From a virus, in IMG/VR virus record IMGVR_UViG_3300030060_007733, positions 1-49,745 of that record: 49,745 bases of DNA, one strand, 5' to 3'. Shown here one piece after another: positions 1 through 49,745 of this stretch; the first letter of the stretch is position 1; every line of letters starts with the position of its first letter. Both the position numbers and the translations under genes were made by a program. Below the pieces are notes generated by a model. It ran no database searches and was not told the DNA's origin. It saw only the letters and a list, made by a program, of their open reading frames with translations.

Positions 1-261
1 ATCAGCATCTAACCATGTGGCAGCTTTGTATTCATCTACTCTTGGTCCACAATTACTACCGTCAACTTCAGAGACTCCTATTTCTTCCCTAGCTAAACAA
101 ACCATTTTCTCTGCTACACTCCCACCAGACGCTACAGGATTTTTTGTAGACAGTTTCGCTAAAATAGCATTCCAAGTTACAGGACCATCGGCACCATCAG
201 AGGAAACTCCGAGAAGCTTCTGCACCGCTTTTACTACTTCTTTTTTGCCTCTAAAATTCAT
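1..261 (-). CDS. Endolysin, N-terminal part (cut by left window edge)
   Basis: Peptidoglycan-degrading lysis enzyme candidate; only the first 87 codons are in the window. Residues about 5-36 (VVKAVQKLLGV, then DGPVTWNAI) read like a peptidoglycan-binding domain of the PG_binding_1 type. From about residue 48 the pattern AREEIGVSEVDGSNCGP resembles the start of CHAP/NlpC-type endolysin catalytic domains, but the catalytic Cys/His lie off the edge. The ATG at 261 is preceded by a near-perfect AGGAGGTG ribosome site, and its first base is the last base of the upstream TAA, so it is translationally coupled to the membrane protein before it. Placement after a holin supports lysis. The function is inferred from the motifs; the exact bond cleaved cannot be judged. 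Confidence 0.72.
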   Translation of the reverse strand, partial: MNFRGKKEVVKAVQKLLGVSSDGADGPVTWNAILAKLSTKNPVASGGSVAEKMVCLAREEIGVSEVDGSNCGPRVDEYKAATWLDAD

Positions 262-866
262 TACGAACACCTCCTGCTAAATCCAGCACATATACACATA
301 ACAAAACATAAAACAACTGTTAATATCATGAAGTTTTTGTATTGAGTTATTTTTTCATTTAGAGCCGCAGATTGTCCTTCATTATAATACATTTTTGTAT
401 CCATAATGTTATTGATGGCCTCTATTGTGGGGTCAGTCATCTCATACATTGCAGGGACTGATGCTTTAATCATTTCAACATCGCCTGTATTACCCCATTT
501 AATTAATTGATTAACATAAAGATTTATTTTCTTTTCTTGTTCGAATACAAAATCTGAATACTCAACCTCTTTTGGGGTTATGTCCTTCTTATATCCTTCT
601 AGATACTCATCTTTATATACTCTCTCCTCCTCTAAAGTCTCTACCATCTCTTCTGGAGTTATGACCCCATGAGATGTTTTTACAACTGAATCTACAATGA
701 TTACCCCATACCAATCAAAACACATGCCGATTTCCATAATAGAAGACTCTGATTGTCGTGCATTCTCTTTTAGTGTATTTTGAATGTTTTCAGTAAGGAT
801 CAAGCCTTTACAAGCAAAAGCTAAACAAATAGCGGCTAAACAATATACAATAAACTTTGGTCTCAT
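261..866 (-). CDS. Two-TM membrane protein of the lysis operon (possible holin regulator)
   Basis: 201 residues with a hydrophobic N-terminal segment (about 4-24), a largely helical, charged central domain (about 25-178) and a second hydrophobic segment (about 178-196) ending in RRCS. This TM-periplasmic helical domain-TM layout recalls the sensing module of bacterial chemoreceptors, but there is no HAMP or signalling domain. It overlaps the holin stop by ATGA and its own stop overlaps the endolysin ATG, so all three are probably co-translated. A role as antiholin, holin partner or lysis timer is inferred from position only; I do not recognise the family. Confidence 0.6.
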   Translation of the reverse strand: MRPKFIVYCLAAICLAFACKGLILTENIQNTLKENARQSESSIMEIGMCFDWYGVIIVDSVVKTSHGVITPEEMVETLEEERVYKDEYLEGYKKDITPKEVEYSDFVFEQEKKINLYVNQLIKWGNTGDVEMIKASVPAMYEMTDPTIEAINNIMDTKMYYNEGQSAALNEKITQYKNFMILTVVLCFVMCICAGFSRRCS

Positions 867-1180
867 TTTTTAAGAAATTTTTCTGGGTTCTTAGCAAATT
901 TTTCGCCCATTCTTACTATCCCACTAATAACCTCTGGGCTTATTACACCAATAATACCGTAAGTAATCGCCTTAGTTAAAGATGATACGTCAGTTTGTTC
1001 TAAAACAAACCAAGCAATGCCAGCAGCTAGGGCCGCTGTAATCACCCTTTTAAACTGTTGTTTAAGCGTTAATCCATTATTACCTGATAAGAGCCTAGCA
1101 AACATTGCAGCAGCACCCACAAGCGGGACTAACCAACCTCCACTGAGGAATTCTTTAATTAAAGACTTTTCAGGTTCCAT
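863..1180 (-). CDS. Holin (LydA / phage_holin_3 type)
   Basis: 105-residue protein with at least two and possibly three hydrophobic stretches (about 14-28, 46-62, 71-90), a basic segment between them (LKQQFKR) and a charged C-terminus. The pattern of GGWLVPLVGAAAMFARLL followed by a basic patch and AALAAGIAWFVLE resembles LydA/P2-like phage holins. These accumulate in the inner membrane and open it for the endolysin. It is the first gene of a three-gene lysis operon lying just after a terminator, with endolysin two genes downstream. The start ATG lies 10 nt after a GTGTAGA motif. Confidence 0.75.
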   Translation of the reverse strand: MEPEKSLIKEFLSGGWLVPLVGAAAMFARLLSGNNGLTLKQQFKRVITAALAAGIAWFVLEQTDVSSLTKAITYGIIGVISPEVISGIVRMGEKFAKNPEKFLKK

Positions 1181-1204
1181 GTAATTACATTCTACACAAA
1201 AAAA
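1181..1204 (-). promoter_or_regulatory. Candidate late promoter of the holin operon (GTGTAGA motif)
   Basis: The minus strand carries a T-run, then GTGTAGAATG (GTGTAGA at 1197-1191), 10 nt before the holin ATG. TAGAAT could serve as a -10 box, but no -35 is visible. The same GTGTAGA block at 8-10 nt from a start codon occurs before the genes at 3143 and 29369, with variants at 4833 and 44532. It may be a late promoter read by the phage sigma-like factor; this is inference. Confidence 0.35.
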
Positions 1205-1228
1205 GCCACCCGTGCAGGTGGCTTTTTT
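1198..1228 (-). terminator. Rho-independent terminator after the beta-barrel gene
   Basis: The stem GCCACC/GGTGGC (1205-1210 with 1217-1222) encloses a 6-nt loop. On the minus strand it is followed by seven T (complement of 1198-1204). A T-run also follows on the plus strand (1223-1228), so it could act in both directions. It sits 26 bp past the stop of the outer-membrane barrel gene and separates it from the lysis operon. Confidence 0.85.
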
Positions 1229-1253
1229 ATTTTATAATTAAAACTAATTTAAA

Positions 1254-1925
1254 TTAGAAGTTGTAAGACAATCCTGCTCCAACAATCCATTCTTCGTCTA
1301 CTTCAAAAGAAGAACCTTCAAAGTCGTTATCATTAAAGGAAACTTTTCCAACAATTGAAATATCTTCTGTTAAAACGTAATTTGCTTTAACACCAAGTTC
1401 AAGTGCTTCGTATTCTTCTGCAATATTTACAGTGATAAAAGGACTTAATGTAAGATTCTCAACAGGTGTCTTGAAGTCATATGAAGCTCCAAGTTCGACC
1501 CCGAACCAGTCGTTGTTGTCCTCATACCAAACACCAACAGAGAAATCTGCAATGTAAGTATAGTCAGCAGTCAAAGATAACTCTTCTCTGTCTCCAAAAA
1601 TAGACTCGGTATCTTTTAAAGCCGCTGTCAAGCCAATGTTTTGACCAAACAGATCAACCCCAAGGCTATAACTAGCTCCGAAGTCCATTTCGCCGCCACC
1701 GTCAGTGTCGGAAAGAGATGCACCAAATGAGAGGTCTCCCGCTCCCAAAGCGGTAGATAAGGCGAGAGAAACTCCAATGGAGTCTTCTCTTTTTGCCAGT
1801 CCCCTGTCGGTGCTAAAGTTTGTAATTGATGCTCCACCTTCAACGGACAAATCCGTTGCTACAGTGGCAGCAGAGGCTGCGCTAATAATTGAAGCGCCCA
1901 GTAATGTAAGAATTAGTTTCTTCAT
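1254..1925 (-). CDS. Phage-encoded outer-membrane beta-barrel (porin-like) protein
   Basis: 223 residues. A classical Sec signal peptide is seen (MKKLILTLLGASIISAASA, cleavage near 19-20). The mature part is a series of alternating polar/hydrophobic strands such as LSFGASL, FSVGVWYED, FGVELGASYDF and LELGVKANYVL, separated by acidic loops. It ends in Phe (GLSYNF), the usual C-terminal BAM recognition signal. I infer a small outer-membrane barrel of about 10-12 strands made by the infected cell. Possible roles are superinfection exclusion, receptor masking or nutrient uptake, as with Lom-type phage proteins; none is shown by the sequence. It is a monocistronic unit with its own strong promoter and terminator. 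Confidence 0.8.
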   Translation of the reverse strand: MKKLILTLLGASIISAASAATVATDLSVEGGASITNFSTDRGLAKREDSIGVSLALSTALGAGDLSFGASLSDTDGGGEMDFGASYSLGVDLFGQNIGLTAALKDTESIFGDREELSLTADYTYIADFSVGVWYEDNNDWFGVELGASYDFKTPVENLTLSPFITVNIAEEYEALELGVKANYVLTEDISIVGKVSFNDNDFEGSSFEVDEEWIVGAGLSYNF

Positions 1926-1960
1926 AAATTAAATATATATTACAGAATTGTAATGGTCAA
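1926..1960 (-). promoter_or_regulatory. Sigma-70-type promoter of the beta-barrel gene, apparently leaderless
   Basis: Minus strand: TTGACC (1960-1955), 17-bp spacer, TATATT (1937-1932), then 6 nt to the ATG at 1925. Transcription should begin at or next to the A of the start codon, so the mRNA would have essentially no leader. Confidence 0.7.
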
Positions 1961-1989
1961 GGGAAAAATTATCTAGAAATAAGGAAAAA

Positions 1990-2196
1990 TTAACTAGCCT
2001 CTACAGGCTCAGCAAATTCAGGGTTAGCGTCCTGTGTAATAGGCGTATTATCAATTCCCCTAGCGGATTCTCTGATTTTACTAGCTAAAACTAATGCGTT
2101 TTGCGCCACATTTAAACCTTGCGCTCTTACAGCTACATCTAAAAGGTTAATAAGTGCATTCATCTCCTCATCTGAGAATTCAATTGTAGTATTCAT
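1990..2196 (-). CDS. Small conserved-type phage protein (68 aa)
   Basis: The ATG at 2196 is preferred over an upstream TTG at 2217, because a consensus promoter ends between them. The protein is mostly helical with an acidic start (EFSDEEMNALINLLDVAV) and a second helix (NVAQNALVLASKIRE), followed by a disordered acidic tail. Short proteins with this helix pair are frequent in phage genomes and have no assigned function that I know of. It forms a small unit between the barrel gene and the adhesin gene. Confidence 0.6.
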   Translation of the reverse strand: MNTTIEFSDEEMNALINLLDVAVRAQGLNVAQNALVLASKIRESARGIDNTPITQDANPEFAEPVEAS

Positions 2197-2231
2197 ATGC
2201 AGTATTATATGAGGCAATTTTTGATTTTCAA
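2197..2231 (-). promoter_or_regulatory. Consensus promoter with start point at the ATG (leaderless)
   Basis: Minus strand: TTGAAA (2231-2226), 16-bp spacer, TATAAT (2209-2204). The ATG of the 68-aa gene lies 7 nt further, at 2196, where transcription is expected to begin. Confidence 0.7.
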
Positions 2232-2246
2232 CTAAAATATAGATTT

Positions 2247-3143
2247 TTAAACAGTAATTTCTAGTTGTGCTGATTGGTCTGTTCCAGCTTTAGAGCCAAA
2301 TTTAACTCTTACTACTGCACTACTATTAACATTTGTAGGCGTATACACAACTAATACTATAGAGTTTCCAGATGACCAACCTGCTCTATTTACAATTTCT
2401 TGAATAATTGTTTTAATGTCTGGTGTATCAAACCTATCATCGTCAGTTACAGCAGATACCGTTGATTTAAGTAAGGTTACTGTAGCAGTTGTTTGGTTTG
2501 AAGCGCCGAGCGCACTGGCGCTAGACGGCACCCCTTGGTTATCTGCGTCTATACCAGCTATTTGAAAGTCTTTAGAGGCTGAACCTTGTATTGACCTTTT
2601 TATTGGTTTTAATATAGCTGATTGAACAGTAGCTCCCTGATCAATAGCTACATTAGTAAATCTAAAGTAACCTACATTATAGTTAATTTCGCTTTCTTCA
2701 CCATCGTATTGCGCTCCAGCAAAAACTTGACTATTATTAGTATTGCTAATTGATCCATTATATTGCACTGAGGTGGAAGTAGTTGCTGAACTATTAGTGT
2801 TACCATCATCAGTATTACTAGCAATGCTATAGGTTGTTGTGGTAGAACTAGAAGTAATTGGAGGCCAAGTTACAAAATGTGTTTGGCCAGTATAGGAAAA
2901 CCCTTCATTGTATGGGGCTAAAAATAAACCTGTGGTTTCCCAAATGCCTGACATTACATCAACCTTTCTGTTATACTCCCTCATGTCATGATATGCCAAA
3001 TCCATCCCCTCAAATCCTGTGATACCAGATCCACTTAAGAAGCGGCCTGTTAATTCAGCACGATAAACTTGCCAAACCCCACTCCCTGTAGCTGTTTCGG
3101 AGTGAATTTGACCTCTAAGTGGACTGCCTTCTTTATATGCCAT
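2247..3143 (-). CDS. Surface adhesin / fibre protein with DNRLRE-like C-terminal domain
   Basis: 298 residues. The N-terminal part (about 1-95) is unrecognised and contains aromatic, glycine-rich stretches typical of virion surface proteins. Residues about 96-140 form a Ser/Thr/Asn-rich linker. The C-terminal half (from about 155) has YFRFTNVAIDQGATVQSA, then DFQIAGIDADN, then PDIKTIIQEIVNRAGWSSGN and a final strand-rich segment. This pattern is typical of beta-sandwich modules of the DNRLRE/CBM-like type in secreted bacterial proteins. I infer a host-binding or glycan-binding virion part. There is no signal peptide, which fits a virion protein better than a secreted one. The gene follows a GTGTAGA motif 8 nt before the ATG. 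Confidence 0.6.
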   Translation of the reverse strand: MAYKEGSPLRGQIHSETATGSGVWQVYRAELTGRFLSGSGITGFEGMDLAYHDMREYNRKVDVMSGIWETTGLFLAPYNEGFSYTGQTHFVTWPPITSSSTTTTYSIASNTDDGNTNSSATTSTSVQYNGSISNTNNSQVFAGAQYDGEESEINYNVGYFRFTNVAIDQGATVQSAILKPIKRSIQGSASKDFQIAGIDADNQGVPSSASALGASNQTTATVTLLKSTVSAVTDDDRFDTPDIKTIIQEIVNRAGWSSGNSIVLVVYTPTNVNSSAVVRVKFGSKAGTDQSAQLEITV

Positions 3144-3168
3144 TACTAGAATCTACACTTAAAAGTAT

Positions 3169-3438
3169 TTATTTCCCGCTAGGAAAATAAAGCTGTCTTT
3201 CTAAGCGTCTAAATCTAGCATCAGAATGCCAGACTTCATTTTGTTGCGGAGTATAGATTCCTTTACTTGTCTCGATTGGAGTCCCTTTTGTCAAACTGAG
3301 AGTAGAAGGCTGATAAATGTTTAAAGGAGTTGTCTTCACGGATGAGTTCGTCTCGCAAGAGATCAGCACGGTCGGCATCACCGCCAATAGCCCTAATGTT
3401 TTCAAGTTCTTGAATAATTCTTTCTCTTTCTTCTTCAT
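3169..3438 (-). CDS. Candidate outer-membrane spanin lipoprotein (Rz1-like)
   Basis: 89 residues. A charged n-region (KKKEKELFKNLK) and hydrophobic core (LGLLAVMPTVLIS) lead to lipobox LISC, with the modified Cys at 28. The mature peptide of about 62 residues has a Ser/Thr/Pro-containing linker and a basic, aromatic C-terminus (RFRRLERQLYFPSGK). The first 176 bases overlap the upstream coiled-coil gene in another frame, the arrangement known from Rz/Rz1 spanins that fuse inner and outer membranes at lysis. It is less proline-rich than classical Rz1. It may instead be an unrelated phage lipoprotein. Confidence 0.6.
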   Translation of the reverse strand: MKKKEKELFKNLKTLGLLAVMPTVLISCETNSSVKTTPLNIYQPSTLSLTKGTPIETSKGIYTPQQNEVWHSDARFRRLERQLYFPSGK

Positions 3439-3529
3439 GGTCTCGTTTTAATTGTAAATAGAAACTCTTATTTTTTAAAGATAAAAATAACTCAATTGAT
3501 TTTAAAACAGATTTAATTAAGGAAAGCAT
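3263..3529 (-). CDS. Candidate inner-membrane spanin (Rz-like), overlaps the lipoprotein gene
   Basis: 88 residues. The N-terminus (about 1-18) is hydrophobic to amphipathic (LSLIKSVLKSIELFLSL). It is followed by a long, strongly charged helix (about 26-70: LKRDHEEERERIIQELENI, then DRADLLRDELIRED) that should form a coiled coil. The start overlaps the end of the epimerase gene by 17 bp, and the 3' part encodes the lipoprotein in another frame. The weak point is the N-terminus, which carries lysines and may be only membrane-associated. The spanin call rests on gene architecture plus coiled coil. Confidence 0.5.
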   Translation of the reverse strand: MLSLIKSVLKSIELFLSLKNKSFYLQLKRDHEEERERIIQELENIRAIGGDADRADLLRDELIREDNSFKHLSAFYSQFDKRDSNRDK

Positions 3530-4358
3530 ATATATTTTCTTCTACATAATCCTCTACACTTTTCCAGCTATATTCACCGATTATTTCGGTAATTTTAGAG
3601 TTATCAGCTTCAGTCAGTTTCTGATACTGCCCTTTTAGTTCTTTAGGCATTGGTATTTGTTTTATAGTGCAATTGCACCGTGATTTAATTATCTCTGCAA
3701 CATCTCTAAAAGAAATAGCGTTTCCTGTCCCTATGTTAAAAACACCTGAAGATTCTGAATTTAAAAGCTTTACATGCATTTCGCAAACATCTTCAACAGA
3801 AACAAAATCTCTTTTATATTTCTCACTTTTATCAAAAATTTCTATCTCGCCAGTCCTCTGGGCTTGGTTAATAAACTTATAGACAGGGCTAGCTTGCTTG
3901 CCTTTTTTATCTTCCCCCAATCCATAAACATTAAAATACCTTAATCCTTGATAGGGGTAATCTTGATTCATTAGCCAACAATCAAAGATGTATTTACTAA
4001 ATGCGTATGGGCTAAGTGGTTTACAGAAGTCGGTTTCTTTAAAGGTTTTAGAATCACCATAAACAGAACCACTGCTAGCATATTGAAACTTAACATCGTA
4101 GCCTTCGCATAGCTCGTAAAGCATTACTGAATACTCAAAATTCTGTTTTAGAATTTTTTTAAGGTCTTTTTCTGTGGTGGATGAATTTGCTCCTAAGTGT
4201 ATAACAGCATCTTGGTTGCCAACATCAGGGATAGCATTTGGATCGCCTTTATTTATATCAAATCTTGTAACATCGTATCCACGATGTTCTAAGTATGAGC
4301 ATAAATTGCCACCTATAAAGCCGCCAGACCCTGTTACCAATATTCTATTTAGAGTCAC
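3513..4358 (-). CDS. hldD: ADP-L-glycero-D-manno-heptose 6-epimerase-like SDR (HldD type)
   Basis: 281-residue NAD(P)-dependent short-chain dehydrogenase. The Rossmann motif GSGGFIGGN is at 10-18, YASSGSVYG follows mid-protein, and the catalytic pair is YAFSK. The downstream block GLRYFNVYGLGEDKKG, then KRDFVSVEDV and FNIGTGNAISF, closely follows HldD/RfaD rather than GalE. HldD converts ADP-D-glycero-D-manno-heptose to the L-glycero form for LPS inner core. At 281 residues it is slightly short of the usual length of about 310. The start is GTG, overlapping the preceding gene by 14 bp. It pairs logically with the GT9 sequences at 36-39 kb. A related sugar epimerase is the main alternative. 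Confidence 0.75.
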   Translation of the reverse strand: MTLNRILVTGSGGFIGGNLCSYLEHRGYDVTRFDINKGDPNAIPDVGNQDAVIHLGANSSTTEKDLKKILKQNFEYSVMLYELCEGYDVKFQYASSGSVYGDSKTFKETDFCKPLSPYAFSKYIFDCWLMNQDYPYQGLRYFNVYGLGEDKKGKQASPVYKFINQAQRTGEIEIFDKSEKYKRDFVSVEDVCEMHVKLLNSESSGVFNIGTGNAISFRDVAEIIKSRCNCTIKQIPMPKELKGQYQKLTEADNSKITEIIGEYSWKSVEDYVEENIYAFLN

Positions 4359-4833
4359 AATCGCAATCTTCTTCGCAATCCGAAGTGCATTCTTCTTCTT
4401 TTACAGAGGGTTCTTTAAAATCTGCGAGCTTAGGCATCTTATCAGATAAACCAAAAATCTCAGCAATTTTTTCCATTTTAAACTCCGAGGCTTTTATTTC
4501 ATTTAAAAGCCTGTCAAGCTCTTCCTCTCCTGTTTCCTCTATTTCTGCTTCTGCAAAGTAATTAAAATTATCAGAAAATTGTATATTTTCAATTAATTCA
4601 ACAACAAGCTCATCGCCTTTAAAGGATTTTTGAATTGAATAAGAAGAGTGCGTTCTGGAATATTTATCTCGCAGATTGCTTTCTCCCAAGTCTACTTCTC
4701 CTCCTGCCTTTCTGTATTCCTTTAAAACCCAGACTTTTTTAGTATATTCTGAGCCTTCAGGGAATTGCATGTCTGCATCAAAAGATAAACTTTGACGCAA
4801 TTTGTCATCTAGGAACGTAACAGTGTAAGGCAT
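4345..4833 (-). CDS. Hypothetical acidic protein with Cys-rich tail
   Basis: 162 residues, not recognised. The N-terminus (YTVTFLDDKLRQSLSF) looks beta-rich and the middle is helical and acidic. The C-terminus has four Cys among acidic residues (CTSDCEEDCDCDSK, about 149-162), which might bind metal. It overlaps the following epimerase gene by 14 bp. A TATAAT box (4857-4852, minus) and a GTGTAAGA block 8 nt before the ATG suggest it may also be transcribed on its own. Confidence 0.55.
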   Translation of the reverse strand: MPYTVTFLDDKLRQSLSFDADMQFPEGSEYTKKVWVLKEYRKAGGEVDLGESNLRDKYSRTHSSYSIQKSFKGDELVVELIENIQFSDNFNYFAEAEIEETGEEELDRLLNEIKASEFKMEKIAEIFGLSDKMPKLADFKEPSVKEEECTSDCEEDCDCDSK

Positions 4834-4852
4834 TTTTAGTGTCTTACACCTA

Positions 4853-5077
4853 TTATACCTTTTGACCCTCTGTTTTCTGCTGAGTTTCTTCTACTTTTTT
4901 AGAAAGTTCTTCAAGAGCCGATTCTTTTTCTTGATCAGACATCTCTTCTAAGTTTTTTTCTACCTCCCCAATAGCTATATTGTGGATAATATTAATAGAC
5001 TCAGCAAGAGTTACTCTTGAGACCATTTCTGCGGTAAGAAGATCTCTAAGTTTATTTTCTTTTTCTTCAGATAGCAT
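4853..5077 (-). CDS. Hypothetical helical protein (74 aa)
   Basis: A highly charged, all-helical small protein (LSEEKENKLRDLLTAEMV, then EVEKNLEEMSDQEKESALEE) with no recognised domain. I chose the ATG at 5077, one base after the upstream TAA and preceded by the purine-rich AGAAGAG. An in-frame ATG at 5104 has no ribosome site and would overlap the previous gene. It lies at the end of the replication operon. Confidence 0.55.
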   Translation of the reverse strand: MLSEEKENKLRDLLTAEMVSRVTLAESINIIHNIAIGEVEKNLEEMSDQEKESALEELSKKVEETQQKTEGQKV

Positions 5078-5078
5078 A

Positions 5079-5297
5079 TTACTCTTCTTTTTCTTTGCTG
5101 GCATAGATTCTAATATCAGGCTGATTGGAGCCTTTTTCTTTGAATGTGTTGGGGAAGCAAACAATTTTTACATCATTACCTTCTGAATCTTTGATAGATC
5201 CGCTATAGTAAGACTGCTTGTTTCCGTCAACTCTCCAGAGAGCGCCTAATTCGCGCTTGCTCCACTCACTTTTTTCTTTTGTATTATCTTCAGACAT
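5079..5297 (-). CDS. Small beta-rich protein (72 aa), unknown role
   Basis: A charged N-terminus (SEDNTKEKSEWSKRELGALW) is followed by predicted strands YYSGSIKD, DVKIVCFPN and QPDIRIYAS, then an acidic end. The layout (GALW, Y.G.I, V...P, PD.R.Y) resembles small single-domain phage and plasmid proteins such as DUF736-like ones, but I cannot assign it firmly. It starts 5 bp after the stop of the 55-aa gene and stops one base before the next ATG. Confidence 0.55.
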   Translation of the reverse strand: MSEDNTKEKSEWSKRELGALWRVDGNKQSYYSGSIKDSEGNDVKIVCFPNTFKEKGSNQPDIRIYASKEKEE

Positions 5298-5302
5298 AAA
5301 TT

Positions 5303-5470
5303 TTAATCTTGGTTATCAAATCGACCTTCCATTTTCTTCCAGAAAACTTCTGGTCCGAGAGCATTATACTGCGACTTCAATCGCTTGTAAAGGTTTTTTT
5401 GGATTGGATTGGCATTTTTTTTGTCATATCCAATTAGTCTGCGGATTTTTTTAGCTACTGAACCACTCAC
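5303..5470 (-). CDS. Small basic protein (55 aa), GTG start
   Basis: Short gene read directly from the sequence: the GTG at 5470 overlaps the TGA of the Clp-like gene (GTGA) and the TAA is at 5303. The product is strongly basic and helical (VAKKIRRLIGY, NPIQKNLYKRLKSQYNAL, VFWKKMEGRF). It fills what would otherwise be a 170-bp gap in a fully packed operon, and the stop/start overlaps on the upstream side support translation. The pattern of basic helices suggests nucleic-acid or protein contact; function unknown. Confidence 0.6.
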   Translation of the reverse strand: MSGSVAKKIRRLIGYDKKNANPIQKNLYKRLKSQYNALGPEVFWKKMEGRFDNQD

Positions 5471-7815
5471 GCAATATCATCGCCCTTTGTTTGTTTTTTG
5501 TCAACAAAAAGTTTTATATTTTTATCTCCTTTTAAAGTTTTATCAGATATATATGGTGTTATTTGTGATAATATCTTTTTATTTAAGGCTTCTGTTTTGT
5601 TTTTACTTTTCCAAATTTCCTGAGTGACTTCCTTGATGTAATCAAAATCAAAGCTTAGATGAATATCATTATCTTCTAACCTGTTTTTTAATATTTTTAA
5701 TTTCATCCACAACAATCTCCGCAAGTCTTTCTCCGTCAGTTCTTTTAGAATGAAATAATCATCAATTTGTGATAAGAGATCTGGGTGAATCATTAAATTG
5801 TTTTTACTTTCATCTGCCGCTTGAAATCCCATAGAAGATTGACTACTTGATAAAGAGCATGTTAAAAATATTTTACAATTTGAAAAATCTGCAATATCTC
5901 CATTAGTCATTTGAAACTTCCCATGCTTAAAAATTTGGCTAAAGATAGCAATTGAGGAGTTGTCTATTTTATGGAAGTCATCAATAATTAAAACACTATT
6001 AGGAGTAATATTTATTTTTTCGCATATTGATGTATTTGTGCCTTGTGAGGAGGCTATTTTATGTGGAGCGAAGTTATCGGAAAAATGCACACCACTGTAA
6101 GATAGAACATTTACACCTCTTTTTTGAAGTGAATTTTTTAACAAGTCTACAAAATAAGACTTTCCACTAAAATTGCAGCCGCTAACTACAAAACAATCAG
6201 GGGATGAAAACTTATCAGATTTTTTTAATCCCAAACCAGACAATATTAGATTTTCTTTAAGCTTATTTAAGAACTGTTTTTGACCAACTAGGCTTTTGGA
6301 CAAGCACTTGAATAACTTGTCTATAGTGTCTTTGTTGCTTAATGGGTTCTTCTTTTTATCAAAGAAATCTTTTAAATGTTTAAGTTTTACTACAGGTGTT
6401 TTATCCTCAACCCCTTCTGTCCACTTCTCTAAACTGGCATTTAGCTTTTCTAGTAGCTCTGCGTGATCTTTCTCAGGATCAAGCGCAGCCTTAACTGTCT
6501 CGGTCTGTATAGCTTTTATTGAAGGTGTTATGTGCCAAAAATTAACTTTAGCCTGAGCACCGCAATGATCAATGACATCTATAGCTTTGTCAGGGTAAAA
6601 TTTATTAGGAATATACTTTTCACAATATTCAATTATATTATTTAAAAATCTGTCGCTATACTCAACTCCGTGAAACTCTTCATAATATGATACAATAGTT
6701 GGAAGAATTTCCTTCATTTGAAATTTAGACGGTTCCTTAATTATTACCCTCTCAAATCTTCGGTCTAGAGCAGTATCTTTTTTTATTGTGTTTGTATACT
6801 CATTGATTGTTGTAGCTCCTATGCAGCTTATTGTGCCTCTAGCAAGCTCTGGTTTAAGTATATTCGAAGCTTCTAAAGAGTTATTATTAGCTCCCCCTGC
6901 GCCTATTAAAGTATGAACTTCATCAATAAATAAAATTAAATTACTATACTTTTTAGCTTCATTTACAAAGTCTTCTAACCTTTTTTCAAACTGACCTCTA
7001 TACTCTGTTCCAGCAACCATGCTGGATAAACTAACGGAATAAATTACCTTATTAGCTATTAGCTCAGGAGCATCACCAGCAACAATTTTAGATGCAAGCC
7101 CCTCTACTAAAGTTGTTTTACCTGTCCCCGCTGGCCCGACAAGTATTGCATTAGGTTTTTTCTTTCGGCACAAAATAGTAGCTATCTCATCAATTTTTCC
7201 ATCGAAATCAACAATCTTATCAAACTCATTGTTTAGAGCTTTCATGTTTAAATTTTCTGCAAATTGACTAAGAATGGGGTTCTGCTCAAACATGTCTATC
7301 CAGTGATCTGGAGTTTCGACATCTGCGTCTAAAGGGCTAAAGGTATCTTCAAATTCAAGATCTTTTATGCCTAAAGAGCATTCTGTTATAAAGCCTAAAA
7401 CTGTAGCGTCTGATTTATCATCTTTTTGAGGATAAAGTTCTTTGATTACTTTGGGCGAATGAACATCGTCAAAAAAAGTCATTAAGATTATCTCTGGAGG
7501 AATGTAATCTAAATCAAAACTATCTTCAGCTATGTTTTCAGCAGTGGCTAAAAGTTTTCTAACATCTGTTTTAACAGTTCTTTTTACGTTTTTATTTTCT
7601 CTTTTCTTGCTTAAACAATGTCTAGATTCTTTGAGCCATTCTTTTGGGTCTATGTGGACTCTCTTGAAAATAGAAGAGCAAGACTGGCTTAAGTCGCTCA
7701 AAAAGCAGTGAAAAAATAAATCAACATCTACGCCATTCCTTTTTAGTATGACAGATAAATCTTGAGCTTTTTCTAAAACCCCTTCTATGTGAGGTGTCAA
7801 GGGAAGTCTAGTCAC
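5467..7815 (-). CDS. ClpA/ClpC-like HSP100 ATPase with degenerate second ATPase domain
   Basis: 782 residues. The N-terminal helical domain (1-190) is followed by an intact first AAA module: Walker A GPAGTGKT (227-234), Walker B LILFIDEVHTL (293-303) and arginine finger DRRFERV (351-357). The second module keeps a P-loop (GCNFSGKS, 546-553), but Walker B reads IIDDFH, with Asp613 in place of the catalytic Glu. Sensor-1 Asn is lost (LTCSLS), the RNRLD arginine finger is replaced by LLSQID, and no GAR sensor 2 is seen. A tripeptide MGF (662-664) lies where ClpA/C/X carry the IGF/IGL loop that docks ClpP. I infer an unfoldase that may borrow host ClpP or act alone. GTG start with a strong GGGAGG site; 8-bp overlap with the polymerase gene. 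Confidence 0.85.
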   Translation of the reverse strand: MTRLPLTPHIEGVLEKAQDLSVILKRNGVDVDLFFHCFLSDLSQSCSSIFKRVHIDPKEWLKESRHCLSKKRENKNVKRTVKTDVRKLLATAENIAEDSFDLDYIPPEIILMTFFDDVHSPKVIKELYPQKDDKSDATVLGFITECSLGIKDLEFEDTFSPLDADVETPDHWIDMFEQNPILSQFAENLNMKALNNEFDKIVDFDGKIDEIATILCRKKKPNAILVGPAGTGKTTLVEGLASKIVAGDAPELIANKVIYSVSLSSMVAGTEYRGQFEKRLEDFVNEAKKYSNLILFIDEVHTLIGAGGANNNSLEASNILKPELARGTISCIGATTINEYTNTIKKDTALDRRFERVIIKEPSKFQMKEILPTIVSYYEEFHGVEYSDRFLNNIIEYCEKYIPNKFYPDKAIDVIDHCGAQAKVNFWHITPSIKAIQTETVKAALDPEKDHAELLEKLNASLEKWTEGVEDKTPVVKLKHLKDFFDKKKNPLSNKDTIDKLFKCLSKSLVGQKQFLNKLKENLILSGLGLKKSDKFSSPDCFVVSGCNFSGKSYFVDLLKNSLQKRGVNVLSYSGVHFSDNFAPHKIASSQGTNTSICEKINITPNSVLIIDDFHKIDNSSIAIFSQIFKHGKFQMTNGDIADFSNCKIFLTCSLSSSQSSMGFQAADESKNNLMIHPDLLSQIDDYFILKELTEKDLRRLLWMKLKILKNRLEDNDIHLSFDFDYIKEVTQEIWKSKNKTEALNKKILSQITPYISDKTLKGDKNIKLFVDKKQTKGDDIA

Positions 7816-10366
7816 TTTTTACCTCCCTCAGTTTCATGTAAATGTCGGTATCAATCGGTTTAATTGTTTCGACAAAGAAGCTATCTCTGCTTTTAGAGCC
7901 ATTTACAATAATAACTTGGGTTTTTTTCAATTTATTATACTGTAGAAAATCTGTGAGTTTATTGCCTCTACTTGTATCCATGAATAAGAAATTCTTAGTA
8001 GCGGTATTATCTGCGAGAGATATGATCATATACTTGTTACCGTTTTGAGAGGTTCTTGTAAAGAAATCTTTTACCTCCCCTGCGACTTGAAATGTTTCTC
8101 TTTCGGGCAATTCTGAAATTACCTTTAGGTCTTGGAGGTTGGGGTATCTTTCTTTAAAACATTCTCTTAAGTCATGTGAGTAGCTGTAGCCAAGTAGCGA
8201 ACTTTCATACCTCCATTTAGCAAACATCTCATGTTTTCTATTTTGAGAATATATTTTTTTATACTGATCAAACTTAGTTTTAAATGTTTTAAATCTTTTT
8301 TCAGACATGATAGGTTTGTTGTCATCTCCTAAGATTTGCTTTCCTATAACTTCTGATATTGCATCAAGTATATCATATCCAAACCTCTCTCCTATCTTGC
8401 AAAAGTTTCTTTTTTCTCTGTCTGTAAGAAGGTTGAATGCTTGAGCTTCTAGGACCATGCGGGTTCTGTTGGTCCCCGCATGATCCATTGTCCCAGCTTG
8501 GATTAAGGCCGCAAGCACAGAGATGTTGATACCGCACTGTCTGGCAGCTAGAAAGACTTCATATTTGTTTGAGAACTCTATCCCTCTAAACTCTACAAGG
8601 CTCTCCATTGCTTTGAGAGAGATTCCTTTAATGCTGTTTAATCCATATCTAATATCCTCTCCCTCTATTTTAAAATCAAAATCAGATTTAAATAAACAAG
8701 GAGGAAGCATCTTCATGCCGAAATCCTCCAACTCTTCATTAACTCCAGATATGGTAGTCAAAGGTTCTGGATCAAAATCAGCACACTCAAGAACAGAGAG
8801 GAAAAAACTTTGAGGGTAATTATGTTTTAGGAAAACTGTTTTGGCTGCTAAATCTGCGTAAGCAAAGCTGTGAGATTTATTGAAAGAATAATGCGAAGCA
8901 GCTATCAATGAATTCCAGTAAAAGTCTGCTATTTGATCAGTTAAGCCTCTAGACTGAGCGGCTTCATAAATCCTATCTTTCCACTTGGGCATCTCATCAA
9001 CTTTTTTCTTACCAACAATTCTTCTCAAGACCTCTGCTTCTTCAAGACTAAGGCCAAAAACTTTATGAGCTATTTGCATCAATTGCTCTTGATATAAAAT
9101 AACATTTTTTGACCAAGATAATATTTTGTCTAACTCAGGATGAATTTCCTGCACCAACGAATTATTTTTATTGTCCCTGTATGTGTCAACAAATTCAAGT
9201 GCTGCTGGTCGAGCGAGAGCAACAACGTCAGAAAGTTCATTTAAGTCATCAGGCTTGACCTGCCTACAGACCTTAAAGTTTGTTTCAGCCGATATTTGGA
9301 AAAGGCCCACAGGGTGCTTAAAATCCTGTAATATATCATAAATAATTTGCGAATTAGGGTCTATGTCTTCAATTTTTATACCCACCTTTTCACATGTTTT
9401 GTGGGCAATGGTCAGTGTTCTTAATCCAAGAATATCAAACTTAACCATTAAATCTGCGACATCTGTCATATCGTAACCAGTAACTAAGTCTCCATCTTTA
9501 GTTTTTTGCAAAGGAACCACGTTCTCTATTTTTTCAGAACAAATGGCGATTCCAGATGGATGGACTCCAGTATTCTTTGGCAAGTTTTCTATTTTTAATG
9601 CATTTTTAAAAGTTCTCTTGTGGTCTTTTACCCATCTTTTAAACTTACCGCTTTCTTCCCTAGCTTGCTCTAGGGGGAATACATTCCCGTGAAGCTTTGG
9701 TATCATATCTGATACTTGGTTCGCCTGATCTTCTTTTACCTCGTCAAAGAACTTTGTAGCTTCTCTTATGCAAAGCTTAGCACTAAAGGTATTAAAGGTT
9801 AGTATTTTGGCGGTTCTCCCTTCATGTTTACGCTCAATATATTGAATAACTTTATATCTTTGCTCATAAGAAATATCTGAGTCTACATCAGGCAAGAGAC
9901 TGCCGACTAGAAATTCTTTGCCTCTTTTGTCAGTGACTTTCTTCGCTCTAGATTTAGACACAAATCTTTCAAAAAAGAGATCGTGAGGTATGGGGTCAAT
10001 ATTTGTTACTCCGAGGAGATATAGAACAAGAGAACCAGCAGCAGAGCCACGGCCAGCACCAGTTGGAATATTGTTATCATGGCAAAAGTTTAAAACGTCC
10101 CAGTTAAGTAAAATGTAATCTGTAAATCCAAGCTCCTCAAAAGTCTCTAGTTCTTGTTTGGCTCTATCGTAGTATGCATCTTTGTTTTCGTATTTTGTTA
10201 TACCTTTATCGCGTAAACCTTTTCTGGCTAACTCGTAGAGAATATCCTTGGTAGAACTATCTACGCTAAGACCAAGCTCTTCTAGCTTACTAGGATCAAC
10301 GATTGTTTTAGGGAGTTCAACTCCCGCAGGTTCGCAATCGTCATATGGTGTGAAATCTTCAAACAT
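7808..10366 (-). CDS. dnaE: DNA polymerase III alpha core (family C replicase, no PHP or exonuclease domain)
   Basis: 852 residues. Family C palm motifs are GAGRGSAAGS (103-112), PDVDSD (catalytic Asp162 and Asp164, matching E. coli D401/D403) and VKFDILGL (Asp311, matching D555). Other family blocks are GVHPSGIAI (267-275), GLFQISAE (354-361) and the fingers motif FNKSHSFAYADLAAKT. A C-terminal OB-like segment follows (FQVAGEVKDFFTRT). The usual N-terminal PHP domain of about 270 residues is absent and lies two genes upstream as a separate ORF. It replicates the phage genome with the helicase, primase and SSB in this window. The ATG overlaps the TAA of the exonuclease gene by one base. Confidence 0.93.
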   Translation of the reverse strand: MFEDFTPYDDCEPAGVELPKTIVDPSKLEELGLSVDSSTKDILYELARKGLRDKGITKYENKDAYYDRAKQELETFEELGFTDYILLNWDVLNFCHDNNIPTGAGRGSAAGSLVLYLLGVTNIDPIPHDLFFERFVSKSRAKKVTDKRGKEFLVGSLLPDVDSDISYEQRYKVIQYIERKHEGRTAKILTFNTFSAKLCIREATKFFDEVKEDQANQVSDMIPKLHGNVFPLEQAREESGKFKRWVKDHKRTFKNALKIENLPKNTGVHPSGIAICSEKIENVVPLQKTKDGDLVTGYDMTDVADLMVKFDILGLRTLTIAHKTCEKVGIKIEDIDPNSQIIYDILQDFKHPVGLFQISAETNFKVCRQVKPDDLNELSDVVALARPAALEFVDTYRDNKNNSLVQEIHPELDKILSWSKNVILYQEQLMQIAHKVFGLSLEEAEVLRRIVGKKKVDEMPKWKDRIYEAAQSRGLTDQIADFYWNSLIAASHYSFNKSHSFAYADLAAKTVFLKHNYPQSFFLSVLECADFDPEPLTTISGVNEELEDFGMKMLPPCLFKSDFDFKIEGEDIRYGLNSIKGISLKAMESLVEFRGIEFSNKYEVFLAARQCGINISVLAALIQAGTMDHAGTNRTRMVLEAQAFNLLTDREKRNFCKIGERFGYDILDAISEVIGKQILGDDNKPIMSEKRFKTFKTKFDQYKKIYSQNRKHEMFAKWRYESSLLGYSYSHDLRECFKERYPNLQDLKVISELPERETFQVAGEVKDFFTRTSQNGNKYMIISLADNTATKNFLFMDTSRGNKLTDFLQYNKLKKTQVIIVNGSKSRDSFFVETIKPIDTDIYMKLREVKSD

Positions 10367-10980
10367 TACAGATCCATGTGCTTCTTAAGTTTAAGAAAAA
10401 TTTGATAACACATCTTAATATCGTAAAGAGCGTTATGTAATTTACTCTCGTCAAACTCTATATCAAAAAACTTTAGAAGTTGGTTTTGAGAAACCTTTGC
10501 TTTAAGGCTTCTGTCATTAATTATCTTATATTGCCAACTCAACAAGTTTCCTTTAGGTCTTTCTAGTTCCTCTCTGTAAGCCTTCCCTAAAGCCCTAGTG
10601 TCTAAAATACGAGGCAAGTAAGAATACTCTGGTTCTTGACCCAATAACCTTTGTAGCACAGCAAGCATGTAAACATCGAAGCCTAGAAGGTTTTGTCCCA
10701 CTACAATGTATTGAGGGTCAAATATATACTTTTCAAACTTGTTCCAAACCTCATCTAATGGTTTAGCTTTTCTGTTATAGGTGTCCCAATTAAAACCTGT
10801 AATCTTCTTGACTACTTCGGGAATATTCAATTCTTTGTGGATTATAAACTCGTCATGAGTTTCTAATATTTTATTTCCCTGACAAACTATCCAAGATAGC
10901 TGCCATGTTTTAGAAGAGAATAAATTTAAACCTTCTGTTTCAGTATCAAATACTAGATATTTTTGGTTACTTGGCAACAT
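10366..10980 (-). CDS. dnaQ: DnaQ-like 3'-5' proofreading exonuclease (DEDDh)
   Basis: 204 residues with the three Exo motifs: FDTETEG (Asp12, Glu14), GQNLLGFDVYML (Asp102) and HNALYD (His182, Asp187), so the DEDDh active site is complete. This is the fold of the epsilon subunit and of the exonuclease domain inside PolC. It is encoded directly between the PHP-like and polymerase-core genes, overlapping the former by 14 bp and the latter by 1 bp. It is therefore very likely the proofreading part of this replicase. Confidence 0.9.
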   Translation of the reverse strand: MLPSNQKYLVFDTETEGLNLFSSKTWQLSWIVCQGNKILETHDEFIIHKELNIPEVVKKITGFNWDTYNRKAKPLDEVWNKFEKYIFDPQYIVVGQNLLGFDVYMLAVLQRLLGQEPEYSYLPRILDTRALGKAYREELERPKGNLLSWQYKIINDRSLKAKVSQNQLLKFFDIEFDESKLHNALYDIKMCYQIFLKLKKHMDL

Positions 10981-11665
10981 TTTCTAAATATGATTCGTAG
11001 CAAAATTCGTTGGAAGAAAAGTCATTCAGGCGAGGATTACTAAAAGTAGGCACCCTGCCCTGCTTTCTATTACAGACAGCTTTATACATTTGAAATGCTT
11101 CAAAGTCATCCTTGTTTTTGTAATATATGCTTTTGCACTTCTCTGTTTTTACTTTTAGTTTTTTCAGTGCTGAGCTTATCTGAAAATCAAAGGGGTGTTT
11201 ATTCTCCTCTTCCATATAAAAATGATCATACTTGTCTAAGAATAGATCGCACATTCCAAAATGGAAAATATTATTGCATACATAAGAATCATAAAAGGGG
11301 ACTCCTATGCTAATGTCGTCAAGCTCTCCTTCGCCCAGATCTGACATGTTTAAATATTCCCCGACACTTGTAAAACACTTAGTATAAAGGTTTCTAGCAA
11401 CAGCTACGCCTTTGTTGTTTTTGGGGAAGAAAATCAATTTACTGGGTTTCTCGGTAATGCTTGACTGAACTACAGGCAACTTAACTCCATACACCATAGA
11501 AATTCCTATGTGGAGGAAGGCTTTATTAATTACCCTAAAACCATAGAAGTTATCTTCTACTAAAATCATTTTTTTGACATCCCCGCTTTGAGCAATGTCA
11601 ACTAAATCCTCAACCCTCAGAAGAGATCGCCCTATACTGAAGGTGCTTTTAAATAATGGTATCAC
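10967..11665 (-). CDS. PHP-domain protein split from DNA polymerase III alpha, probably catalytically dead
   Basis: 232 residues. The N-terminal part follows the DnaE PHP layout: KSTFSIGRSLLRVEDLVDIA aligns with the HLHSEYSLLDG...EDLV region, MILVEDNFYGFRVINKAF with ITDHGNLFG, and GISMVYGVKLPVV with the GxEVYV block. Later KSIYYKNKDDFEAFQM matches the segment before the polymerase core. The metal-binding histidines are lost (KSTFS for HxHS, VEDN for TDHG), so it is probably structural. It starts at GTG 11665 with AGGAG immediately upstream, 9 bp after the nuclease gene. The assignment rests on motif spacing and context. Confidence 0.7.
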   Translation of the reverse strand: MIPLFKSTFSIGRSLLRVEDLVDIAQSGDVKKMILVEDNFYGFRVINKAFLHIGISMVYGVKLPVVQSSITEKPSKLIFFPKNNKGVAVARNLYTKCFTSVGEYLNMSDLGEGELDDISIGVPFYDSYVCNNIFHFGMCDLFLDKYDHFYMEEENKHPFDFQISSALKKLKVKTEKCKSIYYKNKDDFEAFQMYKAVCNRKQGRVPTFSNPRLNDFSSNEFCYESYLENVAK

Positions 11666-11674
11666 TCCTGCACT

Positions 11675-12715
11675 CTACAGAAGTTCCATTGGTTTGTCAA
11701 AGGAAAAAGCGGGGCATCCGTCATATTTAACCTTCTCCATCTTCAAGTCTTTAGTTTTCTTGTCCTTAAGGTCTTTTTTGAGGTCGGCTGATGCCACTCT
11801 AACACCCTTTTTATCTACTAGCACATAAAATTCTCTAGCAAATTTAAATGGGCAATGCCACATGGGAGTGCCATCTTTTTTAAGTTGCCCAGCAAACTCT
11901 GCTCTACCGCAAACCACCCTTCCAGCGAAACCGTCATCTCTTCCCAAATAACCCTTGTCATAGGCTAAGTTTTTAGAGGCTATATCTTCATTAAAATTAT
12001 TAATAATTTGTTGAACTTCAGTCAAAAAATATTCAAAACCTTCAAGTTCATCTGCATCAAGAGGTTCCATTTCACAACACCCATCATTGTTGCAGTCAAA
12101 CTTTACAAACAAAAATTCCATCTTTCTTTTAAGAAACTCTGGGTATAGATGCTTTACCGCCAAACAATACATTAAATTCTGCATGTTGTCGGTATACTCC
12201 TTGCCAGAAAAAATTTGTTTCGAGGTTTTAAAGTCTCTTATAAGGGCTGTTTTTTTTCTCTTGAATAAAAACAATTTATCAATAAATCCAAGTATGCGGT
12301 AGTTTTTACCTTCTTCGTTTACAGATATGTCAAAATCTTTTTCACTGATGGATTTAGTAGGCTTACCCTCTTTATCTCCAAAGAAGTCATAATTAAGACC
12401 CTCCACGGTCATCTGGTTAATCAGATCCATATTCTCAAAATCGTCTATATTATGCTTTTTAGCATATGCCTCTATCATCCTTTTTACAGGGGGCGAGGCA
12501 AAAGCGTTTTGAGTTTTAATTATGCGGGTATAGTGTTTTTTATGTTTTGGGTTCCCCAAATTTTCGAAAACAGCGTGGCAAATAGTTCCACGCAAACTAC
12601 CTTCGTTAGCCTTATCAGGAAGTTTAAGGTGATATTTACACCAATACTGCCAAGAACACATTTGTAGCGTCTTTATTCGTGACGCTGAAAGCGGTTTGTT
12701 TTCAGAAGCCTCCAT
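11675..12715 (-). CDS. RecB/Cas4-like PD-(D/E)XK nuclease
   Basis: 346 residues. Motifs are in RecB-nuclease order: SASRIKTLQMCSWQYWCKY at the start, GTICHAVFENL with His47, ILGFIDKLF (Asp146), IRDFKTSK (Asp161, Lys163) and DNMQNLMYCLA (Gln179, Tyr183). Cys20, Cys26, Cys269 and Cys288 could hold an Fe-S cluster as in Cas4/AddB, though spacing is not exactly canonical. Phage proteins of this class resect or process DNA ends for recombination, replication or packaging. It overlaps the primase gene by 14 bp. Not a CRISPR Cas4, since no other cas gene or array is present. Confidence 0.85.
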   Translation of the reverse strand: MEASENKPLSASRIKTLQMCSWQYWCKYHLKLPDKANEGSLRGTICHAVFENLGNPKHKKHYTRIIKTQNAFASPPVKRMIEAYAKKHNIDDFENMDLINQMTVEGLNYDFFGDKEGKPTKSISEKDFDISVNEEGKNYRILGFIDKLFLFKRKKTALIRDFKTSKQIFSGKEYTDNMQNLMYCLAVKHLYPEFLKRKMEFLFVKFDCNNDGCCEMEPLDADELEGFEYFLTEVQQIINNFNEDIASKNLAYDKGYLGRDDGFAGRVVCGRAEFAGQLKKDGTPMWHCPFKFAREFYVLVDKKGVRVASADLKKDLKDKKTKDLKMEKVKYDGCPAFSFDKPMELL

Positions 12716-13748
12716 AATGAAAGTCGTTCTTCTTTATTAACTTTTTAAAAGAAGAAGAAAAATTCTTGTTTACACCTCTACTATCCATTTTTTCAGCAAT
12801 TTCAATAACTTGCCCTATGGATTCTTGATGTTGTATATTATAGCAATCTGAAGCGTATTTTTCTATTTGATCTTTAGTCATTTCCCCAAAGTCATTCTCT
12901 TCAGGAGGAATAAAGTATATCTTTTCAAAATCAATCGACTCAACCAATTTAAAAATAGATTTAATTGCTCCTTCAAATCCTCTGTTAACAGAAGATGTGT
13001 GATCGTTATTAAAGGATACAAAAACTTTTTTTATGGGTAACAAAGATAGCCTTGCTATGAATTTTGGAGAAATATTCAAACCAAAGGAAACAAGAACATT
13101 TTTTATACCATAATTATATAGAGATAAGCAGTCTCCTACGGACTCCACGATGTGAACCGCCTCTTTTTCTTCTATAGCTTTTTGGACTTTATCAATATTG
13201 TAATACGGAAAAAACCAACCTGATGACTTCCCCATATGTAACCACTTTGGTCTATCATCGCTAGTAACCTTTCTGCCAGAAAACCCATGTATTCTGCCGT
13301 CTTTCCTGAAAATTGGGAATATCACCCTTTGATACATTTTACCAGACATAGCTAACCCGCACTTAAAGTCCTCAAGAGCTGCCTTTCTAATGCCTTTCTC
13401 TAAGTAAAAATCGTGATGTGGTAAAAGCTTTGCTAAAACTTTAGCGGGATATGTTTTTTCCTCTTTCAATAAGTGTTTTTGTTTGATTCTAGCGCCTATG
13501 TTTACACCATTATCCTTTAAATAATGCTTCACTGCATTAGGATCTTTTGTGTTTAAAGTTTTCTGGAGCAGTGCCTCAAAGGGCATAAACTGAGAATCCT
13601 CTACATAATCTTTCCAGACTCCAGTATCCTTGTAGATTTGAAGTGCCGTGGAGTTATCTCCAGACCTGTATACAGCATTTGTTCTCCAGTATGACCCATG
13701 ATCCCTGAGACGATAACCAAGGTTTTCTAAGACATCTTTATAGTCCAT
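12702..13748 (-). CDS. dnaG: DNA primase (DnaG/TOPRIM type)
   Basis: 348 residues. The N-terminal domain (about 1-60) has the fold pattern of the primase zinc domain (YRSGDNSTALQIYKDTGVW) but without the zinc-binding Cys/His. The catalytic half has RVIFPIFRKDGRIHGFSGR (141-159) and TOPRIM motifs: VESVGD with Glu202, and FNNDH with Asp249. The first Asp of the usual DxD pair is Asn. It synthesises RNA primers with the helicase encoded directly upstream. The ATG shares a base with the helicase TAA. Confidence 0.88.
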   Translation of the reverse strand: MDYKDVLENLGYRLRDHGSYWRTNAVYRSGDNSTALQIYKDTGVWKDYVEDSQFMPFEALLQKTLNTKDPNAVKHYLKDNGVNIGARIKQKHLLKEEKTYPAKVLAKLLPHHDFYLEKGIRKAALEDFKCGLAMSGKMYQRVIFPIFRKDGRIHGFSGRKVTSDDRPKWLHMGKSSGWFFPYYNIDKVQKAIEEKEAVHIVESVGDCLSLYNYGIKNVLVSFGLNISPKFIARLSLLPIKKVFVSFNNDHTSSVNRGFEGAIKSIFKLVESIDFEKIYFIPPEENDFGEMTKDQIEKYASDCYNIQHQESIGQVIEIAEKMDSRGVNKNFSSSFKKLIKKNDFHYGGF

Positions 13749-15286
13749 TACGCCCTAAGGTTGATTGGTATTTCCTCTACCTCGTTTGTTCTGACCTCTA
13801 TCCCCTCTCCATTGAATGCGTCCACCACATCTTGAAGGTCTCCACGCTCAGTAATTCTAAAGTTTTCGATATTTAAATTAATAAAATTTTGTTTCTTTGT
13901 TCCATCTGGCATTTCTACTGGATGTATAGCTCTTAATGCGCTCTTCCCCAAGTGCCTAGACTTCAAATTTATTAACTTATGGGTTCCGAAATTAGACCCC
14001 TCTTCATGGATTTCATCTGCCACCTTTCTTCTAAGTAGGAATAAGTGAGAGCAAAACTGAGTAATACCATCAGATAGAGAGACTACGCTTTCGTCGTCCA
14101 CAATAGAACCAGCGTTCCTGTTATTGGTTATTCCTAACCTGTTAGACTGGACCGAGGTAATCATTGATACGCAAGGTTTTCCATCAAAAGCTAAGTCACG
14201 GTGAATTGTTTGTTTAAACTTGTGAACCATGTAAGAAACTTGTTGCCAACCATCGACTTTCCCGATGCTGCCAAAATCGCTTTTAATGTAATCGAAACTG
14301 AAAATCAGTGGGTTGCCTCTACCAATCTTTGAGAAGTAAAACCTCTTCAAAAGAGAGCACATTTCATCAGGAGATAAACCAGCCACATTCTCATAATAAA
14401 ACTTCATGTTTTTTATTTTTGACCAAGCAGATCTAACCTTTGCAATCACTTCATCTACAGACCAATCTTTGTATGCTGTTGTTCTCCATTTACCTGTCTG
14501 CAAAAGCCACACAGGTATACCCGTCATGGCAGAACACTGCCTGAAAATAAGCTCTTCTTCGCTCATTTCTCCATTATCAAAATGAAGCACAGGGACACCA
14601 TGTTCAGCAGATGCTTTTGTGGTGAAATCCATGCAGAAATTCGTCTTGCCAACCCCCGAGCGAGCTACAATCACTGATATATTGCCAGCTAGGAGTAATG
14701 ATCCATACATCTCATTCATTCTGGGATGAGGGCCAAGCATTCCGAAATCATCTACTGGATTATTTCCTCTTTCCTCAACAACCTCCTCCATCATCTCGAA
14801 GAGATTGACAGGGCCAGCTTCTGTCATCTCGAAATCTTTTATGTTTTTATTATAAAGTTGATCTGATTGTTCTATCAGTTCCCCATATTTTAAGTTAGGG
14901 TCGGCGCTTTTTACAAATGAGGCTACCTTCTTACAACTATTGTATATCTCTCTACGGGCAGTGTATTTTTTAAGCTCTCTAACAGAGGAAATAAGAATTT
15001 TTTCTGTTATCTTATAAAAAGCTAATGAATAAATATATTCCCCTATGTCGATGCTATCAGGGAAGCTTGCTTTAAGCTGTTGAATTCTCTGAACTAAAAT
15101 GGTTTCATCAATATCTTCTGCATTATTAAGAGCATTTTTTAATAATTTAAATATTGATACATTTACTTTAGAGTCCTCTGAATAAAAATCACTTTCATTT
15201 AGAAAGCTAGATACTTCTTCCCACTTATGCTGATGTTGCAACAATCCGCTGAGAACTTTCTTTTCTAAATCATAAGAAAATATCAT
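13748..15286 (-). CDS. dnaB: Replicative DNA helicase (DnaB-like)
   Basis: 512 residues. The helical N-terminal domain (1-150) is of DnaB type, starting SYDLEKKVLSGLL. The RecA-like motor has Walker A ARSGVGKT (208-215), catalytic Glu240 in NGEMSEEEL, Walker B LIFSFDYIKS and a motif H4-like ITSVQSNR. It unwinds the fork as a hexamer and pairs with the primase downstream. It overlaps the 76-aa gene by 4 bp (ATGA). All key residues are present. Confidence 0.92.
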   Translation of the reverse strand: MIFSYDLEKKVLSGLLQHQHKWEEVSSFLNESDFYSEDSKVNVSIFKLLKNALNNAEDIDETILVQRIQQLKASFPDSIDIGEYIYSLAFYKITEKILISSVRELKKYTARREIYNSCKKVASFVKSADPNLKYGELIEQSDQLYNKNIKDFEMTEAGPVNLFEMMEEVVEERGNNPVDDFGMLGPHPRMNEMYGSLLLAGNISVIVARSGVGKTNFCMDFTTKASAEHGVPVLHFDNGEMSEEELIFRQCSAMTGIPVWLLQTGKWRTTAYKDWSVDEVIAKVRSAWSKIKNMKFYYENVAGLSPDEMCSLLKRFYFSKIGRGNPLIFSFDYIKSDFGSIGKVDGWQQVSYMVHKFKQTIHRDLAFDGKPCVSMITSVQSNRLGITNNRNAGSIVDDESVVSLSDGITQFCSHLFLLRRKVADEIHEEGSNFGTHKLINLKSRHLGKSALRAIHPVEMPDGTKKQNFINLNIENFRITERGDLQDVVDAFNGEGIEVRTNEVEEIPINLRA

Positions 15287-15513
15287 AAACCTATTTCGCC
15301 TTCTTTTTTCGCCATAGCTAGCTCTATTAATTTACTAAGAGCCATCTCTACACAAGGGTTTTCTGTTTTGGTAGTCATACTAGGGCAACCATTTTTGTCA
15401 ACATAAAGAAGTAAAAAACCTCTATTACCACCGTTTGCGGAGCCAGTGGAGTCATAAATTTTATCAAGAAGAGATTGAGGTAATCCTTGTTGTTCATCGT
15501 CTTGTAACTTCAT
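15283..15513 (-). CDS. Hypothetical protein (76 aa) in the replication operon
   Basis: Not recognised. The acidic start (DDEQQGLPQSLLDKIYD) is followed by a strand pair around FLLLYVDKNGCPSMTT and a C-terminal helix (CVEMALSKLIELAMAKKEG). ATGA overlaps on both sides (nuclease upstream, helicase downstream) make translation likely. A helicase or recombinase accessory role is only a positional guess. Confidence 0.55.
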   Translation of the reverse strand: MKLQDDEQQGLPQSLLDKIYDSTGSANGGNRGFLLLYVDKNGCPSMTTKTENPCVEMALSKLIELAMAKKEGEIGL

Positions 15514-15926
15514 TTCAATAGCTTAATCAAACTTTGTGGGTATTTTTTTGAATCCAGAACATCAGACTCTAGGACTCTAATTAATTCAATTTTATTAATT
15601 TCACAGAAATATTCTTTCTTTTCATCTCTGTGGAGTTGATGAAGGAATTTTTGTCGAGAATTAGAATGGAAAAACTGATTATATCTATAGTGCTGATTGC
15701 CGTCCACTTCTACTGCTATTTTTTGTGTAGAGTTGTAGAAGTCTAAACTCATTCTAGTTCCCGCGACAGGAAACTCTTCAAAAACAACATCAGCAAACCA
15801 GTAGTCTTTTAATTGATCTTTTACGTCTTTTTGTATCCCGCTTTTGCAGTCAGATTCCCAATCAATAAGGTATTTGCTGACGTTTTTTATCTTCCTCTCT
15901 CGACCATTAGAGCATAAAAATATCAT
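15510..15926 (-). CDS. VSR/DUF559-type PD-(D/E)XK endonuclease
   Basis: 138 residues. The core reads MSLDFYNSTQKIAVEVDGNQHY, then FFHSNSRQKFLHQLHRDEKK, EYFCEINKIELIRV and LESDV. This matches the small very-short-patch-repair/DUF559 endonuclease fold: D (LDFY), E-x-D-G-x-QH in place of ExK, and a later IELIR strand. It probably nicks or cleaves DNA. In this operon, between recombinase and helicase, a role in recombination intermediates or host DNA degradation is possible. A free-standing homing nuclease is less likely because it is embedded by 4-bp overlaps on both sides. Confidence 0.75.
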   Translation of the reverse strand: MIFLCSNGRERKIKNVSKYLIDWESDCKSGIQKDVKDQLKDYWFADVVFEEFPVAGTRMSLDFYNSTQKIAVEVDGNQHYRYNQFFHSNSRQKFLHQLHRDEKKEYFCEINKIELIRVLESDVLDSKKYPQSLIKLLK

Positions 15927-17047
15927 TGCTTGAGAATATTCTGTTTTACAAAGTCAACAAGAAGAGAAGTAATTTTTTCATCCGACTCTAAAAACTCATA
16001 CACTGCTTTAATTCCTTGATAGGAATCTTTTATTTCAATTTTATTATCCTTTAAATAACTTTTTACTTTATCGTCGAGCTTGATCCAAGCCCCTGATTTC
16101 TCTAGGTAACCCCACATCAAAAGCATGTCAACAACTTCCCTCTCAAGCCAAATAGATTTTCCGTTATTGCGACCATGCTTGATTGGATAAGTTACAATTT
16201 GTCCTGTGGCTTCATTCGTTGATTTTAAAATTAAAACCTTGGCGTTATGACCATAAATTTTATTATCAGGAGTGATTTGTTCTTTTGGATTTTCTAGAAT
16301 CTTGTCGCTTTTGTTTTGTTTTTTGAATTCTAGAATCCAATCTGGGTAATGTAAGATAGCATTTCCCCCACTGCTATTTGTCTGGTTATTTGGGTCTTGC
16401 TTAGCATACATGCTAGTATTGATGCTTGATCTAACCTGAGAAATCATGATACACATGTGTCCAAACTTGCTCATGCCCAAGCTGACTCTTTTTAGAAAGT
16501 CAGAGGTCATTAAAGCTCCTCCTGCGACTTTCCTAGCATCAGAAGATCCTTTTTCTAAATCTTCTTTTGTAATTAGGCCATCCATGCTGTCGATTACAAT
16601 ACAGAATTTTTCTTTGTCTGGATTGTTTTTTAATAACCCTCTAAGAAAATCAATCATGGTATCCATGATATGACACTCAAGAACTAAACATGTTCCTACA
16701 TCCCAATCTTCTGCTGAATGAACGAACTTAATCCCCGCTCTGTCTTTAACTTCTTGGCTGAGCCTTCCTTCAGCCATTACGAAAAGACCCTTTGAGTTAT
16801 CTACGGTTTTAAGCATGTTGTGCATTACATGAAGAGCTTCGTTTGTCTTGCCCCCTTCATTAGCTCCAATAAACCTATGCAATCCAGAACCAAACCCACC
16901 ACTTAAAACGTGATCAAGAATCATAGATCCACTCGACACTAGATATGGTTCTGCCCCCTCTTCTAAATTGTAGTGGTAATCTTTGTTTGATTTGAGGAAT
17001 GCCTCTGTATAGTCCTTTGATCCGCTTTTCTTCTTCATTTTAGTCAT
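15923..17047 (-). CDS. uvsX: RecA/UvsX-family recombinase
   Basis: 374 residues. The ATPase core has Walker A GANEGGKT (61-68), catalytic Glu93 in MAEGRL, Walker B FCIVIDSMDGL (148-158), then SQVRSSINT and the L2-like stretch NSSGGNAILHYPDWILEF. It forms ssDNA filaments for strand exchange and recombination-dependent replication. The C-terminus is shorter and more acidic-helical than bacterial RecA, closer to phage UvsX-type proteins. It overlaps the zinc-ribbon gene upstream by 8 bp and the nuclease gene downstream by 4 bp. Confidence 0.9.
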   Translation of the reverse strand: MTKMKKKSGSKDYTEAFLKSNKDYHYNLEEGAEPYLVSSGSMILDHVLSGGFGSGLHRFIGANEGGKTNEALHVMHNMLKTVDNSKGLFVMAEGRLSQEVKDRAGIKFVHSAEDWDVGTCLVLECHIMDTMIDFLRGLLKNNPDKEKFCIVIDSMDGLITKEDLEKGSSDARKVAGGALMTSDFLKRVSLGMSKFGHMCIMISQVRSSINTSMYAKQDPNNQTNSSGGNAILHYPDWILEFKKQNKSDKILENPKEQITPDNKIYGHNAKVLILKSTNEATGQIVTYPIKHGRNNGKSIWLEREVVDMLLMWGYLEKSGAWIKLDDKVKSYLKDNKIEIKDSYQGIKAVYEFLESDEKITSLLVDFVKQNILKQ

Positions 17048-17483
17048 TTAAAAAATCTCTTAGTGTTCTAGTCTTTTTCTTCACAGTATCTTCTCCAACT
17101 TTTATGCCCGTGTCAACAAATTTATCTTTCTCTGGTGGCTTGTAATTAAATTCCTTATATTTTTTGCTTAAATATTCTCTTCCGTCTTTGGTTAAAAAAT
17201 ATTTAATAGTGCCTTTTAATTCAAAAGGTGGTTTAATCTTACTTAAAAAGTCGAGATCGTTGTCAAACTGTGCGAAAATCTTTGTCACAGTAGACATTTC
17301 AAAAACATAATTTATCGGCTTTGAGCCGCCGAGCATACGTTTTAAAAATTCTTTTCTTTCTTTGAAAAAAGGCTTAGCTTGCTTCTTAGCTTTTGGCAAA
17401 AACTCATGACCACAATCACAGACCTTTACCCGCGCTCCGAGTAGAGTATTACAGGATGGGCATGACTTTTTACCTCTTGGCAT
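17040..17483 (-). CDS. Zinc-ribbon protein, first gene of the replication operon
   Basis: 147 residues. The N-terminal zinc ribbon has CPSC (8-11) and CDCGHEF (22-28), giving two Cys pairs. A lysine-rich linker and a domain with hydrophobic strands (INYVFEMSTVTKIFAQF, TIKYFLTKDGREYLSKKY) follow, then a basic tail. The fold beyond the ribbon is not recognised. Being promoter-proximal and next to the recombinase, it may bind DNA or RNA polymerase; this is a guess. The ATG at 17483 lies where the promoter should start transcription. Confidence 0.6.
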   Translation of the reverse strand: MPRGKKSCPSCNTLLGARVKVCDCGHEFLPKAKKQAKPFFKERKEFLKRMLGGSKPINYVFEMSTVTKIFAQFDNDLDFLSKIKPPFELKGTIKYFLTKDGREYLSKKYKEFNYKPPEKDKFVDTGIKVGEDTVKKKTRTLRDFLND

Positions 17484-17517
17484 ACAGTCAAGATAACTGC
17501 ATATATGATAAAGTCAA
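17484..17517 (-). promoter_or_regulatory. Promoter of the replication operon, leaderless start
   Basis: Minus strand: TTGACT (17517-17512), 16-bp spacer, TATCTT (17495-17490), then 6 nt to the ATG at 17483. The predicted start point coincides with the start codon, so the 13-kb operon would begin leaderless. No terminator is visible between the glycan cassette (ends 17522) and this promoter. Confidence 0.6.
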
Positions 17518-17521
17518 TGCT

Positions 17522-18499
17522 TTAGACTTCTTTTTCCCAATATGAAACCATATCATGGACTAAACCTTTAAAATCAAATTTTGGTTTCCAATTAAGAGCT
17601 TTTCTTGCCCTAGTGGAGTCTCCTTTTAATACAGCGAGTTCCTCTGGTCTCATGAATTTTGGATCTTGGGATACATAATCTTTATAATCTAAGTCAAAAT
17701 ATCCAAAAGCTTCTTTACAGAAATCTCTAACAGAGTGACTTTCTTTAGATGAAATAACAAATTCATCTGGCTCATGATGTTGCAGCATCAAATACATTGC
17801 TTCAACATAATCTTTAGAGTGACCCCAATCTCTATAAGCATCTAGGTTTCCTAAAACCAACTTATCTTTTTTACATGCTGCGATCTCTGCGACTCCTTTA
17901 GCAATTTTTGCCGTCACGAAGTTCTCTCCCCGTCTAGGAGATTCATGATTAAAAAGAATCCCATTAGATGCAAAAAGGTTGTATGAGTTCCTATAATTTC
18001 TCACGATACAGTAAGCTGCCAGTTTGGAGCATCCATATGGACTAACAGGCTTCATGTTTGTGGTCTCCCTCTGGAAACCATCTTCGTCTATCTCATTACC
18101 AAACATTTCTGATGAGCTAGCTTGATAAAATTTAGAGTCAGGGCAAGAAAACCTATACGCCTCCAAAAGATTTAAAGTTCCTATCATGTTTGTTTGCAAA
18201 GTAAACTGAGGAACATCGAAACTAACTCTAACGTGACTTTGGGCAGCTAAATTATAAATTTCATCAGGTTTAATTAATGCCATCAACCTATTCAAAGACG
18301 AGGCATCAAGTAAATCGGCGTAGTCCGTTTTAACCAACCCTTTGCCCACCAAATGATCTATTCTGCTTTCCTGAGTGCTAGCTAAAGAATGTCTACGAAT
18401 AAGACCGTAAACTTCATAATCCTTCTCAAGTAAAAGTTCGGCTAAGTAACTACCGTCTTGGCCCGATATGCCAGTAATAAGAGCTTTTTTCTTTTTCAT
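17522..18499 (-). CDS. gmd: GDP-mannose 4,6-dehydratase
   Basis: 325 residues. SDR family: NAD(P) motif GISGQDGSYL (10-19), YGLIRRHSLAST block, NLAAQSHVRVSFD, QASSSEMFG, catalytic YGCSK, then FNHESPRRGENFVT and LGNLDAYRDWGHSKDYVEAM. These are all hallmark GMD blocks. It converts GDP-D-mannose to GDP-4-keto-6-deoxymannose, the precursor of GDP-fucose, rhamnose and perosamine. No GDP-fucose synthase is seen in the window, so the keto sugar may go to the short aminotransferase-like protein or to host enzymes. Last gene of the cassette. Confidence 0.95.
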   Translation of the reverse strand: MKKKKALITGISGQDGSYLAELLLEKDYEVYGLIRRHSLASTQESRIDHLVGKGLVKTDYADLLDASSLNRLMALIKPDEIYNLAAQSHVRVSFDVPQFTLQTNMIGTLNLLEAYRFSCPDSKFYQASSSEMFGNEIDEDGFQRETTNMKPVSPYGCSKLAAYCIVRNYRNSYNLFASNGILFNHESPRRGENFVTAKIAKGVAEIAACKKDKLVLGNLDAYRDWGHSKDYVEAMYLMLQHHEPDEFVISSKESHSVRDFCKEAFGYFDLDYKDYVSQDPKFMRPEELAVLKGDSTRARKALNWKPKFDFKGLVHDMVSYWEKEV

Positions 18500-18507
18500 T
18501 TTAATTA

Positions 18508-19167
18508 TTAAATATTATTAGGGATTAGAAGATATGTAAAGGTTTCATTTATTTTGGGATTAAAATCTTGATCCCGATTTAAGGTTTCTGCCTCATCCCA
18601 TATTCTATGGGGGTCTTCCCATCTAAATTTTTTCAAAGTGTAGGGGTATTTTTTTAGATTGTTCCAATCAAAGCCTCCCTCTTTAGCAAATTTAAAGGTG
18701 GGAAACCAAGTGTGCATTTCAATATAAAAGAAAGTTTTACCTTTTTCTAAAATAGACTCTACCGTTTTAAAAAATAAGCTTTCAAAACCCTCTATGTCCA
18801 CCTTTATGAAATCAGGGAACTCTAACCCCTTTTCCTCTATATAGTCGGTTAGTTTTACAGAACCAAACTGTCCTTCAATGCTAATATCTGGGTCATTATC
18901 CTCACCTACAGCAGTCTTGTGATATGTAATATTAGAAAATTCTTTAGTATATTCTTTTAATTTATCAAAAAGATGTGGAACTGGCTCAAAAGCATGAACA
19001 TGTTTTGCTACTTGACAAAAATATTCAGACATCCACCCAGTATGCGCCCCCAAATCATATACAATATGGTCTTTTTGTATATAATCCTCGTAAATATTCC
19101 ACTCATCATAAGAAGGAGTTTCCTGAAATGGATTTCTAGTTTTAAATATGATTTTATCTTTAGCCAT
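18508..19167 (-). CDS. FkbM-family SAM-dependent methyltransferase
   Basis: 219 residues. SAM motif I is VYDLGAHTGWMSEYF (about 35-49), followed by HAFEPVPHLFDKL and the FkbM signature PDFIKVDIEGFESLFF. This family O-methylates sugars and polyketides; here a glycan hydroxyl is the likely substrate. It overlaps the preceding methyltransferase-like gene by 8 bp and is followed 8 bp later by gmd. Confidence 0.85.
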   Translation of the reverse strand: MAKDKIIFKTRNPFQETPSYDEWNIYEDYIQKDHIVYDLGAHTGWMSEYFCQVAKHVHAFEPVPHLFDKLKEYTKEFSNITYHKTAVGEDNDPDISIEGQFGSVKLTDYIEEKGLEFPDFIKVDIEGFESLFFKTVESILEKGKTFFYIEMHTWFPTFKFAKEGGFDWNNLKKYPYTLKKFRWEDPHRIWDEAETLNRDQDFNPKINETFTYLLIPNNI

Positions 19168-19903
19168 TGTTTGTTAACCTTGTTTTCGATATTTCTTCTG
19201 CGGCTCTTTGGCTTGCTTTAATGTCTCCATTTGTTTTAAGGTAGACTTCATAGTCTAAAAACATTTTATGTCTTTCTGTATTATATAGGGGATGGTGATG
19301 ATCTATTAAACAATTATCTTTGAAATCGCTTAACGATGGTATTTCAAAACAATCTTTAAAATCATTATGTATAAAGAAACAATCTAATTTTTGCTCTACA
19401 TTAATTAGATGATAGTTGTGTTTATCTGCCACCAATTTTAAAGCTTTTAACGATGCTCCGTAGCCCCTATCTCCTTCAAATGTTTCATTAGTATTATTAG
19501 GGAATGTAATAGCTTCATCAATTGAAAAATGAGAGTTATATTCAACGCTTACAAGTTTAGGGCTATACTTGTTGAGCACTGCGTCAAAAAGCCAAAGATC
19601 TGTAGAATCTACATCTATAGATAAATAATCTAAGTCAATTGGGACATTATGATTATCAAATATTTGGCAAATATTGTCAGATGTTAAAAAATATTTATGC
19701 AAATTAATTGCTTTATTCTCAAATTCTCCGTCAAAAAAAAGACCTCCCCATCCCTCATTTAAGATTAAATTTGCTGCATTTGATCCCGAACCGCCTGTAA
19801 GGGAGTCACAATTAAAGCCAAACTCTACACAAATTTTATTTGTTGGGCTAATCTTATTAAATACATCGTGTATTATGATATCTTGGTTTCCTTGTGAATA
19901 CAT
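19160..19903 (-). CDS. FkbM-like methyltransferase domain protein
   Basis: 247 residues. The order SQGNQDIIIHDVFNKI, KICVEFGFNCDS, GWGGLFFDGEFEN, DYLSIDVDSTDLWLFDAV and KLVSVEYNS follows a diverged FkbM/SAM methyltransferase fold found in phage and environmental glycan clusters. Motif I (VEFGFNCDSLTGGSGSN) is unusual. It is the first gene after an internal consensus promoter, so it, the second methyltransferase and gmd form a sub-operon. The leader before its ATG is about 23 nt and has no obvious ribosome site. Confidence 0.7.
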   Translation of the reverse strand: MYSQGNQDIIIHDVFNKISPTNKICVEFGFNCDSLTGGSGSNAANLILNEGWGGLFFDGEFENKAINLHKYFLTSDNICQIFDNHNVPIDLDYLSIDVDSTDLWLFDAVLNKYSPKLVSVEYNSHFSIDEAITFPNNTNETFEGDRGYGASLKALKLVADKHNYHLINVEQKLDCFFIHNDFKDCFEIPSLSDFKDNCLIDHHHPLYNTERHKMFLDYEVYLKTNGDIKASQRAAEEISKTRLTNNG

Positions 19904-19932
19904 TTTTGTTTCTATCGTTGATTGTGTTTTTT

Positions 19933-19960
19933 ATTATAGAAAAATACTAAGCTTTGTCAA
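19933..19960 (-). promoter_or_regulatory. Perfect sigma-70 promoter inside the glycan cassette
   Basis: Minus strand: TTGACA (19960-19955), 16-bp spacer, TATAAT (19938-19933). Both hexamers match the consensus. It overlaps the last codons of the DegT-like gene and would give a transcript starting near 19926 for the methyltransferase genes and gmd. Confidence 0.75.
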
Positions 19961-20521
19961 GTCAGGCCAGTCCTGAAGTCGCCATTTTTTAGGTTCTTTA
20001 TTAATTGCATCGTCTAGCCTGTTTAGACCCTTGAGTGCTGTTTCAGGTGTCATGTAGTAGTGGTATCCGTAAGAAGATATATTTTGCTCCCTCCAAGGCT
20101 TATCGGGGAGTCTTCCGTCATAAGACATTTTTTTTAATTCCTGTGCTGCATCAGGGTCATCCGTTAGAATCATTCCTCCTCTACCAAGGCTTAAATGTTT
20201 TTGATATTGGAAACTCAAACACATGAAAGTCTTGGGAATATAACTATTCTGTTTCCATAAAACAGCGGCATCAATAATAGATGTCCCTCCTAAATAATAA
20301 TAGTCTTGCCACTCTTCGTCTCTCCATTCAAGGGGCAGATTTAATTTATTAGCTAAAAAAGGTATAGATATATATGTTCTTTTAGGCACTGATACCTTTT
20401 CTGCGTTATTTAATCGCAAACATAACTCTATTCCGTGGGTGCAAGAATCAACGGCCACTCCGTGAGACGCACCAAACCAAGACGAAATTTTGTCCTCAAA
20501 TTCTTTTACTAATTCAAACAT
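19934..20521 (-). CDS. Short DegT/DnrJ-family PLP aminotransferase-like protein
   Basis: 195 residues against a usual length of about 370, so it corresponds to roughly the large PLP-binding domain. Family blocks are FEDKISSWFGASHGVAVDSCTHGI (split across 7-30), TYISIPF, DEEWQDYY, IIDAA with Asp84, LSFQYQKHLSLGRGGMILTD with the Schiff-base Lys108, then YDGRLPDKPW. DegT enzymes add amino groups to nucleotide keto sugars; with gmd the logical product would be GDP-perosamine. The C-terminal small domain is missing and the ORF ends with normal overlaps, so it may be inactive, a minimal enzyme, or a sugar-binding derivative. Confidence 0.75.
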   Translation of the reverse strand: MFELVKEFEDKISSWFGASHGVAVDSCTHGIELCLRLNNAEKVSVPKRTYISIPFLANKLNLPLEWRDEEWQDYYYLGGTSIIDAAVLWKQNSYIPKTFMCLSFQYQKHLSLGRGGMILTDDPDAAQELKKMSYDGRLPDKPWREQNISSYGYHYYMTPETALKGLNRLDDAINKEPKKWRLQDWPDLTKLSIFL

Positions 20522-21057
20522 TTTGACGCTTCTATATTTAAACTTATTAATGTTCCATTTTCTTTATCCATATGAGGAAGATATGCCTGTGAACAATCAT
20601 CTATATTAGAGTGTTCTGTGTCTCTCCAATTGTATTTTTTTACCGAGTCGAAGCCTACAGACTGAAGCAGAGTAGATAGAGATTCAAAATCATAAACTGT
20701 CTTATGATAAATGGATTCCTTGGACATATTCATTTTACCATACAGGGGGCCAAGAAATCTACTTAAAGGATACTCTCCGTTTATATACAATTTGCTTATT
20801 TGATGAAAATCAGGAACGGCTATCCTTAAAATACCACCGACCTTAAGAACCCTAAACCATTCATTTAAAAGTGAAACGGCTTTTTCTCTGTCGAAATATT
20901 CAAACACATGAGAGGCATAAATAACATCTACAGATCTATCTTTAAATTTTAGTTTGGTGATATCTGCGCCCTCAAGATGTTCATAATCTCCTCCATCAAT
21001 GTGAGTCCATTTATTTCCAAAATTTTTGGAACCGCAACCTAAGTGTAGTTTAATCAT
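20509..21057 (-). CDS. Class I SAM-dependent methyltransferase
   Basis: 182 residues from the ATG at 21057. This start is preferred because it places the first strand (IKLHLGCGSKNFGNKWTHID) at the N-terminus and overlaps the upstream stop by 8 bp. Motif I is LHLGCGS; later come DVIYASHVFEYFDR and the block FRVLKVGGILRIAVPD, typical of Methyltransf_11-type enzymes in LPS clusters. Likely methylates a sugar or acts late on an NDP-sugar. It overlaps the next gene by 13 bp. Confidence 0.8.
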   Translation of the reverse strand: MIKLHLGCGSKNFGNKWTHIDGGDYEHLEGADITKLKFKDRSVDVIYASHVFEYFDREKAVSLLNEWFRVLKVGGILRIAVPDFHQISKLYINGEYPLSRFLGPLYGKMNMSKESIYHKTVYDFESLSTLLQSVGFDSVKKYNWRDTEHSNIDDCSQAYLPHMDKENGTLISLNIEASKCLN

Positions 21058-21649
21058 TTCTATTTCTGTGAGAACCATGTAACCCGTAAAATTCATCTAC
21101 ATAATCAAAGCCTTTATCTTTTATTTCTTCATAACGTAGGTTCATCTTATTTATTCTATTTATTGCGGATTCTTTATCCAGTTTAACATCAGAAGGCAAA
21201 AGGTTTTTTAATTTTGCATATAAATTCTCTACAATTTGTTCTAGTGGGTATTCGGGTGTTTCATTTAATTCTTCAAATTGAATTCGCAGTAAATTTTTTT
21301 TGTGGTAATATTTGGGATCAATGATTCTAGGTGGTTTTAATGATTGCCTCTCAGAGCAGACAAAATACCACTTTACCCCTTTAAGCTCTTGGTATCTTAC
21401 TCCAGATAGACGTTCTTCCCAATAATTTAAATCAGTATTATGAGTAATAACAATTTGTTTGATTTCGTTATTAGTTTCAGAAGAAGGTTTTGCAGGGCAT
21501 ATAAAACCATATAACAAGTTGTATAAAACAGTGCTCCCCGTGCGTGGCGGAGAAGCTTGTATTATCTTATAAGAGTGATCTAAGATTGGCAACGGTCTCG
21601 GACCAACCTCAACAGCAGGAAAACCAAACTCAAATGTGTGTCTAGCCAT
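21050..21649 (-). CDS. Sulfotransferase-like P-loop protein
   Basis: 199 residues. IIQASPPRTGSTVLYNLL (29-46) matches the PAPS 5'-phosphosulfate-binding loop (PRTGST) of sulfotransferases. IVITHNTDLNYWEERL and the acidic helical C-terminus are compatible with a compact form. The 3'-phosphate-binding motif (usually R...S) is not obvious apart from YFVCSERQS. If active it would sulfate a glycan. It could instead be a related P-loop protein. Overlaps of 8 bp with both neighbours place it in the cassette. Confidence 0.6.
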   Translation of the reverse strand: MARHTFEFGFPAVEVGPRPLPILDHSYKIIQASPPRTGSTVLYNLLYGFICPAKPSSETNNEIKQIVITHNTDLNYWEERLSGVRYQELKGVKWYFVCSERQSLKPPRIIDPKYYHKKNLLRIQFEELNETPEYPLEQIVENLYAKLKNLLPSDVKLDKESAINRINKMNLRYEEIKDKGFDYVDEFYGLHGSHRNRND

Positions 21650-22058
21650 TATTTAAAAATGTTTTATCTCTTGCTTGCCCCATGTATGGCCCTGTTTTTA
21701 TTTCGTATACTAAAGCGCCATCTTCTAAAGCTTGATAATTATGTCCCCCCTTGAATGTGATTGTTGCGTCCCCCGCTTCTAGTATGTTTTCTTCTAAAAG
21801 ATTATCTTCCTCATCGTAATGAAAGGTTTTAACCCTTCCCCCAATGACAATCCAGCATTCTTGAGTTATATCTGTTTCTCTGACAAGCCTTAAATGTTTG
21901 TGTCCTCTAAATTTATGATTGTCAGGGATCTTTATAGCCGCAAGCTGCAAAAATTCTTTTTCGCTTGAGATATCTTCTCTAAATTCTAGGTTCTGCAAAT
22001 CAGATTTTCTGTAAACTATATGAAGAGTTTCTCCTTCTTTGTTTTTTATTTCTTTCAT
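21642..22058 (-). CDS. Cupin-fold sugar-metabolism protein
   Basis: 138 residues. Strands with the cupin pattern are seen: FRGHKHLRLVRETDITQECWIVIGG split around 50-75 (metal-type His/Glu positions), VKTFHYDE, LEAGDATITFKGGHNYQALED and LVYEIKTGPY. It resembles small cupins found in polysaccharide clusters, where some are isomerases or binding proteins (WbuC or FdtA-like). The substrate is unknown. It is linked by ATGA to the fucosyltransferase upstream. Confidence 0.65.
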   Translation of the reverse strand: MKEIKNKEGETLHIVYRKSDLQNLEFREDISSEKEFLQLAAIKIPDNHKFRGHKHLRLVRETDITQECWIVIGGRVKTFHYDEEDNLLEENILEAGDATITFKGGHNYQALEDGALVYEIKTGPYMGQARDKTFLNNG

Positions 22059-22837
22059 AAGCTAATCCATTCTTTTGGGAATATATTCATATCAATGCCC
22101 TTAATCCAATTATCGGGATAAATAACCTTTTTATCTACGTTTTTATTTAAAAACGCCGCCCACCAAGAAAAGGTAGAATTCGCTATTATATTATCTGAGC
22201 ACAAAGACATGCAACAAAGATCTATAAAGGCGTTATGCTGAGGAGGAAAACAGAAGAACCTATCTCCATCGAAATTCTCTTTAACCCAATCATAATCGTC
22301 AGAAAAAACTAAAAAACGCTTTTCTGGGAAATACTTTATGGCTTGCTCATAGTATTCCATGCTTTGCACAAGGTGACGGTCTATTTTTAAATAGTCTCCT
22401 CTCCTAACATGAATTGAAACAGTTTGCCTGACGTTTATTTTTAATTTATTTAAAATATCTTTCGAATCCTTTATGGTTTTTTTATTGAATTCAATTCCTA
22501 GATTATCAGATAGATCAAAATAGTCTTTGTTTTGGAAATAGCCATCAAAGTTAGTGTTGTCATTTATAGAGAATACTTCATGATCAAACATATTATCTTG
22601 ATGCTCTCTATAAACATACTGGATATATTTAGACAGGAATGTCGCACCTTTTTTTGGTATCTTAATATCGAAACCCTCTTCTAATTGTTGAATTCTTTGC
22701 CCAGAATGGTGCATAAACTCTTGAGAGGTTGGATAATACGCTTTATATTTAGTTTTTTGGGCGACTCTTAATAAAAAATAATAATTAAAAAGAGCATTGC
22801 CTATAGCTCTATTGCATATATCTAAACATGTAATCAT
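22055..22837 (-). CDS. Alpha-1,2-fucosyltransferase-like GT11
   Basis: 260 residues. The hallmark GT11 motif is SIHVRRGDYL (141-150), followed by FLVFSDDYDWVKENF and IIANSTFSWWAAFLN (217-231). These are diagnostic for the alpha-1,2-fucosyltransferase/GT11 family that uses GDP-fucose. The N-terminus (NRAIGNALFNYYF) corresponds to the usual GxLGNQ(M/L)F motif with changes. It fits with gmd, which makes the GDP-fucose precursor. ATGA overlaps on both sides. Confidence 0.88.
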   Translation of the reverse strand: MITCLDICNRAIGNALFNYYFLLRVAQKTKYKAYYPTSQEFMHHSGQRIQQLEEGFDIKIPKKGATFLSKYIQYVYREHQDNMFDHEVFSINDNTNFDGYFQNKDYFDLSDNLGIEFNKKTIKDSKDILNKLKINVRQTVSIHVRRGDYLKIDRHLVQSMEYYEQAIKYFPEKRFLVFSDDYDWVKENFDGDRFFCFPPQHNAFIDLCCMSLCSDNIIANSTFSWWAAFLNKNVDKKVIYPDNWIKGIDMNIFPKEWISL

Positions 22838-23496
22838 TTGTGTTTGTTAAATTGATCAGCTATTACATCTCCTCTGTTACTAAAAGATTCATCTATATAA
22901 GAGTATCCGTTATATTGAGAGGCGCATAGCTTATGAGGCATATATGAATTCCCTTCTTTTTGATATCTTCTAAGAAATACATCTATACAAATATTTTTTT
23001 CTGTCCAAAGTATCCAGTCATAGAAATTAGCTGTTTTAGGGAATTCTGTTATAATTCTTGATATAAACTCTCTGTTATGCGTTATAGCGTGAGTGGTCCC
23101 AGAGTTAAGAATTTTTAATATTGATTTATCTTCTGTTTTAATTAGAGGATTTGGGATATTTTCTTCTTCTCTAGGGACACACCCCCAATATAACATATCC
23201 CAACTTTTATCTTTTAAGTATTGTAAGCAGCTTGAAACTAAAGGTTTTGTATGTTCATAAAAAAAGGTATCGTCTTCAAATATTGTGAATTCTTTATGAT
23301 CACTTTGCAGTGCCATGTTAAAAATTTTCCAGTGAGCACATGAACAAGCTGCCCTTCCTTTATTGATATAATCACCAATAAATTCTACTCCAGAAACCCT
23401 AGTAAAATCTTCATCACCAAATATTTCTGAGAAGTTTCTGGTAAAGGTCTCTAGTCTTTCTTTGCTTTTGTCTAGATTAATAAGATAATATTTCAT
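22834..23496 (-). CDS. GT25-family glycosyltransferase
   Basis: 220 residues. The start YYLINLDKSKERLETF, then GRAACSCAHWKIF and FTIFEDDTFF, is the signature of the GT25 LPS galactosyltransferase-type family. DMLYWGCVP and GTTHAITHNREFI follow in the expected order. It likely transfers a hexose onto the glycan being built. It overlaps the beta-propeller gene upstream by 20 bp and the GT11 downstream by 4 bp. Confidence 0.85.
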   Translation of the reverse strand: MKYYLINLDKSKERLETFTRNFSEIFGDEDFTRVSGVEFIGDYINKGRAACSCAHWKIFNMALQSDHKEFTIFEDDTFFYEHTKPLVSSCLQYLKDKSWDMLYWGCVPREEENIPNPLIKTEDKSILKILNSGTTHAITHNREFISRIITEFPKTANFYDWILWTEKNICIDVFLRRYQKEGNSYMPHKLCASQYNGYSYIDESFSNRGDVIADQFNKHK

Positions 23497-24331
23497 TTAC
23501 TTGACCACATTCTGGAATTACTGTTTCTCCTAAAATTTCTCCAGTATCTTTGTTCATTTTAACAACACCTCCATCACACCCTTTGTGCCGCTCAGCCGTA
23601 GAAGCTTTTGCAGATGCGCCAACATACAAAATTTTTTCATCAGTAGATAATCCTCTTAATAAATAAATTGCCTCAGTCTCAATGTGATTCAATGTTTCTA
23701 GTTGAGGCGAGGTGTCTGGATTTTTTACATGATGCTGTTTGCTGACAGAAAAAACACGACCGTTTAATGAATCACAAATCCAAAACCTGTCTTGATGGTA
23801 TAAAATACTGTGAGAGTGGTCCCCAAGGAATCTAGATAAGCATAGCATTTCTTGTGTGTGTGGGTTAAATTCATATAAGCAAGATTGTGCATCAAAACTA
23901 TCTCTATGAGAAATTATCAATAATCTGTCATTATGTCTTTTTATTGTGTTCATGTGCGATTTTTCGCAATTAGGTATGCCTTCATGAACTTGCAAGACCT
24001 CTCCTTGAAAATTTGTTTGATATATCCTGTTTGTTTTTGTGGATAGGATATAAATAGAATCTTCAAAGACCTCTATTCCATGAACATCTTCACAACCTTT
24101 TATATCAAATTTATTTTTTAAGTTTAAAGATTCATCAAATGAGCATATTCTTGTATCGTGACTCAATCCTGAGTGACTGCCAATTCTAAAGGCTGCGAAA
24201 AGTGTTTTGTTAGCCTTTTTTGTTTTTGCTAATCCAAAACAAACACCCTCATTTTCGTGTGCATATTCCTTTGAGGTTAAATTATAAATACCTCTTGATG
24301 TGGAAACTAAAATCACTTGTCTTTTATCCAC
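23477..24331 (-). CDS. Beta-propeller protein in the glycan cassette
   Basis: 284 residues. Repeated four-strand-like units with Trp/Tyr and Asp-Gly turns are seen: QVILVSTSRGIYNL, HGIEVFEDSIYILSTKTNRIY, NTIKRHNDRLLIISHRD, HSILYHQDRFWICDSLNGRVF and LYVGASAKAS. The pattern resembles six-bladed propellers of the DUF4915/NHL type. Catalytic residues are not evident. It may bind or rearrange a sugar, or scaffold. Similar proteins occur beside glycosyltransferases, but a function is not established here. Confidence 0.6.
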   Translation of the reverse strand: MDKRQVILVSTSRGIYNLTSKEYAHENEGVCFGLAKTKKANKTLFAAFRIGSHSGLSHDTRICSFDESLNLKNKFDIKGCEDVHGIEVFEDSIYILSTKTNRIYQTNFQGEVLQVHEGIPNCEKSHMNTIKRHNDRLLIISHRDSFDAQSCLYEFNPHTQEMLCLSRFLGDHSHSILYHQDRFWICDSLNGRVFSVSKQHHVKNPDTSPQLETLNHIETEAIYLLRGLSTDEKILYVGASAKASTAERHKGCDGGVVKMNKDTGEILGETVIPECGQVNEILSY

Positions 24332-25206
24332 TCTGTTAGTTTTACTTTAGGCTCCCACTTTAGCAATTTTTTTGCTTTTTTATTACTTGCCAAGGTTATT
24401 CTAGCCTCTCCTTTGCGCGGCGGTATATGAACATATTTTTCTCCTACAAAATCTTTAATTTCTAGTATTGAAAAATTTTCTCCAGTCCCAATATTGAATA
24501 ACTCACCAACTATATCTTTGTTTGATAAGTCTCCAGCTAAAACATTCGCTTCTACAATATCGCTAACGTGGGTAAAGTCTCTCCTCTGTTCTCCATCTCC
24601 TACAATGGTCATATCTTCCCCGTTATCTCTTTGTCTCATAAAGATACCAATAACAGGGGCATATTGACCTTTGATCGGTTGCCTCTCCCCGTAAACATTG
24701 AAATATCTAAAAAATACAGTTTCTAGGCCAAAAAGATCTGTATACATTTTACAAAGCTCTTCTCCTCCAACTTTTGTTACAGAGTAAGGATTTAAACAAT
24801 CCTTTTGCATTGTTTCTACGTTTGGAGTATCATTTGCTAGGCCATAGGCCGAAGATGTGGAGCTATAAATCACTCTTTTTACCCCAGCCTCTTTCGCGCA
24901 TTGCAAAATGGTGCAAGTTCCTAAAAAATTGGTTTTAGCGGCTAAGATAGGATTAAATAAAGTGGGTTGTATTCTGGCCTCGGCAGCTATGTGAAAAACT
25001 AAATCAACACCATTAAATAGAGGTTTGATATTATTATAATCACATATATCTAAAATATAATTATTAGCTTTTTCGTTCCAGTAAAATTGATCATGTGCGT
25101 CACTTGATTCATTATCAATAACTGTTACTTCATAGCCTAAAGAAAGTAGCTTGTCTACTAAGTTTGACCCTATGAAACCTGCTCCTCCTGTTACAATAGC
25201 TTTCAT
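24313..25206 (-). CDS. NAD-dependent nucleotide-sugar epimerase (GalE/WbpP type SDR)
   Basis: 297 residues. Rossmann motif GGAGFIGSN (7-15), VFHIAAEARIQPT, catalytic YSSTSSAYG and YSVTK, then RYFNVYGERQPIKGQYAPVI and DFTHVSDIVEA. This fits UDP-hexose 4-epimerases and related extended SDRs. It would supply an epimerised NDP-sugar for the adjacent glycosyltransferases. The exact substrate cannot be told. Overlaps of 4 and 19 bp. Confidence 0.88.
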   Translation of the reverse strand: MKAIVTGGAGFIGSNLVDKLLSLGYEVTVIDNESSDAHDQFYWNEKANNYILDICDYNNIKPLFNGVDLVFHIAAEARIQPTLFNPILAAKTNFLGTCTILQCAKEAGVKRVIYSSTSSAYGLANDTPNVETMQKDCLNPYSVTKVGGEELCKMYTDLFGLETVFFRYFNVYGERQPIKGQYAPVIGIFMRQRDNGEDMTIVGDGEQRRDFTHVSDIVEANVLAGDLSNKDIVGELFNIGTGENFSILEIKDFVGEKYVHIPPRKGEARITLASNKKAKKLLKWEPKVKLTEWIKDK

Positions 25207-26051
25207 TTATATTTATTATAGAGATTTAAAATATTCTGAGCAACAGCAAATTTAGAAAATTTATACTGCGCCCACTGTGTCCATTCGCTTAATATAACTG
25301 AATGATAGTGGGTAAAGTGATTTAATAATCTGTTATATATATCATTAATGGATTTTTCATTAGGCTCCGCTACACAAAAGTCAGGGCAAAGATTTGAGTT
25401 TGGGTTGTCGCTGCAAACAAGAGGTATAGCCCCACAAGCCATTGCCTCTAAAGCCGTTAGACCTAATCCTTCAAACTTAGAAGGCAAAGCGACTATTTTG
25501 CTTGAATTATAAAATTGATTAAGGACTACATCGCTCACATCTCCCACATAAGAGGAATTTGGGAAATGTCCTTGCGGTCCAATAACATATTTTTCTATAT
25601 TATCTAATAGATTAAATCTTTTATTTGGATCTCCGTAACGCCCAACATACAGACAGTTTATTTCTCTTTTTACGTTTGGGTCAAAAGATACGTCTTTGAT
25701 GGGGTTCCATATAATGTGAGAATCTACTCCAATTTTTTTTAATTGTTCTTTTACAGGAGGGCTTATACAGGTAACAATATCCGCTTCTGAGAGTTGCTCT
25801 TTTAGGGTTTGTATAGGAAAGTCTGGTATATGAGGAGGTATATCTAAAACATTAAAAATCTTAAAGCCGTTTTGAGATAAAGCAGAATCTCTGTGTTGGC
25901 TGTCTATATCGGAATAATCAAAGTTATTACTATAAATAAAATCATAGTCATCTCCGACCACAATGTCGTTTCCTAGACCTAAAAAGCCCTCTCCTATTCT
26001 GAGTATTTGGCATGTGTATCCCTTGTTCCCATATAATTTTATTTTAGTCAT
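25203..26051 (-). CDS. GT4-family glycosyltransferase
   Basis: 282 residues, GT-B fold with a short N-terminal domain. The C-terminal nucleotide-sugar site reads CLYVGRYGDPNKRFNLLD, then VALPSKFEGLGLTALEAMACG, the GT4 EX7E-type block (FEGLGLTALEAM). It overlaps neighbours by 4 and 8 bp. Confidence 0.87.
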   Translation of the reverse strand: MTKIKLYGNKGYTCQILRIGEGFLGLGNDIVVGDDYDFIYSNNFDYSDIDSQHRDSALSQNGFKIFNVLDIPPHIPDFPIQTLKEQLSEADIVTCISPPVKEQLKKIGVDSHIIWNPIKDVSFDPNVKREINCLYVGRYGDPNKRFNLLDNIEKYVIGPQGHFPNSSYVGDVSDVVLNQFYNSSKIVALPSKFEGLGLTALEAMACGAIPLVCSDNPNSNLCPDFCVAEPNEKSINDIYNRLLNHFTHYHSVILSEWTQWAQYKFSKFAVAQNILNLYNKYK

Positions 26052-26808
26052 CGTAAATACTGTTCACTTTAGGCATTGGTTCGCCTGTCTTTTTGTAATA
26101 CTCTTCATCAAACTCTAAGCAATGGTTTTCGTGGTTCCACTTGTAAGAGCAAGCCCCGAAATGTCTGTGTTGATACTCAACCTTTCTTTTGCCTATCCTG
26201 TTATTCAGCCAACTATAGTGTTTTATTAAGGCAACTCCCTCAGGGATAGTTGTTAATTCTTCTACTTGGCTGTGTCTAAAGAATTCCCCATCCTTGCCAT
26301 AGGCAATATCATTATCCCAAATAAACTGCGCTAGTCTATAATCGTTAATCTTTGTTTTAAATATTCTCGGTGGGCGAAAAGGTTCTTCTAAATAATGATC
26401 TGTATCAAAAACAAAGTTTCTGAGACTTATTTTAAATAAATTTTTATCAGAAGTCTCTACATATTTTTCTATCTCTTCAATATCTCTTTCGGTATAAAAT
26501 TCGTCAGAATCAACTAACCAAATGTAGTCTAGATCATATTTAATTAAGTAAAATAGAGCATGATTTCTAGCCTCTGCTTCAGAAATATACTGGGGTGTAT
26601 CTACTAAATGTTTTAGTCTCTTTTGCTCAACCAGTTCTCTTAGTAGATCTGTGGTATGGTCGTGAAAAGAATCTATACCTTTATATTCTTTAAATGGGAC
26701 AGAAACAGCAGATACTATATGGTTATCCCTTTTAAGAAAAGGCTCAATAGACTCTAATACATATTCTTCAGTATTGTAGCCGCAAAATATAATTCCAAAT
26801 TTTTTCAT
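26044..26808 (-). CDS. GT2-like glycosyltransferase (GT-A)
   Basis: 254 residues. GT-A features are FGIIFCGYNTEEYVLESI at the start, ARNHALFYLI and the DxD-type metal motif LVDSDEFYT (about 98-106). The C-terminal aromatic-rich half (LIKHYSWLNNRIGKRKVEYQ, shown in part) resembles phage and LPS GT2-like enzymes. Acceptor unknown. Overlaps the next gene ATGA-style. Confidence 0.78.
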   Translation of the reverse strand: MKKFGIIFCGYNTEEYVLESIEPFLKRDNHIVSAVSVPFKEYKGIDSFHDHTTDLLRELVEQKRLKHLVDTPQYISEAEARNHALFYLIKYDLDYIWLVDSDEFYTERDIEEIEKYVETSDKNLFKISLRNFVFDTDHYLEEPFRPPRIFKTKINDYRLAQFIWDNDIAYGKDGEFFRHSQVEELTTIPEGVALIKHYSWLNNRIGKRKVEYQHRHFGACSYKWNHENHCLEFDEEYYKKTGEPMPKVNSIYDD

Positions 26809-27581
26809 AAGCTAGGCCAAAGTGGTATTGGTAAATTATGTGGTTGTTTTCTAGGGTCTCCAGATTTTACTTCTTCTGGTTCGAAGTCTGGTGAGTCTAT
26901 ACCAGTTTTTCTTTTATGCCAGATTTTTCCCCAAAAGTTTTTATTTATATTGTTTTTATCTTCTAGGTTAAGATATCCTAAGTGAATTATTTTAGGGTCA
27001 TGTTCGGCAAAAGATACTCTTCCTATACATGGAATTAACTGACCTTGATCATCAATTAATTCGCAAGTGTCACTTTTTTCAGGATCAAAAGTGCCATCGT
27101 TTTTTAATGAGAAGTTTACAGAACCCCTATTTGTCCCATCTCTCGTATGAATATACCATTTATAACCTATATTAACAAAACTGTGAACATCTTCATAGAG
27201 ATCTATCGTTGGCAACATTATGCTACAGGGAAAATCGTGCCTGTTGATTTCAGTAAATAACTCTTTAAATGTATATTTAGACCCAGATATTCTTTCGTCT
27301 AGATCTAATTGTATAACAAAATTGTGGCTACACGCTTTAAGACCTGCATCTTTTAGTCTTCCGTCCCAATATAAATCTTTATTTGGGTCTAAATCAGTAG
27401 ATACAATTTTTATGCGATCAGAAAAAGTTGTTTTGTTTATTTCTGTCTTAATTTCTTCAACTTGATCTTCCAAGGTGCTTATAACCACCTCATCAACATA
27501 ATAAAACCAATTTTCAAGCACTTGCTTAAAACAAAAGTCGAAGTTGTTTAAATTAAATGCAGTTGTATATAATGAGATCAT
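26805..27581 (-). CDS. GT2-like glycosyltransferase
   Basis: 258 residues. SLYTTAFNLNNFDFCFKQVL and YVDEVVISTL form the first strands, and the metal-binding motif is QLDLDERIS (about 91-99). The second half contains IGRVSFAEHDPKIIHLGY and WGKIWHKRKTG. GT-A fold is likely; donor and acceptor unknown. Coupled by 4-bp overlaps to both neighbours. Confidence 0.75.
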   Translation of the reverse strand: MISLYTTAFNLNNFDFCFKQVLENWFYYVDEVVISTLEDQVEEIKTEINKTTFSDRIKIVSTDLDPNKDLYWDGRLKDAGLKACSHNFVIQLDLDERISGSKYTFKELFTEINRHDFPCSIMLPTIDLYEDVHSFVNIGYKWYIHTRDGTNRGSVNFSLKNDGTFDPEKSDTCELIDDQGQLIPCIGRVSFAEHDPKIIHLGYLNLEDKNNINKNFWGKIWHKRKTGIDSPDFEPEEVKSGDPRKQPHNLPIPLWPSL

Positions 27582-28417
27582 TTGAATATGGGTTTAAAAA
27601 TTGAAAAATCATGCTTATCAATTAAGCCTTCTCTCTGATCTAGAACCTCATACCTATACCAGTCGTTTAAAAACTTATCAAAATCAATACACTCCCGCAT
27701 GTCATCGGTTAGATGATTCTTTAAACAATCTTCAACAGATTTTATGTTGAGAGGATCAAACCCTTGATCATAAATTTCTTTTAGAAGTTTTGCTCTGTTT
27801 TCATATCTTTTTTTAATTAGATTGTGATCATTTTCAAAGCCTAAAACAAGGTGATTGCTGTTAGGGAAAAAGTAATATTTAAAATTGTGTTTAATAAAGT
27901 GATATGTATCTTGCCTTCTTTCAGATCTTACATTTTTTTGATACTCTTTCTTCCAAAAAGGATGATTGGATATTTCCGTTGTTTTTGAAACACCCGCGAT
28001 TCCTTCATGTGGGTTATTAACAAAACGAGTCTCTTCATTTAATTTAAATAAAAATCTTTTGTTATAGAGATAAGTTCCATCAATATTTAAATCATCTAAC
28101 TCTGCACATAATTTCTTTAAGTTTTTTGTAAAATCTGGCGAAAGTCTCTCTAGACTGTCTATTGTCAAAAACCAATCACCTATTATTATTGGCCCCTGAA
28201 ACAAACAATGGTTTCTACTGAAATCTAACCTATTGCACCATTTAGTATAGATGATCTCGCCCTCTCCTTTAACACTTTCTAGATAATCTGCGCCATTATC
28301 CTTGGGGTAGTGGAATGTCCAAACCAAGCCGTCAAAGTCATCTTTGATTGGTTCTATAAGTTCACGAAGGTCTTTTTCATGACCTTCATTAGTTACTCCT
28401 ATAAGCCATAATCTCAT
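27578..28417 (-). CDS. Glycosyltransferase-like protein (GT-A related)
   Basis: 279 residues. The start LWLIGVTNEGHEKDLRELIE and the motif IIGDWFLTIDSLERLS (about 76-91) correspond to the strand and metal-binding region of GT2-like enzymes, though DxD has become IDSLE. Later FVNNPHEGIAG and HFIKHNFKYYFFP follow patterns seen in phage GT2-like proteins. It may be a diverged or inactive glycosyltransferase. Confidence 0.6.
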   Translation of the reverse strand: MRLWLIGVTNEGHEKDLRELIEPIKDDFDGLVWTFHYPKDNGADYLESVKGEGEIIYTKWCNRLDFSRNHCLFQGPIIIGDWFLTIDSLERLSPDFTKNLKKLCAELDDLNIDGTYLYNKRFLFKLNEETRFVNNPHEGIAGVSKTTEISNHPFWKKEYQKNVRSERRQDTYHFIKHNFKYYFFPNSNHLVLGFENDHNLIKKRYENRAKLLKEIYDQGFDPLNIKSVEDCLKNHLTDDMRECIDFDKFLNDWYRYEVLDQREGLIDKHDFSIFKPIFK

Positions 28418-29148
28418 CCTATGTGTTCTGAATATATTTTATTAGTATTAAAAAAGGAAAATGGTGTTCTTGAATTTGTTGCGCCTTTTAATAAATCACC
28501 AGACATTAGCTCGCAGTGATAAGAGCCAAGTTTGTCTAAATAGTTTTGAGCAGACTTCCAAGCGATAAAAATCTCTGTAGTTCTGTTTATATTTGGCTGG
28601 AAAGTGAATGTAGGACCATATTTAGTATAGTTAATTGCTTGAGTATATATATTATCATTCTCAACTAAGTGATTGCCCTCAGGCTCTCCGAAGTCTTTAG
28701 ATCCGTTAAATCTTACGCAAAGTTGATTTGGATTATCATCAAGAAACTTTAAGGAATCTTTAAAAACTTCCTCTAAACAAACTTTAGAATTAAATATCCA
28801 GTCGTCTTCCAACCACAGAGAATATTTTTGTTTTCTAATTTCTAGGTCCGAATATGCTGTATAAATATCTTTAAAATATCCTGCCGAGTGAGACAAGTGG
28901 TTCTCAGAGTGATGCACTATATCTTCTTTTGATTCTAGAACCCTAATATCGAGATATGAACAAAATGATTTTATTTCGTATGCTATGTCTTCTTCCCCAT
29001 CTCTTGATTTTAGGTGAAGAAGTTTGTTTGAGAAAATTGACAGGTCTATCTGGCTATGAAGTTTGTTAAGACAATCCTGATAAGTGTGTCTGCCACCATG
29101 ACCCATAGTGGTGCTAAAAACAATAAGATTTAAAGGAAGTGTAGACAT
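28414..29148 (-). CDS. Glycosyltransferase-like protein, first gene of the glycan cassette
   Basis: 244 residues. NLIVFSTTMGHGGRHTYQDC starts the protein, and YSLWLEDDWIFNS (about 108-120) carries an acidic metal-type motif like those of GT-A enzymes. LCVRFNGSKDFG and the C-terminal NTNKIYSEHIG are unassigned. It is the promoter-proximal gene of a 14-gene chain with almost continuous start/stop overlaps. Its ATG lies two bases after a 10-bp stem, so its translation may be regulated. Confidence 0.62.
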   Translation of the reverse strand: MSTLPLNLIVFSTTMGHGGRHTYQDCLNKLHSQIDLSIFSNKLLHLKSRDGEEDIAYEIKSFCSYLDIRVLESKEDIVHHSENHLSHSAGYFKDIYTAYSDLEIRKQKYSLWLEDDWIFNSKVCLEEVFKDSLKFLDDNPNQLCVRFNGSKDFGEPEGNHLVENDNIYTQAINYTKYGPTFTFQPNINRTTEIFIAWKSAQNYLDKLGSYHCELMSGDLLKGATNSRTPFSFFNTNKIYSEHIG

Positions 29149-29214
29149 AAAACCTCTGGGCCTTAGTATCAGACCCAGAGGTTACTATGACCTCAAGGAA
29201 ATAAATCCTCGACC
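29149..29214 (-). promoter_or_regulatory. Structured 5' leader with two exclusive hairpins before the glycan cassette
   Basis: The predicted transcript from the 29.2-kb promoter has a leader of about 66 nt. One hairpin pairs 29190-29194 with 29178-29182 (GAGGT/ACCTC). The other pairs 29174-29183 with 29151-29160 (AACCTCTGGG/CCCAGAGGTT, 10 bp). Both need the same ACCTC segment, so only one can form. The long stem buries AGAGG, the only ribosome-site-like sequence, next to the ATG at 29148. This layout suggests a translational on/off switch or attenuator; the ligand or trigger is unknown. Confidence 0.55.
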
Positions 29215-29220
29215 TGTCTT

Positions 29221-29249
29221 ATTGTAGAATTAATTGTTATTTTTGTCAA
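29221..29249 (-). promoter_or_regulatory. Sigma-70 promoter of the glycan cassette
   Basis: Minus strand: TTGACA (29249-29244), 17-bp spacer, TACAAT (29226-29221). Expected start is near 29214. It overlaps the end of the 39-aa gene. Among the clear promoters here it has the longest structured leader before a coding gene. Confidence 0.75.
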
Positions 29250-29369
29250 CTAATCCTCAATAATCTCTTCGCTGATTTTGCCTAGTATATAAGCAAGTGT
29301 CTCATCAGTCTCAAAATCTGGGGGAGGAACCTCTATTTCCTCATCATTTATTGTGTGCAGGTTAGTCAT
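29250..29369 (-). CDS. Possible small acidic protein (39 aa) after nrdA
   Basis: ATG at 29369, TAG at 29250. The product is very acidic with a Pro-rich middle (EEIEVPPPDFETDETL) and a C-terminal helix (YILGKISEEIIED). It lies 37 bp after nrdA in the 258-bp stretch before the glycan cassette. A GTGTAGA motif lies 10 nt before the ATG, the same distance as at the holin gene. No ribosome site is evident. The amino-acid composition looks real rather than random, but the gene is short and unrecognised. Confidence 0.4.
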   Translation of the reverse strand: MTNLHTINDEEIEVPPPDFETDETLAYILGKISEEIIED

Positions 29370-29406
29370 AGTATGACTTTCTACACACAAAATTTACAAA
29401 ACGGAA

Positions 29407-31053
29407 CTAACCCTCACAAGAAGAACAATTTAGTATTGATCTAGCTAATTCTTGACTAGGGTTAGCACTTCTTTGGTAATAAAAACTCTTAACTCCTTGT
29501 TCCCAGCCGAAAATAAGTAATTCGCTAACTTGTTTCGGTGGACATTTAGGAGAAATCATTACGTTTAGGCTTTGACCTTGATCAATGTATTTCTGTCTCT
29601 GAGCAGCCTGTATCACTATCTCTTTTTGGGAAATTTCACCGAAAGTTTTAAATACATCTTTTTCATGTTCTGACAGAAAGTCTAAATGTTGAACAGATCC
29701 TCCTTTTACTAAAATTGACTTCCAAGTAGTCGCATTGTTTTTGCCTTTCTCTTCAAGGAGTTCTTCTAGATGGGGGTTTTTATATGTGAATTTTCCCTTG
29801 GCTAAATCCTTGGTAAAATAATTACTATTTAATGGCTCAATAGATGGAGAAACTTGACCGAGAATAAATGAGCTAGATGTAGTGGGAGCAATCGCCATAG
29901 TGGTCATATTCCGTTTTCCATAGCCGCGAAGATGTTCTGGCTCCCCAAATTCTTCTGCTAATTTTGAAGTAGCTCTGTCGCATCTTTCTCTAATTATATT
30001 ATGTATCTCTGCATTTAAAAACTGAGCCTCCAATCCTTCAAAGGCAATATTCTTAGATTGTAAGAGAGAGTGCCAACCGAGAACCCCAAGACCCAAAGCT
30101 CTTTGTCTTTTTGCAAAGTTATGACAAGACTTCATAAAAGGAATATTTTCTGTTTTGTAGATATATTCCTCCATAACTGCGTCCAGAAACTGAACGAGGG
30201 TTTCAACCGCATCAGTTTCTTTTATTTCGTCCCACCTGAGAAGATTTAAAGAAGACAGGCAACAAACAAAAGATTCGTCCTCTGATGAATGTAGGGCTAT
30301 CTCACTGCAAAGATTAGAAGCGTGGATTTTGAGTTTCTTATCCTTGTATGCTTGTGGAGCATTGTTGTTGGCGTTATCTGTAAAAAATATGTATGGGTAT
30401 CCTGTTTCAAATCTTTTCTTTATTACATTCGCCCAAACCTTTCTTTTATCTTTATCTCCATCTACCATTGATTGCATCCACTTGTCATCAATGCAGACAG
30501 CAAACGACATTTCTTGGATAGGATTTCCTTCACTTCTAATTCTTAAAAATTCCTCAATATCAGGGTGATCTATAGGAAGATATGCTGCGAAAGATCCTCT
30601 TCTTACATGTCCTTGAGAAACAATAGAAGCAACCTTGTCGAATAGTTCCATGAAATAAACTGCGCCAGCAGAAACTCCTCCCACGCTAATTGGAATTCCT
30701 CTTGCTCTTAAATCACCAAAATACCCTGATGTCCCAGAGCCATGTTTTGTTTGCATTCCAACTTCCGCTTGTTTGCGAAGAATAGAATCCATTTTATCGT
30801 CAACATAAACGCCGTTACAAGAAATGGGTAATCCTCTGTCTCTGCCAAAATTAGACCAAACGGGACTAGCGAGAGAATAAAACCCTCTCTTCATATAATC
30901 TTCAAACTTATCCGCAAACCCACTCTGCCTTAAATATTTTTCAGCAGCCTCCGCAATAGCCCTTATTCTTTTTTTAGGACTCTCTCCTTTTTGTAAATAA
31001 CCTCTTTCAAGGAATTGTTTAGAATCTTCGTTTAACCAATAATAGTCTTTCAT
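29407..31053 (-). CDS. nrdA: Ribonucleotide reductase class I, alpha subunit
   Basis: 548 residues. Catalytic residues are visible: first redox Cys79 (ISCNGVYVDD), NLCSEI with Asn247, Cys249 and Glu251, second Cys at 264/265, radical-transfer Tyr pair SFYYQRS (Tyr525-526) and C-terminal CSSC (543, 546). It lacks the N-terminal ATP-cone and is far shorter than E. coli NrdA (about 760), so dATP inhibition is probably absent, as in other phage enzymes. It reduces NDPs to dNDPs for phage replication. Its ATG shares a base with the nrdB stop. Confidence 0.95.
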   Translation of the reverse strand: MKDYYWLNEDSKQFLERGYLQKGESPKKRIRAIAEAAEKYLRQSGFADKFEDYMKRGFYSLASPVWSNFGRDRGLPISCNGVYVDDKMDSILRKQAEVGMQTKHGSGTSGYFGDLRARGIPISVGGVSAGAVYFMELFDKVASIVSQGHVRRGSFAAYLPIDHPDIEEFLRIRSEGNPIQEMSFAVCIDDKWMQSMVDGDKDKRKVWANVIKKRFETGYPYIFFTDNANNNAPQAYKDKKLKIHASNLCSEIALHSSEDESFVCCLSSLNLLRWDEIKETDAVETLVQFLDAVMEEYIYKTENIPFMKSCHNFAKRQRALGLGVLGWHSLLQSKNIAFEGLEAQFLNAEIHNIIRERCDRATSKLAEEFGEPEHLRGYGKRNMTTMAIAPTTSSSFILGQVSPSIEPLNSNYFTKDLAKGKFTYKNPHLEELLEEKGKNNATTWKSILVKGGSVQHLDFLSEHEKDVFKTFGEISQKEIVIQAAQRQKYIDQGQSLNVMISPKCPPKQVSELLIFGWEQGVKSFYYQRSANPSQELARSILNCSSCEG

Positions 31054-32024
31054 TAAAATAAATCGTCAGCGTCAAATGTTTGAGAGTTTTTTGCATATTC
31101 TACAGGCCGCGTATGAAAAAAATCAGTAGCATTATTCCCGAGCAACTCTTCTTCAAACCAGATTGTATTCACTAATAGCTCCTTGTCAACGTCAAACGCC
31201 TTCCTAAAGCCAATTTGTTCTAATGATTCGTTAATTCTATTCTTAATAAATTCTTTTAAAATCGGTGCGCTTATGCCTTTCTCATTATAACCATTGATCA
31301 TCCAGTCTACAATTTGAGATTCTGCCTTAAAAGCGGCTTGTGATTCTTCTAAAATCTTCTCTTCAAGACCATCATCAAAAAGCTCTGGATGTTCTTCTCT
31401 AATTGTGTTGATTATCTTAATTCCAGCTAAAGCATGAATATTTTCTTCGTTCCTTGTATATTTTACCTGCTGACCAGTATCCTTTAGGACATTCTTGTAG
31501 CGATTAAACCAATTAATTACATAAAACTGGCTAAACAGTGAAACATTCTCTACAAAAAGTGTAAATAAAATAAGAGCATAAACATATTGCTTTTTAGAGT
31601 CTTTATAAAATCTGTGAGTGTATTTCCTCAGATAATTTACCCTACCCTCAATAAAATCGAGCTTAAGGTTCTGCTCAAAAATATCCTCCAATCCTAATAC
31701 TTTCAGTAATCTCTCATAAGCGTTATTGTGGATAACTTCCACATTAGCCATAACATACCCTAAATCAGTCAAACTGGGGTGAGGCAGATTGTCTCCTAGC
31801 TTGCTCCAAAATTTCTTTACCGCAACTTCAATTTGCCCAATAGCAGAGAGAGTCCTGATGATCATCTCTCTTTCTGTATCATTTAAATTTACGCTAAAAT
31901 CTTGCACATCACTGGTAAAACTAAATTCTTTATCTGTCCAAAAGCCGTTATGCATGGCCTCAATAAATTCTTCTGCCCAAGGGTAGTGATCTGGCTTTCT
32001 GGATATTTGTTCTTCAAAAATCAT
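31053..32024 (-). CDS. nrdB: Ribonucleotide reductase class I, beta subunit
   Basis: 323 residues. Ferritin-like helices with metal ligands: Glu66 (IEVAVKKFW), Glu96 and His99 in VEVIHNNAY, ENVSLFSQF in the second half, and RNEENIHALAG (Glu and His). Tyr103, four residues after His99, is in the radical-tyrosine position (E-x2-H-x3-Y). It houses the di-iron/tyrosyl cofactor for NrdA. First gene of the nrd unit with its own promoter and a leader of about 9 nt. Upstream lies a separate RNA unit with terminator. Confidence 0.93.
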   Translation of the reverse strand: MIFEEQISRKPDHYPWAEEFIEAMHNGFWTDKEFSFTSDVQDFSVNLNDTEREMIIRTLSAIGQIEVAVKKFWSKLGDNLPHPSLTDLGYVMANVEVIHNNAYERLLKVLGLEDIFEQNLKLDFIEGRVNYLRKYTHRFYKDSKKQYVYALILFTLFVENVSLFSQFYVINWFNRYKNVLKDTGQQVKYTRNEENIHALAGIKIINTIREEHPELFDDGLEEKILEESQAAFKAESQIVDWMINGYNEKGISAPILKEFIKNRINESLEQIGFRKAFDVDKELLVNTIWFEEELLGNNATDFFHTRPVEYAKNSQTFDADDLF

Positions 32025-32039
32025 TTCGTAAAGTTACAC

Positions 32040-32068
32040 ATGTTAGGGGGCGCTAAGAAACCCGTCAA
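32040..32068 (-). promoter_or_regulatory. Promoter of nrdB-nrdA
   Basis: Minus strand: TTGACG (32068-32063), 17-bp spacer, TAACAT (32045-32040, 4/6 match). Expected start near 32033 gives a very short leader before the ATG at 32024. It begins 13 bp after the terminator of the upstream RNA unit. Confidence 0.55.
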
Positions 32069-32080
32069 TCGCTTTTTCTC

Positions 32081-32100
32081 AAAAAAATGCCGAAGGCATT
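32081..32100 (-). terminator. Terminator of the small RNA unit upstream of nrdB
   Basis: Minus strand: 6-bp stem AATGCC/GGCATT with a TTC loop (32100-32086), then T-run (complement of 32081-32086). No protein gene on the minus strand ends here, so it must serve the RNA unit or attenuate nrdB transcription. Confidence 0.7.
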
Positions 32101-32180
32101 AAATTAATATGAACGGATGGGTAACGTATGGAATATTATTTTAATACGCATCCGTTACGCTCGTATTCAATACGCTCAAT
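32081..32180 (-). ncRNA. Candidate structured small RNA, about 100 nt
   Basis: Bounded on the minus strand by a strong promoter (start near 32180) and a Rho-independent terminator (ends near 32081). No ORF of note lies inside. Predicted elements in order: hairpin CGTAT-TGA-ATACG; a long stem AACGGATG/CATCCGTT whose interior pairs CGTAT/ATACG around an A/T-rich loop; then the terminator hairpin. The base-paired arms are specific and GC-containing in an otherwise AT-rich region, which favours a functional RNA. It may be a free small RNA or, by readthrough, a leader of nrdB. I do not recognise a known riboswitch or sRNA class. Confidence 0.6.
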
Positions 32181-32186
32181 AACTAG

Positions 32187-32214
32187 ATTCTAGACTGTTT
32201 TTTTTGGCTGTCAA
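32187..32214 (-). promoter_or_regulatory. Strong promoter of the small RNA unit
   Basis: Minus strand: TTGACA (32214-32209), a perfect -35, 16-bp spacer, TAGAAT (32192-32187). Start expected near 32180. No protein start lies within 150 bp downstream. Confidence 0.7.
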
Positions 32215-32227
32215 GAAAAAAATAAAA

Positions 32228-32265
32228 TGGATATTTTCCTTTAAACAACGTATAGTATAGCACAA
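32228..32265 (+). promoter_or_regulatory. Possible promoter of the sigma-like gene
   Basis: TATAGT at 32251-32256 lies 9 nt before the TTG start at 32266, again giving a nearly leaderless transcript. The -35 region (around 32228) matches poorly. Uncertain. Confidence 0.35.
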
Positions 32266-32862
32266 TTGATTGAAGATTTAACAGACTGCGCTCTTACCGA
32301 TTTAATCAAAAGAGAGAATAATGAGGATGCCTTAAATGAGTTGATTTTAAGACATTCTGGTATATATGTCGATATGCTCAAAAAATTTGGATTCAAATGT
32401 TTGACAAACAATCAAGTTCAAGACATCATGAGCGAAAAGGACTATGTTATATACAAAGCGGCTCTTGAATACGATGAAAATAAAGCTAAATTTTCCACCC
32501 ATTTAGCCAATAAAGCCAAATACCTTTGTTTAACACAAAAAACTAAAAACAAGAATAATAAAATATCTTCAAATTTTGAAGATGTTCAGTTTTCTCAGAA
32601 AGACAAGGGGTCCACCCCAGCAGAATCTTGTGATTTAAATGATTCTTTTGCTAGAATATTAAACTTGATTAGCAAACACAAGGATAAGAGGCTTCAGACT
32701 ATATTCCACGAAAGATACTTTTGTGGCAGAAGAGGAAAACTACAGCCTTGGAAAGAAGTAGCTAAAAAATTAAATCTTTCTGCTCAAGGCTGTATAAATA
32801 TACACGATAAAGCCGTAAAAGAATTAAATTACAAGATCAATAATGAGACGATTAAATTTTGA
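32266..32862 (+). CDS. Phage sigma-70-family-like transcription factor
   Basis: 198 residues. The N-terminal part has sigma region 2 traits: DALNELILRHSGIYVDMLKKF (core-binding helix) and AALEYDENKAKFSTHLANKAKYL (region 2.3/2.4-like). A linker with polar residues follows. The C-terminal part (about 135-190) has a region 4-type helix-turn-helix: LQTIFHERYF, then PWKEVAKKLNLSAQG and INIHDKAVKELN. I infer a phage sigma that redirects RNA polymerase to late promoters, comparable to T4 gp55 in role. Its start appears to be TTG at 32266. It overlaps the next gene by 20 bp. Confidence 0.7.
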   Translation: MIEDLTDCALTDLIKRENNEDALNELILRHSGIYVDMLKKFGFKCLTNNQVQDIMSEKDYVIYKAALEYDENKAKFSTHLANKAKYLCLTQKTKNKNNKISSNFEDVQFSQKDKGSTPAESCDLNDSFARILNLISKHKDKRLQTIFHERYFCGRRGKLQPWKEVAKKLNLSAQGCINIHDKAVKELNYKINNETIKF

Positions 32863-33934
32863 TGGCCCAATAAATGGCTTAAGCTTGGGCAATGTGTCTC
32901 TTAATATGCTAAGAGAGATTAAGGAGAGGGAAATAGATCTGGGCATCTTCCCTATAGGAGATAAAGGTGAATTTGAGGCTTATGATAAACTAGACGAAGA
33001 ATTTAAACAGTGGGTTGGAACATTATCAATGAGCCGTCTTAAAAAGATTCATCCAGAAACTCCTACTTTAAAAGTCTGGCATATTAATGGCTCAGAAAGA
33101 ACTTTGGCTGATCAATATTTATATACTTTTTACGAAGTAGATTCTCCAACAGAAGAAGAAATTAATATTGTAAAATTACAAAAACATGTCTTTTTCTCTT
33201 CATCCGAAGCTGCGGAGAGTTTCAAGGAAAAAGGTTGTGAAAATGTATCTCATGTCCCTTTGGGTTTTGATAAAGATTTTTACGAAGTAGATAAAAAATA
33301 TCTAGAAGATGATGTAATTCACTTTGGCTTAATCGGTAAGTTTGAAAGAAGAAAAAACACACAAGCCATAATTCAATTATGGGCTAATGAATTTGGAAAT
33401 AATCCAAAATATCAACTTAGCTGTTTAGTGACTAACCCTTTCTTCAACCAAGAACAAATGACTCAGGCTATTCAATCCTCTACAGGTGGAGCATCTTTAT
33501 CTAATATAAACTTTTTACCACGACTCGCTACTAACTCAGAAGTCAACGACTTTATGAATTCAATAGATATTGATCTTTCTGGATTGTCTAACGGAGAGGG
33601 TTGGAACCTACCAGCATTCAATTGCACAGCTTTAGGTAAATGGTCTGTAGTTAGCAACTGCACATCTCATAAAGATTGGGCAACCAAAGAAAACTCCATT
33701 TTAGTTGATCCAATTGGTAAACAACCCTGTTATGACAATTTCTTCTTCAAAGAAGGTATGCCGTTTAATCAAGGGCAATACTACAAATTAAACGGTGATG
33801 ATATGCTTGAGGCCATGAGAGAGGCTGTTAAAAAAGCGGGACAAAAGAACACTGAAGGGACAAAATTAAGGGACAAATTTACCTATTCGGATACCGTGGA
33901 TTTAATTTTAGACCGTATTTATAGCGATTCTTGA
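32843..33934 (+). CDS. GT4-like glycosyltransferase
   Basis: 363 residues, GT-B fold. VSHVPLGFDKDFY (about 133-145) and HFGLIGKFERRKNTQAIIQLW are the linker and second-domain start typical of GT4. NINFLPRLATNSEVNDFMNS and GEGWNLPAFNCTALG mark the sugar-nucleotide site. It lies outside the main cassette, between the sigma-like factor and Hsp20, and may glycosylate a different acceptor. The start overlaps the sigma gene. Confidence 0.75.
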   Translation: MRRLNFDGPINGLSLGNVSLNMLREIKEREIDLGIFPIGDKGEFEAYDKLDEEFKQWVGTLSMSRLKKIHPETPTLKVWHINGSERTLADQYLYTFYEVDSPTEEEINIVKLQKHVFFSSSEAAESFKEKGCENVSHVPLGFDKDFYEVDKKYLEDDVIHFGLIGKFERRKNTQAIIQLWANEFGNNPKYQLSCLVTNPFFNQEQMTQAIQSSTGGASLSNINFLPRLATNSEVNDFMNSIDIDLSGLSNGEGWNLPAFNCTALGKWSVVSNCTSHKDWATKENSILVDPIGKQPCYDNFFFKEGMPFNQGQYYKLNGDDMLEAMREAVKKAGQKNTEGTKLRDKFTYSDTVDLILDRIYSDS

Positions 33935-33967
33935 AATGGCACGGTTAATGTTATATAATAATATATT
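33931..33967 (+). promoter_or_regulatory. Consensus promoter of the Hsp20 gene, leaderless
   Basis: TTGAAA (33931-33936), 17-bp spacer, TATAAT (33954-33959), then 8 nt to the ATG at 33968. The start point falls 1-2 nt before the ATG. The -35 overlaps the stop codon of the glycosyltransferase gene. Confidence 0.75.
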
Positions 33968-34294
33968 ATGAACTATAAATTAAACACTCACCTATTAGAT
34001 AATTTTTTTGATGCATTCGGGACTAGCAAACACGCTGATGTAAAAGATTGCGGAGATGTATATTCTGCTGAATTTGAACTAGCAGGATTTGCTAAAGAGG
34101 ATATCGAAATCACTGCAACTAATGACAATTTGGTTATTAAAGCAAAAAATGATAAGCGCCAAAAGGATTTTAAATTAAATTTATATGGAGCAGTTTCTGT
34201 TGAAAGCATTTCTTGTGATACAGAAAATGGGCTTTTAACGGTAACTATGCCTAAAAAGTGTGTCAGCGAGCAGCGAAAAATTAAAATTCAGTAG
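33968..34294 (+). CDS. Small heat-shock protein (Hsp20/IbpA-like)
   Basis: 108 residues. The alpha-crystallin domain is visible: YSAEFELAGFAKEDIEITATND and the C-terminal strand ENGLLTVTMPK, followed by RKIKIQ, which ends in an IxI-type motif. Such ATP-independent holdases occur in several marine phages and may protect virion proteins or the replisome during infection. It overlaps the FmdB-like gene by one base. Confidence 0.88.
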   Translation: MNYKLNTHLLDNFFDAFGTSKHADVKDCGDVYSAEFELAGFAKEDIEITATNDNLVIKAKNDKRQKDFKLNLYGAVSVESISCDTENGLLTVTMPKKCVSEQRKIKIQ

Positions 34295-34674
34295 TGCCAA
34301 TATATATTTACAAACACCCCGAAGAGGATATATATGAAGAGGTTGTTCAGGGAATGAACGACCCTCATGTATTTTCCAAAGAAGGCGTTGAATGGCAGAG
34401 AGTTTTTCTTTCTCCGAACGCAGCAATATCGAGCGATGCTGATCCTTTCAGTAGTAACTCTTTTGTCGAGAAAACAGCCAACATGAAAGGCACCTTCGGA
34501 GACATGATGGATTATTCCGCAGAACTGAGTGAGAAAAGAGCAGAAAAATCAGGTGGAGAAGACCCTTTAAAGAGAAAAATGTTTTCAGACTACGAAAAAA
34601 GAGTAGGCAAAAAACACATCGCAGATAAAAAGACCACCTTTGAGAAAAACGGTATTAAAGTTGACCTTGATTAA
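34294..34674 (+). CDS. FmdB-like N-terminus phage protein
   Basis: 126 residues, GTG start sharing a base with the Hsp20 stop. The N-terminus (MPIYIYKHPEEDIYEEVVQG) looks like the FmdB zinc-ribbon strand pattern but has no Cys pairs. The rest is helical and charged: FGDMMDYSAELSEKRAEK, then KRKMFSDYEKRVGKKHIADK. Similar proteins are common in T4-like marine phages near structural genes; the function is unknown to me. Its stop overlaps the convergent fibre gene by 4 bp. Confidence 0.6.
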   Translation: MPIYIYKHPEEDIYEEVVQGMNDPHVFSKEGVEWQRVFLSPNAAISSDADPFSSNSFVEKTANMKGTFGDMMDYSAELSEKRAEKSGGEDPLKRKMFSDYEKRVGKKHIADKKTTFEKNGIKVDLD

Positions 34675-35516
34675 GGTGAGGGTGGTGGAGTAGTTAGCAA
34701 GGTTCCATACCAAGTAGCCCCCACAGAGACACAGAGAGTAGTCCCTGATATAGCCATAGCTCCCCTCTGCTGGCTCATGCTCATTCCCTCCCAAGCTGGG
34801 AGCTTAAATCCGCTAACAAAATCTTTTATGCCGTGGATTGTTTGATCTTCACTTAAATCTACAAATCTTCCTGTCGTATAACCCGTTACGTCATGTATCG
34901 TAGCTATATCATAACCACTCAAAAACCCGCTGGTTTGTATTTCAAAGCTGCCAGAGACAATACCAGAATTGTTTATGCTAACACTGTTTCCGAAATAATT
35001 TTGACCATCTTCAAAATAATGACCAGATGCAAACTGCACATAAAATCTATTAGGATCTCCCACTGTTAAAGAGGAGCTTGATTGATCTTTTATAGCCGCA
35101 CAACCAGTTGCAGCTTTTGCAAAAGTAACTCCAGCACCTCCTAGTGAAGTATTACTCTCACTTCCAGTGTTAAAAACTATTGAGTTTCCATTCAATACGA
35201 CATTATTGATACCGCTAACTCTGGTTGAATTAGCCACAATTCCTATATTATTTGTTCCAGCTAACTGAGTATTAGACCCAGCCAATAGAACATTACCGCT
35301 TTCTACAAGAAAGCTGTTATCTCCTGTGCTGGCAGTTCCGAAAACTTTTTTGTCCCTTATCCTTAAGTCACCAGTAAAATTAAAATCACCAGTTAAATTT
35401 CTAGATAAAACTAGACTAATCCCAGTATCGCTACTTTGGTCAATGTGAAAATCTCCAGATGGCCCTAAAAAAGTGGGCATCTGAAGCTGTTCTGGTTGAA
35501 TTTTATTAAAAGGCAT
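34671..35516 (-). CDS. Fibre/tail-associated beta-repeat protein
   Basis: 281 residues from the ATG at 35516. An upstream TTG at 35555 is less likely because a promoter lies between them. Short repeated strands rich in Gly, Asn, Ser and Thr (TGDFNFTGDLRIRDKKVFG, GNVLLAGSNTQLAGTNNIGI) resemble beta-helical fibre stems. The C-terminal part (LPAWEGMSMSQQRGAMAISG) could be a tip or a trimerisation segment. The Pro-rich end (TTPPPSP) is unusual. It is the only minus-strand gene in the 32-39.7 kb plus block. Confidence 0.55.
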   Translation of the reverse strand: MPFNKIQPEQLQMPTFLGPSGDFHIDQSSDTGISLVLSRNLTGDFNFTGDLRIRDKKVFGTASTGDNSFLVESGNVLLAGSNTQLAGTNNIGIVANSTRVSGINNVVLNGNSIVFNTGSESNTSLGGAGVTFAKAATGCAAIKDQSSSSLTVGDPNRFYVQFASGHYFEDGQNYFGNSVSINNSGIVSGSFEIQTSGFLSGYDIATIHDVTGYTTGRFVDLSEDQTIHGIKDFVSGFKLPAWEGMSMSQQRGAMAISGTTLCVSVGATWYGTLLTTPPPSP

Positions 35517-35524
35517 CCTACAAT
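35496..35524 (+). promoter_or_regulatory. Promoter of the SSB-like operon (plus)
   Basis: TTGAAT (35496-35501), 17-bp spacer, TACAAT (35519-35524). Start near 35531 leaves a 24-nt leader before the ATG at 35555. It lies inside the first codons of the divergent fibre gene. Confidence 0.5.
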
Positions 35525-35526
35525 AG

Positions 35527-35555
35527 ATTATCTTTAATAGATTACACGAATTCAA
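35527..35555 (-). promoter_or_regulatory. Promoter of the fibre-like gene (minus)
   Basis: Minus strand: TTGAAT (35555-35550), 17-bp spacer, GATAAT (35532-35527). The start point falls about 3 nt before the ATG at 35516. Its -35 overlaps the start codon of the divergent SSB-like gene. Confidence 0.5.
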
Positions 35556-36121
35556 TGAAATTTACTCTTTATAAGCCAAACTCTAAAAATACAGGGGCAG
35601 CTTTTAGCTTTGACCTAGCTAAAGACAAGAAGGGCAATGCAGTTATGTATGTATCAATGATCCAGCAACATAGTTGGAATGATAAGACTAAAAGCGGCTC
35701 TTTCAAAGAAAATGCCAAGAATCCTGAGAAATCAGGCACAATTAAGCTCTCCGCAAACGAAGCTGGCGAGGTTCTTTCTTCATTTAAAACAAGAATACCA
35801 TTTGTTGCTTTTCATAGGAATAATGAAGATACAACAATTATTAAATTTACGCCTTGGGATAAAAAAAGAAAGATTATGGGCAAAGATGGAGATGAATGGC
35901 ATGAAACACCAGCTTTCGGTATAAGCGTAAGTAGGAACTCATCTCAAATATACAAACTCCCTCTTGAAGCAGGAGAAACGGAAGTGTTATCAGAATTATT
36001 GAAAAAATATATTTTAAACTCTTTTGTTACAAATGATTCTTATAAAACTCAACCTCCGAAAGAAGAGCCTCGCAAATCCGAAAAAGCCGCAGAACTTGAA
36101 GATCTAGATGTCCCGTTCTAA
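35555..36121 (+). CDS. ssb: Single-stranded DNA-binding protein-like
   Basis: 188 residues. Beta-rich body with many Lys and aromatic residues (FTLYKPNSKNTGAAFSFDLA, YVSMIQQHSW, IKFTPWDKKRK) and a disordered, charged C-terminus ending LEDLDVPF. An acidic tail ending in (D)xPF is the protein-docking tip of SSBs (DDDIPF in E. coli). I infer an ssDNA-binding role for the phage replisome; the body itself is not a recognisable OB fold by eye. Its stop overlaps the glycosyltransferase start. Confidence 0.65.
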   Translation: MKFTLYKPNSKNTGAAFSFDLAKDKKGNAVMYVSMIQQHSWNDKTKSGSFKENAKNPEKSGTIKLSANEAGEVLSSFKTRIPFVAFHRNNEDTTIIKFTPWDKKRKIMGKDGDEWHETPAFGISVSRNSSQIYKLPLEAGETEVLSELLKKYILNSFVTNDSYKTQPPKEEPRKSEKAAELEDLDVPF

Positions 36122-37811
36122 GAAGCTAAAAGTTTTAGTTCACTCTAATCATTCTAGGTTAGTCACTGGATTTGGCAAAAACGCAAGAAATATATTACTG
36201 GGTCTAAATGAAGATCCAGACATAGAGGTAATAGAAGCGGCAAACGGACCAAGATATGGCACTGATTTGATGACACCTTGGGAATCTTATGGGACACAAC
36301 CTATAAATTCTTCATTGATACAAGCCATTCAAGGAGATCCCGCTAAAGAGAGAGGTGCTGGATATGGGTTTTATACCATAGATCAAATTATAGATGAATG
36401 CAATCCAGATATATATCTCGGCATTGAAGATATATGGGCTTTCGGGGGCTACGAACACAAGCCTTGGTGGAATAAAATAAATAAAGTTCTTTGGACAACC
36501 TTGGATAGTTTACCGATTTTAGATCAAGCCTTACAAATGGAACCTCATTGTGATAAGATGCTAGTTTGGGCATCTTTCGCAGAGGAAGAAATGAAAAGAC
36601 TAGGTTATAAAAATGTAGAGACTCTCCACGGTGCTGTAGACTATACAAACTTTAAACCTCTTGATAACAAAAAAGAGCTAAGAGAAAAATTTAATCTTCA
36701 AGATAATTATGTAATTGGATTTGTTTTTAAAAACCAGCTAAGAAAATCTGTCCCAAATCTTTTAAGAGGATTTAAAATTCTAAAAGAAAAAAATCCAGAC
36801 TTAAAACCCAAATTGCTTTTGCATACAGATTGGGGGGAAAGGGGCTGGGATATTCCTAAATACATAAAGGAACTAGAATTAGATCCTAGTGACATTCTAT
36901 CCACTTACGTTTGTCACGCTTGTGATTATTATTCAGTCTTACCATATGAAGGTGAGGACAAAAAATGTCCAAGTTGCAATGCAGAAAAATCCTTTAAAAC
37001 CAAAACAAGCTCTAAAGGAGTTGGGGAAAAAGAATTAAATGAAATTTATAACTTAATGGATGTTTATTGCCACCCATTTACCAGTGGTGGTCAAGAACTT
37101 CCAGTGCAAGAAGCTAAAGCCGCTGGGCTGATAACTTTAGTCACAGAATATTCCTGTGGGACAGACTCTTGTTATGAACATCAAGGAGGAATTCCTCTAA
37201 AATGGAATGAATATAGAGAGCCTCATACTCAGTTTATTAAAGCTTCCACATGTCCCCACGACATAGCTCAACAGTTGCAAAAAGTTAGCAGAATGAGCGA
37301 TGATGATAAATTTATTCTATCAAATAAAGGAACCAAGTATGTAAAAGAAAAATTTTCCGTTTCAGCCACTGTCGAAAAGCTTAAAAAAATTCTTCTTGAT
37401 CTTAAAAAACCCACTAAAGAAGAACAAGAAGAAAAAGCTACTGAACAACCACTAATGCTTAATGATGTTCTTGGCGATGAGGGCCAAGAAAACAGAATAG
37501 CAGTTGTGCTGCCAGAGTCAGCGGGAGATATACTAATATTGAATTCTCTAATGGATAACCTCAAAAAACTTTATCCAGAAAAAAACATATATGTATTCAC
37601 TAAACCTGAGTTTTACCAAATGATTGATGACAATCCAAATGTGCATAAACTTCTACCATATCAACAATCTTTAGATAACTTGCTTTACTTAGAGGGAAGA
37701 GCAGACCACGAAGGCTTCTTTCAGATGGCATTTTTACCAAACATTGGAACTCAAAGACATCTTAACTATCTTCACAATGGAGAAGATAAAACACAATTTC
37801 AATTAACATGA
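36108..37811 (+). CDS. Two-domain glycosyltransferase: GT4 with inserted zinc ribbon, fused to GT9 N-terminal half
   Basis: 567 residues. Residues 1-440 form a GT-B/GT4-type enzyme (HSRLVTGFGKNARNILLGL, later GGQELPVQEAKAAG). A treble-clef-like insertion has four Cys (269, 272, 287, 290). From about 463, NRIAVVLPESAGDILILNSL and the region to 525 match the N-terminal domain of GT9 heptosyltransferases. The GT9 C-terminal domain is in the next ORF, joined by ATGA in another frame. It may act in LPS or virion glycosylation. Natural split, recent frameshift, or programmed recoding are all possible. Confidence 0.7.
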   Translation: MSRSKKLKVLVHSNHSRLVTGFGKNARNILLGLNEDPDIEVIEAANGPRYGTDLMTPWESYGTQPINSSLIQAIQGDPAKERGAGYGFYTIDQIIDECNPDIYLGIEDIWAFGGYEHKPWWNKINKVLWTTLDSLPILDQALQMEPHCDKMLVWASFAEEEMKRLGYKNVETLHGAVDYTNFKPLDNKKELREKFNLQDNYVIGFVFKNQLRKSVPNLLRGFKILKEKNPDLKPKLLLHTDWGERGWDIPKYIKELELDPSDILSTYVCHACDYYSVLPYEGEDKKCPSCNAEKSFKTKTSSKGVGEKELNEIYNLMDVYCHPFTSGGQELPVQEAKAAGLITLVTEYSCGTDSCYEHQGGIPLKWNEYREPHTQFIKASTCPHDIAQQLQKVSRMSDDDKFILSNKGTKYVKEKFSVSATVEKLKKILLDLKKPTKEEQEEKATEQPLMLNDVLGDEGQENRIAVVLPESAGDILILNSLMDNLKKLYPEKNIYVFTKPEFYQMIDDNPNVHKLLPYQQSLDNLLYLEGRADHEGFFQMAFLPNIGTQRHLNYLHNGEDKTQFQLT

Positions 37812-38932
37812 GCCATCTAGCAGAAGAATATGCCAAATGCTGTGGGGTTAAAATAGGAAAACCTGTTTTAAAACCTCACTATTTTCCTGTTCTTTACGAT
37901 AAATATATAACAATACATAACGATAAAAAAGTCCAAGCAAAAGAGTATGACATGTGGCCCGATGTAATTAAAATACTTAAAAAGTATTTGGGTGACATAA
38001 AAATTATACAAATAGGAGCGCAAGGAGAAGAAACAATACAAGGCGTAGATAAACACATGCCTACAGCATCTCTTAAGCAGTCTTCTTATATTATAGATAA
38101 AGGATTAGGTCATTTAGGCATAGATAGTGTGCCAGTTCACATCGCTTCAGCCTTAGATAAACCAGTTGTTGGCATTTATGCACATACTTACGCGAATACA
38201 TGTAAACCTTTATGGAATGATAAATCAAAATCAATACAAATTGAATCTCACAGAAATGGGAGAAAACCTTCTTTCTCTTTAGAAGAGCACCCAAAAACAA
38301 TCAACCTGATTAAACCAGAAGAAATAGCCCAAGCTGTGCTTGATGTATTACATATAAATAAAACAGTAACACATAAAACTATTTTTATTGGTGATCACTA
38401 TACTTCTAACTTTGTGGAAGTAATTCCATCTCAGCCAACCACCGTTCAAGCCACCTTAATTGATGTAAGAATGGATGTTTGCCATAATGAAGAAGTGCTC
38501 GGTGGAATTCTAGGAAGAAATGATGTGGAAGTAACTACAAATAAACCCATTTCGCTACCTCTATTAGATACAAGAAAAATTAAAAAAATTGTTTACAAAA
38601 GCGATTTTTTTGATGTAGATTTTTGCGAAGCTGTAAAAAGTAGAGCAATACCAATTTCTTTAGAATGCAGGTCTTCAGATCATCTAAAAAAACAAAGAGC
38701 CAGACTTTTTGATTGTATGATAAATTTATTAGATGAGAACGAGATAATAAAAAATAATAAAAAAAGATTACCCGAAGAAGATCTTGGAAAAATAAACATT
38801 GCGAGTAACAAAAAAGTTGTTTGCGGAGATGAGATTTATGAAAGTATATATCACTTGAATGATAAGAAAAATTCAGACGATTTTTATCTTGATTTAGATT
38901 TTTATAGAGTTTATACTGATTCAAATGAGTGA
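37808..38932 (+). CDS. GT9 heptosyltransferase C-terminal half with extra domain
   Basis: 374 residues. Residues about 1-175 carry the GT9 second domain: YFPVLYDKYITIHNDK, KIIQIGAQGEE, then DKGLGHLGIDSVPVHIASALDKPVVGIYAH, shown in part, matching the D-S-G-x-x-H-x-A block (with HIASAL). Residues from about 180 to 374 are an unrecognised alpha/beta domain. It starts with ATG overlapping the TGA of the GT4-GT9 gene, so both halves are likely made together. Confidence 0.65.
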   Translation: MSHLAEEYAKCCGVKIGKPVLKPHYFPVLYDKYITIHNDKKVQAKEYDMWPDVIKILKKYLGDIKIIQIGAQGEETIQGVDKHMPTASLKQSSYIIDKGLGHLGIDSVPVHIASALDKPVVGIYAHTYANTCKPLWNDKSKSIQIESHRNGRKPSFSLEEHPKTINLIKPEEIAQAVLDVLHINKTVTHKTIFIGDHYTSNFVEVIPSQPTTVQATLIDVRMDVCHNEEVLGGILGRNDVEVTTNKPISLPLLDTRKIKKIVYKSDFFDVDFCEAVKSRAIPISLECRSSDHLKKQRARLFDCMINLLDENEIIKNNKKRLPEEDLGKINIASNKKVVCGDEIYESIYHLNDKKNSDDFYLDLDFYRVYTDSNE

Positions 38933-39704
38933 GAAAAAGATCTACGGACCAGATGTTTACAAGCGCAACGAGCATGGACTGCTTGAAAATGTAGACTATG
39001 AATTTAACGAAGACGGCTCTGTCAACTGGAGAGCTATGATTAAGGAAGAGTTTCTCTACCCTAACAAGGATTGGTTTTCTTCTAGGAAGAAAGATGTGCC
39101 TACTTCTGTTGAGGGTCTCTCCGATAAACAGCTTCTCATTATGCTTGGAGGAATTAAGGAGTTAGCCAAAATGAGGGGCTATCATACTATTGATTTCAAG
39201 GTAGATAATATTTCAGACGGTTACGTTACCGCAAAATGCCAGATAGACTGGATAGAGAATTATGAGTCTTCATTTGGAGGTATTAGCTCTCGCTACACAG
39301 ATGTAGCTAATGCCACTCTTGCAAATACAGACAATTTCTGCGCTAAATTCCTAGAAACAATCGCTTGTAATCGTGCTTTTGTCCGTTGTGTGCGTAATTA
39401 TCTCAATATCCACATTGTGGGTGCAGATGAGATTGATAAGTCAAAAGGAGCTAATAATTCCAACACTGTGGAATATGATGCCTCTAGCGACTCCGCTATG
39501 TTGCCTTTAACGCCCTCAGGAGCACTCCAGAAGGCTTTAGATGAAGATAATGGGGTAAAGTCCTTCGATAAGTTTAAAGAGCTTCTAAGGGCCTTGTGGA
39601 AGGAAGAAATTTACAGAAACGAAGAGGCTGCGAACTGGAAATCCTATGAAGATATCCCAGCCAAAGAATGCAGAAAGCTCATCGCAATCTGTAAAAAATC
39701 ATAA
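38925..39704 (+). CDS. Conserved phage protein, possible recombination-related
   Basis: 259 residues. The central helical block FLETIACNRAFVRCVRNYL, preceded by DVANATLANTDNFCAK, recalls the helix in phage single-strand annealing proteins where A/ETRA..RALR motifs occur, but no domain is certain. The N-terminus (YGPDVYKRNEHGLLENVDY) resembles hypothetical proteins I associate with T4-like marine phages. Base composition looks clearly more GC-rich than that of the upstream glycosyltransferase gene. It ends convergent with the tail module, overlapping by 6 bp. Confidence 0.5.
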   Translation: MSEKKIYGPDVYKRNEHGLLENVDYEFNEDGSVNWRAMIKEEFLYPNKDWFSSRKKDVPTSVEGLSDKQLLIMLGGIKELAKMRGYHTIDFKVDNISDGYVTAKCQIDWIENYESSFGGISSRYTDVANATLANTDNFCAKFLETIACNRAFVRCVRNYLNIHIVGADEIDKSKGANNSNTVEYDASSDSAMLPLTPSGALQKALDEDNGVKSFDKFKELLRALWKEEIYRNEEAANWKSYEDIPAKECRKLIAICKKS

Positions 39705-42302
39705 TTTAAGCCTGTTTCTTTGAGTCGCGTTGTATGTGCTAGGCACATTTGACTTAGAATTCATAGCCTCCATTCCTTGATTCATTAGTAACTCAGGATC
39801 TGGCGGTATTAACTTAATACTAGATTCTGAAATTGTCGTTGTAATTCCCTGTGGACCTATCGACACAGAAACAGAGTTCATTGTTGATTTAAACGCAGGT
39901 ATATGTAAACCATATAAAGTTCTAGAGGAGGAAGACGGACTATCTGACTGTTCCCTGTATTCTCCCCTTAAACCCTTCAAAACTTCTATTTCTGCCAAAG
40001 ATCCATTATGGCTAGAAAGACTTAAATGATTAAGAATATTTGGAGTAGCTGGAGCATCGAGAGTATATGACCTAAGATCAAATCTATCTGCAAGGTCTGA
40101 CATTTTTTGAGAATTTCCGTCACCCTTAGCTATATCTCTATCCTCTTTGTCTGCCCTATCTTTTTCTTCCTCTTCTTCATCAACCTTATTGACTCTTGTT
40201 TTACTTCTAGTATATTCTAATTTTAGTCGCTTGTTAACATTCTTTGCCATTGCGACTTCATAGTTTATGGCAGACTGTCTAGCTATCTCAAGAACCGAAA
40301 GAAATATATTTTTACCGTTTTGTAAGGTTGGTCCCCCGAGATACCACAAAGAGTTTCTTCTAGGGTGTTGAAAAAATTCTAATTTATTAAAAACAGGATC
40401 AAAGTCTATCGCCTTATCTGTTTTTTCGGCTTCTGCTTTTTTCTCCTCAACATTTTTCTTCTCAAGCTTTGGTATGTTTCTTATAGATAAGAAGAAAAAG
40501 GACTCTCCTATAGCTTCAGATTTTACAGCCTCATCATTTGTAAACTGCTGCATCTCTCCTACTTTCCTTTTTTCTTTAGGAACACCCAAATGTTCTAAGA
40601 GATCATTTAACTCAGCAAGTTCATCTACATCAGCTATATTTTTATCTTCAGAGAGAGGTCCAAATATAGTTATATTGTTTGTATTAGTGAATTGCATTCT
40701 CTCTACCTTATATTTACTATAACCATTTGATATATAAATACCTCCAGCCACAGCAAAATAAGCAGCCATCATCTCTCTCATTTTTGTTCCCGATGGCTTG
40801 GGCAACGGTTTTACTATATCTTGATCTGCCGCTAATAACCCTCCACGCTTGCCTAAGTAAGTTAAAAGCTTGTAGTAAAATCCAGCTTTCCCAGATCTCA
40901 TCATTGGCGCACCATCATCAAGTCCATTGTGAGTTATTTTACTTGGATTCTCTAAGTCAAATTTCCAACCATGACTACCTTGCCACACGAAATCAAATTC
41001 TTTTGGATTGGCATCATGTTTGGCTTGCCACGCTTTCATTTCATCCTTGGGATCTTTTACAGACTTACCCCAAGCAAACAACGTCCCGCAATTCGGTTTT
41101 TGCATGTAGAGACTTGATTTTATCCTTACCTCTTCATTATCATTTAGCGCCCACAAAGGAGGCATCTCATTAGGATTATTAATTCTATTTAAATGCATTA
41201 AAGCAAAAGTATATTTATCAAAAACTTCTGCATCGTCAGCTACACCTTGGTTGAATAGAGCAAACCAGAATTTTAAATCTCTAGCCTTCATCGGGAACCT
41301 TATCTCATCCCAAGCTTGTTCAAGATCGACTCTTTTGAAAAATATTGGTCTTGGCCTATCTTCATCAGGACCACTAGATTCGTCTTTTTGTTTCTCCCCA
41401 CTTCCAATATAACTATTAACAATTTTAGTGGTCACTAAACTTTCTGTAAAGCTAGCACTTATAATATTAGAATCGTTAGTTTCTGTATAATCATCTACTG
41501 GTATAGAAGCTGCCATCTCTGTATTTACAAACTCAAGACCACCAGTATTTGGATTAACATACCAAAAATAACCAAAGTAAGAAGCAATAGCCCCGACAAC
41601 ACTCTCTAGTGTCCCACTCACCTCAAACAAAACATCGTCTGATACAGGTAACCCTGTAACTGGAATCCCCGCTAAACTAAGTATTGTTTTAAACTCACTT
41701 AAAGTATACCCAAATTTTAACTCATACTGAGCTAGATCTGGAGATGATAAATATTGATTACTAACAGCGTCAATATTAAGAGATAATTCTGGGACTAATT
41801 CATGCTGATGATAACATAAGCCAACTTTCATCCCATCAAATTGTGCTCCAGCCTCATAATTGTAAACCCTTCCAGCTAATATAGTAGATCCATGAATACT
41901 TGGACCACTGGCTGGGAAGGGCTTCAGGGGACTCCCAATAACTTCACTAAAGTAAGGAACTGGTCCTTCATACTCTTTACCAAAAACTGGAGCATTTACA
42001 CCCCTAACCAAAACTACATAAGACTTTAAAGTCAAGGAGGTTCTATCTACATATTTTCTACTTATAGCTCTTCTGGTTGGGCCAGAATTTCTTGTTAATT
42101 CAGTGCAAACAAAGTTTTCAAGTGCTGTTTGTATTTTATCATTAGAAAAATTGTTAACATCCCCCAAAGCGCCAATAACCGTGCCGAGACCATTACTTCC
42201 ATCTAAATTTTTTGCACTCAATACAGTATTAACGGTCGCTGTATGACCACCTCCTGAGTTTGTAAAATTTAAATCTACTTTTGTAATAGTCTCTTTCTTC
42301 AT
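39699..42302 (-). CDS. Tail/baseplate hub-like protein
   Basis: 867 residues. Residues about 190-290 (LAGIPVTGLPVSDDVLFEVS, then VVGAIASYFGYFWYVNPNTG) follow the layout of phage hub proteins (gp27/late control D type), with a LysM-like low-complexity stretch absent. The later part has a Lys/Glu-rich helical segment (KKNVEEKKAEAEKTDKAID) and a region with DKADKEDRD-type repeats that may be coiled coil. It ends the tail operon. Role inferred from position and these segments. Confidence 0.5.
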   Translation of the reverse strand: MKKETITKVDLNFTNSGGGHTATVNTVLSAKNLDGSNGLGTVIGALGDVNNFSNDKIQTALENFVCTELTRNSGPTRRAISRKYVDRTSLTLKSYVVLVRGVNAPVFGKEYEGPVPYFSEVIGSPLKPFPASGPSIHGSTILAGRVYNYEAGAQFDGMKVGLCYHQHELVPELSLNIDAVSNQYLSSPDLAQYELKFGYTLSEFKTILSLAGIPVTGLPVSDDVLFEVSGTLESVVGAIASYFGYFWYVNPNTGGLEFVNTEMAASIPVDDYTETNDSNIISASFTESLVTTKIVNSYIGSGEKQKDESSGPDEDRPRPIFFKRVDLEQAWDEIRFPMKARDLKFWFALFNQGVADDAEVFDKYTFALMHLNRINNPNEMPPLWALNDNEEVRIKSSLYMQKPNCGTLFAWGKSVKDPKDEMKAWQAKHDANPKEFDFVWQGSHGWKFDLENPSKITHNGLDDGAPMMRSGKAGFYYKLLTYLGKRGGLLAADQDIVKPLPKPSGTKMREMMAAYFAVAGGIYISNGYSKYKVERMQFTNTNNITIFGPLSEDKNIADVDELAELNDLLEHLGVPKEKRKVGEMQQFTNDEAVKSEAIGESFFFLSIRNIPKLEKKNVEEKKAEAEKTDKAIDFDPVFNKLEFFQHPRRNSLWYLGGPTLQNGKNIFLSVLEIARQSAINYEVAMAKNVNKRLKLEYTRSKTRVNKVDEEEEEKDRADKEDRDIAKGDGNSQKMSDLADRFDLRSYTLDAPATPNILNHLSLSSHNGSLAEIEVLKGLRGEYREQSDSPSSSSRTLYGLHIPAFKSTMNSVSVSIGPQGITTTISESSIKLIPPDPELLMNQGMEAMNSKSNVPSTYNATQRNRLKL

Positions 42303-43126
42303 AAGCTTAGATTATCGGTATAAAGGCCATTCCTTAAACCGCTATTCACACTAGCACTTACACCAGATTTAATCATCTCGACACCAGTGTAAGTCTCCAA
42401 ATAGTCATCGGGATGTTGCAAAACTCCATTAATATAGAAATTAGTCCTGCCTTCTAGGAATCCTGTATCACTATACAAATCTGGGGATAACCCTGTTATT
42501 GAATGAGTCCTTACGCCTTTCTTATAGGCGGTATATTTAAATTTATTTTTATTAGAACTAGTAACCACTCCTCCTCCCGCCGAGAAATCAGGCTGATTTG
42601 CGGCAGAAGCTCCAACCCCAAGGCCAGAATAAACTTTTTGACCATTTAAAAAATATTCAAAATCTACAAAATTGTCTGCTGCTGACGCAAAGGCGGGATA
42701 TCTGCCCACTATGCTTGTTTTAAGAGATGCCCCCAAATCACCAGTTCCGATAAAAATCCCACCAGTATCAAAGTTGTAAATACCTCTGTAATTAGATTTG
42801 TGAGGAGAAGTGGATGCAAAATTTAACACATTTGTTTCAATAGGATCTACGCCTGTTCCTTTGACGAAAAAATCTCCCGTTTCTATTTTAAATACAGTTT
42901 TATTTGTGATCACTGTTTGAGAGGGGACTTCTTGAGTATAATTCGTCCCATTCATAGATAACCTTATAGTATCCTGCCCAGTGACAATTTTTGGATTATA
43001 ATTAAACTGATCAAGAGTTCCCCCAACTTCTAAATTAAAACCATTAAAATTATTAGTTGAAAGATCCTTTGAGTGACAACCAGAAACAGTTTTATCACCT
43101 GTAACTATAGTGAAATCGTAAATCAT
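42299..43126 (-). CDS. Tail-associated structural protein
   Basis: 275 residues, not recognised. It is rich in beta strands with Gly/Asn/Thr: TIVTGDKTVSGCHSKDLS, GVGASAANQPDFSAGGGVV, INGVLQHPDDYLETYTGVEM. The last stretch resembles the repetitive C-terminal parts of fibre or receptor-binding proteins. Its ATG overlaps the stop of the LamG-like gene upstream by 4 bp, and it overlaps the hub gene likewise. Confidence 0.45.
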   Translation of the reverse strand: MIYDFTIVTGDKTVSGCHSKDLSTNNFNGFNLEVGGTLDQFNYNPKIVTGQDTIRLSMNGTNYTQEVPSQTVITNKTVFKIETGDFFVKGTGVDPIETNVLNFASTSPHKSNYRGIYNFDTGGIFIGTGDLGASLKTSIVGRYPAFASAADNFVDFEYFLNGQKVYSGLGVGASAANQPDFSAGGGVVTSSNKNKFKYTAYKKGVRTHSITGLSPDLYSDTGFLEGRTNFYINGVLQHPDDYLETYTGVEMIKSGVSASVNSGLRNGLYTDNLSL

Positions 43127-44532
43127 AATCCTATCTGTCCCCCCAAATATTTAATAAAGTTTTTCTTAAGAACATAAGAATCGCCTAAGAAATGAACCCC
43201 AGAAGATGCTGGAATTTGTTGATTTATAACGGTTTCATAAAGAGGTTCTTGAATAACACCACTAATACCAGAAGTCACTCCTGTTTGCATCCTAGATCCA
43301 AAAAGCTGGACAGCCACTGTCGCAGCCCCAGAGATACCTTTTTGTTCAACGTATTCGTTTACCGCAACATCTATACCCCTTAGACCCAACGTGTCAAAAG
43401 CTTGTTCTCCTGTCGGCGTATACTGGTAACCCGAACCCATACCCCCATACAAAGCGCCAACTTCTTCTTTTACAAAAGTGCTAACACCACTATCAGATAA
43501 AGCATCATTAAAAGAGCGATATATAAAGTATCTATCACCTTCACCAGTATCCACGCTTGACGCATTAAAGAAACTACCAGTTAGCATATATCTCCCCGTA
43601 GATATGTTAACACTACCTGTATTTTCATAGTCATATCCTGTTATGCCAGTTTTATATACTATAGTCTGCGAATACCCAGTTACGTTCTTCTTGAAAGTAG
43701 TAGTCCCTGCATTTTCAAAGTAATTCCCCGCCAAACCACTACCAACATCAAACATTACGTTTGCGGGTATATAACCACTGACCAATGCAAAAGAATTTAA
43801 ACTAATATCAGCAGTCTTAAACGAACCATTGGTCCCTCTAAAATATTCGTCAGATCCTCCTATGTAAAACTTATCATTATTCGCTATAAATTTACTATCT
43901 AATGAAAATGTTGAATTATTGACAACATTATTCAAATAGTCACAACTAAATAAAGATATGCTATTAGCTCCTACAGAAAACCCAACAATATTTCTTTTGG
44001 TTACCTCTATAGAACTATCAAACTTAATAAAATCCCCATTTTCATTAAAGCTCTGATAAAAAAGATGACCCCTGTCAGTTAAACCAAAATTATATCCTTT
44101 AGCCCCAACAAAAACTTCGTCATTCACAGTGTTAGAAGTTTTTTCTAAAGAACCAAATAAAACACAATTGCCTACTTGATTATTAAATTCCAAATCAAAT
44201 AAAGCAGAGCATGAAGAAAAATCTAAACTAGAAATCCCAGTTACCTCAATATTGGAGTCGTTCAAATGAGCCTGATCACCATTGAGAAAAGTTCCAGTAG
44301 TAAAAAGTAAAGAGGTCTCTTCCACAGCATGTGCAGAATCTCTAACTATGCCGCTATAAAGACCCGTGTCAAAAGCGGGATCTGAGTTTTCAAAAACAGT
44401 GTAATATAAAGAATTATCAAGGTTTTCACCCATACTTCTCCCGCTAAGTCCAGAAAAATCATAATAAGCCAGCAAACGCTTGTTGCTACCAAACGTGGCT
44501 TTCATGATGTAATCCATAGATTGTCGGCTCAT
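43123..44532 (-). CDS. Tail protein with LamG/concanavalin-like domain
   Basis: 469 residues. Residues about 16-260 follow the LamG/laminin-G-like pattern: LLAYYDFSGLSGRSMGENLD, SALFDLEFNN, SISLFSCDYLNN, KFYIGGSDEYFRGTNGSF. Such domains bind sugars and are common in virion adhesins. The C-terminal half is Gly/Ser/Tyr-rich (GTYHISG-type and GVHFLGDSYVL segments). A variant of the GTGTAGA motif (AAGTAGA) is 10 nt before the ATG. Confidence 0.55.
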   Translation of the reverse strand: MSRQSMDYIMKATFGSNKRLLAYYDFSGLSGRSMGENLDNSLYYTVFENSDPAFDTGLYSGIVRDSAHAVEETSLLFTTGTFLNGDQAHLNDSNIEVTGISSLDFSSCSALFDLEFNNQVGNCVLFGSLEKTSNTVNDEVFVGAKGYNFGLTDRGHLFYQSFNENGDFIKFDSSIEVTKRNIVGFSVGANSISLFSCDYLNNVVNNSTFSLDSKFIANNDKFYIGGSDEYFRGTNGSFKTADISLNSFALVSGYIPANVMFDVGSGLAGNYFENAGTTTFKKNVTGYSQTIVYKTGITGYDYENTGSVNISTGRYMLTGSFFNASSVDTGEGDRYFIYRSFNDALSDSGVSTFVKEEVGALYGGMGSGYQYTPTGEQAFDTLGLRGIDVAVNEYVEQKGISGAATVAVQLFGSRMQTGVTSGISGVIQEPLYETVINQQIPASSGVHFLGDSYVLKKNFIKYLGGQIGL

Positions 44533-44533
44533 A

Positions 44534-46159
44534 TTAGTAGTATCTACTTAGATTATAAGAAATAGTTTGATCATTTAAACTACTAGATTCACTAAATTTG
44601 TAAACCCCAGTAGAATAACCACTAACTACGTCCATTAATTCAGGCATCTTCCCAGTTCCTCCTTCGCATGTGGCGCTAATTGCCCATTGCCCAGCACTCC
44701 TCTTCATAATTAACTGTTTAGCGAAACCACCTATACTTGGAACAATACCGCTTTTTTCAATCGGTTTAGTGTCAGCGATTGACAATTGCAATCCAGTCAA
44801 ATTACCTGAAGCTAAATCTACCTTATTATCAAATGATGCAGAATAAGTTATAGTAGAAGCGTTTGGGTCTTTTGAGAAATCTTCTGATTTTGCCTCGTTA
44901 TTAACATAATTACCACTTATATGATATCCCGTCCCAACCTCTCTAAAATCTTGCAGAGCTTCTATAGCAAAATTCAATAATCCAGAATTTTCTATAACTC
45001 CGCTAAAAACACTATCAACCTCTAAAAACCTTGCTCCTGTTGCTGGGTCTCCTGTTCCTAATACATCAAAAGGCCCATTATAAGAAAGGTTACCGTTAAC
45101 AGAAATATTCACAATGCTTTCATCTTTAGATGTAGATACATTTGCTGTTCTTTTATGCAAGACGTTCCCAATTTGATCTGTGTTATCTGGATCTTGAAAA
45201 CTAAAAGTATAATCTACTTTATTAACACCACTATCTATCCTGTAAGAGACTGACTTTGGGCCTCTGTTTATAAAACTATAAGCACCACTCTCATAATCTG
45301 AAAGAGAGGACGCTACAGCGTTAACTGCTATCTCTGCGGCTTGAGTGGAAGTAAACATACCTGTATCAACCAAACCATCCGTATTCTTTGTGGCATCCAT
45401 GTTGCCTTGAACAGATGCATTAACATTGACACTTAAACCCGCATCTTTATCAAATGCTATTTGAGTTGAAGACGTAAAGAAGCCAGAGATATTCTTTATT
45501 GGATTTTCACTAGTGCTATATTTATAGTTTTCAGTTATCCCGTAAGTGTTTGAACCTTTATCTATATTCTCTGTTCTTGATATAAGGTATGCGCCACCAG
45601 CTACAGCACCCCCTTCAGCGCCTGTTTGGAAAAGACTAATGTTTCTACATCCAGTCGCTCTTCCCGTAACAAAATTAATTGCATTTACTAAAGGCGCAGT
45701 ATTATCAATTTTAACACCTTGCGCCGAAACTGTATGGGTAGCTGCGGTTATTTTCCCAATCTCTTCTGTGAAGCTCCAATTGTCTACAGGACTTTGAATC
45801 CCGAAATATTCTGAAAAAACTCCAGAGGAAAAAGACTCAAAACTAACGCTATAAGGAAGAACGGTTGTTAAATCTGAATCACTAAAAGAAATTGAAGTAG
45901 GCTTTGAGCATGTAAATTCTTTATTAGAGTCATCGTTCGATACCGTCAGAGTTTCATATTCTGACATCAACCCACTAATCATTTGCATTTTCTGTAAATG
46001 CAACCCGCTCAAATTCGCTCCCGTTAAATTACCTATAAGCTCTACACCATCCTGATAGTGGTCTAGCTTACCTGCCACATAAACAGGATTCACGCTCTGA
46101 CCAACTAAGGGAGTGGGGTCAGGGAAAGTATATGAACCGTATGTTATGCTTTCAGCCAT
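44534..46159 (-). CDS. Tail structural protein, paralogue of the next gene upstream
   Basis: 541 residues. No catalytic motif. Alternating strands and Ser/Thr/Asn-rich turns throughout (FSSGVFSEYFGIQ, SFTEEIGKITAATHTVSAQG, KDAGLSVNVNASVQ). Segments appear related in order to the 515-aa protein before it (SFTEEIG with SFSETYD, later NYKYSTSE and INLNVSL regions, and an AVNAVASSLSDY-like helix). I infer a duplicated tail or fibre-support protein. It starts 3 bp after the upstream stop. Confidence 0.5.
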   Translation of the reverse strand: MAESITYGSYTFPDPTPLVGQSVNPVYVAGKLDHYQDGVELIGNLTGANLSGLHLQKMQMISGLMSEYETLTVSNDDSNKEFTCSKPTSISFSDSDLTTVLPYSVSFESFSSGVFSEYFGIQSPVDNWSFTEEIGKITAATHTVSAQGVKIDNTAPLVNAINFVTGRATGCRNISLFQTGAEGGAVAGGAYLISRTENIDKGSNTYGITENYKYSTSENPIKNISGFFTSSTQIAFDKDAGLSVNVNASVQGNMDATKNTDGLVDTGMFTSTQAAEIAVNAVASSLSDYESGAYSFINRGPKSVSYRIDSGVNKVDYTFSFQDPDNTDQIGNVLHKRTANVSTSKDESIVNISVNGNLSYNGPFDVLGTGDPATGARFLEVDSVFSGVIENSGLLNFAIEALQDFREVGTGYHISGNYVNNEAKSEDFSKDPNASTITYSASFDNKVDLASGNLTGLQLSIADTKPIEKSGIVPSIGGFAKQLIMKRSAGQWAISATCEGGTGKMPELMDVVSGYSTGVYKFSESSSLNDQTISYNLSRYY

Positions 46160-46161
46160 TT

Positions 46162-47709
46162 TTATTCATTTATATATAAAAAATTAATATTCCTACTAGA
46201 TTTTCCTTCTCCTAATTTTACCGAGACTTTATCAGCAGTCATATGAGTTACACCCTCATCAACCAAATCAGTCATTTCTTGAGTTTTTGTTTCCAGAATA
46301 TCCGCAGCTTCATATATACCCATGCTTTGACTCACTGTAGCTTCGGCTGTGACAGAAGCACTGCCAAGTGTTTTTAAATCACTTGTTATAACCTGTTCCT
46401 CTAAATTTCCTAAATCTAATATTTTTTCAACTCGATCTATCTGAAGTTGCTTATTCATAGTTAGTTTGAACTTTAAAAGACCATCATCATTTGTTTTATA
46501 AGCTGGATCAGTGGTAAAAACAATTGAATCTTGAATAGTTCCTTCACTCTTGCTAAAACTAGTAGACCTGCTTTTTTCATGAAACTCTTCTAGCGGGTGA
46601 AATAACCTTCTAACTCTGAGATGATTTAAATCCTGCCCACTTTTCCAAAAATCTCTACAATTATAAAACTTATCTATTTTGTTTTTTCCTAAAGACTTAT
46701 ACATCATTGAAAGGTTATACTCTTTAAATTTGCCAGCTTTTTTCTGAGTTCCTGTATACGATAAGTTATTATCTTGAGATTTGTTTGGGTCAGTCGAAAA
46801 CTGAATAGTCAAGGTGGCATTGATGCCATCCTTTGTTATCCCTTTCGAAATAGAAAATGGAGAGCCAAACTCCTGCTCCTCATTAGATTTAACTTCATCT
46901 ACTATTTCACCAAGGGCTTTTGTTAATGTATTCTCAGAATCTTGTCTCAATGACGTTAATTGAACATTAACAGTTTTTTCTAAAAACCCCTGTGCAGTTA
47001 TTTTTATATCTTGAGTCTCTTTCCTGCCTACATTTTTACTAGGATCTACTATCGAAGTCGTAACTGTTTCAGTTAAACTTACATTTAAATTTATAAGGTC
47101 GTAAGTCTCTGAAATGTTTCCTCTGAAATTTTCATCTATTTTTGCTTTTTCAGAAATCCCATCTTCCTGATATCCTAAAGATGGTCTGTTAGCGAAATAA
47201 TAATTAGTTAAAAATGTTTTAGCATTATTTAAAAACTGATCACCAGCTTCTTGAGCATAACCTATAGAAACTTTTCGCGTAGAAGTATAGTCCCCACCAG
47301 TTCTTGAAAAATCATAAGTTTCTGAAAAGGATGCGAGCGTGTGGGGGTTCGGAATGTATTTAGCGAATTCAGAAGAAGAATAATCATCTAGTCTTCTTTT
47401 TTCTGTTATGCTTATACTAACCGTTTCTGCGCCGACTAAGGTGCCTCCTTCAAAGTTATAACTTTGTATTTGACCATTCAGATAGTCATCTGCACCTATC
47501 CTTGCTACTAGATTAGGTCTTCCATAAGCCTCTTTAATAGCATCTCTACCTGACAATAAAGTTGTGTCATTCTGCTCAAACTTTAAATCAGATATATCTA
47601 CCTGATAATTACCTTTTACAGTATATCCAAAAAGCTCTATTGTTCCTTGATAATCATAAGTGATCTCTACAGAAGAACTTAAAACATTATTTACGATTAA
47701 AGATGCCAT
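46162..47709 (-). CDS. Tail structural protein, paralogue of the 541-aa gene
   Basis: 515 residues, beta-rich with charged loops (SVEITYDYQGTIELFGYTV at the start, ISITEKRRLDDYSSS, SFSETYDFSRTGGDYTSTRK). The C-terminus has YEAADILETKTQEMTDLVDE. No enzyme motif. Its position directly after the tape-measure gene suggests a distal tail or baseplate component. Similar segment order to its neighbour suggests gene duplication. Confidence 0.5.
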   Translation of the reverse strand: MASLIVNNVLSSSVEITYDYQGTIELFGYTVKGNYQVDISDLKFEQNDTTLLSGRDAIKEAYGRPNLVARIGADDYLNGQIQSYNFEGGTLVGAETVSISITEKRRLDDYSSSEFAKYIPNPHTLASFSETYDFSRTGGDYTSTRKVSIGYAQEAGDQFLNNAKTFLTNYYFANRPSLGYQEDGISEKAKIDENFRGNISETYDLINLNVSLTETVTTSIVDPSKNVGRKETQDIKITAQGFLEKTVNVQLTSLRQDSENTLTKALGEIVDEVKSNEEQEFGSPFSISKGITKDGINATLTIQFSTDPNKSQDNNLSYTGTQKKAGKFKEYNLSMMYKSLGKNKIDKFYNCRDFWKSGQDLNHLRVRRLFHPLEEFHEKSRSTSFSKSEGTIQDSIVFTTDPAYKTNDDGLLKFKLTMNKQLQIDRVEKILDLGNLEEQVITSDLKTLGSASVTAEATVSQSMGIYEAADILETKTQEMTDLVDEGVTHMTADKVSVKLGEGKSSRNINFLYINE

Positions 47710-47715
47710 GTCTCA

Positions 47716-49745
47716 TTATTCGCTAGCTGGTTCTAGTGCAGTTGCTCCTGTTCCTTCTGCGGGTTCTTCATCCATTAAGTCTTTAATTAAATTCTCCATA
47801 GAAAGCATCTTGTTCGCCAACATCTTCATGCTGTTAGTCGCAGATTTAGCAAACTTAGCTTGCTCTGACAAAAACGGCTGCAAATCTTTAGAAGCCTGTA
47901 GGTTTTCATCCAAGAATTTCAAGACCTCATCTACGCTAGCCTCGCCACTTTCTATTTTTTCTTGTGTTTCTTTGAGTTTTTTAGCAATATCAGCAGTATC
48001 TGAGTCTGTTGCAAATTTCTCCCAAGCTTTTGTAGCGGCTCCCATAGCTGCATTTAATCCTTTTTGAGTCTCTAGTAACTCGTCCATTTCTGCGGTCGGA
48101 TCTAATCCTTTCGCATCGTTCATCATGCCTTTAAAATCTTCACCTTGCCCAGACCTTAATTGCATGAGCATATTTTTGCCTTCGCCCCCTACCATCCCAG
48201 CATCTGCTACTTTTCCAAGTATCTCCTCTAATTTTCCTTGGCTTACACCAAACAGAGTAACTAATTTATCTATGCTAACCCCAGTTCCTTGATCATCGAA
48301 CTCAGACATCATCATGCCGATTTTCTCATAATCAATATCAGCAGGGTCTTTCAACATTTCATCAGCGACCTCCTTACCTTGAGCGTGAACATAATCTAAG
48401 TCCATGCCCCCTTGACCGAACGCTTGCTGAATATGGCTAACTTGAGCTTGAATTGTTTGTGCTGTGAGTTCAGCCATTTTCTTTTCATTAGCCATTTGCA
48501 AGTCGCCAACCTGCTTCATCTTAGAAAGTATATCTATGCCAGCCTTTCTAGCTGCACTTTCAAATTGCTGGCTAGCTTTCTCAAGGTTATTTCTTGCTGC
48601 TAGACTCCCTTGTTGAAGTTGTTGGTTTGTCGCGCTTTTACCTGTCGCTGCTGCACTCTTCATAGTGTCAGCATATGCCACATCAACACCCGTTTGAGCA
48701 TTAACCACAGCGCCTCTAAATTGATCCAAACCTCTCTGTTGAGTTTGGAACCCAGCGCCCATGTTCATGGCTAGAGCATTAGGGCCAGTAGCTAGAGATT
48801 GCACTAAAGCTTGCTGATCTTGAGCCTGAGCAAACGCATCGGCGGTCTTCAGCGTTATCTGAGACTGTCTTTCTTGAATATCTGCTAAAGTGCTTGCATA
48901 ATCTTTTTGAGCTTTTGCTAATGTCGCAGTAGCCTCATCCATATCAGCTTGCCAAGACATTTGCATTTGCAAATCTTTATATTTCCAATTTGATATATTA
49001 GCTACGACATTTGCTAAATCGTCTTGAGCCTTAGCGAGTGCTTCATTGGACTTGTTTAACTTTTCCGTTATCTTTTTCTTTTTCTTTGAGCCATCTTTTG
49101 CTTCCTGCTCTTCTAGGTGAAGCTCGTCAGATATTTTAGCTTGTTTTTCAACAGCTTTGGCTGCTTTATCATAAGCATCTGCAAGTGCTTTTGGGTCAGC
49201 GGCGTTAGCCATACCCTCCGTTAAACTTTTATTTAAAAATTCTATTTGCGACTTATTATCCCCGAAGCCCTCAAAATCAGGGGCTTTGTCAAATTTTGTT
49301 CTTCCTACTCCTACTGCTTCTTGAGTCGCCGCAACTTTTTCTCTAGCTTCCACCATTGCTTTCTCCTCAGGAGTTAAAGCTTCTCCTACTTTCTTGCCAC
49401 CCATACCTCCTACTATAGCTCCTCCTATACCGCCTCCCAATGTCGTGATCGCAGCAACTAGTGGGGCAGCGGGTCCGAGAAAAGGAGCTAACACAGCCCC
49501 AAGTTTAGCCCCCGCAATAGCACCCCCTATTCCCCCTCCCATTGCCCCAACGCTTTCAGATACACCTACTGTTTTTTGTCGTTTAGTTAAATCTTCGTTG
49601 CCCAGTGTGCTCGCTATATCCATACCCCCGAAAAGCAATGCACCTGCGGCAGAGCCACCAACTGCTCTCCTCATTAAACCTTTCTTTGCTGCTTGCTTAC
49701 CAGCTTGTTGAGCAGCGAGAACTCTACCAGATTGGCCTTTCATCT
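47716..49745 (-). CDS. Tail tape-measure-like protein, C-terminal part (cut by right edge)
   Basis: At least 675 residues; the frame may continue beyond the window, so the ATG at 49743 need not be the true start. A Gly/Ala-rich hydrophobic region (GGMDIASTLG, then GGGIGGAIAGAKLGAVLAPFLGP and GGGIGGAIVGGMGG) is typical of tape-measure membrane-interacting segments. It is followed by long helical, Lys/Glu/Gln-rich stretches (AVEKQAKISDELHLEEQEAK) and a C-terminus rich in Gly and acidic residues (DEEPAEGTGATALEPASE). Large size, coiled coil and position at the head of the tail genes support the call. Confidence 0.75.
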   Translation of the reverse strand, partial: MKGQSGRVLAAQQAGKQAAKKGLMRRAVGGSAAGALLFGGMDIASTLGNEDLTKRQKTVGVSESVGAMGGGIGGAIAGAKLGAVLAPFLGPAAPLVAAITTLGGGIGGAIVGGMGGKKVGEALTPEEKAMVEAREKVAATQEAVGVGRTKFDKAPDFEGFGDNKSQIEFLNKSLTEGMANAADPKALADAYDKAAKAVEKQAKISDELHLEEQEAKDGSKKKKKITEKLNKSNEALAKAQDDLANVVANISNWKYKDLQMQMSWQADMDEATATLAKAQKDYASTLADIQERQSQITLKTADAFAQAQDQQALVQSLATGPNALAMNMGAGFQTQQRGLDQFRGAVVNAQTGVDVAYADTMKSAAATGKSATNQQLQQGSLAARNNLEKASQQFESAARKAGIDILSKMKQVGDLQMANEKKMAELTAQTIQAQVSHIQQAFGQGGMDLDYVHAQGKEVADEMLKDPADIDYEKIGMMMSEFDDQGTGVSIDKLVTLFGVSQGKLEEILGKVADAGMVGGEGKNMLMQLRSGQGEDFKGMMNDAKGLDPTAEMDELLETQKGLNAAMGAATKAWEKFATDSDTADIAKKLKETQEKIESGEASVDEVLKFLDENLQASKDLQPFLSEQAKFAKSATNSMKMLANKMLSMENLIKDLMDEEPAEGTGATALEPASE

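Follow-up and report, generated by a model that had tools for sequence, protein, structure and literature searches.

Organization of the nrdB-Upstream Locus

The window, which is the whole stretch of 49,745 nucleotides analyzed, carries nrdB on its minus strand (31053-32024), encoding the small subunit of a class I ribonucleotide reductase (PF00268, E 1.2e-46), and a divergent gene for a phage sigma-like factor of 198 amino acids on its plus strand (32266-32862; PHROG, TIGR02937, and an AlphaFold2 model). Between the two genes, and reading toward nrdB, lies an element composed of a promoter, a predicted noncoding RNA of ~100 nt, and a terminator-like end. The -35 element TTGACA (32209-32214, minus strand) and the -10 element TAGAAT (32187-32192, minus strand) are read in the sequence itself with a 16-nt spacer between them, as described in an earlier reading made from the sequence only, and match the consensus at 11 of 12 positions. 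The RNA is predicted to occupy 32079-32180 of the minus strand, its start being placed from the -10 element to within 3 nt on either side, and its 3' end is formed by AATGCCTTCGGCATT followed by a T-run. This is the terminator-like hairpin AATGCC-TTC-GGCATT with its T-run detected by pattern scan (32079-32100, minus strand, with the hairpin at 32100-32086), and with 6 pairs, 3 of them G-C, it is of moderate strength, so that the terminator of the sequence-only reading is present but had been overrated as strong. The promoter region of nrdB (32034-32068, minus strand) was located by promoter scan and comprises TTGACG, 17 nt, and TAACAT, followed by GTGTAA at 32034-32039. Its -35 element begins at 32068, 13 nt past the end of the element as first delimited (32081), in agreement with the separate nrdB promoter proposed before. 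For the sigma-like gene a weak promoter-like site (TGGATA, 17 nt, TATAGT; 32228-32256, plus strand) may serve, placed 9 nt before the TTG start. The GC skew, judged by eye, tracks gene direction with no additional shift at the element.

The 5' half of the predicted RNA contains two tandem 15-nt repeat units, AGCGTATTGAATACG and AGCGTAACGGATGCG (32147-32176, minus strand; repeat family D1), which are 73% alike, and a pattern search finds these units once more in inverted form at 32113-32131 (CCATACGTTACCCATCCGT as read on the minus strand). The tandem unit pattern has no second match within the 49,745-nt window, the inverted-copy pattern has one match in the window compared with none in 100 shuffles, and no second copy of the element as a whole was found in the window. 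Two stems can be drawn on the minus strand. Stem a/a' (32112-32156) has arms at 32145-32156 and 32112-32123 that are complementary at 11 of 12 positions (pair I4, present in the minimum free energy (MFE) fold), and stem b/b' (32098-32145) has AT-only arms at 32133-32145 and 32098-32110 that are complementary at 12 of 13 positions (pair I2), with a counterpart that covaries among relatives. The two stems cross and are thus mutually exclusive or form a pseudoknot.

Taken alone, the window element stands barely beyond chance. The RNA folds with a z-score of -1.61, equaled by 15 of 200 shuffles, or of -2.23 when other ends are chosen, so the folding check proposed with the sequence-only reading returns an energy barely distinguishable from that of shuffled sequence. 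The 7 kb around the element hold 27 promoter-like sites compared with 22.5 expected and 7 terminator-like sites compared with 4.9 expected. It is conservation in relatives, namely of the 16-nt spacer and of the 3' hairpin with T-run, that raises the element above chance, and it becomes convincing because the relatives carry comparable units. With Rfam release 15 no match at gathering scores is obtained in the window or in nine related loci, and the three matches near the element at E values up to 10 (E 1-7) all lie far below the cut-offs, which accords with the earlier statement that no known RNA family could be recognized.

Two Orientations of the Unit among Relatives

Relatives were gathered from viral contigs by NrdB and hairpin-pattern searches, taking the best 80 loci per NrdB search. 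The resulting 195 locus entries, many of them from the same contigs and with the window included twice, reduce to 89 distinct 240-nt regions upstream of nrdB. Among the matches listed, a homologue of the divergent sigma-like gene is on the opposite strand in 89 of 89 regions, a unit reading toward nrdB (termed type A) is present in 28, window included, and a unit with a near-consensus promoter reading away from nrdB (termed type B) in 59. Two regions (L055 and L076) fit neither scan and are unassigned, although labeled B in the trees. Type A was recognized in 25 regions by a pattern in the 3' arm and in three (L010, L011, and L110) by eye with ends set by motifs, and the RNAs as cut in this analysis measure 87-155 nt. 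The type A promoter is TTGAC[AGT] with a 16-nt spacer in 23 of 25 regions, window included. In type B, TTGACA occurs in 56 of 59 regions, the 16-nt spacer in 54, and TATAAT in 49, figures that are partly by choice, since for each region the scan keeps its best site.

The type B motif TATAATNACCGTGAAACGG is found in 24 stretches of viral contigs, one of which (L019) came from an NrdB search, and nrdB adjoins it in all 24. The type A hairpin pattern is found in 16 viral-contig stretches, 15 with nrdB and one (L083) without. In the latter stretch, from a contig of 104.9 kb and with neither nrdB nor a sigma gene, a hairpin with nearly the type A loop (TTCACTACGTTC) is seen at L083:1513-1539, and L256 and L258 have similar hairpins upstream of their sigma gene. 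In Sinorhizobium phage Phosso and Agrobacterium phage Atu_ph07, nrdB has other neighbors and no such unit was seen by eye. A scan of genome contigs gave only two matches to the hairpin pattern (L198 and L199), both with nrdB and the sigma gene and both in Flavobacteria metagenome-assembled genomes (MAGs), which is either a clue to the host or a binning error. Promoters of the E. coli type argue against a Flavobacteria host, which is accordingly doubted.

A small open reading frame was considered as the content of the RNAs and rejected. The longest closed frames measure 0-23 codons and no ORF is widely common to the RNAs; the longest in the window RNA, of 15 codons, is common among the 27 other type A RNAs only to L009 and, shortened to 13 codons, to L001. 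The ~100 nt said to be devoid of protein are upheld as such.

Structure, Covariation, and Repeats

Type A has an AT-rich 3' stem, which was compared in a short-loop set of 15 loci (14 of the 28 type A regions and L199) with the loop sequence TC[AT]CTNCGTTC. Pairs 1 and 3 to 11 are kept in all 15 loci, and pair 2 is A-C in 5 of 15. At pairs 9-13 both sides change while pairing is kept in 15, 15, 15, 14, and 12 of the 15, respectively, and pair 1 also changes on both sides; the inner pairs 1-8 are partly fixed by the patterns used to select the loci, and the outer pairs are free. In type B the conserved feature is a hairpin at +1, present in 55 of 59 regions compared with 6.6 expected, with compensating stems ACCGT/ACGGT, ATCGT/ACGAT, and AGCG/CGCT. 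The covariation sought upstream of nrdB as a check on the sequence-only reading is thus seen in the outer type A stem pairs and in the type B +1 hairpin. The 5' hairpin is unconserved in type A (6 of 28, 3.9 expected), and beyond the 5' hairpin no common fold of type B was found in 40 of the 59 rows.

The two types differ at the 3' end. A loose rule, asking for 4 or more pairs and a T-run close to the 3' end, picks out 23 of 28 type A RNAs compared with 3.4 in shuffles, an excess that is partly by choice as the ends were set at the T-run where present; the T-run is absent in 4 of 28. A 3' hairpin with T-run and at least 3 G-C pairs is found in 15 of 28 (0.9 expected), and 11 of 28 pass the strict terminator rule (1.45 expected). 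In type B the strict rule gives 0 of 59 (1.3 expected) and the loosest rule 5 of 59 (3.4 expected), so the predicted type B RNA may run into the sigma gene. A sigma-70-type promoter of its own, as expected of a small RNA gene, is found in the window and in both types, and an intrinsic terminator in the window and type A and not in type B.

Both types carry short repeats with ACG or CGT cores. Four CG cores are present in 42 of 45 arrays of subtype B1 (45 of the 59 type B regions were examined), with spacings of 17-19 nt in 106 of 136 cases, and in three type A loci tested the repeats recur at 15, 26-27, and 33 nt; the spacing expected of iterons is thus regular in type B and irregular in these type A loci. 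The density of ACG or CGT is 0.073 per nt in the transcribed stretch of type A compared with 0.020 and 0.021 beside it, and in type B 0.109 compared with 0.017 and 0.003. The cores are confined to the transcribed stretch.

Folding energy gives no strand preference in either type. In type A the mean z is -3.2 for the RNA strand and -3.7 for its antisense (n = 25), so the RNA strand has no advantage, and type B folds weakly (mean z -1.8, n = 60, the misassigned L011 included). The type B list used for the scan likewise still included L011, and seven rows were omitted from the type B alignment. Among single mismatches within stems, G-U outnumbers A-C by 25 to 11 distinct contexts at flank 3, where shuffles are about even, and by 13 to 3 at flank 4, where shuffles lean likewise (21 to 7). 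The G-U excess may be a weak indication in favor of RNA.

The Sigma-like Gene and Co-inheritance with the Unit

The window sigma-like protein matches phrog_36 (E 2e-8) and phrog_351 (E 6e-4), and the PHROG matches are transcription regulators. TIGR02937 matches the window protein at E 2.5e-5, under the curated cut-off, and 26 of 32 family members; Pfam gives no match for the window protein. The AlphaFold2 model (pLDDT 82, pTM 0.49) matches sigma factors with best E values of 9e-4 in the PDB and 2e-4 in viral libraries, at TM-scores below 0.5. The divergent 198-amino acid protein is very probably a sigma factor.

In the sigma tree (85 rows, L012, L017, L045, and L085 being absent) the RNA types A and B form one split, which requires 1 change and has a starred support of 100. 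The NrdB tree (88 rows, L089 being absent) requires 4 changes of RNA type, and forcing type A into one clade is rejected (p-AU 1.7e-5). Four changes are still needed without L055 and L076, and 2 when L094 and L072 are also removed; without L055 and L076 the starred branches force at least 2 changes. L062 was omitted from the protein alignment owing to a stop in frame. One change on the sigma tree compared with four on the NrdB tree indicates that the RNA type is inherited together with the sigma gene.

Comparable units also occur at sigma loci away from nrdB. A sigma-family profile search, taking the best 80 matches, gave 79 loci and the 39 most distant were looked at, two of which have nrdB in the flanks examined (up to 3 kb a side). 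A spacer-16 promoter match lies upstream in 12 of the 39. One of these (L291) was dropped as the promoter site is in coding sequence, leaving 11 loci, about seven of them distinct, which carry a comparable unit with no nrdB within up to 3 kb a side and are termed type C; the promoter scan leaves 28 of the 39 without such a unit. A hairpin at or near +1 is present in 11 of 11 predicted folds, and 7 of the 11 loci satisfy a strict hairpin rule where 0.9 would be expected. Repeats were tested in three of the loci, where units such as TCTTACGGAGACC recur at 18 nt or in pairs of 34 nt. By eye, at least five T's in a row come after the unit in 7 of 11, and after the T-run comes the sigma gene's own promoter (e.g. 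L301). The case for a common origin of the three types is made by where the units lie and how they are arranged, and not by any alignable sequence; the trees cover types A and B, and type C is not on one tree with them.

A Candidate Promoter Element, GTGTA[AG]

The GTGTAA of the nrdB promoter region belongs to a wider pattern. Of the 89 regions, 84 have GTGTA[AG] within 40 nt upstream of nrdB. Across the window and two related contigs (G001 and G003; loci L302-L312) it lies at most 50 nt before 27 of 232 ORF starts, compared with 6 in an antisense control and ~4 expected, counts that are not independent as the starts were called mechanically and many are of orthologues. In 19 of 30 occurrences it is placed 14-18 nt upstream of the start. 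GTGTA[AG] is read here as a candidate element by which the phage sigma factor would recognize its promoters.

Terminator-like hairpins are in places followed directly by GTGTA[AG], for example GGGTGGCTTTTTTTGTGTAG (window 1181-1253, minus strand; also in contigs G001 and G003), as if one unit ended where the next sigma-dependent one begins. Elsewhere in the window a 13-pair hairpin (29151-29183, minus strand) lies directly before the start of ORF 28414-29148, with a promoter-like site, TTGACA-17-TACAAT, upstream of it at 29249-29221 (minus strand); the hairpin recurs in both related contigs and is possibly another structured leader. By eye, few window genes appear to be preceded by a Shine-Dalgarno sequence and several of the promoter-like sites are very close to start codons, so leaderless mRNAs are likely.

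Discussion

The arrangement described here suggests, with a probability of roughly 0.45, an independent noncoding RNA gene that forms a cassette together with the divergent gene of a phage sigma factor, and the element would then be a phage small RNA of a new predicted family. The independent RNA of the sequence-only reading is supported by its own promoter, its terminator-like end, the covarying pairs, the lack of a widely common small ORF, and the units that read the opposite way or have no nrdB in the flanks examined. Its other proposal, an attenuator of ribonucleotide reductase, is not supported, and the sigma-like gene as the likelier partner went unnamed in it. Such a cis attenuator or riboswitch of nrdB would account for the position of the unit before nrdB in type A and for a pair of window stems that exclude each other, one of which reaches the terminator. 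It is largely refuted, and is very improbable, because the unit reads away from nrdB in 59 of 89 regions, occurs at the 11 type C sigma loci without nrdB in the flanks examined, follows the sigma gene rather than NrdB in type, and is succeeded after the terminator by a promoter-like site belonging to nrdB itself. The RNA probably belongs to the phage takeover programme rather than to nrdB, as the relatives keep it beside a phage sigma gene.

The main rival is a role at the level of DNA, in which a DNA-binding protein, such as the neighboring sigma-like regulator, would use the repeats as operators or iterons, or the repeats would be part of a replication origin. The four cores ~18 nt apart that adjoin an AT-rich stretch in type B are what such an element would show, the units are partly palindromic, both strands fold equally, the element has a single place in the window, and linkage to a regulator gene would fit operators too. 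This reading is nevertheless rather unlikely given the confinement of the cores to the transcribed stretch, the compensating changes in the type B +1 hairpin, the terminator-like end of type A, and a unit spacing that is mostly 17-19 nt in B but 15, 26-27, and 33 nt in the three A loci tested, with the in-stem mismatches at flank 3 (G-U 25, A-C 11) adding weakly on the side of RNA. A small RNA that base pairs with phage or host mRNA to control it would have the size, promoter, and terminator seen here, and the repeated units could be repeated seeds. It is less likely again, since a search of the 48 ORF starts of the window, covering the phage side only, has no start region that stands out (best z -2.25; nrdB start -0.44, sigma-like gene start -1.42) and the sequence changes fast between relatives. 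The RNA could also be a partner of the sigma factor that binds or titrates sigma or the holoenzyme, as an RNA anti-sigma or in the manner of 6S RNA. The RNA type tracks the sigma gene, where NrdB needs at least 2 forced changes, and similar units adjoin distant sigma genes whose examined flanks lack nrdB; however, GTGTA[AG] is present in 0 of 28 type A, 0 of 59 type B (first 100 nt), and 0 of 12 type C rows (first 120 nt, L291 included), which excludes simple mimicry of the candidate phage-sigma motif, there is no Rfam 6S match, and 28 of the 39 distant sigma loci gave no unit, making this partnership improbable.

Several known systems resemble the cassette in part. RNAs of the CsrB/RsmZ sponge type are short and carry several repeated motifs, a description that fits the present RNAs as well, but the window RNA has a single GGA, and 20 of 59 type B RNAs have none. 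A CsrA sponge was rejected, as no A(N)GGA motif is present in 11 of the 28 RNAs of type A or in 37 of the 59 of type B. 6S RNA is likewise tied to sigma-factor function, but no Rfam match at gathering scores and no common long bulged hairpin were seen here. In the lambda replication origin a promoter is combined with an AT-rich stretch and four ~18-bp repeats, and type B also has four such repeats by an AT-rich stretch; the repeats here directly follow a consensus promoter with a hairpin at +1, and type A differs further in its terminator-like end and other spacings. The nearest published parallel met is the pseudo-ToxI RNA of phage PhiTE, a phage noncoding RNA that evolves by repeat expansion (PMC3475682), and the likeness lies in a tandem-repeat phage noncoding RNA whose copy number changes. 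The ToxIN locus consists of repeats, then a terminator, then a gene, and its units are 36-nt pseudoknots matching the host antitoxin (PMC3475682). The units described here, likened to ToxI by description only, instead recur at intervals of 15-33 nt in those loci that were tested, and their place is between a sigma gene and nrdB. A search of mostly open-access literature did not turn up any account of an RNA located between nrdB and a phage sigma gene, and phage-derived small RNAs are described as an emerging and underexplored class (PMC12197685).

For the RNA gene in a cassette with the sigma factor the following course can be proposed. Host RNA polymerase would make the RNA early, together with the sigma factor, a timing suggested by the sigma-70-type promoters, and the type A terminator would keep early transcription out of nrdB, which has a GTGTAA-type element. 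The repeated units may act as docking sites for a host or phage protein or RNA. With its repetition, fast-changing sequence, and free direction, the element fits a multi-site RNA acting in trans better than a cis leader, and a sponge of this kind is tentatively proposed as the mode of action, somewhat less securely than the cassette itself. That the RNA regulates its cassette sigma factor or the holoenzyme, timing the early-to-late switch as an RNA equivalent of an anti-sigma factor, and keeps its function when its direction flips, is a speculative extension and unlikely as it stands.

A predicted RNA family without an Rfam match thus appears to stay by a phage sigma factor across many marine phages, and the pairing persists despite an nrdB of another lineage and a flipped direction of transcription. 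If true, a tandem-unit RNA as the partner of sigma in a cassette would be a new RNA family in marine phages. The analysis also yields GTGTAA as a candidate promoter element for the phage sigma factor, and it raises the hypothesis that some phages may tune their transcription programme, or an early host function, by a sigma-coupled repeat-unit RNA.
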